Source: Flavobacterium sp. 9 (GTDB lineage Bacteria; Bacteroidota; Bacteroidia; Flavobacteriales; Flavobacteriaceae). From it: a stretch of 64,000 nt of DNA. The notes below the pieces were generated by a model, which was not told the origin of the DNA, did not search any database, and saw only the letters and a program-made list of their open reading frames with translations. Position numbers and translations under genes: made by a program. Shown piece after piece: positions 1-64,000 of this stretch. The stretch is from assembly GCF_002754195.1 (NCBI RefSeq), contig NZ_PEEU01000001.1, positions 3,844,001-3,908,000 of the forward strand. The letters are read 5' to 3'. Numbering within the stretch: the first letter of the stretch is position 1; each line of letters begins with the position of its first letter.

Positions 1-96
1 GTATTTCAATATAGATTATTGGATAAAGATGTAGAGAAACTAAAAAATGAAAATTTAATATTAGTTAAAAAATCTCCACAGATCAAACTAAATTAA
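1..96 (+). CDS. 3' end of an unidentified gene (partial)
   Basis: Frame 1 is open from the window edge and reads 31 codons rich in Lys, Leu and Asn before a TAA stop at 94-96. The visible tail is charged and has no recognisable motif, so no function can be given. It is followed by the promoter and riboswitch of the TonB receptor gene. No terminator hairpin is evident directly after the stop. It could be a chance open frame, but its composition fits a real C-terminus. Confidence 0.45.
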   Translation, partial: VFQYRLLDKDVEKLKNENLILVKKSPQIKLN

Positions 97-178
97 ATAA
101 CGGCGATGTTTATGTAAATTTGTTCGTTTTGTGAAAATCTAAAATTCAAAATCTGAAATTTGATTTTTGCAATTGCCA

Positions 179-209
179 TTGATTTTTGTAATTTTTAACA
201 CTACATTTG
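179..209 (+). promoter_or_regulatory. Promoter of the TPP-regulated TonB receptor
   Basis: TTG at 179-181, a 20-nt spacer and TACATTTG at 202-209 match the Bacteroidota sigma pattern (TTG N17-23 TAnnTTTG). The predicted transcript start, near 216, lies just before the riboswitch. Confidence 0.65.
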
Positions 210-215
210 CACTGT

Positions 216-290
216 CTCAAAGGGGTGCTCTAAATAACGAGCTGAGATCATACCCAAAGAACCTGAGCGAGTAATGTTGCTAAGGGAAAA
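216..290 (+). promoter_or_regulatory. TPP riboswitch (THI element)
   Basis: The conserved THI blocks occur in order: GGGGTGC at 222-228, GCTGAGA with ACCC at 241-254, GAACCTGA at 259-266, and a GTAATG...AAGGGAA block at 271-288. It lies in the leader of the TonB receptor gene at 386. Thiamine pyrophosphate binding is known to switch such leaders off. No U-tract terminator follows, so control is more likely at translation. A second copy precedes thiS on the other strand. Confidence 0.93.
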
Positions 291-367
291 AACGACAAGT
301 TTATCGTGCGAACTATATTTTGTCGTGAAACATTTATTAATTTTAACAAAGAATAATTCCCCCTTTT

Positions 368-387
368 ATTCGTAATTCTTTACGAAT
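368..387 (+). promoter_or_regulatory. Hairpin covering the start codon (possible riboswitch expression platform)
   Basis: ATTCGTAA (368-375) and TTACGAAT (380-387) form a perfect 8-bp stem with a 4-nt loop. The last two paired bases are the A and T of the ATG at 386. A pyrimidine tract just upstream (CCCC and TTT, 360-366) is complementary to AAAGGGG at 219-225 in the first riboswitch helix, so alternative pairings are possible. The pairing is seen in the sequence; the regulatory role is inferred. Confidence 0.5.
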
Positions 388-2575
388 GAAAACTATTTTT
401 AAAGGTACTGAGGTACTAAGTTACAAAGGTTCTAAGGTTCAAAACATAACCAGAATCAAATCTATTTTCTTTATTCTATTTTCTTTCCTCTATTCTCTTT
501 CCTCTATTGCTCAGGAACAAGATTCTACCAAAGTTAACAAGCTTGACGATGTATTAGTTTCGGCGGTTCGTGTTACTACAAAAACTCCGGTTACATTTAG
601 TAACATGGATAAAAAAGAAATAAAATTTAGAAACTTAGGACAAGATATTCCAGTTTTAATGAATTATTTGCCATCTGTTGTTACGACTTCTGATGCAGGA
701 GGCGGAATAGGTTACACCGGAATCAGAGTCCGCGGAAGCGATGCTACAAGAGTAAACGTAACCATCAACGGAATTCCTTATAATGATGCTGAAAGTCAGG
801 GAACTTTTTGGGTTAATATGCCTGATTTTGCTTCGTCTGTAGAAAGTTTACAATTACAACGCGGCGTAGGAACTTCTACGAATGGTTCAGGAGCTTTTGG
901 TGCGAGTTTAAATATGCTTACAGATAGTTATGCTTCGAAACCAACAGGAGAAATTTCGAGTTCTTACGGAAGCTTTAATTCCAATAAAAATACTGTAAAA
1001 TTTAGTACAGGTTTATTAAATGATCATTTTGAACTTGCCGGACGTTTGTCTACAATTAAATCTGATGGTTATATAGATCGCGGTAGTTCAGATCTTAAAT
1101 CATATTTTCTTCAGGGAACTTATGTTGGAAAAACAACTTTAATCAAAGCGTTAGTTTTTGGAGGAACGGAGAAAACATACCAATCCTGGAACGGAATTGA
1201 TGCTGAGACATTAAATTCAGACCGAACTTATAATTCGGCTGGAAAGTATATAGATGAAGCAGGAAATGTTCGTTTCTATGATAACGAAACGGATAATTAT
1301 AATCAAAATCATTATCAATTGCATTGGAGCGAGTCATGGTCTGATAAATGGAGCAGCAACTTAGCTGTTCATTATACTAAAGGATTAGGGTATTATGAAA
1401 ATTATAAATATAATGAACCAATTGAAGGATATGGACCAATTAATCCGACTAAAATGGTTGAAAATGACTTAGGAGAATTAGTTCCGGGAACTGATTTAAT
1501 TCGTCAGAAATGGTTAGACAATGATTTTTACGGAACAACTTTTTCAGCAAAATACAAAGAAGAAAAGTTAGATGTAATTATTGGCGGAGGCTGGAATAAA
1601 TATGAAGGAGATCATTATGGTAAAGTAATCTGGGCAAGAAATTCTGGTCCGTCGGAATTAGGAGATCATTATTATGATGATTTCTCAACAAAAACCGATG
1701 GAAATATTTTCGCGAAAGCAAATTATCAGTTTACGGAGAGATTAAGTTTCTATGGCGATTTACAATACAGAAATGTAAAGTATAAAGCCAATTCTAAAGA
1801 AACAGGAGTTGTTGATGATAACTTCAATTTCTTTAATCCAAAAGCAGGTTTAAATTACGAAATCAATCAAAAAAATACACTTTATTTTTCTTATGCAAGA
1901 GCAAATCGTGAACCAAACAGAACAGATTACGAAGGTGGAAATGCAAAACCGGAAAAATTAAATGATTTTGAATTGGGTTGGAGATTCAATTCAGAAAAGT
2001 TTCAATTAAATTCTAATTTCTATTATATGGCCTATAAAGATCAATTGATTTTAACCGGTAGATTGGATGATGTTGGAGCGCCAATTCGTGCAAACACTGA
2101 AAAAAGTTATCGTTTAGGTTTTGAGGTAGATGCGACAATCAAACTTTCGGAGAAATTTATTCTTAGACCAAACTTTACTTTAAGCAGTAATAAAAACGTT
2201 GATTTAGCGGTTGAAGGACAATATTACGGAACAACAAATATTGCTTATTCACCAAATGTTATTGCAGGGAATATCATTGTTTATAGCCCGATTCAAAGTT
2301 TGCATATTTCGTTATTACAAAAATATGTTGGCGAGCAATATATGAACAATATCGAATTACCGGCAGCAAAACTGGCAGATTATTTTGTAAACGATCTAAA
2401 TGTTTCTTACGAAATTAAACCCAAATCGATCTTTAAATCAATTATGATTACTGGTTTGGTAAATAATATTCTGGATAAAAAATATGTTTCAAACGGATAT
2501 ATGTGGGATGTTTATCCGTATTATTATCCTCAGGCAGGAATTAATTTCCTTGCTGGATTGACTTTGAAATTCTAG
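386..2575 (+). CDS. TonB-dependent outer-membrane receptor, TPP-regulated (putative thiamine or precursor uptake)
   Basis: The 729-residue protein has an unusual 24-residue basic leader before a signal peptide (about 25-42, ending Ala-Gln). A TonB-box-like stretch and a plug domain follow (about 50-165, with the RVRGSDATRVNVTINGIP region), then a long beta-barrel ending in Phe, as usual for outer-membrane proteins. The carboxypeptidase-regulatory-like domain common in Bacteroidota receptors is absent. The riboswitch in its leader implies a thiamine-related ligand; TPP-controlled TonB receptors are known in Bacteroidota from comparative genomics. No in-frame ATG, GTG or TTG before the hydrophobic core offers a better start, so ATG 386 is kept. 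No inner-membrane transporter partner is adjacent. The substrate is inferred from regulation only. Confidence 0.88.
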   Translation: MKTIFKGTEVLSYKGSKVQNITRIKSIFFILFSFLYSLSSIAQEQDSTKVNKLDDVLVSAVRVTTKTPVTFSNMDKKEIKFRNLGQDIPVLMNYLPSVVTTSDAGGGIGYTGIRVRGSDATRVNVTINGIPYNDAESQGTFWVNMPDFASSVESLQLQRGVGTSTNGSGAFGASLNMLTDSYASKPTGEISSSYGSFNSNKNTVKFSTGLLNDHFELAGRLSTIKSDGYIDRGSSDLKSYFLQGTYVGKTTLIKALVFGGTEKTYQSWNGIDAETLNSDRTYNSAGKYIDEAGNVRFYDNETDNYNQNHYQLHWSESWSDKWSSNLAVHYTKGLGYYENYKYNEPIEGYGPINPTKMVENDLGELVPGTDLIRQKWLDNDFYGTTFSAKYKEEKLDVIIGGGWNKYEGDHYGKVIWARNSGPSELGDHYYDDFSTKTDGNIFAKANYQFTERLSFYGDLQYRNVKYKANSKETGVVDDNFNFFNPKAGLNYEINQKNTLYFSYARANREPNRTDYEGGNAKPEKLNDFELGWRFNSEKFQLNSNFYYMAYKDQLILTGRLDDVGAPIRANTEKSYRLGFEVDATIKLSEKFILRPNFTLSSNKNVDLAVEGQYYGTTNIAYSPNVIAGNIIVYSPIQSLHISLLQKYVGEQYMNNIELPAAKLADYFVNDLNVSYEIKPKSIFKSIMITGLVNNILDKKYVSNGYMWDVYPYYYPQAGINFLAGLTLKF

Positions 2576-2590
2576 AAAATTTCTGAAAAT

Positions 2591-2630
2591 AAAAAAGCCT
2601 GAAAATTTAAAACTTTCAGGCTTTTTTATT
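2591..2630. terminator. Bidirectional terminator between the TonB receptor and the Rieske-like lipoprotein
   Basis: The arms at 2591-2604 and 2614-2627 pair perfectly (AAAAAAGCCTGAAA with its complement), with A and T tracts on both flanks. It serves the convergent genes on either side. Confidence 0.85.
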
Positions 2631-3044
2631 TTAGTTGTAAACGTGAATTACAGTTCCGGAAACTTCAACACGATATTGCTTTAAGGGATATTCTTTGCCT
2701 CCAAGTCCGGTAAATAAACTGTAAGAAGATTTATCGCAAGAACAAACAGCATTAATGCCATCAATTGTCATCGCGGTACACGCAGTTATGGCTTGATTTG
2801 GGCATGCTGCATCAAATGCATTATAGCCGCTTCCTGCATTAAAAACAATAATTCCTTTTGCTCCATAGTTAGGAACGATAACGGCATTGCTCGCAAATTT
2901 AAGATTGGAGTAAGACGGAAGGTTCATATCTATCGATAGATTAACGGAATAATTAGGGATATTAGGGTTTTTATTGCTTTTGTTATTATCACTACAAGAG
3001 AAGAGCACAGAAACAAAGACGATTATAAGACAGATTTTTTTCAT
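2631..3044 (-). CDS. Lipoprotein with a Rieske-like fold lacking the His ligands
   Basis: A 137-residue lipoprotein with lipobox LFSC and Cys17 as the lipidation site. The C-terminal half has a Rieske-domain pattern: a CPN loop (81-83), a CSCD loop (101-104) followed by SSYSLFTG, then PLKQYRVEVSG near the end. In true Rieske proteins these loops read CxH and CxxH and hold a 2Fe-2S cluster. Here both His are replaced, by Asn83 and Asp104, while the Cys are kept. It therefore probably does not bind a normal Rieske cluster. Free Cys 81, 89, 101 and 103 could form disulfides. A possible -7 box (minus-strand TATTTTTG) lies at 3068-3075. The family assignment rests on motif reading, and function is unknown. 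Confidence 0.75.
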   Translation of the reverse strand: MKKICLIIVFVSVLFSCSDNNKSNKNPNIPNYSVNLSIDMNLPSYSNLKFASNAVIVPNYGAKGIIVFNAGSGYNAFDAACPNQAITACTAMTIDGINAVCSCDKSSYSLFTGLGGKEYPLKQYRVEVSGTVIHVYN

Positions 3045-3136
3045 TATTTTAATAAGAATTGGTGAAACAAAAATAAATTATTTAGGTTTGAAATTTATAT
3101 GATTAACATATAATTATGTACTATTAAAAATAATAG

Positions 3137-3176
3137 TATATTTGTAATACAAAATCCCGTCCCGATGGGATTTTTT
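3137..3176 (+). promoter_or_regulatory. greA promoter -7 box and leader hairpin
   Basis: TATATTTG at 3137-3144 fits the Bacteroidota -7 box. Directly downstream, AAAATCCC (3151-3158) pairs with GGGATTTT (3167-3174) and is followed by further T residues. The hairpin would sit at the very 5' end of the greA mRNA and looks like a short intrinsic terminator or a 5'-end stabiliser. The -33 element is not clear. Confidence 0.5.
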
Positions 3177-3199
3177 GTATTTATATAAACGATGAAGTT

Positions 3200-3676
3200 A
3201 TGAGTAAAGTATCTTATTATACCGCAGAAGGATTAAAAAAGTTGAAAGATGAGTTGGAGCATTTAAAAAGTGTAATGCGTCCTAAGGCATCTCAAGATAT
3301 AGCAGAAGCAAGAGACAAAGGTGATTTATCTGAAAACGCCGAGTATGATGCAGCAAAAGAAGCACAAGGATTGCTGGAAATGAGAATTTCTAAATTGGAG
3401 GAAGTATATTCTAATGCAAGATTAATTGACGAATCACAATTAGATGTTTCAAAAGCATTGGTTCTTTCTAATGTAAAAATTAAGAATCAAGGCAACGGAA
3501 TGGAAATGAAATATACGCTTGTTGCTGAAAGTGAAGCGGACCTGAAAACTGGCAAAATCTCAGTAACTTCTCCTATTGGAAAAGGCTTACTTGGAAAATC
3601 AGTTGGTGAAGTTGCAGAAATCACTGTGCCAAATGGAGTTTTGAAATTCGAAATATTAGAAATTACAAGAGACTAA
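3200..3676 (+). CDS. greA: Transcription elongation factor GreA
   Basis: At 158 residues this is full length for GreA. The N-terminal antiparallel coiled coil (about 8-75) carries the tip motif GDLSENAEYD. Its acidic residues Asp42 and Glu45 coordinate the catalytic Mg in the polymerase secondary channel and stimulate cleavage of backtracked RNA. The C-terminal FKBP-like domain ends normally. The start at 3200 is the only sensible ATG, with the promoter about 55 nt upstream. The HIT protein gene follows 85 nt later on the same strand and may be cotranscribed. Confidence 0.97.
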   Translation: MSKVSYYTAEGLKKLKDELEHLKSVMRPKASQDIAEARDKGDLSENAEYDAAKEAQGLLEMRISKLEEVYSNARLIDESQLDVSKALVLSNVKIKNQGNGMEMKYTLVAESEADLKTGKISVTSPIGKGLLGKSVGEVAEITVPNGVLKFEILEITRD

Positions 3677-3706
3677 GTCCTTGCGAGGAACGAAGCAATC
3701 TCATTA
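3677..3706. repeat. Short intergenic repeat-like sequence
   Basis: The stretch after the greA stop contains TTGCGAGGAACGAAGCAATC, a type of filler I recall as common between flavobacterial genes. Only one copy was noticed here, so the repeat status rests on background knowledge. Confidence 0.3.
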
Positions 3707-3761
3707 TTAAGATTTTAATAGTTAAGTCGGTTAAACGATTAACCAAATAAACGAATAAACA

Positions 3762-4151
3762 ATGTCATCAATATTTACCAAAATAGTAAACGGAGAAATT
3801 CCTGCATATAAAATTACTGAAGACGATAATTATTTGGCTTTTTTAGATGTAAATCCAAATGCTAAAGGACATACACTTTGTATTCCGAAACAAGAAATCG
3901 ATAAGATTTTTGAAATGGATGATGAATTGTATTTAGGGTTAATGAAATTTTCTAAGAAAGTTGCAATAGCTTTAGAGAAAACAGTTTCATGCAAAAGAGT
4001 AGGAATGGCAGTTGTTGGTTTAGAAGTGCCACATGCACACGTTCACTTGATTCCATTAAACGAAATGGATGAAATGCGTTTTCATAATAAAGTAAAACTT
4101 TCTAAAGAAGAATTTGAAGCTTTGGCTAAAAGTATTCAGGCGAATTTGTAA
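3762..4151 (+). CDS. HIT-family nucleotide hydrolase or transferase
   Basis: A 129-residue cytoplasmic protein with the histidine triad HAHVHL at 91-96 (His91, His93, His95), the nucleophile site of the family. It belongs to the Hint/HinT-like branch, which hydrolyses nucleoside phosphoramidates or AMP conjugates. The N-terminal IFTKIVNGEIPAYKI segment is typical of this branch. It lies downstream of greA on the same strand, and its stop is followed by a shared convergent terminator. The exact substrate cannot be told from the sequence. Confidence 0.93.
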   Translation: MSSIFTKIVNGEIPAYKITEDDNYLAFLDVNPNAKGHTLCIPKQEIDKIFEMDDELYLGLMKFSKKVAIALEKTVSCKRVGMAVVGLEVPHAHVHLIPLNEMDEMRFHNKVKLSKEEFEALAKSIQANL

Positions 4152-4184
4152 ACTATAAAAGGTTTCGACTTCGCTCAACCTGAC

Positions 4185-4222
4185 AAAAAAAGTGCCGTAA
4201 ATTATTTTACGGCACTTTTTTT
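4185..4222. terminator. Bidirectional terminator overlapping the end of the kinase gene
   Basis: The arms at 4185-4201 and 4205-4222 (core AGTGCCGTAAA and complement) form a long stem with A/T tracts on both sides. The right arm also encodes the last residues KKSAVK of the minus-strand kinase, and the loop holds its stop codon (TTA at 4202-4204). It ends both the HIT transcript and the kinase transcript. Confidence 0.85.
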
Positions 4223-5359
4223 ATTTAGAGAAATTTGAAATGTAGTTCCCTTTCCAATTTCAGAATGTAAGACCTTTATTTTTCCACGATGATATTCTTC
4301 GACAATCCTTTTGGTAAGTGAAAGTCCCAATCCCCAACCGCGTTTTTTAGTAGTGAAACCAGGTTCGAAAATAGTTTTGAATTGATTTTTAGAAATTCCC
4401 GTTCCGGAATCTTTTACGTTTATTTTTACATGATGTGTATCTTGTTCAATCTGAAGGTCTAACGTTCCTTTGCCTTTCATGGCATCGATTGCATTTTTTA
4501 CTAAGTTTTCGATAGTCCAACTATGCAAAGTTGGATTAATCATAGTCAAAATAGGATCTTTGGGAGCGTTATAGGAAAATGCAACTTGCTTAGAAAAACG
4601 AGATTGCAAATATTCATAAGTATGTAATGTTTCTGCAATAATATCATGTTCTTCTAAAACGGGAACAGATCCAATTTTAGAAAAACGATCCGTAATAGTT
4701 TGCAATCGTTCAATATCTTTTTCTATTTCTACTGTAATCGATTGGTCAATTTCCTCTGTTTTTAAAATTTCAACCCAACCAATTAACGAAGATAAAGGTG
4801 TTCCGATTTGGTGTGCAGTTTCCTTTGCCATTCCTGCCCAAAGTTTATTTTGAGTTGCCATTTTAGTGCTTCGGTAGAAGTTATAAATCAAAGCACCAAA
4901 CAAAAATATAATCAATAATAAAGCAATCGGATAGTATTTGAGTTTATTTAATAATGCCGAATTTCCATAATATACTTCCTGACGTCTTCCGGGAGCAAAA
5001 TCAATAATAATAGGTTCGTTTTCGCTTTTTAGATTTTTTAAATATGACATTGATTTATTATCGTCAGCCAGGATTTCTTCGGGAACATTTACAGAACTAA
5101 TAACTTTATCATACATCGTTAACATAACCGGAACAGTAGTGTTGTTGTTCAAGATATCGAGTGGAAGATCTAAGTCTGTATTTTCGTCTGCATTAACTAA
5201 TGTTTTTTGAGCATTTGCCCAAAGATTCATTTTAAGACGTTCCTCATTTTTGAAAATTTGGAAAAAGGTATAAGTATTCCAAAGAATCAAAGAGATGATT
5301 AAAAAGGAAATAGAAACAATGATCCAACGGGTTGTATTTCTTCTTTCGGAAAAAAGCAT
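4202..5359 (-). CDS. Membrane sensor histidine kinase without adjacent regulator
   Basis: A 385-residue protein. TM1 is at about 11-34, followed by a roughly 105-residue extracytoplasmic sensor region and TM2 at about 144-162. The dimerisation/phosphoacceptor helix carries MAKETAHQIGTPL with His183. The ATPase domain has an N-box around Asn289, a G1 box DSGTGIS (317-323), an F-box FEPGF and a G2 box GWGLGL (341-346). There is no clear HAMP domain. No response regulator gene adjoins it, so it is an orphan here. TACTTTTG on the minus strand at 5445-5452 could be its -7 box. The ligand is unknown. Confidence 0.93.
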   Translation of the reverse strand: MLFSERRNTTRWIIVSISFLIISLILWNTYTFFQIFKNEERLKMNLWANAQKTLVNADENTDLDLPLDILNNNTTVPVMLTMYDKVISSVNVPEEILADDNKSMSYLKNLKSENEPIIIDFAPGRRQEVYYGNSALLNKLKYYPIALLLIIFLFGALIYNFYRSTKMATQNKLWAGMAKETAHQIGTPLSSLIGWVEILKTEEIDQSITVEIEKDIERLQTITDRFSKIGSVPVLEEHDIIAETLHTYEYLQSRFSKQVAFSYNAPKDPILTMINPTLHSWTIENLVKNAIDAMKGKGTLDLQIEQDTHHVKINVKDSGTGISKNQFKTIFEPGFTTKKRGWGLGLSLTKRIVEEYHRGKIKVLHSEIGKGTTFQISLNKKSAVK

Positions 5360-5456
5360 AAATTATTTTTTGAGGTATAAATATAACGAAATAAACACAT
5401 TTAATATTTTATGATTCTTTAAAGATTTTTTTTGCTTTTATGTCCAAAAGTATTTC

Positions 5457-5484
5457 TTTGGGATAAACGATTTCTCTACTTTTG
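5457..5484 (+). promoter_or_regulatory. Promoter of the flavin reductase-like gene
   Basis: TTTG at 5457-5460, a 16-nt spacer and TACTTTTG at 5477-5484 place a transcript start about 35 nt before the ATG at 5524. The spacer is slightly shorter than usual. Confidence 0.5.
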
Positions 5485-5523
5485 TAGTTGCCGAAACGAG
5501 ATTCGGTTAAAAAGTGAAATTCT

Positions 5524-6399
5524 ATGATTAGCATCGATCCAAAAGAAGTTACAACGGCAAAATTGCATGGTTATTTACAAAGTGCTGTCGGACCCAGACC
5601 AATTGCATTTGCAAGTACGATTAGTACAAAAGGAATCCCGAATTTGTCGCCATTTAGTTTCTTTAATGTGTTTAGTGCCAATCCTCCAATTTTAGTTTTT
5701 TCTCCGGCACGTCGTGTACGCGATAATACTATAAAACACACTTTGATTAATGCCGAAGCAACCCGCGAGGTAGTAATTAATGTAGTTAATTATGATTTGG
5801 TACAACAAACATCATTAGCCAGTACTGAATATGCTGAAGGTGTAAATGAATTTATAAAAGCAGGATTAACCCAAATACCGTCAGATTTGGTAAAACCATA
5901 TCGGGTAAAAGAGTCTCCGGTGCAGTTTGAATGCAAAATCACGCAGATAATTCCGTTAGGAACAGAAGGCGGAGCAGGAAATTTGATTCTATGTGAAGTG
6001 GTTAAAATGCATATTCATGAAGCTATTTTAGATGAAAACGGAGCAATCGATCAGCATAAAATAGATTTGGTTTCAAGATTGGGAAGTAATTGGTATTCAA
6101 GGTCAAATCAAGGACTTTTTGAAGTGCCAAAACCGCTTACAACTTTAGGAGTAGGCGTAGACGTGATTCCTAATTATATCAAGGAAAGTCCCGTATTTGA
6201 TGGAAATGATCTTGGAAAATTAGGCAATATAGAAGCCTTGCCTACGACGGAAGAAGTTAGTATATTTGTGAAGGAAAATTTTTCTGTGAAAGGAGTTCTA
6301 AGCTCGGATGATCAGGAAAAAGTACATTTAGAAGCCAAAAAATACCTGAATAAAGATGATATTTCATCTGCATGGAAAGTGCTTTTAGCAAAGAAATAA
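5524..6399 (+). CDS. Flavin reductase-like (FMN-binding split-barrel) protein
   Basis: A 291-residue cytoplasmic protein. The N-terminal region (about 5-190) is the flavin reductase-like split barrel, with LQSAVGPRPIAFASTI and the phosphate-contacting LSPFSFFN segment typical of the flavoredoxin/DIM6-NTAB group. The last 90 residues are a family-specific extension. Members bind FMN and move electrons from NAD(P)H or partner proteins; the physiological substrate cannot be predicted. The DUF3127 gene starts 30 nt downstream and is likely cotranscribed. Confidence 0.88.
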   Translation: MISIDPKEVTTAKLHGYLQSAVGPRPIAFASTISTKGIPNLSPFSFFNVFSANPPILVFSPARRVRDNTIKHTLINAEATREVVINVVNYDLVQQTSLASTEYAEGVNEFIKAGLTQIPSDLVKPYRVKESPVQFECKITQIIPLGTEGGAGNLILCEVVKMHIHEAILDENGAIDQHKIDLVSRLGSNWYSRSNQGLFEVPKPLTTLGVGVDVIPNYIKESPVFDGNDLGKLGNIEALPTTEEVSIFVKENFSVKGVLSSDDQEKVHLEAKKYLNKDDISSAWKVLLAKK

Positions 6400-6429
6400 G
6401 AAAAGAAACAATAATTAATATAGAAGAAG

Positions 6430-6801
6430 ATGGAAGTTACAGGAAAAGTAAAAGTGGTTAACCCAGAGCAACAAGTTAGTGCTGCATTCAAAAAAAGAGA
6501 GTTGGTTGTTACCACAGATGAGCAGTATCCACAGCATATTTTGATCGAATTTACACAAGATAAATGCGATTTATTAAGTAGCTACAAACAAGGAGAGGCA
6601 GTAAAAGTTTCTATCAATTTAAGAGGAAGAGAATGGGTTAATCCACAAGGAGAAACCAGATATTTCAATAGTATTCAAGGTTGGAGAATCGAAAGATTAG
6701 CGCCAGAAGGTCCTGCACAAACGGCTCCAATGCCTGCAGCAGAAGCTTTTGCTCCGGCAACTAATTTAAACGAAGACGAACCGGACGATTTACCTTTCTA
6801 A
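6430..6801 (+). CDS. DUF3127 OB-fold-like protein with an SSB-type C-terminal tail
   Basis: A 123-residue protein. Residues 1-90 are the DUF3127 domain, beta-rich with KRELVVTTDEQYPQ and GEAVKVSINLRGREW stretches typical of a small OB-like fold. A Pro/Ala-rich linker (about 92-112) leads to an acidic tail ending EPDDLPF. Bacterial single-stranded DNA-binding protein also has globular domain, flexible linker and an acidic tip ending in Pro-Phe, which recruits repair proteins. A nucleic-acid role is therefore plausible but not shown. It is cotranscribed with the upstream flavin protein, and a strong hairpin terminator follows. Confidence 0.85.
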   Translation: MEVTGKVKVVNPEQQVSAAFKKRELVVTTDEQYPQHILIEFTQDKCDLLSSYKQGEAVKVSINLRGREWVNPQGETRYFNSIQGWRIERLAPEGPAQTAPMPAAEAFAPATNLNEDEPDDLPF

Positions 6802-6821
6802 GAAGTAAATTTTAAAGTTAT

Positions 6822-6880
6822 AAATTCCAAATTCCAATTCATATAATATGTAATTGGGGTTTGGAATTTTGTTTTTTATT
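6822..6880 (+). terminator. Terminator after the DUF3127 gene
   Basis: The arms at 6822-6839 and 6852-6869 pair over 18 positions in RNA, with two G-U pairs, and are followed by TTTTGTTTTTT. The stem uses the repeated AAATTCCAA motif seen in other intergenic stretches of this window. Confidence 0.65.
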
Positions 6881-6944
6881 CTCAGTTTTTTGTCAAAGAC
6901 CAAGGTTGTAAGGAACTTTAGTATTACACAAAACAACCATAATA

Positions 6945-7048
6945 ATTGTCATTTCGACGAAGGAGAAATCTTCGCGAGGAGCTCGACAAAGATTGGATTT
7001 TCGTTGCGGAGTTTCTTATGGAGATTTCTCCTTCGTCGAAATGACAAT
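6945..7048. repeat. 27-bp perfect inverted repeat element (REP/MITE-like)
   Basis: The arms at 6945-6971 and 7022-7048 are exact reverse complements, starting ATTGTCATTTCGACGAAGG. A 50-nt centre shows partial further pairing. It sits between the DUF3127 and aat genes and encodes no protein. I recognise the type as a dispersed palindromic repeat of Flavobacterium genomes; copy number cannot be tested here. Confidence 0.8.
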
Positions 7049-7093
7049 ATTGAACATAGTTTGGAATTTAAAAATTGGAATTTTATTTAAAAG

Positions 7094-7732
7094 ATGCATT
7101 ATATATTTGAAGAACTATTTTTCCCTCCGGTTTCAGAAGCTGACGAAGAAGGAATTCTGGCAGTTGGCGGCGATTTAAATCCGGAGAGATTAGAGTTGGC
7201 TTACAAAAGCGGAATTTTTCCTTGGTTTAATGAAGGCGAACCTATACTTTGGTGGGCGCCGGATCCCAGAATGGTTTTGTTTTTGGATGAATTAATTATC
7301 TCCAAAAGCATGAGAAATGTATTGAATAGAAATCAGTTTAAAGTTACTCTTAATGCAAGTTTTAAAGACGTGATTTTGAATTGCCAAAAAATAGAACGCG
7401 AAGGTCAAAACGGAACATGGATTTCAGATGAAATGATTGATGCTTATTGCAAATTGAACGAAAAAGGAATTGCAAAATCTATTGAGGTTTGGCAAGATGA
7501 GGTTCTAGTTGGAGGTTTGTACGGTATTGATTTAGGACACGTTTTTTGTGGTGAAAGTATGTTTTCAAAAGTATCAAATGCATCAAAAGTGGCTTTTATA
7601 GCTTTGGTTAATTATTTAGAAAAAAAGAATTACAAACTTTTAGATTGTCAGGTTTATAATTCGCATTTAGAGAGTTTAGGCTGTCGCGAAATTGATCGTG
7701 ATGAATTTATGTCTATTTTAAAAAGTAAATAA
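7094..7732 (+). CDS. aat: Leucyl/phenylalanyl-tRNA--protein transferase
   Basis: A 212-residue protein with the family signature GILAVGGDLNPERLELAYKS, then GIFPWF and WWAPDPRMVLF near the N-terminus, and FCGESMFSK in the catalytic half. It transfers Leu or Phe from tRNA to N-terminal Arg or Lys of proteins, marking them for Clp degradation (N-degron pathway), in the cytoplasm. The length is slightly below the E. coli enzyme. The MOSC gene begins 2 nt after its stop, indicating cotranscription. The upstream side is a repeat element, so no promoter could be set with confidence. Confidence 0.96.
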   Translation: MHYIFEELFFPPVSEADEEGILAVGGDLNPERLELAYKSGIFPWFNEGEPILWWAPDPRMVLFLDELIISKSMRNVLNRNQFKVTLNASFKDVILNCQKIEREGQNGTWISDEMIDAYCKLNEKGIAKSIEVWQDEVLVGGLYGIDLGHVFCGESMFSKVSNASKVAFIALVNYLEKKNYKLLDCQVYNSHLESLGCREIDRDEFMSILKSK

Positions 7733-7734
7733 AA

Positions 7735-8529
7735 ATGAGTGCAATTCATGTTGTAAAAGAAATCTATATCTATCCGATAAAAAGCTTAGCCGGAATTAGT
7801 TGTAAAAATGCTTTGGCTGAAGAAATGGGATTCGAAAATGATCGCAGATGGATGTTAATCGATGCAGATAATCAAATGATAACGCAGCGAGAACATCGTA
7901 TTATGAGTCAGTTTTATCCGCAGATTTCAGATGGAAAAATCAGTATTACTTTTCAGGATCAAAAACATGAATTCTCTATTGATGAACATTTAGAAAATTC
8001 GATAAAAGTTAACGTTTGGGATGATAAAAGTGAAGTAATAGAAGTGAATCCTGCAACTTCTAAATGGTTCAGCGAACGTTTAGGATTTGAATGTAAATTG
8101 GTAAAAATAATCAAAAGTGGAGATCGTAAACATGAAAGTTCAAGATTAAAAGAAACTTTCAATGTAAGTCTGGCCGATGGTTATCCGTATTTAATGATAG
8201 GAAGTCAAAGTTTAGATTTTCTAAATGAAAAACTAACAGATAAAATCACCGTTTTGAGATTTCGTCCAAATATTGTCATAAGCAGTCAAAATCCTCATGA
8301 AGAAGATGATTTTGATACTTTTAAAATAGGAGAAGTTGATTTTAAAAACATAAAACCTTGCGGAAGATGTATCATGGTAAATAATGATCCGGACAATGGT
8401 AAATTAAAAAAAGAACCTCTAAAAACCTTAAGTAAATATCGAGTAGTAAATAATTCTGTTTTATTCGGAACTAATATTGTGAGCTTAAATTCAGGGATTA
8501 TTAACGTTGGAGATGAACTTGTTTTCTAG
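7735..8529 (+). CDS. MOSC-domain protein with N-terminal beta-barrel (YcbX-like)
   Basis: A 264-residue protein. The N-terminal MOSC beta-barrel (about 4-120) begins with the typical VKEIYIYPIKSLAGIS. The MOSC domain (about 125-260) keeps the Cys-containing PCGRCIM loop that contacts the molybdenum cofactor or sulfur. Relatives (YcbX, YiiM, mARC) reduce N-hydroxylated compounds. The 2Fe-2S ferredoxin domain of E. coli YcbX is absent. It is translationally close to aat (2 nt). It converges with thiF and the two stops overlap within CTAG at 8526-8529. Confidence 0.9.
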   Translation: MSAIHVVKEIYIYPIKSLAGISCKNALAEEMGFENDRRWMLIDADNQMITQREHRIMSQFYPQISDGKISITFQDQKHEFSIDEHLENSIKVNVWDDKSEVIEVNPATSKWFSERLGFECKLVKIIKSGDRKHESSRLKETFNVSLADGYPYLMIGSQSLDFLNEKLTDKITVLRFRPNIVISSQNPHEEDDFDTFKIGEVDFKNIKPCGRCIMVNNDPDNGKLKKEPLKTLSKYRVVNNSVLFGTNIVSLNSGIINVGDELVF

Positions 8530-9236
8530 AAATTCAGTTTTGTAAAACTCCAATTTAGCGTACTAAAAAGGACTAATTCGTTTTTTAAAGTAGGTAATTC
8601 CAGAATTAGTTTTAAGGTTTCGTGCGCCATCATTGTGCCAATAATTCCGGGTAAAGTTCCTAAAACTCCGTTCAAATTACAATTCGGAAGCTCTTTAGGA
8701 TCTGGCATTTCAGGAAATAAATCACGTAAATTTTTGCTTCCATTGTGATTAAAAACTGTAACCTGACCTTCAAATTTTAAAATACTTCCGTAAACCAATG
8801 GTTTTTGTAAAACAACACAAGTATCATTAACCAAATAACGTGTCGCAAAATTATCAGAACCATCAACAATAATATCATATTGTTGAATAATTTGACTTGC
8901 ATTTTCAGTGGTTAATTTCTCGTTTATGGCTTTAACTTCAATTAAAGGATTTAGTTTTGAAACAACGTCTTTTGCAACAAGTGATTTGCTTTGACCAATT
9001 TCATTTTCGGTATATAAAATTTGTCTGTGGAGATTATGAATTTCAATAGTATCAAAATCCATTATGCCAATAAAACCGATACCAGCCGTTGCAATATATT
9101 GCAAAATGGGACAGCCTAAACCTCCGGCGCCAATAACTAAAACCTTTGCTTTTTTTAATTTTTCTTGTCCTTCGTCACCAATTTCAGGTAATATAGTTTG
9201 TCTGTTATAACGCAGGAATTCTTGTATAATGCTCAT
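8526..9236 (-). CDS. thiF: ThiF/MoeB-family adenylyltransferase, probably ThiF for ThiS
   Basis: A 236-residue E1-like protein. The nucleotide-binding loop is VLVIGAGGLGC (about 32-42), with DFDTIEIHNLHRQ and the DNFATRYLVND region for ATP and Mg. It adenylates the C-terminal Gly of ThiS before sulfur transfer. The last gene of the thi operon and close to thiH, its position supports ThiF rather than MoeB. The structural zinc site of the family is missing: the first CxxC position reads NLRD and the protein stops before the second CxxC. The Cys in PNCNLNGVLG remains. Its stop overlaps that of the MOSC gene. Confidence 0.9.
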   Translation of the reverse strand: MSIIQEFLRYNRQTILPEIGDEGQEKLKKAKVLVIGAGGLGCPILQYIATAGIGFIGIMDFDTIEIHNLHRQILYTENEIGQSKSLVAKDVVSKLNPLIEVKAINEKLTTENASQIIQQYDIIVDGSDNFATRYLVNDTCVVLQKPLVYGSILKFEGQVTVFNHNGSKNLRDLFPEMPDPKELPNCNLNGVLGTLPGIIGTMMAHETLKLILELPTLKNELVLFSTLNWSFTKLNF

Positions 9237-9243
9237 TTAATTT

Positions 9244-9333
9244 AAGTCTTAAAGTTGTAAAGTCGAAGGTCAAAAGTCGAAATTGAAAGCTGGAATTGAA
9301 GTAAAAAGCATTTTACTTTAGACTTTAAGACTT
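9244..9333. repeat. 12-bp inverted repeat at the thiH-thiF junction
   Basis: AAGTCTTAAAGT (9244-9255) and its exact complement (9322-9333) flank the thiH-thiF gap. The right arm lies in the last codons of thiH. It could form an intercistronic stem that limits thiF expression or stabilises upstream mRNA; this is inference. Confidence 0.45.
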
Positions 9334-10454
9334 TCCTCTTTATGACTGTATATTTTGTCCCAGTCTTTCCAAACGGGTTCGTAACCTGAGTTTTTTATAA
9401 TTTCAGCAATTTCTTTTGCAGAACGTTCATCGCTAATTTCAAATTGTTCTAATGATTGTGGATCAACAACATAACCACCCGGATTTGTTTTAGATCCAGC
9501 GCTCATACTTGTAACACCAATTGGAATAATGTTGTTTCTGAATTTCTCATTTTCACGAGTCGAAATGGAGATTTCAAGATCTTCATTCCATAAACGATAA
9601 GCACAAATAAGTTGAGTTAAATCTTTATCATCCATAATAAAATTAGGCTCAATAATTCCTTCCGCAGGACGCAATCTCGGAAATGAAACGGAATATTTAG
9701 TTTGCCAATATTTTTTCTGAAGATAATCCAGATGCAAAGCATTAAAAAAACTATCTGTTCGCCAATCTTCCAAACCAAGTAAAACGCCTAAACCAATTTT
9801 ATGAATTCCTGCAGTGCCAATTCGGTCAGGAGTTTCTAATCGATAATCGAAATTTGATTTTTTACCCTTCGTATGGTATTTTTTATAGACTTCCTGATGA
9901 TAAGTTTCTTGATATACCAAAACGGAATATACTCCGGCTTCATGCAAACGTTCATAATCTTCCGTCGATAACGGTTGAACTTCAACGGAAATAATCGAAA
10001 ACTGCTTTCGTATTAAAGCAATCGCGTTCAGGAAATAATTAATATTTACAGTATAATTTGCTTCGCCTGTAACCAATAAAACATGATCAAAACCAGTGTT
10101 TTTTAATGCTTCAACTTCAAGTTTAATTTCGGTATCAGAAAGTGTTTTTCGTTTGATTTTATTGTCTAAACTAAAACCACAATAGGTACAAATGTTCTGG
10201 CATTCGTTGCTTAAATAAAGCGGGGCATACATTTGAATTGTTTTTCCAAAACGTTTTTTGGTGATTTCATGGCATTGTTGCGCCATTTGTTCCAAGTAAT
10301 TTTGTGCAACAGGAGAAATCAAAATCAAAAAGTCATCAAGATTTCGTTTGGTTTTAGACAAAGAGCGTTCAACATCTTTTGATGATGTTTGGTATATTTT
10401 AGATTGAATGGAATCCCAGTTATATTGTTCAAAAACTGATTTAAATGTTTTCAT
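9318..10454 (-). CDS. thiH: 2-iminoacetate synthase (tyrosine lyase) ThiH
   Basis: A 378-residue radical SAM enzyme. The cluster motif CQNICTYCGF has Cys spacing CxxxCxxC around residue 87. Conserved barrel segments (HVLLVTGEANYTVNINYF, RLRPAEGI) and the C-terminal TSMSAGSKTNPGGY match ThiH. It cleaves tyrosine to dehydroglycine for the thiazole ring, the oxygen-sensitive route, instead of the glycine oxidase ThiO. It acts with ThiG just upstream in the operon. A repeat element separates it from thiG. Confidence 0.96.
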   Translation of the reverse strand: MKTFKSVFEQYNWDSIQSKIYQTSSKDVERSLSKTKRNLDDFLILISPVAQNYLEQMAQQCHEITKKRFGKTIQMYAPLYLSNECQNICTYCGFSLDNKIKRKTLSDTEIKLEVEALKNTGFDHVLLVTGEANYTVNINYFLNAIALIRKQFSIISVEVQPLSTEDYERLHEAGVYSVLVYQETYHQEVYKKYHTKGKKSNFDYRLETPDRIGTAGIHKIGLGVLLGLEDWRTDSFFNALHLDYLQKKYWQTKYSVSFPRLRPAEGIIEPNFIMDDKDLTQLICAYRLWNEDLEISISTRENEKFRNNIIPIGVTSMSAGSKTNPGGYVVDPQSLEQFEISDERSAKEIAEIIKNSGYEPVWKDWDKIYSHKEESLKV

Positions 10455-10477
10455 TGGATTGTGTTTTAACTGCGAGT

Positions 10478-10606
10478 ATTTTTTTACCGCAGAGTACGCT
10501 AAGATTTACGCAAAGTTCGCTAAGCTTTGTGTTCTTTATATTTGTCTAAAAGTTCGCAAAGCTTAGCGAACTTTGCGAAAAAACCTTGCGAACTTTGCGG
10601 TTAAAT
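10478..10606. repeat. Palindromic intergenic repeat, copy 1, touching the thiG stop
   Basis: The ends read TTTTTACCGCAGAGTACGCTAAG (left, shown as 10480 onward) and ACCTTGCGAACTTTGCGGTT (right), forming imperfect inverted termini. The interior is built from GCAAAG/CTTTGC units. The final TTA at 10601-10603 is the thiG stop codon on the minus strand. A second element with the same right end (ACCTTGCG, 3 nt variable, TTTGYGGTTAAAT) lies at 39260-39410. Confidence 0.7.
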
Positions 10607-11380
10607 CTCATAAAGAAAAGATGTCAAAGGACTAGAAGCTACAGCAAAATTGTGTTGGTTTGCAATTTTTGCTTCGAATGCTTTTCGGCCTGCAATAACA
10701 GCTTCTTTAAACGCCTCAGCCATTAATTTTGGATTTCCGGCCACAGCAATTGCGGTATTTACTAAAACAGCATCGGCACCAATTTCCATTGCTTTTGCCG
10801 CGTCAGAAGGAGCGCCAATTCCGGCATCTACAATTACAGGAACATTGCTTTGTTCAATAATAATCTCTAAGAAATCTATTGTTTTAAGACCTTTATTACT
10901 GCCAATTGGTGAACCTAAAGGCATAACGGCCGTTGTTCCTGCGCTTTCTAAATGCTTGCATAAAACTGGATCTGCATGAATATAAGGCAAAACGAAGAAA
11001 CCAAGTTTAGCAAGTTCTTCGGTTGCTTTTAAAGTTTCGATTGGATCCGGCATTAAGTATTTTGGATCAGGATGAATCTCTAATTTTATCCAATTTGTTT
11101 CTAAGGCTTCACGTGCTAATTGAGCCGCGAAAACAGCTTCTTTGGCATTTCGGGCACCCGAAGTATTAGGTAATAAGTTGATATTTGGATGTTTTAAATG
11201 TGATAAAATAACATCCGTTTCTGTTTCGAGATCGATACGTTTTAAGGCAACGGTAACCAATTCGCTTTCAGAAGCCAGAATAGCTTCTTCCATTTCAAGG
11301 TTTGAACCAAATTTTCCCGTTCCTAAAAACAAACGAGATTTAAAGGTTTTATCTCCAATGTTAAACAATGACGTTTGCAT
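10601..11380 (-). CDS. thiG: Thiazole synthase ThiG
   Basis: A 259-residue TIM-barrel enzyme. The N-terminus [12 protein letters not shown], the Schiff-base lysine region [25 protein letters not shown] and the C-terminal [20 protein letters not shown] phosphate loop are all diagnostic. It condenses 1-deoxyxylulose 5-phosphate, dehydroglycine from ThiH and ThiS thiocarboxylate into the thiazole. It overlaps the end of thiE by 20 bp, so the two are translationally coupled. The stop codon falls inside a repeat element. Confidence 0.97.
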
Positions 11381-11999
11381 ATAACTTTTCGTTTAATTGT
11401 TGAATTAATTTTTTCTTTTCGTCGCTTTCCGTGATCATTCCGGAAACGGCAATTCCGTGGATTCCAGTTTCCATTAACGGATTTATATCTTTTAAATTGA
11501 TTCCGCCAATGGCATAAACCGGAATTGAAATTTTATTTTTTTTCATTTTTTGAAGAATCTCAAAATAACCGGATAAGCCTAAAATCGGACTTAATTTTTC
11601 TTTTGTGGCAGTAAATCTAAAAGGACCTAAACCAATATAATCACAGCCATTTTTTACGTGATTTTCAATATCTTCAAAAGTATTTGCGGTTCCTCCAATG
11701 ATTTTTGTGTTTCCCAGAATTGCTCTGGCTTCGGCAATATTCATATCGGTTAAGCCTAAATGAACTCCGTCTGCTGCAATTTGTTGCGCGAGATAGAGAT
11801 TGTCGTTTACGATAAAATTGGTTAGATATTCTTCGCATAAAAATTTTACCGCTTCCGCTAAAGCAAAAGTGTCTTTGGCAGTTTGATCTTTGAAACGCAT
11901 TTGCACCCAATCACATCCGGCATCGAGAGCCTGATGAATATTATACAATTGTTCTTCGATTGTTTTTCCCTGTGAGATATATTGCAATTTATTGTACAT
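11361..11999 (-). CDS. thiE: Thiamine phosphate synthase ThiE
   Basis: A 212-residue TIM-barrel enzyme with [11 protein letters not shown] (pyrophosphate and Mg contacts), [18 protein letters not shown], the [11 protein letters not shown] loop and C-terminal YAIGGI...GIHGIAVSG. It joins HMP pyrophosphate to thiazole phosphate to give thiamine phosphate. It overlaps thiD by 11 bp upstream and thiG by 20 bp downstream. A TenI-like relative is encoded two genes earlier; the complete motifs here mark this copy as the likely synthase. Confidence 0.94.
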
Positions 12000-12744
12000 A
12001 ATGATATCCGATTAAATGGTTAGTTGAACTCAGGTATTTTTCTATGTAGGTTTTAGCATTTTTACAAGCCTCTTTTGGAGTTTGATTCAATGCCAGATTT
12101 GCGGCGATTGCTGATGATAAAACACAGCCGGAACCATGTTTTTCGAAGCATTTTTTTTCTGAGGGTAATAAATCAATAATTTCATTTTTCAAGAACAAAC
12201 GATCAGTGCCAATTTCAGCTGAATTATGTCCTCCTTTTAGCAAAACATTAGTTGGTATTTCATTTTGTAACCAAAGTTTTTCTGAAACAAAACCGGGGAA
12301 TAAAATTTCTATTTCATTATAGTTTGGCGTTATCAAATCGATTTTGGATAGAATTTTGTTCAAGTCTAAACGATCTTCAATTTTAATGAATTCAAATTCT
12401 GTTGTTGATTTTAAAACCGGATCCCAAACAATTTGAGTAGTTGGAGATACTAATTTTACTGTCGAAAGAATTCGGTTTAAATAATGTAAAGAAGGTACGA
12501 TTCCAATTTTTACAGTACTGATTTTATAATTGTGGAATAAGGTTTCAATAGAACGAATTACAAAATTTATATTTGTCCATTCAATGTCAAAAAACTCATT
12601 TTCAGTCTGAATTGTGTTTGCAGTTGTAATCGCAAAACCAGTTACCTGATGCTGTTCAAATGTCTTGATATCAGCCAAAACACCAGCGCCGCCAGTTGGG
12701 TCAAAACCTGCTATAGTGAGTGCGAAAGGACGATTTTCTGACAT
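11989..12744 (-). CDS. thiD: Hydroxymethylpyrimidine (phosphate) kinase ThiD
   Basis: A 251-residue ribokinase-fold enzyme. The N-terminal substrate motif is AGFDPTGGAGVLADIKTFE, followed by VWDPVLKST, the LITPNYNEIE segment and the C-terminal anion hole HGSGCVLSSAIAANLA with the catalytic loop Cys. It phosphorylates HMP twice to HMP pyrophosphate, the partner substrate of ThiE. Its start lies 34 bp inside the end of the TenI-like gene, and its end overlaps thiE. Confidence 0.95.
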   Translation of the reverse strand: MSENRPFALTIAGFDPTGGAGVLADIKTFEQHQVTGFAITTANTIQTENEFFDIEWTNINFVIRSIETLFHNYKISTVKIGIVPSLHYLNRILSTVKLVSPTTQIVWDPVLKSTTEFEFIKIEDRLDLNKILSKIDLITPNYNEIEILFPGFVSEKLWLQNEIPTNVLLKGGHNSAEIGTDRLFLKNEIIDLLPSEKKCFEKHGSGCVLSSAIAANLALNQTPKEACKNAKTYIEKYLSSTNHLIGYHYVQ

Positions 12745-13310
12745 AATTTGAATTGTTTTATTGGATTTTTATGATTCCAAATTGTTCCTAAAAGCGCTAC
12801 ATCGTCAAAACCGTTTTCAAGTGTTTTTTTGATGTTTTCAGAATTAATTCCGCTCAAAGCGATGACTTTTGTTTTTTTATTTGTTCTTGATTTTAATGCT
12901 TCAAAAAGGTCTTCTTTCGGATGATAATCTTCCTTGGAAATACTTGAAAAAACAGGACTTAAAAAAGCGTAATCAAAATTTTCCAATGAATTGAAATCTT
13001 CAATTGAATGTGTTGATGTTGAATTATACCTACAAGGTTTTAGAAACCTTGCAGGAAAATCTGGATCGTGTTTTCTTTCTTTTTGGGAAAAATGAATTCT
13101 ATTGATTCCAAAATTTTCTGCCAATTGATGATGATTGTGTAACACCAATTTAGATCGATATTCTAATTTTATCTGATTAATAAATTCCACCATTTCAATC
13201 TCAGAAAAATCAGGTTTCCGAACATGAAGTAAAGACAATCCTTCTTCAAATAAAGAATCAATTAAGCTGATTTCATTTGCGATAGCAGAAGGATTTGTAA
13301 TTACAATCAT
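12711..13310 (-). CDS. tenI: TenI/ThiE-like protein, putative thiazole tautomerase
   Basis: A 199-residue TIM-barrel protein of the TenI/ThiE family, recognised by MIVITNP, LSLLHVRKPDFSE, STSTHSIED, FAFLSPVF-like and VIALSGI segments. It lacks several pyrophosphate-binding residues of true ThiE. In Bacillus, TenI aromatises the thiazole tautomer, and the gene's place in the operon fits that. The start is set at ATG 13310. An open frame extends upstream to 13436, but that part overlaps thiC and encodes a non-family, Lys-rich peptide. A palindromic repeat (13029-13055) is read in frame and adds about nine residues. Confidence 0.83.
   Translation of the reverse strand: MIVITNPSAIANEISLIDSLFEEGLSLLHVRKPDFSEIEMVEFINQIKLEYRSKLVLHNHHQLAENFGINRIHFSQKERKHDPDFPARFLKPCRYNSTSTHSIEDFNSLENFDYAFLSPVFSSISKEDYHPKEDLFEALKSRTNKKTKVIALSGINSENIKKTLENGFDDVALLGTIWNHKNPIKQFKLCQKIVLSHSL
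13029..13055. repeat. Palindromic repeat inside the tenI coding region
   Basis: CCTACAAGGTTT (13029-13040) pairs with AAACCTTGCAGG (13044-13055) with one mismatch and a 3-nt loop. I recognise this palindrome as a dispersed intergenic element in flavobacteria. Here it is translated in frame as PARFLKPCR. Confidence 0.65.
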
Positions 13311-13359
13311 AGTCTTTCCTCTATAGTCTTTTTTCTTTATTCTTTGCTCTTTCTTCTGC

Positions 13360-15195
<1,836 letters not shown>

Positions 15196-15240
15196 TCAGG
15201 TTTCAAGTTGATCTTGATTGTGTTTTTATGTTTATTTTTC

Positions 15241-15265
15241 CGTAGAGGCGCACAGCAGTGCGTCT
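15241..15265. repeat. GTAGAGRCGCACAGCAGTGCGTCT repeat unit
   Basis: CGTAGAGGCGCACAGCAGTGCGTCTT matches, with small changes, three units at 29.6-29.8 kb. The core GCAC/AGCA/GTGC forms a short hairpin. It lies in the thiS-thiC gap. Confidence 0.7.
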
Positions 15266-15307
15266 TTTTATGTTGTTCTTTTATATGTTTTTTTAATTGG
15301 AATTTGG

Positions 15308-15323
15308 TCCCGAAGCATCGGGA
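15308..15323. repeat. Short hairpin TCCCGA-AGCA-TCGGGA
   Basis: A perfect 6-bp stem with an AGCA loop in the thiS-thiC gap, without a U-tract. The type recurs between flavobacterial genes from general knowledge. It could end or slow transcription between thiS and thiC. Confidence 0.5.
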
Positions 15324-15347
15324 TAATTCTTGGAATTTGTTTTTCTG

Positions 15348-15480
15348 CCAGGGATAGAAGTGGAAAGCCCGTAAAGAAGGAAACCGTAAAAAAATAAGGA
15401 TTAGGAAAGCGACCAGCGGAAGCTTTGCTAAGACTATATTTTTTTGGTTGACGACTGCGGACTTGAAACGGATAGCCCGT
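15348..15480. repeat. Intergenic element with paired GGGATAG / GATAGCCC ends
   Basis: The element opens with CCAGGGATAGAAGTGGAAAG and closes with CTTGAAACGGATAGCCCGT. The layout, in which two similar GATAG/GGAAAGCCC boxes flank a variable centre, resembles an element I recall between many Bacteroidota genes. It may be a mobile palindromic repeat or a structured RNA. It fills most of the thiS-thiC gap. Both strands contain open frames here, but none resembles a protein family. Confidence 0.45.
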
Positions 15481-15493
15481 TTAGGCAGCCATA

Positions 15494-15700
15494 TTATCCT
15501 CCTTGTGTTGCTGAAATAATTAAAATTTCGTCGGTTTCTTGTACGAGATATTGGTTCCAATTGAGTTTTGGAACGACAGTATTATTTACGGCAACAGCAA
15601 TTCCGTTTTGTTTATTGGGAATTTCGAGATCGAGCAATGATTGAACGCTTAGCGATTCAGCATTGAATTGTTTGATTTGTTGGTTGATTTTTAGTTCCAT
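15494..15700 (-). CDS. thiS: Sulfur carrier protein ThiS
   Basis: A 68-residue ubiquitin-like protein ending ATQGG; the terminal Gly-Gly is adenylated by ThiF and converted to the thiocarboxylate that gives sulfur to the thiazole. The internal [17 protein letters not shown] and [12 protein letters not shown] segments match ThiS. It is the first gene after the TPP riboswitch. The start at 15700 gives the normal family length. Confidence 0.95.
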
Positions 15701-15746
15701 TCCTTTTAGTTTAGTATGCAGTTATACTTTAGGAATGGCTACAATT

Positions 15747-15762
15747 GCGCATAAAAATGCGC
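15747..15762 (-). promoter_or_regulatory. Hairpin between the riboswitch and thiS
   Basis: GCGCAT (15747-15752) and ATGCGC (15757-15762) form a perfect 6-bp stem with a 4-nt loop, between the TPP aptamer and the thiS start. There is no U-tract on the minus strand. It may belong to the expression platform. Confidence 0.4.
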
Positions 15763-15778
15763 GCAGAAGTCATCTTAC

Positions 15779-15858
15779 TTTTCCCTACGCTAGTATGAAC
15801 TAGATCAGGTTCAGAGGGTAAAATCTCAGCCTACAAAGTTGTAGACACCCCTAAAGTG
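15779..15858 (-). promoter_or_regulatory. TPP riboswitch of the thiamine biosynthesis operon
   Basis: Read on the minus strand, the THI blocks appear in order: AGGGGTG near 15855, GCTGAGA at about 15828, CCCTCTGAACCTGATC at about 15805-15820, then TAGCGTAGGGAA at about 15779-15791. It precedes thiS and should repress the whole thi operon when TPP is plentiful. Confidence 0.95.
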
Positions 15859-15863
15859 TGAAG

Positions 15864-15871
15864 CAAATATA
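15864..15871 (-). promoter_or_regulatory. -7 box of the thi operon promoter
   Basis: The minus strand reads TATATTTG (plus CAAATATA), the Bacteroidota TAnnTTTG box, just upstream of the riboswitch 5' end. No clear -33 TTG at the expected distance was seen. Confidence 0.55.
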
Positions 15872-15949
15872 TGTAATTTTTGTTTAAAAGTTTCAGGTTT
15901 CAAGTTTCAGGTTCAAAAAAAACTGAAAATTGTGACTGAATACTTAAGA

Positions 15950-16519
15950 CTATTTCTTTCTTTTCCAGCAATCTTCAACGTGATCGTTGACCATTCCGGT
16001 GGCTTGAATGTGTGCGTAAATTACGGTGGAACCTACAAATTTAAATCCTCTTTTCTTTAAATCTTTGCTAATTTCATCTGAAAGTGGAGTAGTAGCCGGA
16101 ACATCTTTTAATGTTTTTGGGTTGTTGTTGATGGGTTTTCCGTTGGTGAATTTCCAGATATAGGTAGAGAAACTGCCAAATTCTTCCTGAATTTTCATGA
16201 AGGCCTGAGCGTTTGAAACTGCTGATTTTACTTTGAGTTTATTACGGATGATTCCTGTATTCTGTAATAATTCTTCAATTTTATCTTCAGAATAATTGGC
16301 TATTTTTTTATAATCGAAATGATCGAATGCTGCTCTGAAATTTTCTCTTTTGTTTAAAATTGTAATCCAGCTTAAACCTGCCTGAAAGGTTTCCAGAATT
16401 AAAAACTCGAATAAAGTTGGATCGTCATAAACCGGAACGCCCCATTCTTCGTCATGGTATTTTTTGTATAAATCGCTTGCTGAACACCAGCCGCATCTTA
16501 TTTGTTCTTCTGTTGCCAT
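15950..16519 (-). CDS. tag: DNA-3-methyladenine glycosylase I
   Basis: A 189-residue enzyme with the family N-terminus RCGWCSASDLYKKYHDEEWG and LSWITILNKRENFRAAF. Near the C-terminus HVEDCW provides the His and Cys of the zinc snap, which pair with the N-terminal Cys and His (CGWC, YHDEEWG). It excises 3-methyladenine from alkylated DNA. Its ATG overlaps the stop of the upstream transporter gene (TAATG at 16517-16521), so the two are translationally coupled although their functions seem unrelated. Confidence 0.96.
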   Translation of the reverse strand: MATEEQIRCGWCSASDLYKKYHDEEWGVPVYDDPTLFEFLILETFQAGLSWITILNKRENFRAAFDHFDYKKIANYSEDKIEELLQNTGIIRNKLKVKSAVSNAQAFMKIQEEFGSFSTYIWKFTNGKPINNNPKTLKDVPATTPLSDEISKDLKKRGFKFVGSTVIYAHIQATGMVNDHVEDCWKRKK

Positions 16520-17193
16520 TATTTTGGGTTCTTATTTTCTGGATTAGGATCATTTTCTAAATATTTTTTTATCAAATGATGTCCGGCATAAATCGCAGGG
16601 GTTAATACAACGGCAACGGTAAGCTTAAATATATATCCGGTTAAACCTGATGAAATAAAGGTATCAAAATCGATTTTTCCCGGAAGCCAGAATGCAATTC
16701 CAAGCACTATAAAAGAATCAAATAACTGTGAGATTACTGTTGATCCGGTGGTTCTAAGCCATATTTTTCTTTCTCCGGTTCGTCTTTTGAAAAACCAAAA
16801 TATCCAAACGTCAATTAATTGAGAAGCCATAAAAGCAATTAAACTTCCGACAATAATCCACATACTTTGTCCAAAAACGGCTTGAAATTGTTCATCATTT
16901 ACGGGACTTATTCCTTTTGCAGCCGGAATAACGATTGCCATAAATAATATTAAAAAAGCGTAGGCAATTAAACAAGCGGTTATAAAAGAGAGTTTCTTTA
17001 CTCCTTTTTCTCCAAAATATTCATTTATTAAATCTGTTGTAAGAAATACAATTGGCCAAGGCAAAATGCCTATACTCATTACAAATGGTCCAATTTGGAT
17101 AAGTTTTCCCCCAATTAGTTCGGCTACAACGGCATTGGTGATAAAGATTCCTGCTAGAATTACAAAAACAATTTCTCTTCTGGTTTTAAACAT
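16519..17193 (-). CDS. Queuosine precursor transporter (YhhQ family, DUF165)
   Basis: A 224-residue inner-membrane protein with about six hydrophobic segments. Family marks are the N-terminal IFITNAVVAELIGGKLIQIG, LPWPIVFLTTDLINEYFGEKG and the DSFIVLGIAFW segment near 165. YhhQ-type proteins import queuosine precursors such as preQ0 or preQ1 for tRNA modification. A -7 box on the minus strand (TAAATTTG, 17216-17223) lies just upstream. The coupling to tag is structural rather than functional. Confidence 0.9.
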   Translation of the reverse strand: MFKTRREIVFVILAGIFITNAVVAELIGGKLIQIGPFVMSIGILPWPIVFLTTDLINEYFGEKGVKKLSFITACLIAYAFLILFMAIVIPAAKGISPVNDEQFQAVFGQSMWIIVGSLIAFMASQLIDVWIFWFFKRRTGERKIWLRTTGSTVISQLFDSFIVLGIAFWLPGKIDFDTFISSGLTGYIFKLTVAVVLTPAIYAGHHLIKKYLENDPNPENKNPK

Positions 17194-17215
17194 ATTTTTG
17201 GCATAAAAGATGATT

Positions 17216-17223
17216 CAAATTTA
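17216..17223 (-). promoter_or_regulatory. -7 box of the transporter-tag operon
   Basis: The plus strand reads CAAATTTA, i.e. TAAATTTG on the minus strand, 23 nt before the start at 17193. No -33 match was found. Confidence 0.45.
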
Positions 17224-17303
17224 AGTTATTTCTTTTGAAGTTGAAGTATGTGTTTGCGAATTGTGTGTTGCACGATTTATAAATATGGTTTGTTAAACTT
17301 TAT

Positions 17304-17332
17304 TTTGATTTCTAATTTTTTGGGTACTTTTG
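17304..17332 (+). promoter_or_regulatory. Promoter of the M3 peptidase gene
   Basis: TTTG at 17304-17307, 17 nt, then TACTTTTG at 17325-17332: a full Bacteroidota promoter about 60 nt before the ATG at 17393. Confidence 0.65.
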
Positions 17333-17392
17333 GGTAAAGGAGAACTTGTTTTTCTTTTTTAAATTAAACACAAAATAAATATCAATTATATC

Positions 17393-19480
17393 ATGAGTGA
17401 GACTTCATTAACTGTTGATGAAAAAATAAATGCTAATAATCCATTACTTGAAAAATGGAATGGGCCATATGGCGGAGTTCCGGCTTTTGACGAATATAAG
17501 ATTGCGGATTTTAAACCTGCAATTGAAATCGCAATTGAGGAAAATCTAAATGAATTTGATGCTATTGCAGATAATCCGGAGGCGCCAACATTTGAAAATA
17601 CAATTGCTGCATTAGAGAATTCAGGGAAAAAGATTGCGCGAATTCATACCGCTTTTGGAATTTATAGCTCAAATATATTTACTTCTGAATTTGGAATTGT
17701 AGAAACAGAAATGTCTCCAAAACTATCAGCTTTAAATGATAAAATGTATCAGAATAAAAAGCTTTTTTCTCGAATTGAGACTTTATATAATTCGAAGGAA
17801 AAAGAGAAATTGAACAGCGAGCAGCAACGTTTAATTTGGTTGTATTATACTGATTTTGTTCGTGAAGGTGCTGAATTGGATGATTTGAATAAAGAGAAAG
17901 TTGGGAAGATTAATCAGGAATTGGCAACGCTTTTTACAAGATTTAGTCAAAATTTATTAGCGGAAGAAAATAATCAGTTTATTGAACTGAAAGTTGAAGG
18001 TGATTTTGATGGTTTGCCTTTAGAAATAAAAAATGCTGCGATTGCTGAAGCAAAAAGCCGCAAGCTTGATGCTTTGGGATGTATCGTTAATACTCGTTCT
18101 TCGATAGAACCTTTTTTAACTTTTTCTGATCGTAGGGATTTACGAGAAAAAGCTTTTGAAATTTTTGTAAAACGTGGTGATAATGGTAATGAAAATGATA
18201 CCAAAGAAACGCTTATTGCGATTTTTAAATTGCGAAGTCAAAAAGCAAAGTTACTTGGTTTTCCTTCTTTTGCACATTGGAGTTTGTCGAATAAAATGGC
18301 AAAAGATCCTGCAAAAACTTTAGAATTAATGGAATCCGTTTGGAAACCTGCTGTCGAAAAAGTACATCAGGATGTTGCCGAAATGCAGAAAATAGTAAAT
18401 GTCGAAGGCGGTAATTTTAAAATTGAGCCGTGGGATTATCGTTATTATACTGAGAAAGTAAGAAAGGCGAAATATAGTTTGGATCAAAATGAGATTAAGC
18501 AATACTTACAGCTTGAGAATTTACGTGAAGGAATGTTTTGGGTTGCGGGAGAATTATTTGGTTTAAGTTTTGAACAAATTACAAATGTTCCTGTATATCA
18601 TAAAGATGTGCGTGTTTGGGAAGTAAGTGATAAAGCATTGGGTAAAACAATTGGTTTGTGGTATTTTGATCCTTATGCAAGAACAGGAAAGCGTTCAGGC
18701 GCGTGGATGAGTTCTTATCGTGATCAGCAAAAGTTAGAAAACACGCTTCCGATTGTTTCTAATAATTGCAATTTTATAAAAGGAGATTCAAACGAATCGG
18801 TTTTGATTTCCTGGGACGATGCTACGACTTTGTTTCATGAATTTGGTCATGCTCTTCATGGATTGTGTTCGAATGTTACGTATCCTAGGTTGTCCGGAAC
18901 ATCAGTAGCGAGAGATTATGTTGAATTTCCTTCGCAGATTTTTGAGCATTGGCTGGCGACTCCGGAAGTGTTGAATAAGTTTGCTTTGCATTATAAAACA
19001 AATGAGCCATTGCCACAATCAATGGTGGAGAAAATTGAAATGGCTGCCAATTTTAATGAAGGTTTTGCAACTGTAGAAACAATATCAAGTTCTTTTGTAG
19101 ATATGGAGCTTCATTTGACAACTGAAACTATTGATCCTGATGAATTTGAAAAAGTGACTTTAAAGAAGCTAAATATGCCGTCAGAGATTGTAATGCGTCA
19201 TCGTATTCCGCAATTTGCTCATATTTTTTCGAGTGATGGTTACGCAGCCGGTTATTATAGTTATTTATGGGCAGATGTAATCAATGCAGATGCTTATGAG
19301 GCTTTTACGGAAGCAAATGGATCTTATGATAAAGTAGTTGCAAAAAGGTTGCATGACACTGTTTTTAGTGTTGGAAATACGATTGATAACGAAAAAGGAT
19401 ATGAAAATTTTAGAGGAAGAGCGCCAAAATCTGATGCTTTGATGCGCGCGAGAAATTTTCCGATTATAGAAAAGATCTAA
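17393..19480 (+). CDS. dcp: M3-family metallopeptidase (peptidyl-dipeptidase Dcp-like)
   Basis: A 695-residue peptidase. The zinc motif HEFGH is at 482-486, with Glu483 catalytic and His482, His486 and Glu511 (in DYVEFPSQ) as ligands. The C-terminal GYAAGYYSYLWADV and MRHRIPQFAHIF segments are typical of Dcp/oligopeptidase A. No signal peptide is seen, so it acts in the cytoplasm on short peptides, removing dipeptides or cleaving oligopeptides. It stands alone with its own promoter and a bidirectional terminator after it. Confidence 0.93.
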   Translation: MSETSLTVDEKINANNPLLEKWNGPYGGVPAFDEYKIADFKPAIEIAIEENLNEFDAIADNPEAPTFENTIAALENSGKKIARIHTAFGIYSSNIFTSEFGIVETEMSPKLSALNDKMYQNKKLFSRIETLYNSKEKEKLNSEQQRLIWLYYTDFVREGAELDDLNKEKVGKINQELATLFTRFSQNLLAEENNQFIELKVEGDFDGLPLEIKNAAIAEAKSRKLDALGCIVNTRSSIEPFLTFSDRRDLREKAFEIFVKRGDNGNENDTKETLIAIFKLRSQKAKLLGFPSFAHWSLSNKMAKDPAKTLELMESVWKPAVEKVHQDVAEMQKIVNVEGGNFKIEPWDYRYYTEKVRKAKYSLDQNEIKQYLQLENLREGMFWVAGELFGLSFEQITNVPVYHKDVRVWEVSDKALGKTIGLWYFDPYARTGKRSGAWMSSYRDQQKLENTLPIVSNNCNFIKGDSNESVLISWDDATTLFHEFGHALHGLCSNVTYPRLSGTSVARDYVEFPSQIFEHWLATPEVLNKFALHYKTNEPLPQSMVEKIEMAANFNEGFATVETISSSFVDMELHLTTETIDPDEFEKVTLKKLNMPSEIVMRHRIPQFAHIFSSDGYAAGYYSYLWADVINADAYEAFTEANGSYDKVVAKRLHDTVFSVGNTIDNEKGYENFRGRAPKSDALMRARNFPIIEKI

Positions 19481-19497
19481 GATTAAAATGTAAAAAT

Positions 19498-19532
19498 AAA
19501 AAAGCCCGAATAAATAAATATTCGGGCTTTTT
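19498..19532. terminator. Bidirectional terminator between dcp and tsf
   Basis: The stem AAAAGCCCGAATA pairs with TATTCGGGCTTTT around a short AT loop, with A and T tracts on both sides, between convergent genes. Confidence 0.85.
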
Positions 19533-19551
19533 ATATTGAAATAATAATATA

Positions 19552-20514
19552 TTAACCTAAAGTAACTCTTTTGAAACCTGTGATTTCAACGTTGTATCCT
19601 TTAACGTAATCACCAACTTTTTTACTATCGTCTTTGATAAAGTTTTGATCTAACAAAGCTTTCTCTTGATCTAAAGTAGTGTTGTCAGAGATAAAACGTT
19701 GAACTTTTCCTGGGATAATTTTGTCCCAAATTTGCTCTGGTTTACCTTCAGCTTTTAATTCAGCTTTAGCATCTTCTTCAGCTTGTTTTAAAACTTCTTC
19801 AGTTAATTGAGAGAAAGAAATATATTTAGGAACATTTTTTAAAGTTTTTCCTAAACGTTTTGCTTCTTCATTATCTTTTTCGATTACAGCAATACGAGCA
19901 GCAAGTTCAGATTCAACGAAAGCAGGATCAAAATCTTTGTAAGATAATGTATCAGCTCCCATAGAAGCAACTTGCATAGAAACATCTTTAGTTAAAACGT
20001 CAGCGTTAGGAATTGCAGCAGAAATTGCAGTTAATGCAGCAATTTTGTTAACGTGAACATAAGATCCAACAAAAGCACCTTCTAAAATTTCAAAACCACC
20101 GATTTCGATTTTTTCTCCGATAACTCCAGTTTGCTCGATTAATTTTTCAGCAACAGTAATTCCGTTGAAATCTGAAGCTAAGAATTCTTCTTTATTAGAG
20201 AAGTTAATAGCTCTTTCTACTAATTCTTTAGCCAAAGTTACGAAAGCTTCATTTTTACCTACGAAATCAGTTTCGCAGTTTAAAGTGATGATAGCTCCTT
20301 TAGTATTATCAGCATTGATAAAAGAAACAGCAGCTCCTTCAGAAGACTCACGGTCAGAACGGTTAGCAGCAACTTTTTGTCCTTTTTCTCTTAGGACTTG
20401 AATAGCTTTATCGAAATCTCCGTCAGCCTCAACTAAAGCTTTTTTACAGTCCATCATTCCGGCACCTGTAGATTGTCTTAATTTATTTACGTCTGCAGCA
20501 GTAATTGTTGCCAT
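19552..20514 (-). CDS. tsf: Elongation factor Ts
   Basis: A 320-residue protein. The N-terminal UBA-like domain has LRQSTGAGMMDCKKALVE, and the core has the NCETDFVGKNEAF motif, whose TDFV disrupts Mg binding in EF-Tu. It exchanges GDP for GTP on EF-Tu. The length is above the E. coli protein because of an expanded second half, usual in Bacteroidota. It is the last gene of the rplM-rpsI-rpsB-tsf cluster, 137 nt after rpsB. Confidence 0.98.
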   Translation of the reverse strand: MATITAADVNKLRQSTGAGMMDCKKALVEADGDFDKAIQVLREKGQKVAANRSDRESSEGAAVSFINADNTKGAIITLNCETDFVGKNEAFVTLAKELVERAINFSNKEEFLASDFNGITVAEKLIEQTGVIGEKIEIGGFEILEGAFVGSYVHVNKIAALTAISAAIPNADVLTKDVSMQVASMGADTLSYKDFDPAFVESELAARIAVIEKDNEEAKRLGKTLKNVPKYISFSQLTEEVLKQAEEDAKAELKAEGKPEQIWDKIIPGKVQRFISDNTTLDQEKALLDQNFIKDDSKKVGDYVKGYNVEITGFKRVTLG

Positions 20515-20651
20515 AATATTTTGAATTTTAATGTTAAAAGTAAAAATTCCATCTTCTAAATTCTAAACTCCAATTTTATTAAATTATCAACATAACGTTT
20601 TTAATTTGTGTTTTGGAATTTAGAATTTAAAATTTGGAATTTAAATTTGAT

Positions 20652-21413
20652 TTATTCTTCAGTTGCAGGAGCAGCTTCAGTAGCAGGAGCTTCTTCTGTG
20701 AAAACTTCAGCTTCTTTGTCAGAACCTCTGTCAGAAAGACCTTCGATTACAGCAGCAGTTACTAAAGATAAAATTTTGTCAATTGATTTAGAAGCATCAT
20801 CATTTGCAGGAATAACGTAATCAACCTCTCTTGGGTCAGAATTCGTATCAACCATTGCGAAAACTGGAATGTTTAATTTTTGTGCTTCTTTTATTGCGAT
20901 GTGTTCAGCTTTGATATCTACTACGAACAATGCTGCAGGTAGTCTAGACATATCAGCAATTGAACCTAAGTTTTTCTCTAATTTAGCACGTAGACGATCA
21001 ACTTGCAAACGCTCTTTTTTAGATAACGTCATGAAAGTACCATCTTTCTTCATTTTATCAATAGAAGACATTTTTTTAACTGCCTTTCTGATAGTTACAA
21101 AGTTAGTTAGCATTCCACCAGGCCATCTTTCAGTGATATAAGGCATGTTTGCAGCCTTTGCTTTATCAGCAACGATGTCTTTAGCTTGTTTTTTGGTAGC
21201 TACGAATAAGATTTTTCTACCTGATGCAGCGATTTTTTTCAAAGCTTCGTTAGCTTCTTCGATTTTTGCTGCAGTTTTATATAGATTGATAATGTGAATA
21301 CCATTACGCTCCATATAAATGTAAGGGGCCATGTTTGGATCCCATTTTCTAGTCATGTGTCCAAAGTGAACACCTGCTTCTAGTAAGTCTTTTACTTCTA
21401 TTTTGTTTGCCAT
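20652..21413 (-). CDS. rpsB: 30S ribosomal protein S2
   Basis: A 253-residue protein with GVHFGHMTRKWDPNMAPYIY and IHIINLYKT at the N-terminus, and DTNSDPREVDYVIPANDDA and IDKILSLVTAAV later, all diagnostic for S2. An Ala/Glu/Pro-rich acidic tail covers roughly the last 20 residues. The leader upstream contains a strong hairpin (21446-21487) that could be an autoregulatory site. Confidence 0.98.
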   Translation of the reverse strand: MANKIEVKDLLEAGVHFGHMTRKWDPNMAPYIYMERNGIHIINLYKTAAKIEEANEALKKIAASGRKILFVATKKQAKDIVADKAKAANMPYITERWPGGMLTNFVTIRKAVKKMSSIDKMKKDGTFMTLSKKERLQVDRLRAKLEKNLGSIADMSRLPAALFVVDIKAEHIAIKEAQKLNIPVFAMVDTNSDPREVDYVIPANDDASKSIDKILSLVTAAVIEGLSDRGSDKEAEVFTEEAPATEAAPATEE

Positions 21414-21445
21414 TTTTGTACTAGTTTACGTTCTGTTGATTAGCA

Positions 21446-21487
21446 ATGTATAAATGGCGGTTTCTAACGATTCCTGGCTTTATACAT
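21446..21487 (-). promoter_or_regulatory. Candidate S2 leader hairpin upstream of rpsB
   Basis: ATGTATAAA (21446-21454) pairs perfectly with TTTATACAT (21479-21487), and a second layer of GGC/GCC pairing lies inside. It starts 33 nt before rpsB in a 184-nt gap with no TAnnTTTG box seen. S2 leaders that bind S2 are known in other bacteria; this one is inferred. Confidence 0.5.
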
Positions 21488-21597
21488 TTAGATGCTAAAC
21501 TATATCCTACCTCGATAGGAGAGCAACAACAACTGTGTTTTTTAATTTCAATAAATAATTGATAGTGTCTTGTACCTTATGCACAAGACAGGTAATA

Positions 21598-21984
21598 TTA
21601 ACGTTTAGAGAATTGGAATCTCTTACGAGCTTTCTTCTGACCGAATTTCTTACGTTCAACCATTCTTGGATCTCTTGTTAATAAACCTTCTGGTTTAAGG
21701 ATTCCTCTGTTTTCAGCATTTACTTCACACATAACACGTGCTAATGCCATTCTTACAGCTTCTGCCTGTCCAGTTGAACCACCTCCGTAAACGTTTACTT
21801 TTACATCAAAGTTGTTTACATTTTCTGTCATAGACAATGGTTGTAAAACTTTGTATTGTAAAGTTGCAGTTGGAAAGTAAGTTGCGAATTCTTTTTTGTT
21901 TACAGTGATTTTTCCTGTTCCTTCAGAAACATATACACGTGCAACAGCGGTTTTTCTTCTACCGATTTTGTGAATAACTCCCAT
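21598..21984 (-). CDS. rpsI: 30S ribosomal protein S9
   Basis: A 128-residue protein with HKIGRRKTAVARVYV at the start, GGGSTGQAEAVRMALARVM in the middle and the basic C-terminal tail ending RKRFQFSKR, which reaches the P-site tRNA. It overlaps rplM by 1 bp (TAATG arrangement at the junction), so translation is coupled. Confidence 0.98.
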   Translation of the reverse strand: MGVIHKIGRRKTAVARVYVSEGTGKITVNKKEFATYFPTATLQYKVLQPLSMTENVNNFDVKVNVYGGGSTGQAEAVRMALARVMCEVNAENRGILKPEGLLTRDPRMVERKKFGQKKARKRFQFSKR

Positions 21985-22439
21985 TACTTAAGATCGTTTA
22001 GGTTAACAGTTCTAGGTTTTTGAGCTCCATGAGTATGCTCAGCACCTACAACAACATTTAGATTTCTAAAAAGTTCAGCTCCTAATTTGTTTTTAGGTAA
22101 CATTCCTTTTACAGCTTTCTCTACTAATAATGCAGGGTTTTTAGATTGCAATACTTTAGCAGTTAAAGTTCTTTGTCCTCCTGGGTAACCTGTATGACGC
22201 ATGTAAATTTTGTCATTCATTTTTGTACCTGTAAGGTTAATTTTTTCTGAGTTGATAACAATTACGTTATCTCCACAGTCAACGTGTGGTGTGTAACTTG
22301 GCTTGTACTTACCTCTTAAGATCATCGCAACCTTTGAAGCAAGACGACCTAAGTTATGACCTTCTGCATCAACAACAATCCACTCTTTTGTTACAGTGGC
22401 TTTGCTAGCTGAAATTGTCTTGTAGCTTAATGCGTCCAT
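21984..22439 (-). CDS. rplM: 50S ribosomal protein L13
   Basis: A 151-residue protein with WIVVDAEGHNLGRLASKVA, YTPHVDCGDNVIVINSEKI and RHTGYPGGQR, typical of L13. It is the first gene of the ribosomal cluster, transcribed from the promoter at 22483-22512. A 7-bp hairpin sits at the extreme 5' end of the mRNA. Confidence 0.98.
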   Translation of the reverse strand: MDALSYKTISASKATVTKEWIVVDAEGHNLGRLASKVAMILRGKYKPSYTPHVDCGDNVIVINSEKINLTGTKMNDKIYMRHTGYPGGQRTLTAKVLQSKNPALLVEKAVKGMLPKNKLGAELFRNLNVVVGAEHTHGAQKPRTVNLNDLK

Positions 22440-22462
22440 AATATTATTTTAATTAAACATTC

Positions 22463-22482
22463 CATCCCCAATAAAGGGGATG
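22463..22482 (-). promoter_or_regulatory. 5'-end hairpin of the rplM leader
   Basis: CATCCCC (22463-22469) and GGGGATG (22476-22482) form a perfect 7-bp stem with loop AATAAA, directly downstream of the -7 box, so the transcript would begin with or inside it. An L13 leader class has been proposed for Bacteroidia; whether this matches it could not be checked. Confidence 0.5.
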
Positions 22483-22512
22483 CAAAAGTACAATTAATTA
22501 TTTTAAAACCAA
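22483..22512 (-). promoter_or_regulatory. Promoter of the rplM-rpsI-rpsB-tsf operon
   Basis: Minus-strand TACTTTTG (plus CAAAAGTA, 22483-22490) is preceded by TTG (plus CAA, 22510-22512) at a 19-nt spacing, a full consensus promoter. Confidence 0.7.
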
Positions 22513-22574
22513 ATACCTGAAAAGAATATTTTATATGCTGAAAATCAAGGGGTCAGTTTTATATTTAAAACAAT

Positions 22575-22613
22575 AAAAAAAAACCACCTTCACAATAACG
22601 CGAAGGTGGTTCA
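22575..22613 (-). terminator. Terminator of the ferritin-like gene pair
   Basis: AACCACCTTC and GAAGGTGGTT form a 10-bp stem. On the minus strand it is followed by a run of T residues (plus A-run at 22575-22583). Confidence 0.85.
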
Positions 22614-22633
22614 ATATTTAGAATTGTTTTTGC

Positions 22634-23446
22634 TTAAACAATAAATAAATTTGCAATATCTACAACTTGTTGAGTCGTAAGTGGCTCATCATAAGCTTCT
22701 GACCCTGCTGCAGCTCCAAATGAGGCTGCGGTGTTGAATCCTGCCTGAACAGTAACTCCTTCGCCATTATAAACAGCCTGCGTTGCAGATGGCATTCCTG
22801 CGCCTCTTTCGTCATTAGAAATCCATCCTTTTAATCCGCGTAAGCGTCGAACTTCAGATGCATGACGTGCTTCTACAGAATGAATTTGCAGTGCAGCGGT
22901 CAATAAATCCGGTGCCGAAATTAAATTTGCAGCCTGACCTTTGTAGGCTCTTACACCTGTATCTTCAAATGCTTGCGCCAATGCCAGAAAGGTTGGATAG
23001 TCTCCAAAAGGATCAAATGCACCTCCAACAGTAAAGTCAAATGTTGGTTTTGCAACGAAGTTTGCACTTGCTGGTCCTCCCAATCCTGCAATTAAAAATT
23101 TAACGTGATCAGATTCGTGTGCAGCTATTTGTTCAAAAACTTTTCGATCTCTTCCTCCATTTTCTGATGCAGGAATTACTCCTGAATCTAATGCCATTGC
23201 ATAAAATTCGTTTTCAAGATATTCTAAAGTTAATGCAAATTGCAAAGCTCCAATTGGAGTTGCCGGTGTTGCGGTAATATCTTTTGCTAATGCTTTATTA
23301 GCGAAAGTGGATAATCCAAAAGGGATCGCTGCGATTGCCAGTGTTTTTCCAATATTTCCAAACTGATTAAAACTGTCTCTTCTTGATCCAGTGCTTCTCA
23401 TTAAGCTATCATCAGTAAATGTTTCTATAAATTTTAAAATATTCAT
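22634..23446 (-). CDS. Exported ferritin-like domain protein, probable Tat substrate
   Basis: A 270-residue protein. Residues 20-54 look like a Tat signal: Arg22-Arg23, a hydrophobic stretch and an Ala-Leu-Ala cleavage site. The mature part is a four-helix ferritin-like domain of the desiccation-related (PCC13-62) type. Metal-ligand-like Glu and His appear in EYLENEFY, AAHESDHVKF, AFEDTGVRAY and SVEARHASEVRR. Such proteins may bind a di-iron or other metal centre outside the cytoplasm; the function is not established. Its partner ferritin-like gene is 26 nt upstream and a terminator follows, so they form a two-gene operon. Confidence 0.87.
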   Translation of the reverse strand: MNILKFIETFTDDSLMRSTGSRRDSFNQFGNIGKTLAIAAIPFGLSTFANKALAKDITATPATPIGALQFALTLEYLENEFYAMALDSGVIPASENGGRDRKVFEQIAAHESDHVKFLIAGLGGPASANFVAKPTFDFTVGGAFDPFGDYPTFLALAQAFEDTGVRAYKGQAANLISAPDLLTAALQIHSVEARHASEVRRLRGLKGWISNDERGAGMPSATQAVYNGEGVTVQAGFNTAASFGAAAGSEAYDEPLTTQQVVDIANLFIV

Positions 23447-23472
23447 AATTTCTAAGTTTTAGCTAGTTAGGA

Positions 23473-24222
23473 TTAAGGTAAATATTTGGCAGTAAATTTT
23501 GTAGTAATAAAACCTCCGGCAATTGGTAAAATTTTAGAAGGATCTTTCGCAACATCTAAACCTGTAGAAGTATTTATGACATCATCACCAGCAAAATCGC
23601 TTGAATTTGGATTAATTAAGCTTCTTATCGCTGAAGCGTGTCTTGCTTCAACTGAAACAATTTTTCCTGCTAATAAAAGATAGTCAGGACTTTTAATCAA
23701 TTTTCCAGCTCCGTTATAAGCTGCAACTCCAGTATCTTCCAATGCTTTTGCTGTTGCAAGAACATCAGTACGGCTATTAAAATTCAGAGCGCCATAATTA
23801 AAAGCTAGTGTAGGAAGTAATTGTGCGCTTGGATTTGGAAGTGCTCCGGATAAGGCAGCTTTAAAAAAGTCTCTGTGAATTACTTCGTGATGATACAAAT
23901 CAGTTAGGACCTGACGTTCAATATCATTAAAAGTTGTGTTAAAGTTTGAAGAATTTACAACTTTAGTATAAAAGTCGGCTTCTAGTTGTTCAAGAGCATA
24001 CGCATAAGTTAATACTCCAAAATCTCCAGAGCCTAAATCAAAAATGCCATTTCTAACTCCTGGTAACGACGTGTCTTCGGGAGCGTTATCATTATCATCG
24101 TTGTTGCTGCAACCGGCTATTACGAGACCTGCGCCTGCTAATGCTAAGCCGCTGAGCTTTAGAAAGCTCCTTCTGTTATTCAATGAAGGGTCAACCTCAT
24201 GAATTTTAACTTCGTTTTTCAT
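23473..24222 (-). CDS. Tat-exported ferritin-like lipoprotein
   Basis: A 249-residue protein from the ATG at 24222. A start ten codons upstream at 24252 is possible but adds a hydrophobic peptide unlike a Tat leader. The N-terminus has NRRSFLK (Arg17, Arg18), a hydrophobic core and a lipobox IAGC with Cys38, then an Asn/Asp-rich linker. The ferritin-like helices carry YALEQLEADFY, LYHHEVIHRDFF, ALEDTGVAAY and SVEARHASAIRS. It is homologous in layout to the next gene but membrane-anchored. Metal binding is likely but the role is unknown. Confidence 0.85.
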   Translation of the reverse strand: MKNEVKIHEVDPSLNNRRSFLKLSGLALAGAGLVIAGCSNNDDNDNAPEDTSLPGVRNGIFDLGSGDFGVLTYAYALEQLEADFYTKVVNSSNFNTTFNDIERQVLTDLYHHEVIHRDFFKAALSGALPNPSAQLLPTLAFNYGALNFNSRTDVLATAKALEDTGVAAYNGAGKLIKSPDYLLLAGKIVSVEARHASAIRSLINPNSSDFAGDDVINTSTGLDVAKDPSKILPIAGGFITTKFTAKYLP

Positions 24223-24357
24223 AATCAAGGTTTTTAAAAAGGTTAATAACATGTATTAAGGTATTAACGATATTTTAAGACATGCGGTTTTGAAAAATCG
24301 CACTATTTTAAATTTATTTTAAAAAGACCTTATAAATTCAAATACTGGTAGGTGTTT

Positions 24358-24390
24358 TTTGTTTTATTTTAGGTAATTCTACTATATTTG
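24358..24390 (+). promoter_or_regulatory. Promoter of the LacI-family regulator gene
   Basis: TTTG at 24358-24361, 21 nt, then TATATTTG at 24383-24390, about 26 nt before the ATG at 24416. Confidence 0.65.
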
Positions 24391-24415
24391 TATTAATTAC
24401 ATAAAATTATTTTAA

Positions 24416-25441
24416 ATGAAAGCTAAAGCAACTCTAAAACAAATTGCGAAAGAACTTGGTGTTTCTGTATCGACGGTGTCTAAGGCATTAAACGATAGCC
24501 CGGAAATTAGTGAGCAAACGAAGGTGAAGATTAAGGAGTATGCCAAACTCAAAAATTATAAACCCAATGTTATTGGTCTTAATTTGAAGAATCGTAAGAC
24601 GAAAACAATTGGTGTAATTATACCTAATATATTAAACTCCTTTTTTGCAAAGGTTTTTAGTGGTATCGAAAAAGTAGCCGATAAAAAAGGATATAATGTA
24701 ATTACTTGTATTTCGAATGAATCTTTAGAAAAAGAAATTCATACACTTGAAATGTTGAGCAACGGAACAATTGACGGATTTATTCTTTCGGTTTCTGAAG
24801 AAGCTCAAAAATTACAAGATTACAGCCATTTTTCGGCAATTATTAACGACGGAACGCCAATTGTAATGTTTGATCGTATTGCCGATGAAGTAGAATGTGA
24901 TAAAGTTGTTGTAGATGATTTTGATTCTGCTTTAAATTCAACACAACATTTAATTGATTTGGGATGTAAAAACATTGCCTTGATTTCTTCGGTAGATAAT
25001 TTAAGCGTTGGAAAATTAAGAGCTGATGGATATTTGAAAGCTTTGGCTGATAATAATATTCCGGTAAACGAAAAAATTATTCTTCGTACCGATTCAGAAG
25101 ATGATATGAAGGCTAAAATTGATGCCATTTTCGACAATAAAATTGATGCAATTTTTGCTTTAGACGAAAATGATTCGGTTGCTGCTTTACGCGTAAGCTT
25201 GAAAAAAGGATATAAAGTTCCTGAAGATATTTCGATAATTGGTTTTGCTGACGGAATTTTAGCATCAAGACGTTTATCGCCAAGTTTAACAACTGTAAGT
25301 CAACACGGAATCGAAATTGGAGAAGTTGCAGCTAAGCAATTAATCAAACGTTTAGAAGAATCTGAAGAAGAAACTTCTGATTACGAAACCATCGTTATCA
25401 AAACAAAATTGAAAGAACGAGAATCTACAAGAAAAAAATAA
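24416..25441 (+). CDS. LacI-family transcriptional regulator
   Basis: A 341-residue repressor. The N-terminal helix-turn-helix reads TLKQIAKELGVSVSTVSKAL, with the hinge helix around residue 50. The periplasmic-binding-protein-like effector domain (about 60-335) contains TIGVIIPNILNSFFA and DGILASRRLSPSLTTV. Such regulators usually answer to a sugar or nucleoside. No transport or catabolic gene adjoins it; the divergent ferritin-like pair is the only near candidate target. The effector is unknown. Confidence 0.93.
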   Translation: MKAKATLKQIAKELGVSVSTVSKALNDSPEISEQTKVKIKEYAKLKNYKPNVIGLNLKNRKTKTIGVIIPNILNSFFAKVFSGIEKVADKKGYNVITCISNESLEKEIHTLEMLSNGTIDGFILSVSEEAQKLQDYSHFSAIINDGTPIVMFDRIADEVECDKVVVDDFDSALNSTQHLIDLGCKNIALISSVDNLSVGKLRADGYLKALADNNIPVNEKIILRTDSEDDMKAKIDAIFDNKIDAIFALDENDSVAALRVSLKKGYKVPEDISIIGFADGILASRRLSPSLTTVSQHGIEIGEVAAKQLIKRLEESEEETSDYETIVIKTKLKERESTRKK

Positions 25442-25448
25442 GACTTAT

Positions 25449-25482
25449 AAAAAATCCATTCGCAACAACGAATGGATTTTTT
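25449..25482. terminator. Bidirectional terminator after the LacI regulator
   Basis: AAAAAATCCATTCG and CGAATGGATTTTTT pair perfectly around CAACAA, between convergent genes. Confidence 0.85.
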
Positions 25483-26601
25483 TTATTGTAATGCGTACGG
25501 AAATTTTGGATTCTTGTACTTTTTTAATTTTTCAAACGGAACTAAATAAGGTTCTTCGCAAGATCTGGCCGCTCTGTAAAAGATTGGTGTAAATTCTATC
25601 CCTTTTTCTGTATAATTCCAAGATGGGAAATCCCAATATTCTTCGTTAGTATAATCACAAGGATCTTCATCGTCATTTTTTGGTTTTTCGAAATGAAACT
25701 CTGAGTTAAGTACAGCAAGTAATCTAGGAGCAAAGTAAGTACTTCTATAAGTGGAATAACTTGAGAAATCGCTTTCTTCTTCTGTTGTAGCACTTTTATC
25801 GAAAACTAGTATATCATCAATTTTATAGTTTTTTCCATTATTTAAGTCAATTAAAAAACCGCTGCTTCCAAAATCAGGATGAGCGCCTCCGCAGTAATAA
25901 GAACTCGAAATCTCAAAGCCTAATAAGTTTGAATTCAAAAAGTTTACAGTTGCGTTTCCTTCTATTCCTTTTCCTTCGCTATATTCAAAAGAAGAAGAAC
26001 AATTTAATTGATCTAATGTATTTTGAATGTGAATTTTTTCTAAAATCGGATTTATAACAGATTTATTTTTCTCTGAGAAGTTATTTCCTATTCTGAAAAA
26101 TTCTGAATCACAATGTTTCTCAGAATACCAAACAAATTCTTTGTTGTTATAAACGGTTGTTTTCTGTTTTTTAAATTCTAAAAACTTACACTTTACACGA
26201 TTTAATTTTTCATCAGAATAGTATTTATCCAGATTTGCTCTGTAATTAGTGAAATCAACGGGATGTAATTGTACCGCAAATTGAGTTCCTTTGGTATTAT
26301 ACCAAGATCCTTCAAAATTATTATTTGCAGATTTTTTCAGATAAAACTTTTCAGTAATTACATCGTTCGGTTTAAAAAAGAAAGTGAAAAGATTACTTTT
26401 TAAATTCCCTTCTAACTTAATGTCCTTCAATGAATTTTGATAAAAATAAGTCGCACTTAGACTTGTTTCATTATCAGATTTGTAAACTTCAATTTTCATG
26501 AATATTTTACTTTTAGCCAGGTTTCCTTCTAAATAATAGGTTTCCTGACTAAATGTAATTGTTGAGTAAAATATAAATAGGAATAAAAAAACTTTTTTCA
26601 T
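25483..26601 (-). CDS. Secreted protein of unknown function with a DUF3298/RsiV-like C-terminus
   Basis: A 372-residue protein with a signal peptide (about 1-18, ending FSQ). The first 110 residues are beta-rich and have no family I recognise. The C-terminal half has YYCGGAHPDFGSSGFLIDL and a NGKNYKIDDIL segment, then a GIEFTPIF region. This is the pattern of DUF3298/RsiV-like domains, which include lysozyme-binding anti-sigma factors. Cys pairs around 195-245 and near the end suggest disulfides. It stands alone between lacI and polA. No function is assigned. Confidence 0.7.
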   Translation of the reverse strand: MKKVFLFLFIFYSTITFSQETYYLEGNLAKSKIFMKIEVYKSDNETSLSATYFYQNSLKDIKLEGNLKSNLFTFFFKPNDVITEKFYLKKSANNNFEGSWYNTKGTQFAVQLHPVDFTNYRANLDKYYSDEKLNRVKCKFLEFKKQKTTVYNNKEFVWYSEKHCDSEFFRIGNNFSEKNKSVINPILEKIHIQNTLDQLNCSSSFEYSEGKGIEGNATVNFLNSNLLGFEISSSYYCGGAHPDFGSSGFLIDLNNGKNYKIDDILVFDKSATTEEESDFSSYSTYRSTYFAPRLLAVLNSEFHFEKPKNDDEDPCDYTNEEYWDFPSWNYTEKGIEFTPIFYRAARSCEEPYLVPFEKLKKYKNPKFPYALQ

Positions 26602-26661
26602 TCGTTTGAGTAGCTTTCGTAAAAAAAAATCTAAAATCTAAAATCTTCAATCTAAAATTGT

Positions 26662-29508
26662 TTAATGCGCCGCTAGCCAGTCTTTACCCATACCAAGTTC
26701 AACTTCTAAAGGAACTGCCATTGTAAAAGCATTTTCCATTTCGTGTTTAATCATTGGTTGGATTTTTTCTAATTCGTCATTATGCACATCAAACACAAGC
26801 TCATCATGAACCTGAAGTAACATTCTTGATTTCCAGTTTTCTTCTTTTAATTTTTTATGAATGTTGATCATCGCGATTTTAATCACATCGGCAGCACTTC
26901 CTTGAATTGGCGCGTTTACAGCATTTCGTTCAGCAGCGCTTCTAACTACAGCATTTGCCGAGTTGATATCTTTTAAATAACGACGACGCCCCAGAATTGT
27001 TTGTACATATCCTTTTTCGCGTGCAAACTCAATTTGCTCGTTAATATAAGATCTAAGTCTTGGATATGTTTTGTAATAAGCTTCGATCAAAGCGGCACTT
27101 TCGCTACGAGATAATGAAGTTTGATTGCTCAAACCAAAAGCAGAAACACCATATATAATACCAAAATTTACCGTTTTGGCATTGCTTCTTTGTTCGCGGG
27201 AAACTTCGTCCAAAGGAACATCAAATACTTTTGCCGCTGTAGCTTTGTGAATGTCTTCTCCGTTTTTGAAAGCGGCAATCATATTTTCTTCTCCGCTTAA
27301 AGCGGCAATAATTCTTAATTCTATTTGCGAGTAATCGGCAGAGATTAAAGTATGGTTTTCATCGCGTGCAACAAAAGCTTTACGAATCTGACGACCTCTT
27401 TCAGTACGAATTGGAATATTTTGTAAGTTCGGATTATTAGAACTCAAACGTCCAGTTGCAGCAACAGTTTGCATGTAATCTGTATGAACGCGTAATGTTT
27501 TCTTGTCAACTTGTTCCGGCAAAGCCAAGATATAAGTGCTTTGTAATTTTACCATTTGACGCCAATCCAGAATTTCTTTTACGATTGGATTATCATTCGC
27601 TAAATACGTCAAAACTTCTTCGCCAGTTGCATATTGACCGGTTTTGGTTTTCTTTTGTTTTGCGCCTCCAATTTTAAGTTTATCAAATAAGATATCACCT
27701 AATTGTTTTGGAGAAGCAAGATTGAATTTCTCGCCTGCAGTCTCGTATATTTTTTGTTCCAAAGATTTAATCTCAACATCCATTTCTTTAGACATTGCTT
27801 TTAGAAATTCAACATCAAGACGAATTCCTTCGGTTTCCATTGCTGCCAAAACACTTACTAACGGAATTTCGATTTCGTCAAATAACTTCTTAGTTTCTGT
27901 TTTGTCTAATTCGGTTGTGAAAATTTCTTTTAATTGTAAAGTTACATCAGCATCTTCTGCGGCGTATTCTTTAATGTCTTCAAGAACTACATCGCGCATT
28001 GTGATTTGATTTTTTCCTTTTTTACCAATTAATGTTTCAATAGATTTTGGTGAATATTTTAAATAGGTTTCAGCTAAAATATCCATATTATGACGCATAT
28101 CCGGATTAATCAAATAATGCGCAATCATTGTGTCAAAAAGTTTTCCTTTTACAGTAACACCATAATTAGAAAGGATTTTTAAATCGTATTTTAAATTCTG
28201 ACCAATTTTTTCGATATTTTCATTCTCAAAAAATGGTTTGAATTTATCCACTAAAACCTGAGCTTCTTCTTGATTTTCCGGAAACGGAACATAAAAAGCT
28301 TTTCCTTTTTCATAAGAAAAAGACATTCCTACTAATTCAGCGTGTAAAGCGTCTAAACCAGTTGTTTCAGTATCAAAACAAACAGAAGTTTGGTTTTGTA
28401 AATTTTGTAAAAGCAATTTTATTCCTAAATCGCCTTGAATAGCCTGATAGGAATGTGGTGTATTTTCTAAAGTATTATAAAATGAAGTTCTTGCCGTTTC
28501 TGGATCTTCTTCTGTAGAACCGCCTCCAAAAAGGTCAAATTGATCTTCATTTTTAGGTTGTGGTTTTTTGTATAATTTTGGATCAGAAGCAGGAGCAGAA
28601 GCTGCTAATTCATTTCCTCCGCCAGCTTTAAACAGATTGTCAAATTGTTCTGCCATTCTTCTGAATTCTAATTCTTGAAAAATAGCATCTGTTTTTTCGA
28701 TATCAGGACGTGTTAACTCATAATCGTTTTCATCAAAAGTTACCGGACAATCCAATAAGATAGTTGCCAGTTTTTTAGACAATAATCCTTTTTCTTTATT
28801 GGCTTCGATATTCTCTTTCATTTTTCCTTTTAGCTTATCAGTATTTGCTAAAAGGTTTTCCATAGTTCCATATTCTTTCAGAAGTTTTTTGGCAGTTACT
28901 TCACCAACTCCCGGAAGTCCCGGAATATTATCGGCAGCGTCACCCATCATTCCAAGAAAGTCAATTACTTGCTCCGGACGATCGATTTCGAATTTTGCCA
29001 AAACTTCAGGAACACCCCAAATTTCAATTCCGTTACCCATACGAGCCGGTTTGTACATAAAGATATTCTCAGAAACTAACTGTGCAAAATCCTTATCGGG
29101 AGTTACCATGAAAACTTTGTAATTTTCTTTTTCAGCTTGTTTTGCAATTGTTCCAATCAAATCGTCGGCTTCAAAACCGGCAACTTCAATAATCGGAATG
29201 TGCATTGCTTTTAATAATTCACATATGTAAGGAACAGCAATTTTGATAGCTTCTGGTGTAACGTCACGATTTGCCTTGTATTCAGGGAATAATTCGTTAC
29301 GCAATTGACTTCCGCCTTTATCAAAAGCTACTGCCAAATGATCTGGTTTTTCACGTTTAATAACATCCAAAAGCGAATTCATGAAACCCATGATCGCTGA
29401 TGTATCCATTCCTTTAGAGTTAATTCGCGGATTTTTTATGAAGGCATAATAACCACGAAAAATTAAAGCGTAAGCATCGAGAAGAAAAAGACGTTTTTGA
29501 GTTGACAT
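26662..29508 (-). CDS. polA: DNA polymerase I
   Basis: A 948-residue enzyme with all three domains. The 5'-3' exonuclease (about 1-290) has the GFEADDLIGT motif. The 3'-5' proofreading domain (about 350-540) keeps DTETTGLD, LKYDLKIL and YAAEDADVT, so it looks active, unlike in some phyla. The polymerase domain (about 560-948) has motif A SADYSQIELRI, motif B NAKTVNFGIIYG and motif C VHDELVFDV. It does gap filling and RNA primer removal. An insert rich in Ala/Pro/Lys lies near 300-340. A -7 box on the minus strand (TAAATTTG) is at 29578-29585. Confidence 0.98.
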   Translation of the reverse strand: MSTQKRLFLLDAYALIFRGYYAFIKNPRINSKGMDTSAIMGFMNSLLDVIKREKPDHLAVAFDKGGSQLRNELFPEYKANRDVTPEAIKIAVPYICELLKAMHIPIIEVAGFEADDLIGTIAKQAEKENYKVFMVTPDKDFAQLVSENIFMYKPARMGNGIEIWGVPEVLAKFEIDRPEQVIDFLGMMGDAADNIPGLPGVGEVTAKKLLKEYGTMENLLANTDKLKGKMKENIEANKEKGLLSKKLATILLDCPVTFDENDYELTRPDIEKTDAIFQELEFRRMAEQFDNLFKAGGGNELAASAPASDPKLYKKPQPKNEDQFDLFGGGSTEEDPETARTSFYNTLENTPHSYQAIQGDLGIKLLLQNLQNQTSVCFDTETTGLDALHAELVGMSFSYEKGKAFYVPFPENQEEAQVLVDKFKPFFENENIEKIGQNLKYDLKILSNYGVTVKGKLFDTMIAHYLINPDMRHNMDILAETYLKYSPKSIETLIGKKGKNQITMRDVVLEDIKEYAAEDADVTLQLKEIFTTELDKTETKKLFDEIEIPLVSVLAAMETEGIRLDVEFLKAMSKEMDVEIKSLEQKIYETAGEKFNLASPKQLGDILFDKLKIGGAKQKKTKTGQYATGEEVLTYLANDNPIVKEILDWRQMVKLQSTYILALPEQVDKKTLRVHTDYMQTVAATGRLSSNNPNLQNIPIRTERGRQIRKAFVARDENHTLISADYSQIELRIIAALSGEENMIAAFKNGEDIHKATAAKVFDVPLDEVSREQRSNAKTVNFGIIYGVSAFGLSNQTSLSRSESAALIEAYYKTYPRLRSYINEQIEFAREKGYVQTILGRRRYLKDINSANAVVRSAAERNAVNAPIQGSAADVIKIAMINIHKKLKEENWKSRMLLQVHDELVFDVHNDELEKIQPMIKHEMENAFTMAVPLEVELGMGKDWLAAH

Positions 29509-29577
29509 AAAAAAAATATTAGTCTGTAAAAATAATCAATTGGGTTTTAAAAACGATTCGGTTCTGAAAAATAAACA

Positions 29578-29585
29578 CAAATTTA
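29578..29585 (-). promoter_or_regulatory. -7 box upstream of polA
   Basis: Plus CAAATTTA equals TAAATTTG on the minus strand, 70 nt before the polA start. No -33 match was found. Confidence 0.45.
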
Positions 29586-29611
29586 AAATGAGAATTATTT
29601 TCTGTCCTATA

Positions 29612-29637
29612 CGTAGAGACGCACAGCAGTTCGTCTA
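29612..29637. repeat. GTAGAGACGCACAGCAG repeat unit A
   Basis: CGTAGAGACGCACAGCAGTTCGTC, an imperfect copy of the unit at 29685-29708. It lies in the 419-bp gap between polA and the small secreted protein gene. Confidence 0.7.
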
Positions 29638-29684
29638 TGGTTTGAAATTGTTTTTCACCATATAAGTTATGTAAGTTCATTTCA

Positions 29685-29792
29685 GTAGAGACGCACAGCA
29701 GTGCGTCTAAGGTTTAGAAGGATTTTATTAGGATTGAATTTTAAATTAATTTGTTTGTATTCTATAAAAGACGTACTGCTGTGCGTCTCTAC
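29685..29792. repeat. Inverted pair of GTAGAGACGCAC repeat units
   Basis: The unit at 29685-29708 and its reverse complement at 29769-29792 match at 23 of 24 positions, 60 bp apart. Each unit is itself a small hairpin (AGACGCAC-AGCA-GTGCGTCT). The whole could fold as a long cruciform or act as a transcription barrier downstream of the polA promoter region. Confidence 0.75.
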
Positions 29793-29850
29793 ATGGTAGA
29801 AAAACTCTTAAATAGTTAATGTCAAGTTAAAATATTTAAGACGAGGGTTT

Positions 29851-29886
29851 TCTTCATTTTGTCTTCATATTACAGGGGTAAATTTG
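29851..29886 (+). promoter_or_regulatory. Promoter with tandem TCTTCAT operator (site 1)
   Basis: TCTTCAT at 29851-29857 and again at 29862-29868 (11-bp period), then 10 nt and the -7 box TAAATTTG at 29879-29886. The TTTG between the repeats also fits a -33 element (17-nt spacer). The repeat period and position are typical for OmpR-type activators. An identical layout precedes 32717. Confidence 0.7.
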
Positions 29887-29927
29887 ATCTGTAAAATAAA
29901 AGGTATTAATATAAAAATTTAGAAATC

Positions 29928-30149
29928 ATGAGAAATTTATTGATGTTACTAGTAGCGGTTTTAGGAACAAGTGTTATGGTAAATGCATTTCCTGCAAAAG
30001 GTACTAAACCAGCTCAGGCTAAAGAAGTAAAAGCAACTCCTGCAAAAGAAGTTAAAGCTACAAAAGAGCCGAAAAAAAAATCTGAGAAAAAAGCAAAATC
30101 AGAAAAAACTGTAGCTCCAAAAGCAGAAGCTACTAAAGCGAAAAAATAA
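29928..30149 (+). CDS. Small secreted Lys/Ala-rich protein (paralogue 1)
   Basis: A 73-residue protein. The signal peptide MRNLLMLLVAVLGTSVMVNA is cleaved after Ala20. The mature chain has 53 residues with 18 Lys and many Ala, Glu and Thr and no Cys or aromatic residue except the first Phe. A short internal duplication AKEVKAT occurs twice. It is predicted disordered and strongly basic, exported to the periplasm. The signal peptide is nearly the same in two neighbours (30205, 32717). Composition and setting recall enterobacterial Asr, without alignable homology claimed. Confidence 0.8.
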   Translation: MRNLLMLLVAVLGTSVMVNAFPAKGTKPAQAKEVKATPAKEVKATKEPKKKSEKKAKSEKTVAPKAEATKAKK

Positions 30150-30204
30150 AAAAGAACAAAAGAGCATTAAAAAATAAAAGGCAATTAATTTAAATTTAAA
30201 AGTT

Positions 30205-30396
30205 ATGAAAAATCTAGTTATGTTACTCGTGGCAGTTTTAGGAACAAGTGCAATGGTTAGCGCACAAACAACTCCAACTCAGGCAGCTCCTGCAAAAGAG
30301 GTTAAAGCAACAAAGCATCACAAACACAATACTGATAAAAAAGCAAAATCAGCAAAAAGTGAGGCTCCAAAAGCAGATGCAACTAATATGAAATAA
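30205..30396 (+). CDS. Small secreted Lys/His/Ala-rich protein (paralogue 2)
   Basis: A 63-residue protein with a signal peptide (1-20, ending VSA) almost identical to that of its neighbours. The 43-residue mature chain starts QTTPTQAAPAKEVKATKHHK and is basic, with a KHHKH cluster that may buffer protons or bind metal. It lies 55 nt after paralogue 1 with no promoter between, so they are cotranscribed. A terminator follows at 30478-30510. Confidence 0.78.
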   Translation: MKNLVMLLVAVLGTSAMVSAQTTPTQAAPAKEVKATKHHKHNTDKKAKSAKSEAPKADATNMK

Positions 30397-30477
30397 TAGA
30401 AATTGTTTTTGTTTTGCTTTCGAAGAATTGTAAAGGAGGCAAAACAGAAGTAATGATTATGGAGAATGCGGTTGAGG

Positions 30478-30510
30478 AAAGCTGGTAAAGAAATTTATCA
30501 GCTTTTTTTT
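30478..30510 (+). terminator. Terminator after the first secreted-protein operon
   Basis: The stem AAAGCTG(G)TAAA with TTTATCAGCTTT is followed by a T run. It separates the small protein genes from the regulator gene. Confidence 0.8.
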
Positions 30511-30588
30511 GATTCGTTAATTTTTTAATAATGCGTAACACGGCCTTTTATAATTACTTAAATTTAGTTGCGCTTAAAAGCTGTTTTT

Positions 30589-31263
30589 ATGAATATTTTG
30601 ATTGTTGAAGATAATAGAGAACTCGCTGTCGAGGTTTACGATTTTTTGTGCAACGTGGGTTATGTGTGCAAAATAGCGCATAATTGCAGTGATGCTCTTG
30701 ACGAAGTTAGTAGTAACGATTATGATGCAATGTTATTGGATCTTGGTTTGCCTGATGGAGACGGTTTTGAGGTTTTGAAAACGGTTCGGAAAACCAAATC
30801 AAAAATGGCAGTAATTGTTCTGACAGCTCGAGGAGAATTAGACGACAGAATAAATGGTTTACATTTGGGAGCAGATGATTATTTGACAAAACCATTTGCT
30901 TTGACGGAACTTAGTGCGCGATTATTTGCTGTAATTCGCAGGATTCATGGATTCACGTTAAATAACTTGAGTATTCATGGATTTTTGCTGCAACTTCAGG
31001 ATTATAAAGTGAGTTATGATGAAATTCCAATAAACCTTACCAAAAAAGAGTTTGATATTTTTCAATATTTAGTTCTGAATAAAAACAGGGTAATTACGAG
31101 ATTACAATTAACAGAACATATTTGGGGAGATATTCTGGAGGTAAATTCAGACTCTAATTTTATAGATGTTCACGTTCGGAATCTGAGAAAAAAACTGGAT
31201 AAACATACCGCAATTGATTGGTTTGAGACCGTAAGAAATGTTGGATATCGTATTAATGAATAA
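30589..31263 (+). CDS. OmpR-family response regulator
   Basis: A 224-residue protein from ATG 30589. The frame extends to a TTG at 30568, but family length and the standard MNILIVEDN start favour the ATG. The receiver domain (1-115) has the acidic pair Glu7-Asp8, phosphoacceptor Asp51 (MLLDLGLPDGDG), and the Thr and Lys of the VLTARG and LTKPFA segments. The C-terminal winged helix (about 125-222) has NLTKKEFDIFQYLV and DVHVRNLRKKLD. The kinase gene starts 11 nt later. It likely binds the TCTTCAT pairs on both sides of the locus. Confidence 0.93.
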   Translation: MNILIVEDNRELAVEVYDFLCNVGYVCKIAHNCSDALDEVSSNDYDAMLLDLGLPDGDGFEVLKTVRKTKSKMAVIVLTARGELDDRINGLHLGADDYLTKPFALTELSARLFAVIRRIHGFTLNNLSIHGFLLQLQDYKVSYDEIPINLTKKEFDIFQYLVLNKNRVITRLQLTEHIWGDILEVNSDSNFIDVHVRNLRKKLDKHTAIDWFETVRNVGYRINE

Positions 31264-31273
31264 ATAAAGAACT

Positions 31274-32611
31274 GTGAAAATAAAACATCAATTAGCCATT
31301 TTTAATGCTCTGACACGATTGTTGGTTATTTTGATTTTATGGTTAATGCTGCCTATTTTGGTAGAAAATGTGGTTTATAGACACATCAATAATGGATTGC
31401 TGGAAAAGAAGCATAAGTTCATCGAGCATTTGGATAAAAATGAAATTGATGATTTTATCGAAAATCCAGATGATTCAACCGAAACTTACTCACAGTTTTC
31501 TACGCTTCACAGTGAGTTTTTAGTGCTTTCGAGATCTCCGATAAAACCCAATCAGAAGAAAGCGGTTTTTAGTAATGATTTCAGGATTATTGAAGGCGAA
31601 GAAAATGAATACAGGATTCTACAGTATCATTTTACGTATGAAAATCAAGGATATCAACTCGAAATAGGGAGTAGTCTTAGTGAAGTAAATGATCTTACTT
31701 TTATTATTCGGTTTTTTATTATCATTGTTTTTGTGGTTATTCTGTTGATTACCTTTTTGGCAGATACTTTTTATATCGAATTTTTATTGAAGCCTTTTTA
31801 TAAAATTATCGACACAAAAATTAGGCGTGTAAATGAACCGGAATCTTTTGATCATACACCAATAAAAGCGACATCAAGAGATTTTAGAGAACTGGATTTT
31901 GTTTTAAACCAAATGATGGATCGTATTACGGAGCTTTTTAAAAAAGAAAAACAGTTTATTTCGAATGTTTCTCACGAGCTTCTTACGCCAATTGCGCTGC
32001 TTAAAAATAAGTTTGAGAATTTACTCCAAAATAGTTCTCTAGACGATAATGCTGTGGATAAAATTGCAGGTTCTCTCAGAACATTAGATATGCTGAAAAA
32101 AATCATCAATAACTTATTGTTGATTTCCCGAATTGAAAATAATCAGTATGAAGCAAACGAAGAAATTAACTTTCATGAAATTATTTCAGATCTGCAGGAA
32201 GATTTATTAGATCGAATTGATGATCGTGAAATACAGTTTCTGAACAAGATGCAACATAATTATATCTTTACAGGAAATAAAACCTTAATTCATATTCTGA
32301 TTTATAATTTGGTGACAAATGCCATAAAATACAATAAACCTAAAGGAAGTATTGTGGTGGAAGATGGTTTCCTGGAACATCGTTATTTTATTTCCATTAC
32401 CGATTCAGGAATTGGAATGACTTCTGCTCAGCTGGAAAATATATTCAACAGATTTGCCAGAATTAGTTCAGATCAGGATGGTCAGGGTTTAGGGCTTGCT
32501 ATTGCTGAGAGTATTGCCTCTTTTCATCATATTGAAATCAAAGTTACTTCGCAAATAAAAGAAGGAACTACCTTTATGTTATTGCTTCCGGAAGCTGTAA
32601 AACACAATTAA
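31274..32611 (+). CDS. Membrane sensor histidine kinase partner of the adjacent regulator
   Basis: A 445-residue protein starting with GTG. TM1 is at about 13-33, a periplasmic sensor of roughly 105 residues follows, TM2 is at about 143-164, and a HAMP-like linker comes before the phosphoacceptor helix NVSHELLTPIALL with His234. The ATPase domain has LVTNAIKYN (N-box), DSGIGMTSAQL (G1) and GQGLGLAIAESIA (G2). The sensor is acidic (runs such as DKNEIDDFIENPDD) with several His, which would suit proton or cation sensing; that is a guess. It is in an operon with the response regulator. Confidence 0.93.
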   Translation: MKIKHQLAIFNALTRLLVILILWLMLPILVENVVYRHINNGLLEKKHKFIEHLDKNEIDDFIENPDDSTETYSQFSTLHSEFLVLSRSPIKPNQKKAVFSNDFRIIEGEENEYRILQYHFTYENQGYQLEIGSSLSEVNDLTFIIRFFIIIVFVVILLITFLADTFYIEFLLKPFYKIIDTKIRRVNEPESFDHTPIKATSRDFRELDFVLNQMMDRITELFKKEKQFISNVSHELLTPIALLKNKFENLLQNSSLDDNAVDKIAGSLRTLDMLKKIINNLLLISRIENNQYEANEEINFHEIISDLQEDLLDRIDDREIQFLNKMQHNYIFTGNKTLIHILIYNLVTNAIKYNKPKGSIVVEDGFLEHRYFISITDSGIGMTSAQLENIFNRFARISSDQDGQGLGLAIAESIASFHHIEIKVTSQIKEGTTFMLLLPEAVKHN

Positions 32612-32637
32612 AAGTTAATTTTTTATGGTTGGTCCAA

Positions 32638-32673
32638 TCTTCATTTAATCTTCATTTACTGATTATATCTTTG
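32638..32673 (+). promoter_or_regulatory. Promoter with tandem TCTTCAT operator (site 2)
   Basis: TCTTCAT at 32638-32644 and 32649-32655 (11-bp period), then exactly 10 nt and the -7 box TATCTTTG at 32666-32673. No separate TTG -33 box is present, as expected for an activator-dependent promoter. It has the same geometry as site 1 at 29851. Confidence 0.7.
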
Positions 32674-32716
32674 AGGTATAATAAATGAAATAATAACAAT
32701 CATAAAACTTCAAATC

Positions 32717-32902
32717 ATGAAAAAATTAGTAATGTTAGCAGTAGCTGTTTTAGGAACAACTGCAATGGTAAGCGCTCAAACTACTCCAGCTCAAACAACT
32801 CCGGTAAAAGAAGCTAAAGCTCCTAAAAAAGACAAAAAAGCTGATAAAAAAGCTAAAAAAGCAGAAGCTGCTAAACCAGAAGCTGCAAAAGCTCAAAAAT
32901 AA
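32717..32902 (+). CDS. Small secreted Lys/Ala-rich protein (paralogue 3)
   Basis: A 61-residue protein with signal peptide MKKLVMLAVAVLGTTAMVSA and a mature chain starting QTTPAQTTPVKEAKAPKKDK, almost wholly Lys, Ala, Glu, Pro and Thr. It is alone between its own TCTTCAT promoter and a terminator. Signal peptide and the first mature residues match paralogue 2 closely, so recent duplication is likely. It is predicted to be disordered, cationic and periplasmic. Confidence 0.8.
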   Translation: MKKLVMLAVAVLGTTAMVSAQTTPAQTTPVKEAKAPKKDKKADKKAKKAEAAKPEAAKAQK

Positions 32903-32967
32903 AACAACATTGGTTTACCCTGTAAACCTGTTGTGGATTATTAAAGGTTTTGAAAAATTTGGTAGAG

Positions 32968-32999
32968 AAAAAGCTGATGGAGAAATCTATCAGCTTTTT
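32968..32999 (+). terminator. Terminator after the third secreted-protein gene
   Basis: AAAAAGCTGAT (32968-32978) pairs with ATCAGCTTTTT (32989-32999). The stem sequence resembles the terminator at 30478, which supports block duplication. Confidence 0.85.
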
Positions 33000-33079
33000 A
33001 CATTTATTAGAGTTAAATTTTTGATAATAAAAAGCTATAAAATTTTCATTATTTGTTACTTTGCTTAAAACTATAACTA

Positions 33080-34315
33080 ATGATAATTCGTTTTGTAATT
33101 CTCTGTGCTCTTTTTTTGTTTATTGAGTTCTATTCTTATCAAGCCATCCGCACTTTAATCAAACTAAGATGGGTTTTGGTTAGCTATCAAATTATAAGTT
33201 TACTGCTTTTAATTTTTATCATTTACTCTTTCACGCAATTCGATCGTTCTGTTGGACAAACTAAGCAAACCATGTTTACAATGGGTTTGATGTTATTGGT
33301 TTACGTTCCAAAAATTGTAATTACGTTAGTTTTATTAGGTGAAGATGTTTTTAGATTAGGAGCGGGAGCAATTAATTATTTTATAGACAATCCAAGTAAT
33401 ACAAGTGTTTTTCCTTCGAGGAGAAAATTTATTAGTCAAATAGGTTTAGGTTTGGCGGCAGTTCCTTTTTTATCCTTAATTTACGGAATATTTGAAGGAA
33501 AATATAATTTTAAAGTCATCAAACAAACGGTTTTCTTTCCTGATTTGCCAGATGCTTTTGATGGTTTTAGAATTACTCAGATTTCAGATGTTCACAGCGG
33601 AAGTTTCGATGATCCTGAAAAAATAAATTATGCCATTGATTTGATTAATGAACAAGAGGCGGATATGATTTTGTTTACTGGAGACATTGTAAATACTCAT
33701 GCCAAAGAAATGCATCCGTGGCTAGATACTTTTAAAAGAATTAAAGATTATAAATACGGGAAATTTTCTGTTTTAGGAAATCACGATTACGGAGAATATG
33801 TTACGTGGCCTTCTGAGAAAGAAAAAGACGAAAATTTTAAAGAAATTAAAAGCCTTTATGGTCAAATAGGATTTAACCTTTTGTTGAACGAACATACTTA
33901 TATTCAAAAAGGAGATGACAAAATTGCATTAATTGGAGTAGAGAATTGGGGACAAAATTTCAAGAAAGCTGGAGATTTAAATAAAGCATCTCAAAATGTG
34001 CATCAGGATGATTTTAAGGTATTAATGAGTCATGATCCAAGCCATTGGGAATATGAAATTAAAAATCACCCTAAAAATTTTCATTTAACATTGTCAGGAC
34101 ATACACATGGCATGCAATTTGGAATTGAAATTCCGGGATATTTTAAATGGAGTCTGGCGCAGTACATCTATAAACAATGGGCTGGTCTATATGAAAATGT
34201 AGGAAGATATGTTTATGTAAATCGAGGTTTTGGTTTTCATGCTTATCCGGGTCGAGTAGGTATTATGCCTGAAATAACTGTGATTGAACTAAAAAAAGGG
34301 AACAATGTGGCTTAA
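33080..34315 (+). CDS. Membrane metallophosphoesterase with internal twin-arginine motif
   Basis: A 411-residue protein. Three or so transmembrane helices occupy 1-90. SRRKFIS at 113-119 is followed by a hydrophobic stretch to about 137. The calcineurin-like domain (about 150-405) has every metal motif: SDVH, TGDI, GNHDYG, MSHDPSHW and SGHTHG. Related YkuE-type enzymes act outside the membrane and use Tat export, so the internal SRRKF may direct Tat transfer of the catalytic domain. The substrate, perhaps a phospholipid or UDP-diacylglucosamine-like compound, is not determinable. Confidence 0.88.
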   Translation: MIIRFVILCALFLFIEFYSYQAIRTLIKLRWVLVSYQIISLLLLIFIIYSFTQFDRSVGQTKQTMFTMGLMLLVYVPKIVITLVLLGEDVFRLGAGAINYFIDNPSNTSVFPSRRKFISQIGLGLAAVPFLSLIYGIFEGKYNFKVIKQTVFFPDLPDAFDGFRITQISDVHSGSFDDPEKINYAIDLINEQEADMILFTGDIVNTHAKEMHPWLDTFKRIKDYKYGKFSVLGNHDYGEYVTWPSEKEKDENFKEIKSLYGQIGFNLLLNEHTYIQKGDDKIALIGVENWGQNFKKAGDLNKASQNVHQDDFKVLMSHDPSHWEYEIKNHPKNFHLTLSGHTHGMQFGIEIPGYFKWSLAQYIYKQWAGLYENVGRYVYVNRGFGFHAYPGRVGIMPEITVIELKKGNNVA

Positions 34316-34329
34316 TTCGTTAAAAATGC

Positions 34330-34337
34330 TACATTTG
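34330..34337 (+). promoter_or_regulatory. -7 box of the thioredoxin-like gene
   Basis: TACATTTG lies 53 nt before the ATG at 34390, just after the phosphoesterase stop. No good -33 element was seen. Confidence 0.45.
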
Positions 34338-34389
34338 TATATAATTATCTCTTTTTAACAGAATAATAAAGAATTAAATTTTTGGTTTT

Positions 34390-34692
34390 ATGTCAAAATT
34401 TGGAGAACTTATAAATGCTCAAGTTCCAGTGTTAATTGATTTTTACACGGATTGGAACGAATCATCTGTATCGATGCATCCTGTTATTAAGGATGTTGCG
34501 GCTGCGCTTGGCGATAAAGCTAAGGTGATTAAAATTGATGTGGATAAAAATCAGGAATTAGCAGAAGCGCTTCGTATAAAAGGACTTCCTACTTTAATGA
34601 TTTATAAAGAAGGGCAAATGATTTGGAGACAATCAGGAGAACTTGATGCAAATACAATTATTGGAATTGTCCAGGAACAATTTAACTTATAG
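34390..34692 (+). CDS. Thioredoxin-fold protein lacking the redox cysteines
   Basis: A 100-residue protein with the full thioredoxin pattern: PVLIDFYTDW, KVIKIDVDKNQELAEALRIKG, and LPTLMIY containing the cis-Pro. The active site, normally WCGPC, reads WNESS, and the protein has no Cys at all. It cannot do dithiol exchange. It may serve as a chaperone or a partner subunit, as other Cys-less thioredoxin folds do. No signal peptide, so cytoplasmic. It has its own likely promoter and stands between unrelated genes. Confidence 0.9.
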   Translation: MSKFGELINAQVPVLIDFYTDWNESSVSMHPVIKDVAAALGDKAKVIKIDVDKNQELAEALRIKGLPTLMIYKEGQMIWRQSGELDANTIIGIVQEQFNL

Positions 34693-34708
34693 AATAAACT
34701 ACTTCTTA

Positions 34709-34737
34709 TTTGATATTATTTAGTGAATAATATCAAA
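34709..34737. terminator. 12-bp perfect hairpin between convergent genes
   Basis: TTTGATATTATT (34709-34720) and AATAATATCAAA (34726-34737) pair fully around TAGTG. The right arm encodes the last residues of the deacetylase and the loop holds its stop. There is no strong U-tract, so it may be a weak terminator or an mRNA 3'-end protector. Confidence 0.55.
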
Positions 34738-35355
34738 CTTATATCCATTTTCTTTTAAAAAATGTAAGGTTTTAGGTAACGCAAATTTTAAGTTCTGCGA
34801 TGCTTTTATGCTGTCATGAAATACAATTACACTTCCTGATTTTACGTTTTTGGTAACGTTTTCAAGACATTTTTCAGGAGTAATGCTTTGGTCAAAATCG
34901 GCGCTCAAAACATCCCACATAATTATTTTGTAGCCTAGATTTCTTAGAATTTTAGATTGCGCTTTTTTAATCTTCCCGTAAGGAGGACGAAATATCAGGT
35001 TGCATGTTTTTTCTTCTTCTAAAACGGCAGCGCAGTTTTTTACATTTTCAATGTAATCGTTATTGTTGCTTTTCCAGCCATTAACATGATTCATTGTGTG
35101 ATTTCCTATTGCATGTCCATCTGTTAGTAGTTTTTCAAATAAGGACAAATTAGCTTTAATATTTTTTCCAATACAGAAAAAAGTAGCTTTTGCATCAAAC
35201 TTTTTCAATTCAGACAAAACCCAATCTGTGACCTCTGGAGTTGGGCCATCATCAAACGTGAGGTATATTTTCTTTTCTTTGTTTGGAATGTCCCAACAAT
35301 ATTTAGAAAATACCCTTTTTATGAATGAATTTGTTTTTACCCAGTAAAAGCTCAT
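34720..35355 (-). CDS. Polysaccharide deacetylase (NodB-homology) family protein
   Basis: A 211-residue protein. The NodB domain starts YLTFDDGPTPEVTDW; the second Asp is the metal ligand and the first the catalytic base. HAIGNHTMNHVNGW gives the two metal His, RPPYGK is the third motif, and VIVFHDS near the C-terminus supplies the catalytic His. It likely deacetylates a peptidoglycan, chitin-like or exopolysaccharide chain. No classical signal peptide is seen, which is odd for this family; the N-terminus FYWVKTNSFIKRVF may be a membrane-associating segment. Confidence 0.88.
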   Translation of the reverse strand: MSFYWVKTNSFIKRVFSKYCWDIPNKEKKIYLTFDDGPTPEVTDWVLSELKKFDAKATFFCIGKNIKANLSLFEKLLTDGHAIGNHTMNHVNGWKSNNNDYIENVKNCAAVLEEEKTCNLIFRPPYGKIKKAQSKILRNLGYKIIMWDVLSADFDQSITPEKCLENVTKNVKSGSVIVFHDSIKASQNLKFALPKTLHFLKENGYKFDIIH

Positions 35356-35384
35356 TTTGGAAGGATTTAGTTATATGTAAATTT

Positions 35385-35426
35385 AAAAAATGCAGCGCTA
35401 TTTATCAAACAGTGCTGCATTTTTTT
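35385..35426 (-). terminator. Terminator after the DUF2723 gene
   Basis: AAAAAATGCAGC pairs with GCTGCATTTTTT around a partly paired loop. On the minus strand a T run follows. Confidence 0.8.
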
Positions 35427-35447
35427 AATTAGTATATTTTTCGTATA

Positions 35448-38400
35448 TTATTCTTTTTCACGACCAAAACGTTCAAACACGTTTACATAAGTATTAAAAG
35501 TTACTTTGTGTTTTTCGTAGAATGCTTTATCGTTGTTTTTCTTCATAACTTCCAATAAGCTTCTGTAACGCTCGATATCAGTGATAATATCCATTGCTAA
35601 GTCTGTTTGGTCGCCAGGAGTTAAAGTAGCATAATAGTTTAAGTTCTCTCTGTATTTTTGAACTAATTTATCAAGTAGATCATGTGCTTTTGCAGTTTCT
35701 CCAACTTTATAATATCCATTAGTAAAAGGCTCAACAAGAGAATAATATCCATATTTATCCAATGGCATTTTTGTTATCGCCAGATTGATAATGTTTTTAG
35801 CTTTATCAATTTTACCTTCTGCGATAAGTTGATCCATTAAACGCGATAGATTCGTGCGATATGTTATACTGTTTCTTCTAGTTTCAGGATCATGATAAAT
35901 ATTACCATTGCTGTTACCCCAATCCCATTTCATTACAATGTCGTACATTTTATCGGCGTCAATTTGACCCATATCCATTGGTCCGCCATCTTTTGAAGGA
36001 ACATTTTTAATAGGAACCAATTTGTAAACCATTCCGTCTAATTGTAAATAGTTTTTTAACCAAAGATAATCTTCATCATCAAAAGCTCCACCACTAAAGT
36101 AAATTGGTCTTTTCCAATTGTTATTAGCCAAGATGTCTAACATCATTAAACGGTTTTTGTATAATGCTCTTCCTTTGATATCAATATCGATATAAGGTAC
36201 AATAGAATCATTGTATTTTGGATCAACAACCTTGTTTTTAATGATCGTATTTTTGTCAACACTCAATCTTATTTTATTTGTTGGATAAAAATGAATTGTT
36301 TGTCCGTTTTGTAATCCAACAGTAGATTTAGGGTTTTTAATGAAAGACATTAAATCTTTGATATCCCAACGAGTTTCAACTTTTTGAATGTAAGCAACAT
36401 AATCTAGTTTATCTCCAACATATTCATCATGTGTAAATGATATTGGTAATGGATCAGATTCGTATGATTTTGCTTTCATTTGATCAATATACCAATCCGT
36501 CATAAATAAACTTGTATTTACGATTTTTACATCGGTTCTGATGTGCTCAATTTCTTGCGCATACCAGAGCGGGAAAGTATCATTATCTCCAATAGTGAAC
36601 AAAATAGCATCTTTATCACAGGAATTCAAATAAGCTTTTGCCATTGCAACTGCAGTATATCTTTCTGATCTGTCATGATCGTCCCAGTTTTGAGACGCCA
36701 TTAAAACCGGAGCTGCTAAGAAAGTTGCTGCAATAATAACTGGTCCTGCAATTTTGGGAGCAATATATTTTTGTATACTTTCATATAGAGAATAGACTCC
36801 AAAGCCTATCCAGATTGCAAACACATAGAAGGATCCTACAAGTGCATAATCTCTTTCACGAGGTTCAAAAGGGCGTTCGTTTAGGTATATTTTTAATGCG
36901 ATTCCGGTAAATAAGAATAATGCCAAAAGAACATAAAAACTTTTGAGGTCTTTATTTGCATGGTACATTATTCCAATTAAACCTAAGATAAATGGCAAGA
37001 AAAAGTAAACGTTACGTCCTTTGTTGTTTAAAACATCAGTTGGTAAGTTGTCTTGAGAGCCAAGGTGTAATGAGTCAAGCGCTTTGATTCCGCTGATCCA
37101 GTTTCCATCCAGATTGTCATATTTTCCCTGAACATCACTTTGACGACCAACAAAATTCCACATCAAATATCTCCAATACATATATCCAAATTGATATTCG
37201 AACATAAAACTGAAATTGTCTGCAGTTGTTGGTTTTTCTATTATTAGATATTCACCATAGCTGTTTAAGAATTTAACGTAACCTTCGTTGTCGATTTGTT
37301 TTTGAGCGTAAGCTTTTCTGAATTCAGAAACTGTTTTTTCAACTTCATTACGCAATTGCGCAGTAGCTTTGTTGTATTCTTCTTCGCTTAATTGGCTCGC
37401 GTCAATTCCGTATTTTGCTAAATCTTCATCATAACTATGATTTGGATCTATTTTGAAAGCAGGAGGATTTGTGAAGCTAATATAATTTTGGATGTGTCCG
37501 GTTTCGGTGCTCCACATTCTTGGCAGAATAGTTTTCTGATTGTCATCAGAATTTTGTTCTGCATTTTTATAATTGTTGGTAATAATATATTTACCAGTTT
37601 TATAATCTCTTTCGTAGTTAGGTTTTTTATCTAAATAAGGAGTTTTTGCATCCAGACCAGCAAAAAGTTCTGTGTATTGAGGTCCGTAAAACAATGGATT
37701 TACACCATATTGTTCACGATTATAATATGCTAAAACCTCTGTAGCATCTGATGGTTTGTTTTCGTTAATTACTGTATTGGCGTTAGCACGAACCGGTAAC
37801 ATGATCCATGTTGAGAAACCAATAAGTATAAATAGAATACAAACAATAATAGTGTTGTAGAAAACTAATCCTTTTTGTTTGGTGTATTTAAGGCCAAAAT
37901 AAAAGAAAGCAATAAATAATAAAGCAACAAAAATAGTTCCTGAGTTAAAAGGTAATCCCATGCTATTTACCATGTAAATCTCGGTTTTACCAAAGAAAGC
38001 CATTGTTAATGGTAATAAAAGCTTGAAAATAAACAATAGAATTGCAATTACTACAGCATTAGCAATAATGAAATTTTTTATAGTAACTTTTTCGTAGTGT
38101 TTGAAATAGTAAAGAAAACCAATTGCGGGAATAGTCAAAAGTGCCATGAAGTGAACACCAAATGAAAGTCCAATAACAAGAGAAATGATTAATAACCATT
38201 TGTTTCCTTTTGGTTTGTCCATGTCTTGTTCCCAGCGTAATCCAAGCCAAAAAAGTAATGCGATTAATAGAGATGCCATTGCATAAACTTCGGCTTCAAC
38301 AGCATTAAACCAGAAACTGTCAGAGAAAGTATAAGCAAGAGCTCCAACAAAAGAGCTTCCTAATATAACAATTGAATTGTTTTGATCGATCTCAGTAAAA

Positions 38401-38726
38401 CGAGCAACGATTTTTTTCAAAATCATTGACGAAGACCAGAACATAAATAGAATGGTGAATGCGCTTGAAAAAACCGACATCATATTTACCATCACAGCAA
38501 CATGTTGAGCATCTATAGCAAACATTGCAAAAAAAGCACCCATCATCTGGAATAAAGGCGCCCCTGGAGGGTGACCAACTTCTAGTTTAGCTGCTGTTGC
38601 AATGTATTCGCCACAATCCCAAAAGCTCATGGTGGGTTCAACAGTTAGTGTATAAGTAGTTAAAGCGATTGCAAATGCAAACCAACCAATAATTGTATTC
38701 CATTTATTGAAATTGAATTGTGCCAT
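35448..38726 (-). CDS. DUF2723 large membrane protein, putative GT-C-type glycosyltransferase
   Basis: A 1092-residue protein. The N-terminal WFAFAIALTTYTLTVEPTMSFWDCGEYIATAAKLEVGHPPG matches DUF2723 in sections; the acidic Asp-Cys-Gly-Glu loop after TM1 is like the catalytic loop of protein O-mannosyltransferases. About a dozen transmembrane helices cover 10-340 and 570-680. A large periplasmic insert lies near 320-530, and a soluble region from about 700 has a YFSGG segment and helical repeats toward the end. A lipid-linked sugar donor and protein or glycan acceptor are inferred from fold only. It is monocistronic, with a terminator after it. Confidence 0.85.
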   Translation of the reverse strand: MAQFNFNKWNTIIGWFAFAIALTTYTLTVEPTMSFWDCGEYIATAAKLEVGHPPGAPLFQMMGAFFAMFAIDAQHVAVMVNMMSVFSSAFTILFMFWSSSMILKKIVARFTEIDQNNSIVILGSSFVGALAYTFSDSFWFNAVEAEVYAMASLLIALLFWLGLRWEQDMDKPKGNKWLLIISLVIGLSFGVHFMALLTIPAIGFLYYFKHYEKVTIKNFIIANAVVIAILLFIFKLLLPLTMAFFGKTEIYMVNSMGLPFNSGTIFVALLFIAFFYFGLKYTKQKGLVFYNTIIVCILFILIGFSTWIMLPVRANANTVINENKPSDATEVLAYYNREQYGVNPLFYGPQYTELFAGLDAKTPYLDKKPNYERDYKTGKYIITNNYKNAEQNSDDNQKTILPRMWSTETGHIQNYISFTNPPAFKIDPNHSYDEDLAKYGIDASQLSEEEYNKATAQLRNEVEKTVSEFRKAYAQKQIDNEGYVKFLNSYGEYLIIEKPTTADNFSFMFEYQFGYMYWRYLMWNFVGRQSDVQGKYDNLDGNWISGIKALDSLHLGSQDNLPTDVLNNKGRNVYFFLPFILGLIGIMYHANKDLKSFYVLLALFLFTGIALKIYLNERPFEPRERDYALVGSFYVFAIWIGFGVYSLYESIQKYIAPKIAGPVIIAATFLAAPVLMASQNWDDHDRSERYTAVAMAKAYLNSCDKDAILFTIGDNDTFPLWYAQEIEHIRTDVKIVNTSLFMTDWYIDQMKAKSYESDPLPISFTHDEYVGDKLDYVAYIQKVETRWDIKDLMSFIKNPKSTVGLQNGQTIHFYPTNKIRLSVDKNTIIKNKVVDPKYNDSIVPYIDIDIKGRALYKNRLMMLDILANNNWKRPIYFSGGAFDDEDYLWLKNYLQLDGMVYKLVPIKNVPSKDGGPMDMGQIDADKMYDIVMKWDWGNSNGNIYHDPETRRNSITYRTNLSRLMDQLIAEGKIDKAKNIINLAITKMPLDKYGYYSLVEPFTNGYYKVGETAKAHDLLDKLVQKYRENLNYYATLTPGDQTDLAMDIITDIERYRSLLEVMKKNNDKAFYEKHKVTFNTYVNVFERFGREKE

Positions 38727-38920
38727 ATTTAGGTGTTATAATTATGTATGTTTTCTATCCTACAAAGAAAATGTTTTTTTGTTTAAAGAGAAGAGCATTA
38801 ACATAAAATTCTATAAAAGTATTTGATTGTATTAATGTATTGTTTGTTAAATGGTTGCGTGAATATTACGAGTTTGAAAGAAAAAAAATGAAAAAAAAAC
38901 GAGTTTTTTTTATTAAAAAG

Positions 38921-38951
38921 TTTGCGCAAACTAAAAAAAGCTCTAAATTTG
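38921..38951 (+). promoter_or_regulatory. Promoter of tRNA-Gln copy 1
   Basis: TTTG at 38921-38924, 19 nt, TAAATTTG at 38944-38951, about 20 nt before the tRNA. Confidence 0.7.
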
Positions 38952-38971
38952 CACTCGCTTAACAGCAACGC

Positions 38972-39042
38972 TGGTCTATGGTGTAATGGTAACACAACTG
39001 TTTTTGGTGCAGTCTTTCAAGGTTCGAGTCCTTGTAGACCAA
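38972..39042 (+). tRNA. tRNA-Gln (anticodon TTG), copy 1
   Basis: The 71-nt cloverleaf is complete. The acceptor TGGTCTA pairs with TAGACCA and is followed by discriminator A. The D-arm is GTGT...ACAC and the anticodon stem ACTGT/GCAGT encloses loop TTTTGGT, with TTG at positions 34-36. The T-arm is CAAGG-TTCGAGT-CCTTG. The CCA end is not encoded. It has its own promoter and terminator. Confidence 0.97.
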
Positions 39043-39045
39043 CAT

Positions 39046-39075
39046 AAAAAGCCTCTCAAAACGAGAGGCTTTTTT
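39046..39075 (+). terminator. Terminator of tRNA-Gln copy 1
   Basis: AAAAAGCCTCTC and GAGAGGCTTTTT pair perfectly around a short loop, 3 nt after the tRNA. Confidence 0.9.
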
Positions 39076-39087
39076 ATCTCAAAAGCG

Positions 39088-39117
39088 TTGTTTTAGTTAA
39101 AAAAAGCTGTAAATTTG
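39088..39117 (+). promoter_or_regulatory. Promoter of tRNA-Gln copy 2
   Basis: TTG at 39088-39090, 19 nt, TAAATTTG at 39110-39117; the spacing equals that of copy 1. Confidence 0.7.
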
Positions 39118-39139
39118 CAGTCTGTATAAGTATTTTTAT

Positions 39140-39210
39140 TGGTCTATGGTGTAATGGTAACACAACTGTTTTTGGTGCAGTCTTTCAAGGTTCGAGTCCT
39201 TGTAGACCAA
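39140..39210 (+). tRNA. tRNA-Gln (anticodon TTG), copy 2
   Basis: Identical over its 71 nt to the copy at 38972, offset by 168 nt, with separate promoter and terminator: a tandem duplication of a complete transcription unit. Confidence 0.97.
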
Positions 39211-39211
39211 C

Positions 39212-39242
39212 AAAAAAGCCTCTCAATCGAGAGGCTTTTTTT
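39212..39242 (+). terminator. Terminator of tRNA-Gln copy 2
   Basis: The same GCCTCTC/GAGAGGC stem as copy 1, with the loop shortened to AATC, followed by a T run. Confidence 0.9.
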
Positions 39243-39259
39243 ATGGAATAAACTTAACG

Positions 39260-39410
39260 GTTTTAACCGCAAAGAGCGCTAAGTTTTTGTCTTAATTGTT
39301 ATGATTGCAAACGCAAAGTTTGCAAAGCTTTGTCAATTATAGCTTTGCGGACTTTGCGTTTATATTAAATCTTATAAGTAAAAAAAACCTTGCGTTCTTT
39401 GTGGTTAAAT
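39260..39410. repeat. Palindromic intergenic repeat, copy 2
   Basis: The left end TTTTAACCGCAAAGAGCGCT and the right end TTCTTTGTGGTTAAAT are imperfect inverted termini. The interior is rich in GCAAAG/CTTTGC. The right end matches the element at 10478-10606. No protein is encoded. Confidence 0.7.
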
Positions 39411-39436
39411 TCCGAGCTGGATTTTAAAAGGCAGTG

Positions 39437-40243
39437 TTATTTAGAGAGTAAAGAAGATGGAACTACACCGAATTTCTTCTTGAATGAAAATGAGAAATGC
39501 GAAAGATCTTCAAAACCAACGCCTATATAAACTTCTGATGGCGGTGTTCCTTGGCTAATTAGATAATAAGCTTCTTGAAGTCTTTTGTTCAAGAGCCATT
39601 TTCCAGGTGTTTGTTGGAATACTTTTTCGAAATCTCTTTTAAAAGTAGCTAAACTTCTTCCAGTTAAATAAGCAAAACGATTAAGATGCACGTTAAAATG
39701 GAAATTTTTGTTCATAAAAGCTTCAAGATCCATTTTGCCGGGTTCGCTAAAATCAAATAAAACATCTTTTAATTCTGGATTTACTTTAAGTAATAGATGT
39801 ACGGCTTCTTTTATTTTTAAATTAAAAAGAGTTTCGTTGTCTTCTTGTTCGACTTCGAGGTAAGATATAAGTGATTCCATGAAGGATTTGTAAAGCGGAT
39901 TTGGCGCTAACATAATCATGGTTTCAGAATCTGTTCTTTTGTTGATTTTGAAATCGTATTCTTTGCTTATTTCGCGAAGAATCTCCTGATCCAGAAAAAG
40001 AGATATTGTTTTGAATTCGCCTCCTTCGGGTGGTATTTTGGTGAATTTTGCTAAATTATTTCTTTTGCTAAAGCGAAAATCTCCCGCTTTTGTGAGATAG
40101 GTGTTTTTGCTGTCTGAAGCTGTCATTTCTCCTGAGATCTGGTAGCTAAAGACGTGTTCCGGTATAAAATGTTCACCTTCACGACTGCGTGCGTAATAGC
40201 AGGAGTAAAGTATTTGAGGTTTTGTATTTGTTTTTGCAGTCAT
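39437..40243 (-). CDS. AraC-family transcriptional regulator
   Basis: A 268-residue protein. The N-terminal region (about 1-165) is a ligand-binding or dimerisation domain, without the His-rich cupin signature. The C-terminal AraC pair of helix-turn-helices (about 170-266) has HLNRFAYLTGRSLATFKRDF and VGFEDLSHFSFSFKKKFGVVPS. It lies directly downstream of the aldehyde dehydrogenase gene on the same strand, separated by a terminator hairpin, and is its likely regulator. Confidence 0.92.
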   Translation of the reverse strand: MTAKTNTKPQILYSCYYARSREGEHFIPEHVFSYQISGEMTASDSKNTYLTKAGDFRFSKRNNLAKFTKIPPEGGEFKTISLFLDQEILREISKEYDFKINKRTDSETMIMLAPNPLYKSFMESLISYLEVEQEDNETLFNLKIKEAVHLLLKVNPELKDVLFDFSEPGKMDLEAFMNKNFHFNVHLNRFAYLTGRSLATFKRDFEKVFQQTPGKWLLNKRLQEAYYLISQGTPPSEVYIGVGFEDLSHFSFSFKKKFGVVPSSLLSK

Positions 40244-40256
40244 AATTGTAAAGTTA

Positions 40257-40300
40257 CAAAAAGATCCGGAAAATCTTTTTGTATAAAGATATCCGGATCT
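40257..40300 (-). terminator. Terminator between the aldehyde dehydrogenase and the AraC gene
   Basis: AGATCCGGA and TCCGGATCT (40262-40270 and 40292-40300) pair perfectly. An inner ATCTTT/AAAGAT stem adds stability, and on the minus strand TTTTTG follows. Confidence 0.75.
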
Positions 40301-40313
40301 GTAAATGTTGTTT

Positions 40314-41729
40314 TTATTGAATTAATGCTCTTGGTTCAAGATATGCTTCAAGTCCAAGAACTCCAAATTCTCTGCCTATTCCTGATTGTTTAAATCCGCC
40401 AAAAGGAGCCATTGGATCGTGTCCGATTCCGTTTATCTGAACGCGTCCTGCATTAATTTGTGAAGCAACTTTGTGAGCTCTTTCGTTGTTTGATGAGCTT
40501 ACATAGGCTTGTAGTCCATAAGTGGTGTCGTTTGCTATTTCGATTGCTTCTTCTTCTGTTTTATAGGTAATAATAGATAAAACAGGACCGAATATTTCTT
40601 CTCTCGCAATGCGCATTTGGTTGTTTACATGAATAAAAACTGTTGGTTTTACGAAATTTCCTTTTTCTAATCCTTCAGGTTTTCCTAAACCGCCAATAAG
40701 AACTTCTGCACCTTCGTTTATTCCTGTTTTGATGTAATTCTGAACGCGATCATATTGTTTGTTGCTAACCATTGGTCCAACTGCGGTTGTTTCATTTTTT
40801 GGGTCACCAACAATTGTTTTTGAAACTATTTCTTTAACAAGAGTTTTGACTTCTTCAAGTTTATTTTCGGGAACTAATAATCTTGTTCCTGCAATGCACG
40901 CTTGCCCGTTGTTCATGTAAGCGGCAATTATAGCTAACGGAATTGCTTCTGAGAAATTGGCATCGTCCAAAATGATATTTGGAGATTTTCCACCAAGTTC
41001 AAGCGTAACGCGTTTCATGGTATTAATGGCTTCTGTGGCGATAATTTTCCCGACAGTAGTTGATCCTGTGAAGGAGATTTTTGCAATATCCGGATTGCGG
41101 CTTATTTCGGCTCCAACAACTTCGCCAAGTCCGTTTACGATATTGAAAACACCTTTTGGAAGTCTTGCTTCATGAAGGCATTCTGTGATTAATTGGGTTT
41201 GCTGCGCGCTCATTTCGCTTGGTTTTATAACCGTTGTACATCCTGCGACAATTGCAGTTGATAATTTGCTGCATATGAATCCGTTGCTTGAATTCCATGG
41301 AATGATAATTCCCACAACTCCCAGCGGTGTCATTTGAACTTCAGATTCTCCCATTTTTTTAGTAAAATCATAAGTGTTTAATAGGTTAATCGCAGAATCA
41401 AAACCTTTTAGCATATATTCATAGCTTATTGTTGAAAATTGCAGTGTTCCTCCGTATTCTTCAATCATTACATTGATGAAGTCGGTTTTTCTTTTCTCGA
41501 TAGCTGTTTTTATGTTTTGCAGGTATTGAATTCTTTCTGCAACTGTGGTTTTTGAGAAAGTTTTGAAAGCTGTTTTAGCTGCGTTTACTGCATTTTGAGT
41601 GTCTTCTTTGTTTCCTAAAAGAACTCTTCCTAGTTTTTCATTTGTCGTTGGGCTTATCAGGTCAAAATATTCTTGTCCTTGTGGAGTAACGAATTCTCCA
41701 TTAATGTAGATTTTGTCTATTGTTTTCAT
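40314..41729 (-). CDS. NAD(P)-dependent aldehyde dehydrogenase
   Basis: A 471-residue ALDH-superfamily enzyme. It has the Rossmann segment GVVGIIIPWN with SEMSAQQTQL nearby, the FTGSTTVGK cofactor loop, the general base Glu244 in VTLELGGKSPN, and the nucleophile Cys278 in NNGQACIAGTRL. The C-terminal PFGGFKQSGIGREFG is standard. It oxidises an aldehyde to the acid; the substrate is not deducible. An AraC regulator follows. Its upstream region holds a 22-bp direct repeat that may be the AraC operator. Confidence 0.95.
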   Translation of the reverse strand: MKTIDKIYINGEFVTPQGQEYFDLISPTTNEKLGRVLLGNKEDTQNAVNAAKTAFKTFSKTTVAERIQYLQNIKTAIEKRKTDFINVMIEEYGGTLQFSTISYEYMLKGFDSAINLLNTYDFTKKMGESEVQMTPLGVVGIIIPWNSSNGFICSKLSTAIVAGCTTVIKPSEMSAQQTQLITECLHEARLPKGVFNIVNGLGEVVGAEISRNPDIAKISFTGSTTVGKIIATEAINTMKRVTLELGGKSPNIILDDANFSEAIPLAIIAAYMNNGQACIAGTRLLVPENKLEEVKTLVKEIVSKTIVGDPKNETTAVGPMVSNKQYDRVQNYIKTGINEGAEVLIGGLGKPEGLEKGNFVKPTVFIHVNNQMRIAREEIFGPVLSIITYKTEEEAIEIANDTTYGLQAYVSSSNNERAHKVASQINAGRVQINGIGHDPMAPFGGFKQSGIGREFGVLGLEAYLEPRALIQ

Positions 41730-41786
41730 GTTGTATTGTATTATGATTTTTATTTGACAAATTTCTATATTAATTAGCTCTTCTAT

Positions 41787-41829
41787 TTTGTTGAAAAGCT
41801 CAGATGTACTTTGTTAAAAAGCTCATGTA
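41787..41829. promoter_or_regulatory. Direct repeat upstream of the aldehyde dehydrogenase (candidate AraC operator)
   Basis: TTTGTTGAAAAGCTCAGATGTA (41787 onward, 22 nt) recurs as TTTGTTAAAAAGCTCATGTA (41810-41829), offset 23 nt, close to two helix turns. AraC-type regulators commonly bind such tandem sites. It lies 58 nt upstream of the gene start on the minus strand. Confidence 0.5.
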
Positions 41830-41871
41830 GTTTTTTTAAAATTGAGCAAGTGAGTAATATTTATATATAAA

Positions 41872-41898
41872 AAAAAGCCCTTCATTCGAAAGGCTTTT
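41872..41898 (-). terminator. Terminator after the universal stress protein gene
   Basis: AAAAGCC and GGCTTTT with inner TTC/GAA pairs form the stem. On the minus strand a T run follows (plus A run from 41869). Confidence 0.7.
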
Positions 41899-41936
41899 GG
41901 TGAGAGTAAAAGATTTTGTCTTTATGGAATATTTGC

Positions 41937-42761
41937 TTAAATCTTAAAAGTAACAACAGGTTTTACGGTATGATTTACTAATCCTTCGCTGATGCTTCCG
42001 TTAAAAAAGTGAGCAAATCCGGTTCTTCCGTGAGTGCACATTCCAATAATGTCAGCATTAATACTGTTGGCGAAATTGATAATTCCTTTTTCGATATTAG
42101 TGTCGTTATAGATGTGAGTTGTGTAATTTGTAAGATTAAATTCGGCTATAAAATTATCCATAGCTTTTTGAATAACATGAGTTGGTTTAAAGCTATTTGG
42201 AGTGCAAATTGTAACTAAATGAATTTTTGATTCGAAGAATTTAGTAAAGTTCAAAAGTTTTTCGAAAGGTTTTTTGGTTTCTTCGGAAAAGTCAGAGGCA
42301 AAAACGATATTTCCAACTTTGAAATCTGTGATGTCTTTTTTGATTACTAAAACTGGAATATCAGAATTACGTACTACTTTTTCAGTATTTGAGCCTATTA
42401 AGAGTTCTTCAATTCCAGAAGAACCATGTGATCCCATTATGATTAAATCAACTTCATAATCTTTGCTTACCTGAGTAATTCCATGAATTGGCTTGTCCAT
42501 TTTTACGATTTCAGTCACTTTTATTCCGTCAAGATAAGGTTTTGATGAAATTTCGTCCAGCATTTCGTTTGCTTTTTTCATGAAAAGCATAGTTTCCGGA
42601 ATGCTTGCGCCGCCCAAAATTGCGTCGTTCATTTGATGTGGCAATTCAAGCATGTGTAAAATGATAATTTCCGAATCGTTTTTTTTGGCGATTTTGGCAG
42701 CAACTTTCAAGGCGTCTTCTGCATGTTCTGAGAAGTCGGTAGGTACTAGAATTCGTTTCAT
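41937..42761 (-). CDS. Universal stress protein with two tandem Usp domains
   Basis: A 274-residue protein. Domain 1 (about 1-140) has ILVPTDFSEHAEDALKVA and the nucleotide loop MGSHGSSGIEELLIGSNT. Domain 2 (about 148-274) has IVFASDFSEETKKPFEKLL and the loop MCTHGRTGFAHFFNGSIS. Both loops keep the G-2x-G-9x-G-S/T pattern for ATP. Such proteins help survival under stress or starvation in the cytoplasm. It stands alone with its terminator. Confidence 0.94.
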   Translation of the reverse strand: MKRILVPTDFSEHAEDALKVAAKIAKKNDSEIIILHMLELPHQMNDAILGGASIPETMLFMKKANEMLDEISSKPYLDGIKVTEIVKMDKPIHGITQVSKDYEVDLIIMGSHGSSGIEELLIGSNTEKVVRNSDIPVLVIKKDITDFKVGNIVFASDFSEETKKPFEKLLNFTKFFESKIHLVTICTPNSFKPTHVIQKAMDNFIAEFNLTNYTTHIYNDTNIEKGIINFANSINADIIGMCTHGRTGFAHFFNGSISEGLVNHTVKPVVTFKI

Positions 42762-42847
42762 GATTTTTAAGGGGTTAAATAATGTGAAATTCCGTTATTT
42801 TAATGCTCTTATAAAGATAAGAAATATTTTTAGAGCAATCTATTTAT

Positions 42848-42876
42848 TTTGATTTATAAAAAAAACACTATATTTG
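42848..42876 (+). promoter_or_regulatory. Promoter of rimP-nusA-infB
   Basis: TTTG at 42848-42851, 17 nt, then TATATTTG at 42869-42876; the start of transcription is expected near 42883. Confidence 0.7.
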
Positions 42877-42904
42877 CACCGTTATTTATTAAAATCTAAA
42901 TAAT

Positions 42905-42930
42905 GAGGGGACTAAGTGTCCCCTCTTTTT
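42905..42930 (+). promoter_or_regulatory. Terminator-like hairpin in the rimP-nusA-infB leader
   Basis: GAGGGGAC (42905-42912) and GTCCCCTC (42918-42925) form a perfect GC-rich stem, followed by TTTTT (42926-42930), nine nt before the rimP ATG. It has all marks of an intrinsic terminator, inside the leader of an operon that encodes NusA. Confidence 0.7.
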
Positions 42931-42938
42931 ATAAAATT

Positions 42939-43403
42939 ATGACATTTAAAGAAAAAGTAAACGGATTAATTACAGAAGCTCTTCTGGAAAAACCATCAAT
43001 CTTTTTGATTGATCTGGCTATTTCTGACTCTTTTAAAATTAGTGTTGGCTTAGACGGGGATAATGGAGTGGCGTTGCAGGATTGCATTGATATTAGTCGT
43101 GCAGTCGAGAATAATCTGGATCGTGAAGAACAGGATTTTTCGCTTGAAGTAGCATCGGTTGGAGTAGGGTCACCATTGAAATTGACAAGACAATACAAGA
43201 AAAATATTGGTAGAACGTTGATTGTTACTACAAATAATGAAAAAATTGAAGCAGAATTAGTGGAAGCTAACGATGTTTTTATAATTTTGTCTTGGAAAGC
43301 AAGAGAACCGAAAAAAGTAGGAAAAGGAAAAGAAACAGTTCAAAAAGAGCAACAAATACCTTATACAGAAATTAAAGAGGCAATTGTTACAGTAACATTT
43401 TAA
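42939..43403 (+). CDS. rimP: Ribosome maturation factor RimP
   Basis: A 154-residue protein from ATG 42939. The frame opens at ATG 42903, but those 12 codons are the leader hairpin itself, so the later start is preferred. The N-terminal domain has [21 protein letters not shown], followed by [20 protein letters not shown], both conserved in RimP. The C-terminal SH3-like domain is short. It helps 30S subunit assembly. It heads the rimP-nusA-infB operon with a 13-nt gap to nusA. Confidence 0.95.
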
Positions 43404-43416
43404 TTAAAGAATTCGC

Positions 43417-44664
43417 ATGGAAAATTTAGCATTAATCGATTCATTCTCAGAGTTTAAAGATAATAAACTTATTGATCGTGTAACGCTTATGGCAATTTTA
43501 GAGGACGTGTTTAGAAATGCATTGAAGAAAAAATACGGTTCTGATGATAACTTCGATATTATTATTAATCCTGATAAGGGAGATATGGAAATATGGAGAA
43601 GAAGAGTGATTGTTGCTGATGAAGATCTTGATTTTGAAAATGAAGAAATTACATTGACAGAAGCTAGAATGATCGAAGCGGATTTTGAAATTGGTGAAGA
43701 AGTTTCTGAAGAAGTTAAATTGATTGATTTAGGACGAAGAGCGATTTTAGCTTTACGCCAAAACTTAATATCTAAAATTCACGAACACGATAATACAAAT
43801 CTTTATAAGCAATTTAAAGATATTATCGGTGATATTTATACTGCCGAAGTGCACCATGTTCGCCCTAGAGTTGTTATCTTAGTTGATGATGAAGGGAACG
43901 AAATTGTACTTCCGAAAGAAAAACAAATTCCGTCTGATTTTTTCCGTAAAGGAGATAATGTACGTGGAATCATTGAAAGCGTTGAATTAAAAGGAAACAA
44001 ACCTCAAATTATTATGTCTAGAACTTCAGAGAAGTTTTTAGAGAAATTGTTTGAACAAGAAATTCCTGAAGTTTTCGACGGATTAATTACTGTTAAAAAT
44101 GTAGTTCGTATTCCTGGTGAAAAAGCAAAAGTAGCGGTAGATTCTTATGATGATAGAATCGATCCTGTTGGAGCTTGTGTTGGTATGAAAGGATCTCGTA
44201 TTCACGGAATTGTTCGTGAATTAGGGAACGAAAATATCGACGTAATCAATTATACAAACAACATTCAATTGTTTATTACAAGAGCATTAAGCCCTGCAAA
44301 AGTTTCTTCAATTAAAATTGATGAAGAAAACAAAAGAGCTGAAGTATTCTTGAAATTAGAAGAAGTATCTAAAGCAATTGGTAGAGGAGGTCACAATATT
44401 AAATTAGCAGGTCAGCTTACAGGCTATGAGCTGGATGTTATTAGAGAAGGTGATGTTGCTAGTGGTGAAGATGATGACGTTGAATTAACTGAGTTTTCAG
44501 ATGAAATTGAAGGCTGGGTTATCGAAGAATTTGCAAAAATTGGTTTAGATACAGCTAGAAGTATCTTAAAACAAGAAGTAGAAGATTTAGTAAGAAGAAC
44601 AGATTTAGAAGAGGAAACAATTCTTGATGTTATGAAAATACTAAAAGAAGAGTTTGATAGCTAG
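43417..44664 (+). CDS. nusA: Transcription termination/antitermination factor NusA
   Basis: A 415-residue protein. The N-terminal polymerase-binding domain (1-125) includes GDMEIWRRRVIV. An S1 domain is at about 130-200 and two KH domains at about 205-345, with DPVGACVGMKGSRIHGIVREL and KAIGRGGHNIKLAGQLTGYEL. The C-terminal acidic repeats of E. coli NusA are absent, as usual in this phylum; a single helical tail remains. It slows polymerase at hairpins, which makes the terminator in its own operon leader a natural target for autoregulation. Confidence 0.97.
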   Translation: MENLALIDSFSEFKDNKLIDRVTLMAILEDVFRNALKKKYGSDDNFDIIINPDKGDMEIWRRRVIVADEDLDFENEEITLTEARMIEADFEIGEEVSEEVKLIDLGRRAILALRQNLISKIHEHDNTNLYKQFKDIIGDIYTAEVHHVRPRVVILVDDEGNEIVLPKEKQIPSDFFRKGDNVRGIIESVELKGNKPQIIMSRTSEKFLEKLFEQEIPEVFDGLITVKNVVRIPGEKAKVAVDSYDDRIDPVGACVGMKGSRIHGIVRELGNENIDVINYTNNIQLFITRALSPAKVSSIKIDEENKRAEVFLKLEEVSKAIGRGGHNIKLAGQLTGYELDVIREGDVASGEDDDVELTEFSDEIEGWVIEEFAKIGLDTARSILKQEVEDLVRRTDLEEETILDVMKILKEEFDS

Positions 44665-44712
44665 TTATCTGCTCTAACAACACAACGAAAAAGGTAATAA
44701 TAAAAAGGTTAT

Positions 44713-47601
44713 ATGTCTGAAGAGAGAGTAATAAGAATAAACAAGGTTTTAAGGGAATTAAATATTTCGTTAGAAAGAGCTGTTGATTATCTAAAAGATA
44801 AGGGAATTGCTATTGATGCAAATCCAAATGCGAAAATTTCTGATAGCGAATTTAATATCCTACAAAGCCAATTTGCGGGCGATAAGGGGAATAAGGAAGC
44901 TTCTAAAGAGGTAGGAGAAGAGAAAAGAAAAGAAAAAGAAGCATTACGTGTTGAACGTGAGAAAGAAATTGAGGATAAACGCAGACAAGACGAGGAACGC
45001 CAAAAGCAACAAGAGATTATAAAAGCGAGAGCTGTTGTAACCGGACCTGTTCAAGTTGGTAAAATTGATTTAAATCCAAAGAAACCTGCAGTTGTTTCTA
45101 CTCCTCCTATTGTTGAGGAACCAGTTAAGGCTGAAGAACCAAAAGTAGTTGTTGCTCCAACTCAACCAGAAAAACCTGTTCAAAAAGAAGTTGTACAGCC
45201 TGAGCCGGTAGTGGCTCCTGTAGTTTCTGAAGAGAAAAAGGTAGAAAAACCTATTATTACAGAGAAAAAAGAAGTAAAAGTGGAAACTCCTAAAGTAGCA
45301 CCGGAACCTGTTATTTCGACAGATCCTACAACTGCTGAGGAAACTATCACTACTCAATATCAAAAATTATCGGGAACTACTCTTACTGGACAAACAATTG
45401 ATTTATCTCAATTTAATAAGCCTAAGAAAAAGAAAGAAGATCCAAAGATAACTCCGAATAAACCGGGAGCTCCTGGGGCAAATAATAATAACGCTAATAA
45501 AAATAAGCGTAAAAGAATTGCTCCTAAGCCTGGAACTCCGGGTGCGCCAAAACCTGCAACAGGTAATGCGCCGGGAACTCCAAACCCAAATAAAATTACA
45601 CCTAATACCGGTGGTGGAGGATTTAATGCTAACAGAAGCGCAAGACCTGGTTTTGTAAAAGGGAACCGTCCTGCAATTGTAGCTAAAGTTGAGCCTACTG
45701 AAGAGGAAGTAAAAAACCAAATTAGAGAGACTCTTGAAAAACTTCAAGGTAAAGGTGGAAAATCAAAAGCTGCTAAATACAGAAGAGATAAAAGAGATAC
45801 GCATCGTCAGAAATCTGATGAAGAGCAAAGAGCGCTTGACGAAGGAAGTAAAACTATTAAAGTTACTGAGTTTGTTACTGTAGGTGAAATTGCAATCATG
45901 ATGGATGTGCCGATTACTAAAGTAATTGGAACTTGTATGTCTCTTGGTATCATGGTTACTATGAACCAACGTCTGGATGCTGAAACATTAACTATCGTTG
46001 CCGATGAATTTGGTTATGAAGTTGAGTTTATTACAGTTGATATCGAAGAAGCAATCGAGGTTGTTGAAGATAAAGAAGAAGATTTAGTAGTAAGAGCACC
46101 AATTGTTACTGTAATGGGTCACGTCGATCACGGTAAAACATCTTTACTGGATTATATCCGTAAAGAAAATGTTATCGCTGGTGAGTCTGGAGGTATTACA
46201 CAGCACATTGGAGCATACGGAGTAACTTTAGATAATGGTCAAAAAATTGCATTTTTAGATACACCAGGTCACGAGGCGTTTACCGCTATGCGTGCACGTG
46301 GAGCTCAAGTTACAGATATCGCGATTATTGTTGTAGCGGCGGATGATGATATCATGCCACAAACAAAAGAGGCAATCTCTCACGCACAAGCTGCAGGAGT
46401 GCCAATTATATTTGCAATCAATAAAATTGATAAACCAAATGCGAATGTTGAGAAAATCAAAGAGCGTTTGGCTAGTATGAATTTACTTGTTGAAGATTGG
46501 GGTGGAAAAATTCAGTCACATGATATTTCTGCAAAAGTTGGAACAGGAGTAAAAGAATTATTGGAAAAAGTTTTATTAGAAGCTGAAATTTTAGATTTAA
46601 AATCTAATCCAAATAAAGCAGCACAGGGAACTGTAGTTGAGGCTTTCTTAGATAAAGGAAAAGGATATGTTTCTACAATCTTAGTTCAACACGGAACTTT
46701 AAGAGTTGGAGATTATATGTTGGCAGGAAAACATCATGGTAAAATTAAAGCTATGCATGACGAACGTGGACATATTGTTAAAGAAGCTGGTCCATCAACT
46801 CCAGTATCTGTTTTAGGTCTTGATGGAGCTGCAACGGCAGGTGATAAGTTTAACGTTTTTGAAGACGAAAAAGAAGCAAAACAAATTGCATCAAAACGTT
46901 CTCAATTAATGCGTGAACAATCTGTACGTACACAAAGACATATTACGCTTGACGAAATTGGTCGTCGTATTGCTCTTGGTCAGTTTAAAGAATTGAACGT
47001 AATCCTTAAAGGAGACGTTGATGGATCTGTTGAAGCATTATCAGATTCGTTCTCTAAACTTTCTACTGAAGAAATTCAAATTAATATTATCCATAAAGGT
47101 GTTGGAGCAATTACTGAAACTGACGTTATGTTGGCTTCTGCTTCTGATGCGATCATTATCGGATTTAACGTTCGTCCTGCTGGAAATGCGAGACAACTTG
47201 CTGATAAAGAAGAAATCGATATCCGTTACTATTCTATTATCTATGCTGCTATCGATGACTTGAAAGATGCGATGGAAGGAATGTTAGCTCCTGAGATGAA
47301 AGAAGAAATTTTAGGAACAGCTGAAATTCGTGAGATTTTCAAAATTTCTAAAGTTGGTTCTATTGCAGGATGTATGGTTATGGATGGTAAAATCATGAGA
47401 TCTTCTAAAATTAGAGTTATTAGAGATGGAGTAGTGGTGCATACAGGAGAACTTGTTGCATTGAAACGTTTCAAAGACGATGTTAAAGAAGTTTCTAAAG
47501 GTTACGATTGTGGTATCCAGATTAAAGGTTACAATGACATCGAAGAAAGAGATGTTATTGAAGCATACCACGAAGTTGCTATCAAGAAAAAATTGAAATA
47601 A
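44713..47601 (+). CDS. infB: Translation initiation factor IF-2
   Basis: A 962-residue protein. The N-terminal IF2_N helix (about 5-55) has [20 protein letters not shown] long Lys/Glu/Pro/Ala/Asn-rich linker (about 60-350) is low in complexity and partly disordered. The GTPase domain has GHVDHGKTS (G1), DTPGHEAF (G3) and NKIDK (G4), followed by the beta-barrel and C-terminal fMet-tRNA binding domains. It brings initiator tRNA to the 30S subunit. It is the last gene of the operon, followed by a clear terminator. Confidence 0.98.
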
Positions 47602-47621
47602 AATTGAAATATTTTTCAAAT

Positions 47622-47651
47622 AAAAAATCCCGAGCAATCGGGATTTTTTTT
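47622..47651. terminator. Bidirectional terminator after infB
   Basis: AAAAAATCCCGA and TCGGGATTTTTT pair perfectly around GCAA, with a T run. It lies between infB and the convergent AraC gene. Confidence 0.9.
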
Positions 47652-47719
47652 GTTTTGAGGAATTTGGCTTTTTAAACAGAATATGTAGTTTAAATAAAAT
47701 TACCAATAAGAGGTGGAAA

Positions 47720-48520
47720 TTAGTATTCTGTTTTATTTTCCAAAATATAATTTGAAGGAGTCTTACCTAGATTTTTTTTAAACATAAAAATAAATGCACT
47801 CGTTGTTTCGTATCCTAAATCAAATGCAATTTCTTTTATGGATTGTTTTTCTCCTAATCTTTTTATTGCTTCTAATAGTTTTAATCTAATTCTCCAATCG
47901 CTAAAACTCATTCCTAGTTCTTTTGTGAAAAGTCTGGATAATGTTCGGCTGCTCATATAAGATAAATCAGCGAAATGTTCTATTGTTTCTTTGTTGGCGA
48001 CATCATTGATTAAAAGATCAATAATGCTTTTGAGTTTTATGTGATTGCTTGTGGGTAAGAAAGTAGAACTTGGATGAATCAAAACTAGTTCATCCAAAAA
48101 TACATCCATAATTCTTCTTTGTGCAGGAGTTAAGTTTTTAGGATCTTCAAAAGAAATAATTTTAAACATTAACTGTTTTAGAAAAACTGAAATATCAAAA
48201 GAAAAACTAGTTGATGGCAGATTATTTGTATAGGACGGATCGATAAAAACACTATATAGATTTACATCCTTTTGAAAAGATACCTGATGTTCAACTCCGC
48301 CTGCAATCCATAATCCCTGTAGGGGATTTACAACCCAAATTTGATTTTCTACAACCACATTCATGACGCCACTTGTTGCGTAAAGAAGTTGTGCTCGTGG
48401 ATGTGAATGCAAGGAACAAACAGCATCTGTAATTGTTTCGGTATATCCCACAACCGGAAGAGATGGGTTTATCTGAAATCCAAGGTCAACAACAAGATAT
48501 GTCTGATAATCGTTATTCAT
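47720..48520 (-). CDS. AraC-family regulator with cupin N-terminus
   Basis: A 266-residue protein. The N-terminal cupin-like domain (about 20-110) has SLHSHPRAQLLYATSGVM and GVEHQVSF, typical of the AraC_binding fold. The C-terminal helix-turn-helix pair (about 165-262) has ADLSYMSSRTLSRLF and IAFDLGYETTSAFIFMFKK. It is divergent from the MFS transporter gene (97-nt gap), which it probably controls. Minus-strand TACATTTG at 48525-48532 is so close to the start that, if used, the mRNA would be nearly leaderless. Confidence 0.92.
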   Translation of the reverse strand: MNNDYQTYLVVDLGFQINPSLPVVGYTETITDAVCSLHSHPRAQLLYATSGVMNVVVENQIWVVNPLQGLWIAGGVEHQVSFQKDVNLYSVFIDPSYTNNLPSTSFSFDISVFLKQLMFKIISFEDPKNLTPAQRRIMDVFLDELVLIHPSSTFLPTSNHIKLKSIIDLLINDVANKETIEHFADLSYMSSRTLSRLFTKELGMSFSDWRIRLKLLEAIKRLGEKQSIKEIAFDLGYETTSAFIFMFKKNLGKTPSNYILENKTEY

Positions 48521-48617
48521 TGTCCAAATGTAGTAATTCTGACAATGTATTTAATAGGATCTTTGTCAAAAATAAATCGTTAAGATTTATTAGTGTTCAA
48601 AATTAAAATAACAACGT

Positions 48618-49826
48618 ATGACAAATGTTAAAACACAACCTGAGATAGTTCAAAAAACGATCTATTCTATACTTTTCATTATTAGCTTTTCTCACTTTAT
48701 TAATGATTTATTGCAAGCAGTAATTCCTTCTGTTTATCCTTTATTCAAGGAAAAATTTAATTTAAGTTTCGCTCAGATTGGTATGATAACTTTTACGTAC
48801 CAACTTACTGCTTCTATTTTGCAACCATTTGTTGGAATGTATACGGATAAAAAGTCTAAGCCGTATTCATTAATTGTTGGGATGAGTTTTACATTATTAG
48901 GGCTATTTTTTGTATCGATTGCATCGAGCTTTACTTATTTATTATTGGCGGTTAGTTTGATTGGTATTGGGTCTTCTATTTTTCATCCGGAATCTTCAAG
49001 AGTAGCGCATTTAGCATCAGGTGGAAAACGTGGGTTAGCGCAATCTATTTTTCAACTGGGAGGGAATGCAGGTAGTGCGGTTGGACCTTTATTGGCTGCT
49101 TTAATTGTGATTCCGTATGGACAATTCTATATAATCTGGTTTTGTCTGATCGCCTTAATTGGAATTTTTGTTTTATATAGAATAGCAATTTGGTACAGCG
49201 CGCATTTAGAGTTAAAACGACAAAATAAAGAAACATCACATGAGATTTTTACGCATCAATTGTCTAAAAAAAGAGTAGTGTTTTCATTGATTATTCTATT
49301 GATCTTAATTTTTTCGAAATACTTTTATTTGGCAAGTATTACTAGTTATTATACATTTTTTCTAATCGATAAGTTTAATATTTCGATTCAGGAATCACAG
49401 ATTTATTTATTTGCTTTTTTAGGTGCAGTTGCTGCTGGTACATTAATCGGTGGACCATTGGGAGATAGGTTTGGGAGAAAATATGTGATTTGGATTTCTA
49501 TTTTAGGAGTTGCGCCTTTTACTCTTTTGCTTCCATATGCGTCGTTATTCTGGGTTGGCATTTTGTCAGTAATAATTGGATTGATAATTTCCTCTGCATT
49601 TTCGGCTATTTTGGTTTACGCGACAGAATTATTGCCGGGTAAAGTTGGTTTGGTAGCTGGATTGTTTTTTGGTTTTGCTTTTGGAATGGGAGGTTTAGGA
49701 TCGGCTATTCTAGGTAAACTGGCTGATTTGACCAGTATAGCTTATGTTTTTAAAATTTGCGCCTTTTTGCCATTGATTGGTGTTATAACTGGGTTTTTAC
49801 CTAATATTGAAGGTAAAAAAAGATAA
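48618..49826 (+). CDS. MFS transporter, fosmidomycin-resistance (Fsr)-like
   Basis: A 402-residue inner-membrane protein with 12 predicted helices. The N-terminal SHFINDLLQAVIPSVYPLF and GIGSSIFHPESSRVAHLASG segments are hallmarks of the Fsr branch of the major facilitator superfamily. GGPLGDRFGRKYVIW is the conserved cytoplasmic loop 8-9. Family members export drugs such as fosmidomycin, but the natural substrate is unknown. The divergent AraC regulator suggests induction by a small molecule. Confidence 0.9.
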   Translation: MTNVKTQPEIVQKTIYSILFIISFSHFINDLLQAVIPSVYPLFKEKFNLSFAQIGMITFTYQLTASILQPFVGMYTDKKSKPYSLIVGMSFTLLGLFFVSIASSFTYLLLAVSLIGIGSSIFHPESSRVAHLASGGKRGLAQSIFQLGGNAGSAVGPLLAALIVIPYGQFYIIWFCLIALIGIFVLYRIAIWYSAHLELKRQNKETSHEIFTHQLSKKRVVFSLIILLILIFSKYFYLASITSYYTFFLIDKFNISIQESQIYLFAFLGAVAAGTLIGGPLGDRFGRKYVIWISILGVAPFTLLLPYASLFWVGILSVIIGLIISSAFSAILVYATELLPGKVGLVAGLFFGFAFGMGGLGSAILGKLADLTSIAYVFKICAFLPLIGVITGFLPNIEGKKR

Positions 49827-49883
49827 TTCTATTTTTGAATTTTAATTGCTATTAGATTCTTGTGGTTTGATATGTAATGATAT

Positions 49884-49918
49884 AAAAAAAGCATCAGCGA
49901 TAGCTGATGCTTTTTTTG
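49884..49918. terminator. Bidirectional terminator between the MFS and SPOR genes
   Basis: AAAAAAAGCATCAGC and GCTGATGCTTTTTTT pair around GATA, flanked by A and T tracts. Confidence 0.9.
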
Positions 49919-49943
49919 TTTTTAAGTGTTTTTTGAGAAGATT

Positions 49944-50333
49944 CTATTTGCTTGGTTTGATCAAAAATACACTTTTGTACTTTTTCTTAATTTCAGCTAA
50001 ATTTCTTTCTGCTTCGATTCTTGTTTTAAAATTCCCAACGATTACTTTGTAGTTTGGTGTGTTGAAAATTATTGTGCCGTCGATATCACTATTTTCTCTT
50101 TTGAAATCTGCTAGTGCTTTTTTTGCTTCCTCGCTTTTCCCGCTAAAAATTTGAATTTTATAAGTGTCGTTTGTGTTTATTGACGTGTTAATTTTGCGCT
50201 TGTCGTTTAATAATTGCTCAAATTTGGGATCTTGATTTAGTGTTAAATTTTGGTCTTGAGCATGAATGTTATATGCTAAAGTGAACATTGCTAGTGTTAA
50301 GAAAACTCTTTTTGAGTGGGTTAAAATTCTCAT
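49944..50333 (-). CDS. Exported SPOR-domain protein
   Basis: A 129-residue protein from the ATG at 50333. The frame extends to 50354, but that ATG overlaps the -7 box at 50352-50359, so the inner start is chosen. A signal peptide ends near IHAQ. A linker of about 35 residues leads to a C-terminal SPOR domain (about 57-127) with YKIQIFSG and PNYKVIVGNFKTRIEAERNLAEI. SPOR domains bind denuded peptidoglycan strands, often at division sites. It stands alone. Its role beyond glycan binding is unknown. Confidence 0.85.
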   Translation of the reverse strand: MRILTHSKRVFLTLAMFTLAYNIHAQDQNLTLNQDPKFEQLLNDKRKINTSINTNDTYKIQIFSGKSEEAKKALADFKRENSDIDGTIIFNTPNYKVIVGNFKTRIEAERNLAEIKKKYKSVFLIKPSK

Positions 50334-50351
50334 AATGTGATGGTTTTTATG

Positions 50352-50359
50352 CAAAAATA
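50352..50359 (-). promoter_or_regulatory. -7 box of the SPOR gene
   Basis: Plus CAAAAATA equals TATTTTTG on the minus strand, 19 nt before the chosen start. It decides against the upstream ATG at 50354. Confidence 0.55.
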
Positions 50360-50436
50360 GTATTTAAAGTTTGTATGGAAAATTTTAATATTATTTAGAA
50401 TTGATATAAATTGATATTTAAGAGTATTTTAAGGTT

Positions 50437-50465
50437 TTGAGAATAGTTCATAAGTCGTATTTTTG
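50437..50465 (+). promoter_or_regulatory. Promoter of the act-cox respiratory operon
   Basis: TTG at 50437-50439, 18 nt, then TATTTTTG at 50458-50465, giving a leader of about 80 nt before actA. Confidence 0.65.
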
Positions 50466-50552
50466 TGCAAGTTTTAAAAGAAGGTATTAGTTTTTTGTTG
50501 ATTTACTACAGAAAAAATCATACCAAAAATTAGTAGATAATTATTATACTAT

Positions 50553-51884
50553 ATGAAAAAGGTGGGTAACCATAATTCGATCTCCAGAAAATTGCTGCTT
50601 AGCTTATCGCTAACGCTAATTTTCTCCCTAACTTCATTTGCTCAAGATGCTGCTGCTGCTCCGGCGGCGCCTGCTGCTGCCACTCCGGCTGCAACTTCAG
50701 GTGGTGATCCAGTAAAAGGGAAAGAACTTTTTAATGCAAATTGCGCTGCATGTCACAAATTAGATGCTAAGTCAACAGGTCCTGCTTTAAGAGGAGTTGC
50801 TGCTAAGCACGAAATGGCTTGGATCTACAAGTGGGTTCACAACAGTTCTGAAGTAATTAAATCAGGTGATCCTGTTGCTGTGAAATTATTTGAAGAAAAC
50901 AATAAGTCTGTAATGACTTCTTTTCCTCAATTATCTACAGGTGATATTGATAATATTATCGCTTATACTTCTGAAGTAAAAGCTGAGCCTGCTGCTGGTA
51001 CACCTGGAACTGTTCCTCCTGGGGAGAAAGTTGAAGGTGGTGGAATTTCAAATAATGTTATTTTAGGCGCTCTTGCACTTGTTATGGCTATTTTGGTTGT
51101 GATGTTGTTCATGGTGAACAAAGTATTGACTAAAGTTGCTAGTAATAACGGAATTGAAGTTGCTCCTAGAGAAGCAAGAACTCCAATCTGGAAAGCTTTT
51201 GCTAAAAACCAATTCTTGGTATTAGTTACTTCTATATTCTTGCTTTTGGCAAGTGGTTATTTTGTTTATGCTTTCTTAATGCAAGTAGGTGTTGATCAAA
51301 ATTATGAGCCAATTCAGCCAATTCATTATTCTCATAAAATTCACGCAGGAGATAACGAGATCAATTGTAAATATTGTCACTCTGCTGCTCGTGTGAGTAA
51401 AAATGCTGGTATTCCATCTTTGAATGTTTGTATGAACTGTCATAAAAATATTTCTGAAGTTGCTGAGTCTACTGCTACTCCTGAGTACAGTAAAGCTTAC
51501 TACGATGGTGAAATCCAGAAGTTGTATACTGCTGTTGGTTGGGATAAAGCTAAACAAGCATATACTGGAAAAACGCAGCCTGTAAAATGGGTTCGTATTC
51601 ATAATCTTCCTGATTTTGTTTACTTCAACCACTCTCAACACGTTACTGTTGCAGGAGTTGAATGTCAAACTTGTCACGGTCCAGTGCAGGAATTTGAGAT
51701 CATGAAGCAATATTCTAAATTAACAATGGGATGGTGTGTTGATTGCCATAGAAAAACTGATGTTAAGATGGAAGGAAATGCATATTATGATAAAATTCAT
51801 GCTGAACTTTCTAAAAAATACGGTGTAGAGAAATTGACTGCAGCGCAAATGGGAGGTTTAGAATGCGGTAAATGCCACTATTAA
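50553..51884 (+). CDS. actA: Alternative complex III subunit ActA, with an extra N-terminal monoheme domain
   Basis: A 443-residue protein. A signal sequence (about 1-31) precedes an Ala/Pro-rich linker and a class-I cytochrome c domain with CAACH at 64-68. TM helices lie at about 167-188 and 221-240. The C-terminal multiheme part has five more CxxCH motifs starting at 272, 293, 371, 395 and 438, so six haems in total. The pentahaem half is ActA; it takes electrons from the iron-sulfur subunit ActB and passes them toward the oxidase. The extra monohaem domain looks fused from a separate cytochrome. First gene of the act operon. Confidence 0.92.
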   Translation: MKKVGNHNSISRKLLLSLSLTLIFSLTSFAQDAAAAPAAPAAATPAATSGGDPVKGKELFNANCAACHKLDAKSTGPALRGVAAKHEMAWIYKWVHNSSEVIKSGDPVAVKLFEENNKSVMTSFPQLSTGDIDNIIAYTSEVKAEPAAGTPGTVPPGEKVEGGGISNNVILGALALVMAILVVMLFMVNKVLTKVASNNGIEVAPREARTPIWKAFAKNQFLVLVTSIFLLLASGYFVYAFLMQVGVDQNYEPIQPIHYSHKIHAGDNEINCKYCHSAARVSKNAGIPSLNVCMNCHKNISEVAESTATPEYSKAYYDGEIQKLYTAVGWDKAKQAYTGKTQPVKWVRIHNLPDFVYFNHSQHVTVAGVECQTCHGPVQEFEIMKQYSKLTMGWCVDCHRKTDVKMEGNAYYDKIHAELSKKYGVEKLTAAQMGGLECGKCHY

Positions 51885-51916
51885 TCGAATTATTAAGATT
51901 TTAATATTTATATACA

Positions 51917-54900
51917 ATGTCATCAAACAAAAAATACTGGAAAAGTGTTGAAGAACTAGAAAATAGTTCTATTGTTGAGGCGCTTAGAAATAACGAATTC
52001 GTTGAAGAAATTCCTACAGAAGAATTCTTAGGGAATGCAGATGCTTTAGCTCAATCTGGAACTTCACGTCGTGACTTTTTAAAGTACGTAGGATTTAGTA
52101 CTGCAGCGGTAACTCTAGCTGCCTGCGAAGGTCCGGTTCACAAGTCTATCCCTTACGTGTTACAACCAGAACAAATCATTCCTGGTGTTGCAGACTATTA
52201 TGCAACTACTGTTTTTGATGGTTTTGATTTTGCTAACTTATTAGTGAAAACTCGTGAAGGTCGTCCAATTAAAATTGATAACAATACTATTTCTGGAGCT
52301 AAGTTTTCAGCCAATGCTAGAATTCATGCGTCTATTCTATCTTTATATGATGGCATGCGTTTGAAAGAACCTAAATTGGAAGGAAAAAATAGTAGCTGGT
52401 CTGCTGTTGATTTGAAAATAAAATCAAGTCTTGCTGATGCAAAAGCAAAAGGTGGACAAGTGGTATTGTTGACAAATACTTTAGCGAGTCCATCTACTGA
52501 GAAATTAATAGGTGAATTTATTGCTAAAAACCCAAATGCAAAACACGTTGTTTATGACGCTGTTTCTTCTTCTGAAGCATTAGATGCATTTGAAACAGTT
52601 TACGGTGAAAGAGCTCTTGTTGATTACGATTTCTCAAAAGCTTCTTTAATTGTTTCTGTTGGGGCTGATTTCTTAGGAGATTGGCAAGGTGGTGGATACG
52701 ATGCCGGATATGCTCAGGGACGTATTCCTCAAAACGGAAAAATGTCTCGTCATTTTCAGTTCGAATCAAACATGACATTGTCTGGTGCTGCTGCTGATAA
52801 GCGTATTCCAATGACTCCAGCGGATCAAAAACAAGCATTAGTTTTAGTTTATAATATTATTGCAGGTGCTTCTGTTCCGGTTTCTTTGGATGCAAAATTT
52901 AAAACAGAAGTTACTAAAGCTGCTCAACAGTTAAAAGCTGCTGGTTCTAAAGGAGTTTTAGTATCTGGAATTGAAGATAAAAATGCTCAATTATTAGTTT
53001 TAGCTATCAATCAGGTATTGGCTAGTGAAGCTTTTAATACAGCTGGTACAAGACAAATTAGAAAAGGATCTAATGCGGTTGTATCTCAATTAATAAAAGA
53101 TATGAATGCTGGTAGTGTTCATACTTTAATCATGAGTGGTATTAATCCAGTTTATACATTAGCTGATTCAGCTTCTTTTGTATCTGGATTGAAAAAAGTA
53201 AAAACTTCAGTTGCTTTCTCTTTAAAAGAAGATGAAACTGCTTCAGTTGCTACAATTGCTGCTCCGGCTCCTCATTATTTAGAATCTTGGGGTGATGTTG
53301 TGATTACTAAAGGAACTTATAGTTTAACTCAACCAACTATTCGTCCTATATTCAATACAAAACAATTTCAAGACGTTTTATTATCATTAAACGGAGTTCC
53401 TGGAAATTTCTACGATTATCTTAAAGCTAGTTCAGCTGGGATTATTGCTGGTTCTTCTTGGAATAAAGTTTTACATGATGGTGTTTTTGTAATTGGTTCT
53501 ACTGCTTTATCTGCAGGTTCTGTTGATTATGCTGCTGCTGCTAATGCGGTTTCTAAATCAAAAGCTGCCGGAGAATTTGAATTAGTATTGTATACTAAAA
53601 CAGGTTTAGGAGATGGACAACAAGCAAACAACCCTTGGTTGCAAGAGTTTCCAGATCCAATCACAAGAGTTTCTTGGGATAACTATGTTACAGTTTCTAA
53701 TGCTGACGCTAAAAAACTTGGCTTAACAAATGAAATTGTTGCTAACGGAGGTTTAAACGGAAGTTATGCTACAATTACTACTGCTGACGGTTTAAAATTA
53801 GAGAATGTTCCGGTTATCGTTCAACCAGGACAAGCTGTTGGAACAGTTGGTTTAGCAGTTGGTTATGGTCGTAAAGCGGCTTTAAAAGAAGAAATGGTTG
53901 TAGGTTTAAATGCTTACGCTTTATATAAAAACTTCAATAGTGTTCAATCTGTTTCTATTGCGAAAGCAAATGGAGTACATGAGTTTGCTTGTGTTCAAGG
54001 ACAGAAAACATTAATGGGTAGAGGAGATATTATTAAAGAAACTACTCTTGAAATCTTTAATACTAAAGATGCTGAATTTTGGAACGAACAACCAATGGTA
54101 TCTTTAGATCACGAAGAAGTAAAAGCTACTACTGTCGATTTATGGGAATCATTTGATCGTTCTACAGGACATCACTTTAACCTTTCGATTGATTTGAACG
54201 CTTGTACAGGATGTGGAGCATGTGTTATTGCTTGTCATGCTGAAAACAACGTTCCTGTTGTAGGAAAAGCTGAAGTAAGAAGAAGTCGTGATATGCACTG
54301 GTTGCGTATTGACAGATACTATTCTTCTGAAAGTACTTTTGAAGGAGATAACGAAAGAAAAGAAAATATTGCTGGTTTATCTAGTTCATTATCTACATTT
54401 AATGAAATGGAAAAAGCTGGAGATAATCCACAAGTTTCATTCCAGCCAGTTATGTGTCAGCACTGTAATCACGCACCATGTGAGACAGTTTGTCCAGTTG
54501 CTGCAACATCTCACGGTCGTGAAGGTCAAAACCACATGGCATACAACAGATGTGTTGGTACTCGTTATTGTGCAAACAACTGTCCATATAAAGTACGTCG
54601 TTTTAACTGGTTCTTGTACAACAAAAACAGTGAATTCGATTATCATATGAATGACGATTTAGGACGTATGGTGTTAAACCCAGACGTAAACGTTCGTTCT
54701 CGTGGTGTTATGGAAAAATGTTCAATGTGTATTCAAATGACACAAGCTACTAAATTAAAAGCTAAAAACGAAGGTCGCCCAGTTGCTGATGGCGAATTCC
54801 AAACAGCTTGTTCTAACGCTTGTTCTTCTGGAGCAATGATATTTGGTGATGTTAATGATAAAGAAAGTAAAGTTGCTAAATTAGCGGCTGATGAAAGATC

Positions 54901-54970
54901 ATATCACTTATTAGAGCATGTAGGAACAAAACCTAATGTGGTTTACCATGTTAAAGTTAGAAATACTTAG
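51917..54970 (+). CDS. actB: Alternative complex III iron-sulfur/molybdopterin-like subunit ActB
   Basis: A 1017-residue protein. The Tat leader motif SRRDFLKYVGF is followed by a hydrophobic run and a lipobox LAAC. The large region (about 70-720) has the fold of molybdopterin oxidoreductases but in this family carries no cofactor. The C-terminal ferredoxin-like part (about 740-1017) has four cluster motifs: CTGCGACVIACH, CQHCNHAPCETVCP, CVGTRYCANNCP and CSMCI with later ACSNAC. It relays electrons from quinol to the ActA haems on the periplasmic face. Confidence 0.95.
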   Translation: MSSNKKYWKSVEELENSSIVEALRNNEFVEEIPTEEFLGNADALAQSGTSRRDFLKYVGFSTAAVTLAACEGPVHKSIPYVLQPEQIIPGVADYYATTVFDGFDFANLLVKTREGRPIKIDNNTISGAKFSANARIHASILSLYDGMRLKEPKLEGKNSSWSAVDLKIKSSLADAKAKGGQVVLLTNTLASPSTEKLIGEFIAKNPNAKHVVYDAVSSSEALDAFETVYGERALVDYDFSKASLIVSVGADFLGDWQGGGYDAGYAQGRIPQNGKMSRHFQFESNMTLSGAAADKRIPMTPADQKQALVLVYNIIAGASVPVSLDAKFKTEVTKAAQQLKAAGSKGVLVSGIEDKNAQLLVLAINQVLASEAFNTAGTRQIRKGSNAVVSQLIKDMNAGSVHTLIMSGINPVYTLADSASFVSGLKKVKTSVAFSLKEDETASVATIAAPAPHYLESWGDVVITKGTYSLTQPTIRPIFNTKQFQDVLLSLNGVPGNFYDYLKASSAGIIAGSSWNKVLHDGVFVIGSTALSAGSVDYAAAANAVSKSKAAGEFELVLYTKTGLGDGQQANNPWLQEFPDPITRVSWDNYVTVSNADAKKLGLTNEIVANGGLNGSYATITTADGLKLENVPVIVQPGQAVGTVGLAVGYGRKAALKEEMVVGLNAYALYKNFNSVQSVSIAKANGVHEFACVQGQKTLMGRGDIIKETTLEIFNTKDAEFWNEQPMVSLDHEEVKATTVDLWESFDRSTGHHFNLSIDLNACTGCGACVIACHAENNVPVVGKAEVRRSRDMHWLRIDRYYSSESTFEGDNERKENIAGLSSSLSTFNEMEKAGDNPQVSFQPVMCQHCNHAPCETVCPVAATSHGREGQNHMAYNRCVGTRYCANNCPYKVRRFNWFLYNKNSEFDYHMNDDLGRMVLNPDVNVRSRGVMEKCSMCIQMTQATKLKAKNEGRPVADGEFQTACSNACSSGAMIFGDVNDKESKVAKLAADERSYHLLEHVGTKPNVVYHVKVRNT

Positions 54971-55004
54971 AATAAATTATTAATTAAGAAACATATAAAG
55001 GATT

Positions 55005-56405
55005 ATGTCGTCTCACTACGAAGCACCCATTAGAAAACCTTTAGTTATAGGTGATAAATCTTATCACGATGTAACTGTAGATGTAGCTGCACCTGTTGAA
55101 GGTCCTGCAAACAAACATTGGTGGATTGTATTTTCAATCGCATTAATAGCCTTCCTTTGGGGGTTAGGTTGTATAATTTACACCGTATCTACCGGTATTG
55201 GAACATGGGGATTAAATAAAACAGTTGGTTGGGCTTGGGATATCACGAACTTCGTTTGGTGGGTTGGTATTGGTCACGCCGGAACATTAATTTCTGCGGT
55301 ATTATTACTTTTCCGTCAACGTTGGAGAATGGCGATTAACCGTTCTGCAGAAGCTATGACTATCTTCTCAGTAGTTCAAGCAGGTTTATTTCCAATTATT
55401 CACATGGGACGTCCATGGTTAGCATACTGGGTTTTACCTATTCCAAATCAATTTGGGTCTTTATGGGTAAACTTTAACTCACCATTACTTTGGGACGTTT
55501 TCGCAATTTCAACATATCTTTCGGTATCATTAGTTTTCTGGTGGACTGGTTTATTGCCTGACTTTGCAATGCTACGTGATAGAGCGGTAACTCCTTTTAC
55601 AAAAAGAGTTTATTCTATCCTAAGTTTCGGATGGAGTGGAAGAGCTAAAGATTGGCAACGTTTTGAAGAAGTATCATTAGTATTAGCTGGTTTAGCTACT
55701 CCTCTTGTACTTTCTGTACACACGATTGTATCTATGGACTTTGCTACTTCTGTAATTCCGGGATGGCATACAACAATTTTCCCTCCATACTTCGTTGCTG
55801 GAGCGGTATTCTCAGGATTTGCTATGGTAAATACATTGTTGATCGTTATGAGAAAAGTATCTAATCTTGAAGCTTATATTACACTACAACATATCGAGTT
55901 AATGAACATTGTAATCATGATTACTGGTTCTATCGTAGGGGTAGCATATATCACTGAGTTATTTGTAGCTTGGTATTCAGGTGTAGAGTATGAGCAATAT
56001 GCATTCTTAAACAGAGCTACTGGACCTTACTGGTGGGCATATTGGTCGATGATGACTTGTAACGTTTTCTCTCCACAATTTATGTGGTTCAAGAAATTAA
56101 GAACAAGTATCATGTTCTCATTTATTATTTCGATTGTAGTAAACATCGGAATGTGGTTTGAAAGATTCGTAATTATTGTTACTTCTTTACATAGAGATTA
56201 CCTTCCATCTTCTTGGACAATGTTTTCACCAACATTTGTTGATATTGGAATTTTCATTGGAACGATAGGTTTCTTCTTCGTATTGTTTTTATTATACTCT
56301 AGAACATTCCCTGTAATTGCCCAGGCAGAGGTTAAAACAATTTTGAAAGGAACAGGAGATAATTACATTAGAGAAAGAGCAAATAAAGATTCACATCATG
56401 AGTAA
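55005..56405 (+). CDS. actC: Alternative complex III quinol-binding membrane subunit ActC (NrfD-like)
   Basis: A 466-residue inner-membrane protein with about ten helices of the NrfD/PsrC fold. WVGIGHAGTLISAVLLL and FPIIHMGRPWLAYW are signatures near the quinol site. It starts 34 nt after actB and overlaps actD by 8 bp. With ActF it forms the membrane arm, where menaquinol oxidation takes place. Confidence 0.95.
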   Translation: MSSHYEAPIRKPLVIGDKSYHDVTVDVAAPVEGPANKHWWIVFSIALIAFLWGLGCIIYTVSTGIGTWGLNKTVGWAWDITNFVWWVGIGHAGTLISAVLLLFRQRWRMAINRSAEAMTIFSVVQAGLFPIIHMGRPWLAYWVLPIPNQFGSLWVNFNSPLLWDVFAISTYLSVSLVFWWTGLLPDFAMLRDRAVTPFTKRVYSILSFGWSGRAKDWQRFEEVSLVLAGLATPLVLSVHTIVSMDFATSVIPGWHTTIFPPYFVAGAVFSGFAMVNTLLIVMRKVSNLEAYITLQHIELMNIVIMITGSIVGVAYITELFVAWYSGVEYEQYAFLNRATGPYWWAYWSMMTCNVFSPQFMWFKKLRTSIMFSFIISIVVNIGMWFERFVIIVTSLHRDYLPSSWTMFSPTFVDIGIFIGTIGFFFVLFLLYSRTFPVIAQAEVKTILKGTGDNYIRERANKDSHHE

Positions 56406-56922
56406 TAAAGTAATATACGCCATTTATAATGACGATGATATTTTGATGGATGCAGTAAAGAAAACCAGAGCTGCTCATCATCATATTGAAGAGGTTTTTA
56501 CTCCATTCCCAGTTCACGGATTGGATAAAGCTATGGGTTTAGCACCAACAAGATTAGCAATTTGTGCATTTTTATATGGATGTGTTGGTATTTCTGTTGC
56601 AACAACCATGATGAGTTATATCATGATTCATGATTGGCCACAGGATATTGGAGGTAAACCAAGTTTTAGCTTCATTCAAAATATGCCTGCATTTGTACCA
56701 ATTATGTTTGAGATGACAGTATTTTTTGCTGCTCACTTAATGGTTATTACTTTTTATATGAGAAGTAGATTGTGGCCATTCAAAGAAGCTGAGAATCCTG
56801 ATGTAAGAACAACAGATGACCATTTTTTAATGGAAGTTGCTGTAAATGATAACGAAGCAGAACTAGTTTCTTTTTTCGAAGGTACAGGAGCTGTTGAAGT
56901 TAAAGTAATTGAAAAGAATTAA
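56398..56922 (+). CDS. actD: Alternative complex III subunit ActD (DUF3341)
   Basis: A 174-residue protein. An N-terminal cytoplasmic domain (1-60) with AAHHHIEEVFTPFPVHGLDKA is typical of DUF3341, followed by two membrane helices (about 60-80 and 100-122). The tail is acidic. It is a structural subunit of the complex. It overlaps actC by 8 bp, so translation is coupled; actE begins 8 nt after its stop. Confidence 0.93.
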   Translation: MSNKVIYAIYNDDDILMDAVKKTRAAHHHIEEVFTPFPVHGLDKAMGLAPTRLAICAFLYGCVGISVATTMMSYIMIHDWPQDIGGKPSFSFIQNMPAFVPIMFEMTVFFAAHLMVITFYMRSRLWPFKEAENPDVRTTDDHFLMEVAVNDNEAELVSFFEGTGAVEVKVIEKN

Positions 56923-56930
56923 TTGTAGCT

Positions 56931-57476
56931 ATGAAAAGGATATATAAAATAACACTTTTAGTTGGTATAACTATTTTAGTTTCATCTTGCCACAATAATT
57001 CGGCACCAAACTATCAGTATTTCCCTAATATGTATGAGTCTGTAGGTTATGAAACCTATTCAGAAGCAAAAATATTTAAAGGTGGAAAAGAAGGACAGCT
57101 TCCTGCAGCAGGAAGTATCAATAGAGGTTTTGAGCCTTATGAATATGAAAATTCAACTGCTGGTTATGAATTGGCTAAAGCTAATTTAAAATCACCTTTG
57201 ACTGAAGAAGAAAGAAATTCCGGAAAAGGAAAAGAACTTTTCGAAATTTATTGTATCAGTTGTCATGGTGCAACTGGAAACGGTAAAGGTAAATTGGTTG
57301 AAAGAGAAAAATTTCTTGGAGTACCTAACTATAAAGACAGAGAAATCACTGAAGGAAGTATCTTTCACGTTGAGACTTATGGTCTGAATGCAATGGGTTC
57401 GCATGCAAATCAATTAAGTGCCCACGAACGTTGGTTAGTTGCTGACTATGTTCTAAAACTAAGAAGCCAATTATAA
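56931..57476 (+). CDS. actE: Alternative complex III monohaem cytochrome lipoprotein ActE
   Basis: A 181-residue lipoprotein with lipobox VSSC and Cys20 as the lipid site. One cytochrome c domain (about 95-181) contains CISCH and a downstream Met (GLNAMGSH) as a probable axial ligand. The segment QYFPNMYESVGYE after the lipobox is common to the family. It may receive electrons from ActA. The next gene, actF, starts within about 30 nt. Confidence 0.94.
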   Translation: MKRIYKITLLVGITILVSSCHNNSAPNYQYFPNMYESVGYETYSEAKIFKGGKEGQLPAAGSINRGFEPYEYENSTAGYELAKANLKSPLTEEERNSGKGKELFEIYCISCHGATGNGKGKLVEREKFLGVPNYKDREITEGSIFHVETYGLNAMGSHANQLSAHERWLVADYVLKLRSQL

Positions 57477-57503
57477 TTGTTGAACAAACTGATCGTAATA
57501 GAT

Positions 57504-58898
57504 ATGTATACATTTTCAAGTAAATTAAAAACTTTTTCTATCATCCTAATGGCCCTTGGTATATTAGGAATTGGATATGGTTTTTTAACTGCTCCTAAAG
57601 ATATTCAAGAAGTTGAAAAAATTCTAGCTGCAGATGCACATGGATCTCATGGCGCTGCACATGAAGCAACAGCAGAAACTTCTCATCAAGAAGCTGGACA
57701 TCACGAAGCTGCTGAAGCTTCTCATGAATCACACAAAGGTGGTGAGCATGAAACAGTAAATGCTGCTGATGAGCACAAAGAACATTTAACGCATGTATTG
57801 CACCAATTGCAAAATAAGCCTTGGTCAGCTTTATATGTTGCTTGTATTTTCTTCTTACTACTTTCTATGGGAACATTAGCATTTTATGCTATTCAACAAG
57901 TTGCTCAGGCAGGTTGGTCTCCGGTTTTATTTAGAGTAATGCAAGGAATCACTGCTTATTTACCAGTAGGTTCAATTATTTTCTTTATTATTTTAGTTCT
58001 TTGCGGATTACACTTTAACCACGTTTTTGTATGGTTAGGTGAAGGGGTTACAGATCCTAATAGTGCAAACTACGATAAAATTATTGCTGGTAAGGCAGGT
58101 TACTTAAACTTTCCTTTCTGGATTGTTAGAGCCGCTATCTTTTTAATAGGATGGAACTTATACCGTTACTATTCAAGAAAAAATTGTTTACTTCAAGATG
58201 AAGCAAACGATGATCTATACTACAAAAAGAACTTTAAGTTAACTGCTGGTTTCTTAGTATTCTTTATCGTATCTGAGTCTATTATGTCTTGGGATTGGAT
58301 TATGTCAATTGATCCACACTGGTTCAGTACTTTATTTGGATGGTATGTTTTCGCATCTTTCTTCGTAAGTGGTATTACTGCAATTGCATTAGTAACTGTT
58401 TACTTAAAATCTAAAGGATATTTAGAGTATGTAAATACAAGCCACATTCACGATTTAGCTAAATTTATGTTTGGTATTAGTGTTTTCTGGACTTATTTAT
58501 GGTTCTCTCAATTTATGCTTATCTGGTATGCTAACATTCCGGAAGAGGTAACTTACTTCGTAACAAGAATTCAATTATACAATTTGCCATTCTTTGGTGC
58601 TGTAGTTATGAACTTTGTGTTCCCATTATTAATATTGATCAATACAGACTTCAAACGTCTTAGCTGGGTTATTGTAATGGCAGGTACTGTTATCTTACTA
58701 GGTCACTATGTAGATTTCTTTAATATGATTATGCCTGGTACAGTTGGAGATAAATGGTTTATTGGAGTTCCTGAAATTGCATCTATACTTTTCTTCTTAG
58801 GTTTATTTATTTTTGTTGTATTTACTGCATTAACTAAAGCTCCTTTGTTAGCAAAAAGAAATCCTTTCATTGAAGAAAGTAAACATTTTCATTATTAA
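57504..58898 (+). CDS. actF: Alternative complex III membrane subunit ActF, with His-rich insert
   Basis: A 464-residue protein from ATG 57504; a TTG directly after the actE stop (57477) is a less likely start. TM1 is near 10-30. A His/Glu/Ala-rich segment of about 58 residues contains 13 His (roughly residues 44-103). About nine helices of the NrfD-like fold follow, with FNHVFVWLGEG, ESIMSWDWIMSIDPHWFST and GHYVDFFNMIMPG. It pairs with ActC in the membrane. Confidence 0.94.
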   Translation: MYTFSSKLKTFSIILMALGILGIGYGFLTAPKDIQEVEKILAADAHGSHGAAHEATAETSHQEAGHHEAAEASHESHKGGEHETVNAADEHKEHLTHVLHQLQNKPWSALYVACIFFLLLSMGTLAFYAIQQVAQAGWSPVLFRVMQGITAYLPVGSIIFFIILVLCGLHFNHVFVWLGEGVTDPNSANYDKIIAGKAGYLNFPFWIVRAAIFLIGWNLYRYYSRKNCLLQDEANDDLYYKKNFKLTAGFLVFFIVSESIMSWDWIMSIDPHWFSTLFGWYVFASFFVSGITAIALVTVYLKSKGYLEYVNTSHIHDLAKFMFGISVFWTYLWFSQFMLIWYANIPEEVTYFVTRIQLYNLPFFGAVVMNFVFPLLILINTDFKRLSWVIVMAGTVILLGHYVDFFNMIMPGTVGDKWFIGVPEIASILFFLGLFIFVVFTALTKAPLLAKRNPFIEESKHFHY

Positions 58899-58917
58899 TA
58901 TTTAAAGAAGTAAACAG

Positions 58918-60108
58918 ATGACAAGTTTGTTGGTAATTATAGTTTTAGTTTTATTAGCAGTTGCATTATGGCAATTGACCAAGATATTTGATCTTACTCA
59001 AGTAGGATCTTCTTCGGACGATTCTCAGGTTGCATCAGATAATGATAATAATATTCAAGGGTATATTATGTTTGGCTTCTTGGCATTCATATATATATTT
59101 ACGATTTATGGTTTACTAAAATGGGGTGGTTTAGCACTTCATACTCCAGCTTCAGAGCATGGACTTTTAGTAGATAGCTTAATGAATATTACTTGGGTTT
59201 TAATTTTTGTAGTTCAATTTATTACACAAGGTTTATTGTATTGGTTCTCTTTCAAAAATAGAGGTCATAAAGATAGAAAAGCATTATTCTTTGCTGATAG
59301 TAATAAATTAGAAGCAATTTGGAGTATTATTCCATCTGTAGTTTTAGCTTGTTTGATTCTTTACGGATTGTACGCTTGGAACAACATTATGTTCGTTGAT
59401 AAAGATGAAGATGTAATCGAAATCGAATTATATGCTCAACAATTTAAATGGACTGCAAGATATGCTGGACAGGATAATGTTTTAGGAAAAGCAAACGTAC
59501 GTTTAATTGAAGGTGTAAATACTTTAGGAGTTGATATGTCAGATCCTAATTCTCAAGATGATATCGTAGTTTCTGAATTACATATCCCAAAAGGTAAAAA
59601 AATACATTTCAAAATGCGTTCTCAAGACGTATTACACTCAGCTTACATGCCTCACTTTAGAGCGCAAATGAACTGTGTTCCTGGAATGGTTACTGAGTTT
59701 GCTTTTATTCCAACTTATACAACATCTGAATACAGAGAGTTACCATTCATGGTAGAAAAAGTTGCGAACATCAATAAACTTAGAGCTGAAAAAAGTGTTG
59801 AGTTAGTTGCTAAAGGTGGTACAGCTTTAGATCCTTATACATTTGATTATTTATTATTATGTAATAAAATTTGTGGAGCTTCTCATTACAACATGCAAAT
59901 GAAAGTTGTTGTTGATACTCCTGAAGAGTATAAAAAATGGTTAAGCGAAAAAACTACTTTAGCTCAGGATATTAAAGCGGCTGAAGCTGCTAAGAAACCA
60001 GCTGAAGAAGCAGGAGCGAAAGCGACTACAGATAGTACTGCTAAAGATACTGTTAAAGCAGTTATTGATACTGTAAAAGCAGTTGTAGCTAAAGTTGCTA
60101 TGAAATAA
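58918..60108 (+). CDS. coxB: Cytochrome c oxidase subunit II
   Basis: A 396-residue protein. Extra N-terminal helices (about 1-20, 45-65) precede the usual two (about 84-106, 132-152). The periplasmic cupredoxin domain has LHSAYMPHFRAQMNC and the CuA motif CNKICGASHYNM, with both Cys, the His and the Met in place. The C-terminus (about 345-396) is a low-complexity Ala/Lys tail not seen in most subunit II proteins. It receives electrons from the act complex or a cytochrome and delivers them to haem a in subunit I. Confidence 0.96.
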   Translation: MTSLLVIIVLVLLAVALWQLTKIFDLTQVGSSSDDSQVASDNDNNIQGYIMFGFLAFIYIFTIYGLLKWGGLALHTPASEHGLLVDSLMNITWVLIFVVQFITQGLLYWFSFKNRGHKDRKALFFADSNKLEAIWSIIPSVVLACLILYGLYAWNNIMFVDKDEDVIEIELYAQQFKWTARYAGQDNVLGKANVRLIEGVNTLGVDMSDPNSQDDIVVSELHIPKGKKIHFKMRSQDVLHSAYMPHFRAQMNCVPGMVTEFAFIPTYTTSEYRELPFMVEKVANINKLRAEKSVELVAKGGTALDPYTFDYLLLCNKICGASHYNMQMKVVVDTPEEYKKWLSEKTTLAQDIKAAEAAKKPAEEAGAKATTDSTAKDTVKAVIDTVKAVVAKVAMK

Positions 60109-60139
60109 TATTTATTAAGAAAATTTAAAGTACACATAT

Positions 60140-61942
60140 ATGTCAGCAGAAGCGCACGGTCACGATCACGGACACGATCACGAGCACGAACATCATCATA
60201 AAGACACGTTCATTACTAAATATATATTTAGTATTGATCACAAAATGATTGCTAAGCAATACTTAATTACCGGTATTATCATGGGAATTATTGGTATTGC
60301 AATGTCTTTGCTTTTCAGAATGCAATTAGCATGGCCAGAAGAGTCTTTCAAAATCTTTAATGTTTTATTAGGAGATAAATTTGCACCAGATGGTGTAATG
60401 GCTAATGATATTTATTTGGCCTTAGTTACAATTCACGGTACCATCATGGTATTCTTTGTACTGACGGCTGGTTTAAGTGGTACTTTTAGTAACTTACTTA
60501 TTCCACTTCAAATTGGAGCAAGAGATATGGCTTCTGGATTCATGAACATGATTTCATACTGGTTGTTTTTCTTGTCTGCTGTGATTATGTTGTCTTCTTT
60601 GTTTGTTGAAGCTGGACCAGCTTCTGCAGGTTGGACAATTTATCCTCCATTAAGTGCTTTACCACAAGCGATTCCAGGTTCTGGAACTGGTATGACTTTA
60701 TGGTTAGTTTCAATGGCAATCTTTATCGCATCTTCTTTAATGGGATCTTTAAATTACATTGTTACAGTTATCAACTTAAGAACTAAAGGAATGTCTATGA
60801 CTAGACTTCCACTTACAATCTGGACATTCTTCGTAACAGCTATTATTGGTGTTATTTCATTCCCAGTATTGTTATCTGCAGCATTATTATTGATTTTTGA
60901 TAGAAGTTTTGGTACTTCATTCTTCTTATCTGATATTTATATCGCTGGAGAAGTTTTACATTACCAAGGTGGTTCTCCAGTATTGTTCGAACACTTATTC
61001 TGGTTCTTAGGACACCCTGAGGTTTATATCGTAATCTTACCTGCAATGGGTCTTGTTTCTGAAATTATGGCTACGAACTCTCGTAAACCAATCTTTGGAT
61101 ACAGAGCGATGATTATGTCAGTTCTTGCAATTGCATTTTTATCTACAATTGTTTGGGGTCACCACATGTTTATTTCAGGTATGAATCCTTTCTTAGGATC
61201 TGTATTTACCTTTACAACTTTATTGATTGCGATTCCATCTGCTGTAAAAGCTTTTAACTGGATTACAACATTATGGAAAGGTAACTTGCAATTTAACCCT
61301 GCAATGTTATTCTCTATCGGAATGGTTTCTACTTTCATCACTGGAGGTTTAACTGGAATCATCTTAGGAGATAGTACTTTAGATATTAACGTTCATGATA
61401 CTTACTTTGTAATTGCTCACTTTCACTTAGTAATGGGTATTTCTGCACTTTACGGAATGTTTGCTGGTATTTACCACTGGTTCCCTAAAATGTACGGAAG
61501 AATGTTGAACAAAAACTTAGGTTATATTCACTTTTGGGTAACAGCAGTTTGTGCTTACGGAGTTTTCTTCCCAATGCACTTTATTGGATTAGCTGGTTTA
61601 CCAAGACGTTATTATACAAACACAAACTTCCCATTATTTGATGATTTACAAAATGTGAATGTTTTAATTACAACATTTGCTCTTGTAGGAGGAGCTTTCC
61701 AATTAGTATTTTTGTACAACTTCTTTAGTAGTATTTTCTACGGTAAGAAAGCAGTTCAGAATCCATGGAAATCTACAACATTAGAATGGACTACTCCAGT
61801 AGAACATATTCACGGTAACTGGCCAGGTGAAATTCCTCACGTATACCGTTGGCCGTATGACTATAGTAACCCAAATCACGATGTAGATTTTGTACCGCAA
61901 AATGTACCAATGAAAGAAGGTGAAGAAGTTTTACACCACTAA
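60140..61942 (+). CDS. coxA: Cytochrome c oxidase subunit I
   Basis: A 600-residue protein with 12 or more helices. FWFLGHPEVYIVILPAMG has the CuB His and the cross-linked Tyr, WGHHMF the two CuB His, and VIAHFHLVMG the haem-ligating pair. The haem a ligand is in VTIHGTIMVFFV. The N-terminus has nine His within residues 6-20. It reduces oxygen to water. It closes the act-cox operon. Subunit III is not in the window. Confidence 0.97.
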   Translation: MSAEAHGHDHGHDHEHEHHHKDTFITKYIFSIDHKMIAKQYLITGIIMGIIGIAMSLLFRMQLAWPEESFKIFNVLLGDKFAPDGVMANDIYLALVTIHGTIMVFFVLTAGLSGTFSNLLIPLQIGARDMASGFMNMISYWLFFLSAVIMLSSLFVEAGPASAGWTIYPPLSALPQAIPGSGTGMTLWLVSMAIFIASSLMGSLNYIVTVINLRTKGMSMTRLPLTIWTFFVTAIIGVISFPVLLSAALLLIFDRSFGTSFFLSDIYIAGEVLHYQGGSPVLFEHLFWFLGHPEVYIVILPAMGLVSEIMATNSRKPIFGYRAMIMSVLAIAFLSTIVWGHHMFISGMNPFLGSVFTFTTLLIAIPSAVKAFNWITTLWKGNLQFNPAMLFSIGMVSTFITGGLTGIILGDSTLDINVHDTYFVIAHFHLVMGISALYGMFAGIYHWFPKMYGRMLNKNLGYIHFWVTAVCAYGVFFPMHFIGLAGLPRRYYTNTNFPLFDDLQNVNVLITTFALVGGAFQLVFLYNFFSSIFYGKKAVQNPWKSTTLEWTTPVEHIHGNWPGEIPHVYRWPYDYSNPNHDVDFVPQNVPMKEGEEVLHH

Positions 61943-61950
61943 AAATATTT

Positions 61951-61982
61951 AAAAAAGACCATCTGAAAAGATGGTCTTTTTT
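61951..61982 (+). terminator. Terminator of the act-cox operon
   Basis: AAAAAAGACCATCT and AGATGGTCTTTTTT pair around GAAA, nine nt after the coxA stop. Confidence 0.9.
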
Positions 61983-62064
61983 GTTTTAACTAAAGTTGGA
62001 ATTTGACCTGAAGTTTCAGTGTTTTATTTGAGATTTATCTGTTTTACAAACTGATTACTTTGTC

Positions 62065-62072
62065 TATCTTTG
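62065..62072 (+). promoter_or_regulatory. -7 box just before ruvB
   Basis: TATCTTTG ends only 4 nt before the ruvB ATG at 62077. If used, the transcript would be leaderless or nearly so. An alternative degenerate box, TTACTTTG at 62055-62062, has TTTG 24 nt upstream. Confidence 0.45.
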
Positions 62073-62076
62073 TAAA

Positions 62077-63099
62077 ATGAATGAGAACCTAGATCCCACT
62101 ACAAATGGGTATAACCCAGAAGAATTAGATCTTGAAAAAAGATTACGTCCGCTGTCCTTTGATGATTTTGCCGGACAAGATCAAGTTTTAGAGAATTTGA
62201 AAGTTTTTGTTGCTGCTGCCAATCAACGTGGTGAAGCGCTTGATCATACACTTTTTCACGGACCTCCCGGATTAGGAAAAACTACTTTGGCAAATATCCT
62301 TGCTAATGAGCTTGAAGTTGGAATCAAAATTACATCTGGTCCTGTCTTGGACAAACCTGGAGACTTGGCTGGTTTATTGACTAACCTTGATGAAAGAGAT
62401 GTTTTATTTATTGATGAAATTCATCGTTTAAGCCCAATTGTTGAAGAGTATTTGTATTCGGCAATGGAAGATTTTAAGATTGATATTATGATCGAGTCTG
62501 GTCCAAATGCCAGAACTGTGCAGATCAATCTAAATCCTTTTACTTTAATTGGAGCTACAACTCGTTCAGGATTATTAACGGCACCTATGCGTGCACGTTT
62601 TGGAATTTCATCACGATTACAATATTATACTACAGAACTTTTGACTACTATTGTCGAAAGAAGTTCTTCTATTCTTAAAATGCCAATATCATTAGATGCT
62701 GCTATAGAAATAGCCGGTAGAAGTCGCGGTACACCTCGTATAGCAAATGCATTATTGCGTAGAGTTCGAGATTTTGCACAGATTAAAGGTAACGGAACTA
62801 TTGATCTTGAAATTGCACGTTATGCTTTAAAAGCACTTAATGTCGATGCACATGGATTGGACGAAATGGATAATAAAATTTTACTGACAATTATTAATAA
62901 ATTCAAAGGTGGGCCAGTTGGTCTTTCAACTTTGGCAACTGCCGTTTCTGAAAGTAGTGAAACCATTGAAGAAGTATATGAACCATTCTTGATTCAGGAA
63001 GGTTTTATTATGCGTACTCCGCGTGGTCGAGAAGTTACGGACAAAGCTTATAAACATTTAGGAAAAATAAACACCAACATTCAAGGTGGATTGTTTTAA
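62077..63099 (+). CDS. ruvB: Holliday junction branch migration helicase RuvB
   Basis: A 340-residue AAA+ motor. Walker [10 protein letters not shown], Walker [10 protein letters not shown], sensor [18 protein letters not shown] and the arginine region [18 protein letters not shown] are all complete. The C-terminal winged helix ends [13 protein letters not shown]. It forms hexameric rings that drive junction migration with RuvA. RuvA and RuvC are not adjacent. The esterase-like gene starts 9 nt after its stop. Confidence 0.98.
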
Positions 63100-63108
63100 A
63101 AATAAATT

Positions 63109-63924
63109 ATGAAGCACTTCCTTTTATTCTTGTTGTTTGCTTTTTGTAGTTCTTTTGGGCAAAGTAAGTCTTTTTCGCATCTTGCTTATGGGAAATCATC
63201 TCAACAAGCTTTAGATCTGTATATTCCTAACGGAGATTTAAAAGAAATACCTGTTGTTATATTGCTGCATGGTGGCGCATGGTCAATGGGCGGACTTCAA
63301 TATAACAGTAAACATGCTCAGGACATTTGTAATAAAGGATTTGTTGTCGCTAATGTCGATTATCGTTATGTAACGGAAGAAATTTCGGCAAAGGATTTAT
63401 TAGCAGATATTCAAGCAGCTGTTACGTATGTTTCAGATGTTTCCGGTAAATATGGATATGCTAAAAAAGGATATCATATTGTAGGGATTAGCGCTGGTGC
63501 TCATTTGGCTTTATTATATGGATATACCAAAAAGAACATGAAGTCGATAACCGCACTTTGTGCTCCTTCAAGATTAGATTCTGTTGAAGTATTAGAATTT
63601 CTTAAGAAGAATGTTCTTTTGGATGTTATCGAAAAATTAGCTGGAGCAAAATTTAATACAACGGGGACTAATCCTGCATTTATTGCAATAAGTCCTTTCA
63701 GAAATATTTCGAACACACCGACATTACTGATACATGGTGATGCTGATCCTTTGGTTAATGTCAGTCAATCTCAAAATCTTTATGCTGAATTAAAAAGCAA
63801 AGGTGTTGAGACAAAATTACTAATTAGAGAAGGAAAAGGACATGATGTTGGTATGAATTCACCTGATACTGAAGCTCAGAATATAAAAGATATTACCGAT
63901 TGGATTATCATGCATAATAAGTAA
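63109..63924 (+). CDS. Secreted alpha/beta-hydrolase, acetyl/feruloyl-esterase-like
   Basis: A 271-residue protein with signal peptide MKHFLLFLLFAFCSSFG ending near residue 18. The oxyanion motif HGGAWSMGG (about 55-63), nucleophile elbow GISAGAH with the catalytic Ser, Asp in HGDADPLVN and His in GKGHDVGM complete the triad. The family includes carbohydrate esterases and lipases of the BD-FAE type. It lies 9 nt after ruvB, so they are probably cotranscribed, although functionally unrelated. The substrate is unknown. Confidence 0.88.
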   Translation: MKHFLLFLLFAFCSSFGQSKSFSHLAYGKSSQQALDLYIPNGDLKEIPVVILLHGGAWSMGGLQYNSKHAQDICNKGFVVANVDYRYVTEEISAKDLLADIQAAVTYVSDVSGKYGYAKKGYHIVGISAGAHLALLYGYTKKNMKSITALCAPSRLDSVEVLEFLKKNVLLDVIEKLAGAKFNTTGTNPAFIAISPFRNISNTPTLLIHGDADPLVNVSQSQNLYAELKSKGVETKLLIREGKGHDVGMNSPDTEAQNIKDITDWIIMHNK

Positions 63925-64000
63925 ATTTGATAAGTAAGAAAAAATAAACACCAAGATTCAGTGTAAGGTGTTTTAATTCTATTTAAAATGTCTGAGAACA
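63925..64000. other. Right-end sequence without recognised feature
   Basis: This AT-rich tail has no open frame of note. A partial inverted match, AACACC (63948-63953) with GGTGTT (63967-63972), is probably the start of a terminator for the esterase gene. Confidence 0.4.

Follow-up and report, generated by a model that had tools for sequence, protein, structure and literature searches.

The Asr protein of Escherichia coli is a small, exported, basic chain rich in Lys and Ala. To our knowledge, regulons have been defined for few two-component systems of the Bacteroidota. Asr has been presented as a net-charge chaperone that is disordered (PMC10746267), and at the E. coli asr gene a PhoB box spans -39 to -22 and overlaps the -35 element (PMC9026648). 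The PmrA box is given as CTTAAT-N5-CCTAAG (PMC3973317) and the -7 consensus of F. johnsoniae as TANNTTTG/TAHHTTTG (PMC6847099).

Small exported proteins and the two-component pair

A locus in Flavobacterium sp. 9 was analysed within a stretch of 64,000 nucleotides (the window). The initial annotation had described three small exported Lys/Ala-rich genes with near-identical signal peptides, flanking an OmpR-type regulator and a membrane kinase, and had read the locus as a Bacteroidota counterpart of Asr. The features, by window position, are:

29852..29868, + strand: operator box 1, direct repeat CTTCAT-N5-CTTCAT with an 11-bp period, kept in relatives
29879..29886, + strand: -7 element TAAATTTG, 10 nt past box 1, placing the box at about -39 to -23
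29928..30149, + strand: small exported Lys/Ala-rich gene 1, 73 aa
30205..30396, + strand: small exported Lys/Ala-rich gene 2, 63 aa
30480..30511, + strand: putative terminator hairpin and T-run ending the gene 1-2 unit (-10.9 kcal/mol, z -3.5)
30589..31263, + strand: response regulator, OmpR/PmrA-like; the conserved ATG gives 224 aa
31274..32611, + strand: membrane sensor histidine kinase, 445 aa
32639..32655, + strand: operator box 2, direct repeat CTTCAT-N5-CTTCAT
32666..32673, + strand: -7 element TATCTTTG, 10 nt past box 2
32717..32902, + strand: small exported Lys/Ala-rich gene 3, 61 aa, the kinase's most conserved partner
32968..32999, + strand: terminator hairpin 3' of gene 3 (-18.5 kcal/mol, z -6.0)

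The three small ORFs exist as initially annotated, and the KHHKH cluster noted in one of them lies in gene 2. Their signal peptides (20 residues, counted by hand) differ at four positions between genes 1 and 2 and at three between genes 2 and 3. Residue 21 was taken as the mature start of every chain, including the few with an earlier alternative start, which gave mature chains of 53, 43 and 41 aa for genes 1, 2 and 3. K, A, E, P and T make up 85%, 70% and 85% of these, the net charge is +12, +6 and +8 (pI ~10), and none has a Cys. Among all 165 detected chains the net charge was at least +5.

Two results indicate that the small ORFs are probably real genes: the uncorrected pN/pS was 0.43 for 61 genes in the gene 3 slot (the window's gene 3 included, and the test restricted to genes of ≤66 aa passing the filter) and the motif KE[VITASK][KRT] was far more frequent than in shuffled chains. 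It occurred in 155 of 160 distinct mature chains, compared to a mean of 50 and a largest value of 63 after per-chain shuffling. Gene 2 is without a box of its own and is probably co-transcribed with gene 1. The hairpin at 30480..30511 was missing from a separate terminator scan that listed the gene 3 hairpin. Rfam gave zero matches at the locus.

Pfam domains confirmed the OmpR-type regulator and the membrane kinase between the small genes. The regulator combines a receiver with a winged-helix Trans_reg_C domain, and the adjoining kinase has HisKA and HATPase_c domains, all four above their gathering scores, as in the OmpR/PhoB family. Orthologs start at the equivalent Met, which makes ATG 30589, and not TTG 30568, the most likely start codon of the regulator. 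In a PDB sequence search, its nearest solved structures were DrrD and BasR/PmrA, both nearer than PhoB; RstA was absent among the 35 PDB matches listed. The periplasmic domain of the kinase (about residues 36-143, ~108 aa, limits set by eye) was modelled as a PAS/Cache-like fold with moderate confidence, and its sequence gave no PDB match below E 0.2.

Probable operator boxes and their distribution

Two operator/promoter sites of the same layout, overlooked in the initial annotation, lie at 29852-29886 and 32639-32673. In both, the direct repeat TCTTCATTT-N2-TCTTCATTT stands 10 nt 5' of the Flavobacterium -7 element TANNTTTG. The core pattern of the box was found at genes 1 and 3 only in the whole 6.33-Mb genome. 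Relaxed half-sites yielded six extra sites with two mismatches (reversed control: two), none of them with TANNTTTG at the correct spacing. G was absent at -10/-9 in 139 of the 150 distinct box sites, a feature outside the search pattern. This agrees with the measured TAHHTTTG of F. johnsoniae.

Kinase, box and strong small-protein profile matches (E<1e-9) occurred in the identical 27 of 101 Flavobacterium genomes, and the other 74 had none of the three at the thresholds used. The locus is present in F. hibernum and F. hydatis, among others. Small genes occurring frequently apart from a linked kinase-regulator pair, which would speak against the circuit proposed initially, were not found: the strong matches lay in exactly the 27 kinase genomes. 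Five weak profile hits (L128-L132) were other proteins, their best box match within 160 nt upstream having at least 8 mismatches; this inspection excluded weak matches within 701-752-aa frames, which came from five genomes.

Forty-nine of the 50 exact box sites lay within this locus (reversed-pattern control: 0). A downstream box with a small Lys-rich gene was present in 77 of 80 kinase relatives (one locus was cut off, two were without), and an upstream box with a Lys-rich gene in 60, excluding L222, whose gene is PepSY-like. With a stricter filter the counts were 59 upstream (L171 was missed) and 74 downstream (L208, L224 and L227 were missed); these four loci do hold such small genes, which have diverged in L224 and L227. 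Over the 80 loci, four small-gene copies were found in 2, three in 22, two in 37, one in 17, and none was detected in 2. In a tree with long branches, L234, without a box, pairs with L233, which has one.

At the family level, a small-protein search (E≤1e-6) matched 1 of 149 genomes, the window's own, and a box search confined to the family gave no hit in 394 genomes from its other genera. "Bacteroidota counterpart" is thus too wide a term, because the box is limited to Flavobacterium within the family searched.

A wider regulon was sought with exact, two-mismatch and relaxed patterns. The only convincing off-locus case, and the sole exact one, was a box before an mprF-like gene in one species (G094). 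Across the 27 genomes, the two-mismatch search had one reversed-control match. Its sites before PepSY-like genes in G015 and G054 were rejected: the repeat is absent upstream of most orthologs, and most share a different, AAAGTAGTAATTTTAATACG-like element there (read by eye). We treat both sites as chance or minor. An off-locus site in G053 was without ortholog support. The usual target count is two promoters per genome.

Proposed circuit and rival explanations

The kinase-regulator pair very probably switches on the flanking small genes through a near-unique DNA box. Both the presence of only two boxes in 6.33 Mb, here, and the co-occurrence in 27 genomes count for such a circuit. The link between regulator and box is drawn from genome comparison, which would also allow the box to be read by a different regulator, with the kinase pair a chance neighbour. 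We regard that as highly improbable, as kinase and box are together present in 27 and together absent in 74 of the 101 genomes, without exception, the regulator itself is the next ORF past a box in five loci, and its DNA-binding segment is near-invariant across the 30 commonest versions.

In the proposed mechanism, the kinase may sense an envelope signal via its PAS/Cache-like domain and would phosphorylate the regulator, a step established for both families. Bound to TCTTCATTT-N2-TCTTCATTT, which spans about -39 to -23, the regulator would act by class-II activation, and comparative support for this is strong. Predicted targets are the small genes on either side of the pair, plus the regulator itself in some species. 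The products, as read from the sequence, are signal-peptide-bearing, Cys-free, low-complexity polycations. Their partners in the periplasm might be anionic surfaces or aggregating proteins, with the polycations serving as counter-ions or net-charge chaperones; such an Asr-like role would have evolved independently.

We consider it rather likely that the locus encodes a dedicated envelope circuit of PmrA-like type, that its main output is a family of small periplasmic polycations, and that these resemble Asr by analogy and not by descent. A repeat spacing equal to that of PmrA, and DrrD and BasR as the nearest PDB regulators, count for a PmrA-like circuit. From the initial reading, the two-component circuit with a small cationic exported output is retained, on co-occurrence and box; identity with Asr and the Bacteroidota breadth are not.

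True Asr family membership, by common ancestry or transfer, is extremely improbable and already largely refuted. The small proteins share size class, export and composition with Asr (a signal peptide and a basic Lys/Ala-rich mature chain), as well as, by inference, two-component control, and some profile matches exist below threshold. PF06392 reached 13.0 bits on gene 2, against a cut-off of 24.9. With an E limit of 1, it gave nothing on the other two genes and touched 1 of 13 family members, and NF033636 weakly touched 3 of 13 (best E 0.011). Membership is not supported, because the curated Pfam and NCBIfam cut-offs were missed. Such matches are common to unrelated low-complexity families, and the restriction of the box to Flavobacterium within the family searched also speaks against membership. 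It is rather unlikely that the main role of the small proteins is feedback on the kinase, with accumulated polycation binding the periplasmic sensor or competing with its stimulus and turning the system down or up. The clear targets (only the flanking genes, sometimes the regulator, and the one mprF-like site) are typical of a closed loop, and the invariant residues of the sensor domain include acidic ones. However, up to four copies per locus (2 of 80) suit bulk effectors better, and a loop without other output would be purposeless unless the real regulon was missed.

Metal or proton buffering through His/Lys clusters, in answer to copper, zinc or similar stress, is doubtful. His occurs in 87% of the 87 upstream-class and 49% of the 78 downstream-class mature chains, the regulator also matches a CztR/SilR/CopR-type model below its cut-off, and mini_HHHH matched 2 of 13 members weakly (best E 2.3e-4). 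Yet the mature chains of genes 1 and 3 lack His, no detected chain has Cys, and no metal transporter was recognised in the ORFs beside the locus or behind the boxes examined. Small, cationic, signal-peptide-bearing proteins could also be secreted antimicrobial peptides against competitors, but this is very unlikely: hydrophobic residues are few (mean 4.1 upstream and 2.5 downstream per mature chain), and no exporter or immunity gene was recognised in the ORFs of 27000-36000. A RiPP precursor, suggested by weak chryseobasin matches, was rejected, no maturation enzyme being recognised among the same ORFs.

A bolder and less likely version of the favoured polycation circuit is that the two-component system may serve almost wholly to make periplasmic polycations that are genetically encoded, with proteins as counter-ions that tune envelope charge. 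If so, the peptides would do what PmrA-type systems do via lipid A or, through MprF, phospholipids, and the response would have a second arm in the mprF-like gene that lies behind the same box in one species. Should the effector reading hold, periplasmic polycations like Asr have had more than one origin. Comparative genomics yields a likely operator with its promoter geometry and narrows the targets to a short list, so the stimulus and the polycation role are testable with one reporter and a few deletions. Literature searches, mostly outside subscription papers, gave no paper recognised as treating this locus.

Comparison with PorY, Asr and PmrA

The kinase's best NCBIfam match was the PorY family (NF052314; 253.3 bits, residues 3-424). 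It missed the 350-bit cut-off, and unlike PorY, the kinase has an OmpR-type regulator as its partner. The likeness to E. coli Asr, which is controlled by RstBA and PhoBR, lies in a small exported basic chain under what appears to be two-component control, and in operator position, with the PhoB box of asr at -39 to -22 and the box at about -39 to -23 here. Unlike for Asr, the regulator pair and its probable targets lie together here, there are up to four copies, the regulator is PmrA/DrrD-like, and the family cut-offs were missed.

The locus differs from PmrAB in that the PmrA model was missed (182.7 versus 330 bits), the kinase has a periplasmic domain of ~108 aa modelled as PAS-like, and no lipid A modification gene was recognised behind the boxes examined. 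The half-site is CTTCAT, whereas that of PmrA is CTTAAT. As in that PmrA box, both window sites and the 150 distinct sites have tandem 6-bp half-sites with a 5-bp gap. PmrA/BasR is among the regulator's nearest PDB relatives, and the cationic-envelope theme recurs here in one species, with the mprF-like gene.

Locus anatomy and promoter layout

The 64-kb window comes from a single-contig genome of 6,328,714 bases (G000:C1:3844001-3908000), which its relatives place in Flavobacterium. ORF and domain reading bore out the anatomy described in the initial annotation, three small exported Lys/Ala-rich ORFs with a regulator and a kinase:

15245-15266, near-palindromic GAGACGCACAGCAGTGCGTCT repeat, one copy (≤3 mismatches)
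29616-29789, three more copies of this repeat, close to box 1 on its 5' side (≤3 mismatches)
29852-29868, box 1, direct repeat CTTCAT-N5-CTTCAT
29928-30149 and 30205-30396, small genes 1 and 2
30589-31263, OmpR/PmrA-like response regulator
31274-32611, membrane sensor histidine kinase
32639-32655, box 2, as box 1
32717-32902, small gene 3
33080-34315, YaeI/LpxG-like metallophosphoesterase, directly 3' of the locus

With gene 3 as query, genes 1, 2 and 3 were the sole matches in the genome (E ≤ 10). The metallophosphoesterase scored above the Pfam Metallophos cut-off and below those of the NCBIfam models. Among the loci of the best 80 of 553 kinase relatives, its LSGHTHG motif was found in 45 and the polA N-terminus in 66, both counts being limited by flank length. 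The GAGACGCACAGCAGTGCGTCT repeat, with zero occurrences across 100 shuffles, is a REP-like element.

Upstream of both gene 1 and gene 3 the DNA has an identical layout: CTTCAT, 5 nt, CTTCAT, 10 nt, TANNTTTG. Measurements in F. johnsoniae (PMC6847099) and F. psychrophilum (PMC9723704) identify this final motif as the -7 element. Counted from it, the repeat would lie at about -39 to -23. The full pattern (gap 9-11 nt) occurred twice in the whole genome; the repeat without the -7 element had two matches and its reversed control one. Simple base frequencies at an assumed 34% GC predict 0.003 and 1.5 chance occurrences, respectively, so the full layout is rare and the repeat alone is not. The pattern was composed after sight of the two window sites, and relatives serve as the independent test. 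Across 150 distinct sites the consensus was TCTTCATTT-N2-TCTTCATTT, longer than the letters searched for. G was absent from the two free -7 positions in 139 of these sites, matching the F. johnsoniae promoters measured in PMC6847099.

Conservation among kinase relatives and across the family

In the best 80 of 553 kinase matches, 78 loci had a box that fitted fully or with a single mismatch. A box with a small Lys-rich gene filled the downstream slot, 3' of the regulator-kinase pair, in 77 loci and the upstream slot in 60. This downstream combination was missing from L234 (F. cellulosilyticum) and L243 (Pedobacter, 42% identity), and L200 is truncated by the end of its contig. Within the 77, L224 and L227 carry diverged small genes; these two and L208 fail a stricter filter. 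For 127 of the 149 boxes in these 80 loci, the first ATG downstream opened a detected small gene. Of the remaining 22, 13 were judged by eye to precede a gene of this type that either starts elsewhere or has an out-of-frame ATG before it; the others were followed by the regulator as next ORF (5) or by a PepSY-like exported protein (4; L221, L222, L236, L238).

Such a protein replaces the Lys-rich gene in the putatively box-controlled upstream slot of L121 (4764-5231), L222, L236 and L238. The assignment follows Pfam PF11396, with one of three scanned proteins above and two below the cut-off; those of L222, L236 and L238 were named by resemblance. Upstream regions of most PepSY-like genes examined (L139-L155) share an element like AAAGTAGTAATTTTAATACG, which seemingly marks a different regulon.

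Among 101 Flavobacterium genomes, including the window's own, the kinase ortholog (E ≤ 1e-60), the exact box (reversed pattern, 0) and the small-protein profile (E < 1e-9) were each found in 27, and these were the same 27. Because the genomes share kinship, 27/27 versus 0/74 does not represent 101 independent events. Seven further genomes gave profile matches of 2.5e-7 or weaker at best. One profile row has mistyped N-terminal letters, and omitting it shifts the loci's scores little. Inside the kinase locus fell 49 of 50 exact box sites. In a family sample of 397 genomes (3 Flavobacterium, 394 of other genera), the box occurred in two, both Flavobacterium (reversed control, two genomes), and in 0/394 of the other genera. 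At E ≤ 1e-6 the profile hit a single genome out of 149 in the family, that of the window. Anatomy, co-occurrence and operator conservation are established.

Small proteins and regulon size

The 80 best loci (of 553 relatives) yielded 165 chains, averaging ~45 aa past residue 20. All have a net charge of at least +5, no Cys and few hydrophobic residues, and are judged disordered from their composition. A KEVK-like core was commoner than in shuffled chains, and a codon test indicated purifying selection on gene 3 orthologs. His was present in 87% of 87 upstream-class versus 49% of 78 downstream-class chains. L128 and L129 each encode, from 3001 (+), a tiny Lys/Cys-rich protein with a signal peptide (58 aa, KKSCC) that looks metallothionein-like.

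With two mismatches permitted, a longer box pattern gave 1-3 sites per genome in the 27 genomes. Four were off-locus, one of them in genome G094:

L120 3333-5957 (-), MprF-like gene with LPG_synthase_C and LPG_synthase_TM domains
L120 5990-6024 (-), the same exact box pattern, before this gene

This box lies 32 nt upstream of the start of the 874-aa MprF homolog. Related genes (E ≤ 1e-80) occur in 6/27 genomes, with the box at G094's alone; the other three off-locus sites were apparently without conservation. Since off-locus sites are few, the recognisable output of the circuit is mainly the flanking genes.

Proposed mechanism and comparison with Asr

Most likely an envelope signal switches on the kinase; the phosphorylated regulator would then bind the repeat, which adjoins the -33 region, and bring in polymerase. 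Polymerase recruitment from such a position is the class-II activator mode established for the OmpR/PhoB family. The small products would leave the cytoplasm via their predicted signal peptides and, once in the periplasm, could form a coat or work as a chaperone. This role is suggested by their charge, by the mprF-like co-target in one species and by the analogy to Asr, described in PMC10746267 as a disordered net-charge chaperone.

The initial annotation had proposed a Bacteroidota counterpart of Asr. The Asr family tests failed, and the locus is therefore best filed as a new subtype of OmpR-family two-component system whose dedicated output is an uncharacterised small-protein family. In outline it would work like Asr, down to the position of the regulator box, which in E. 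coli asr lies at -39 to -22 (PMC9026648).
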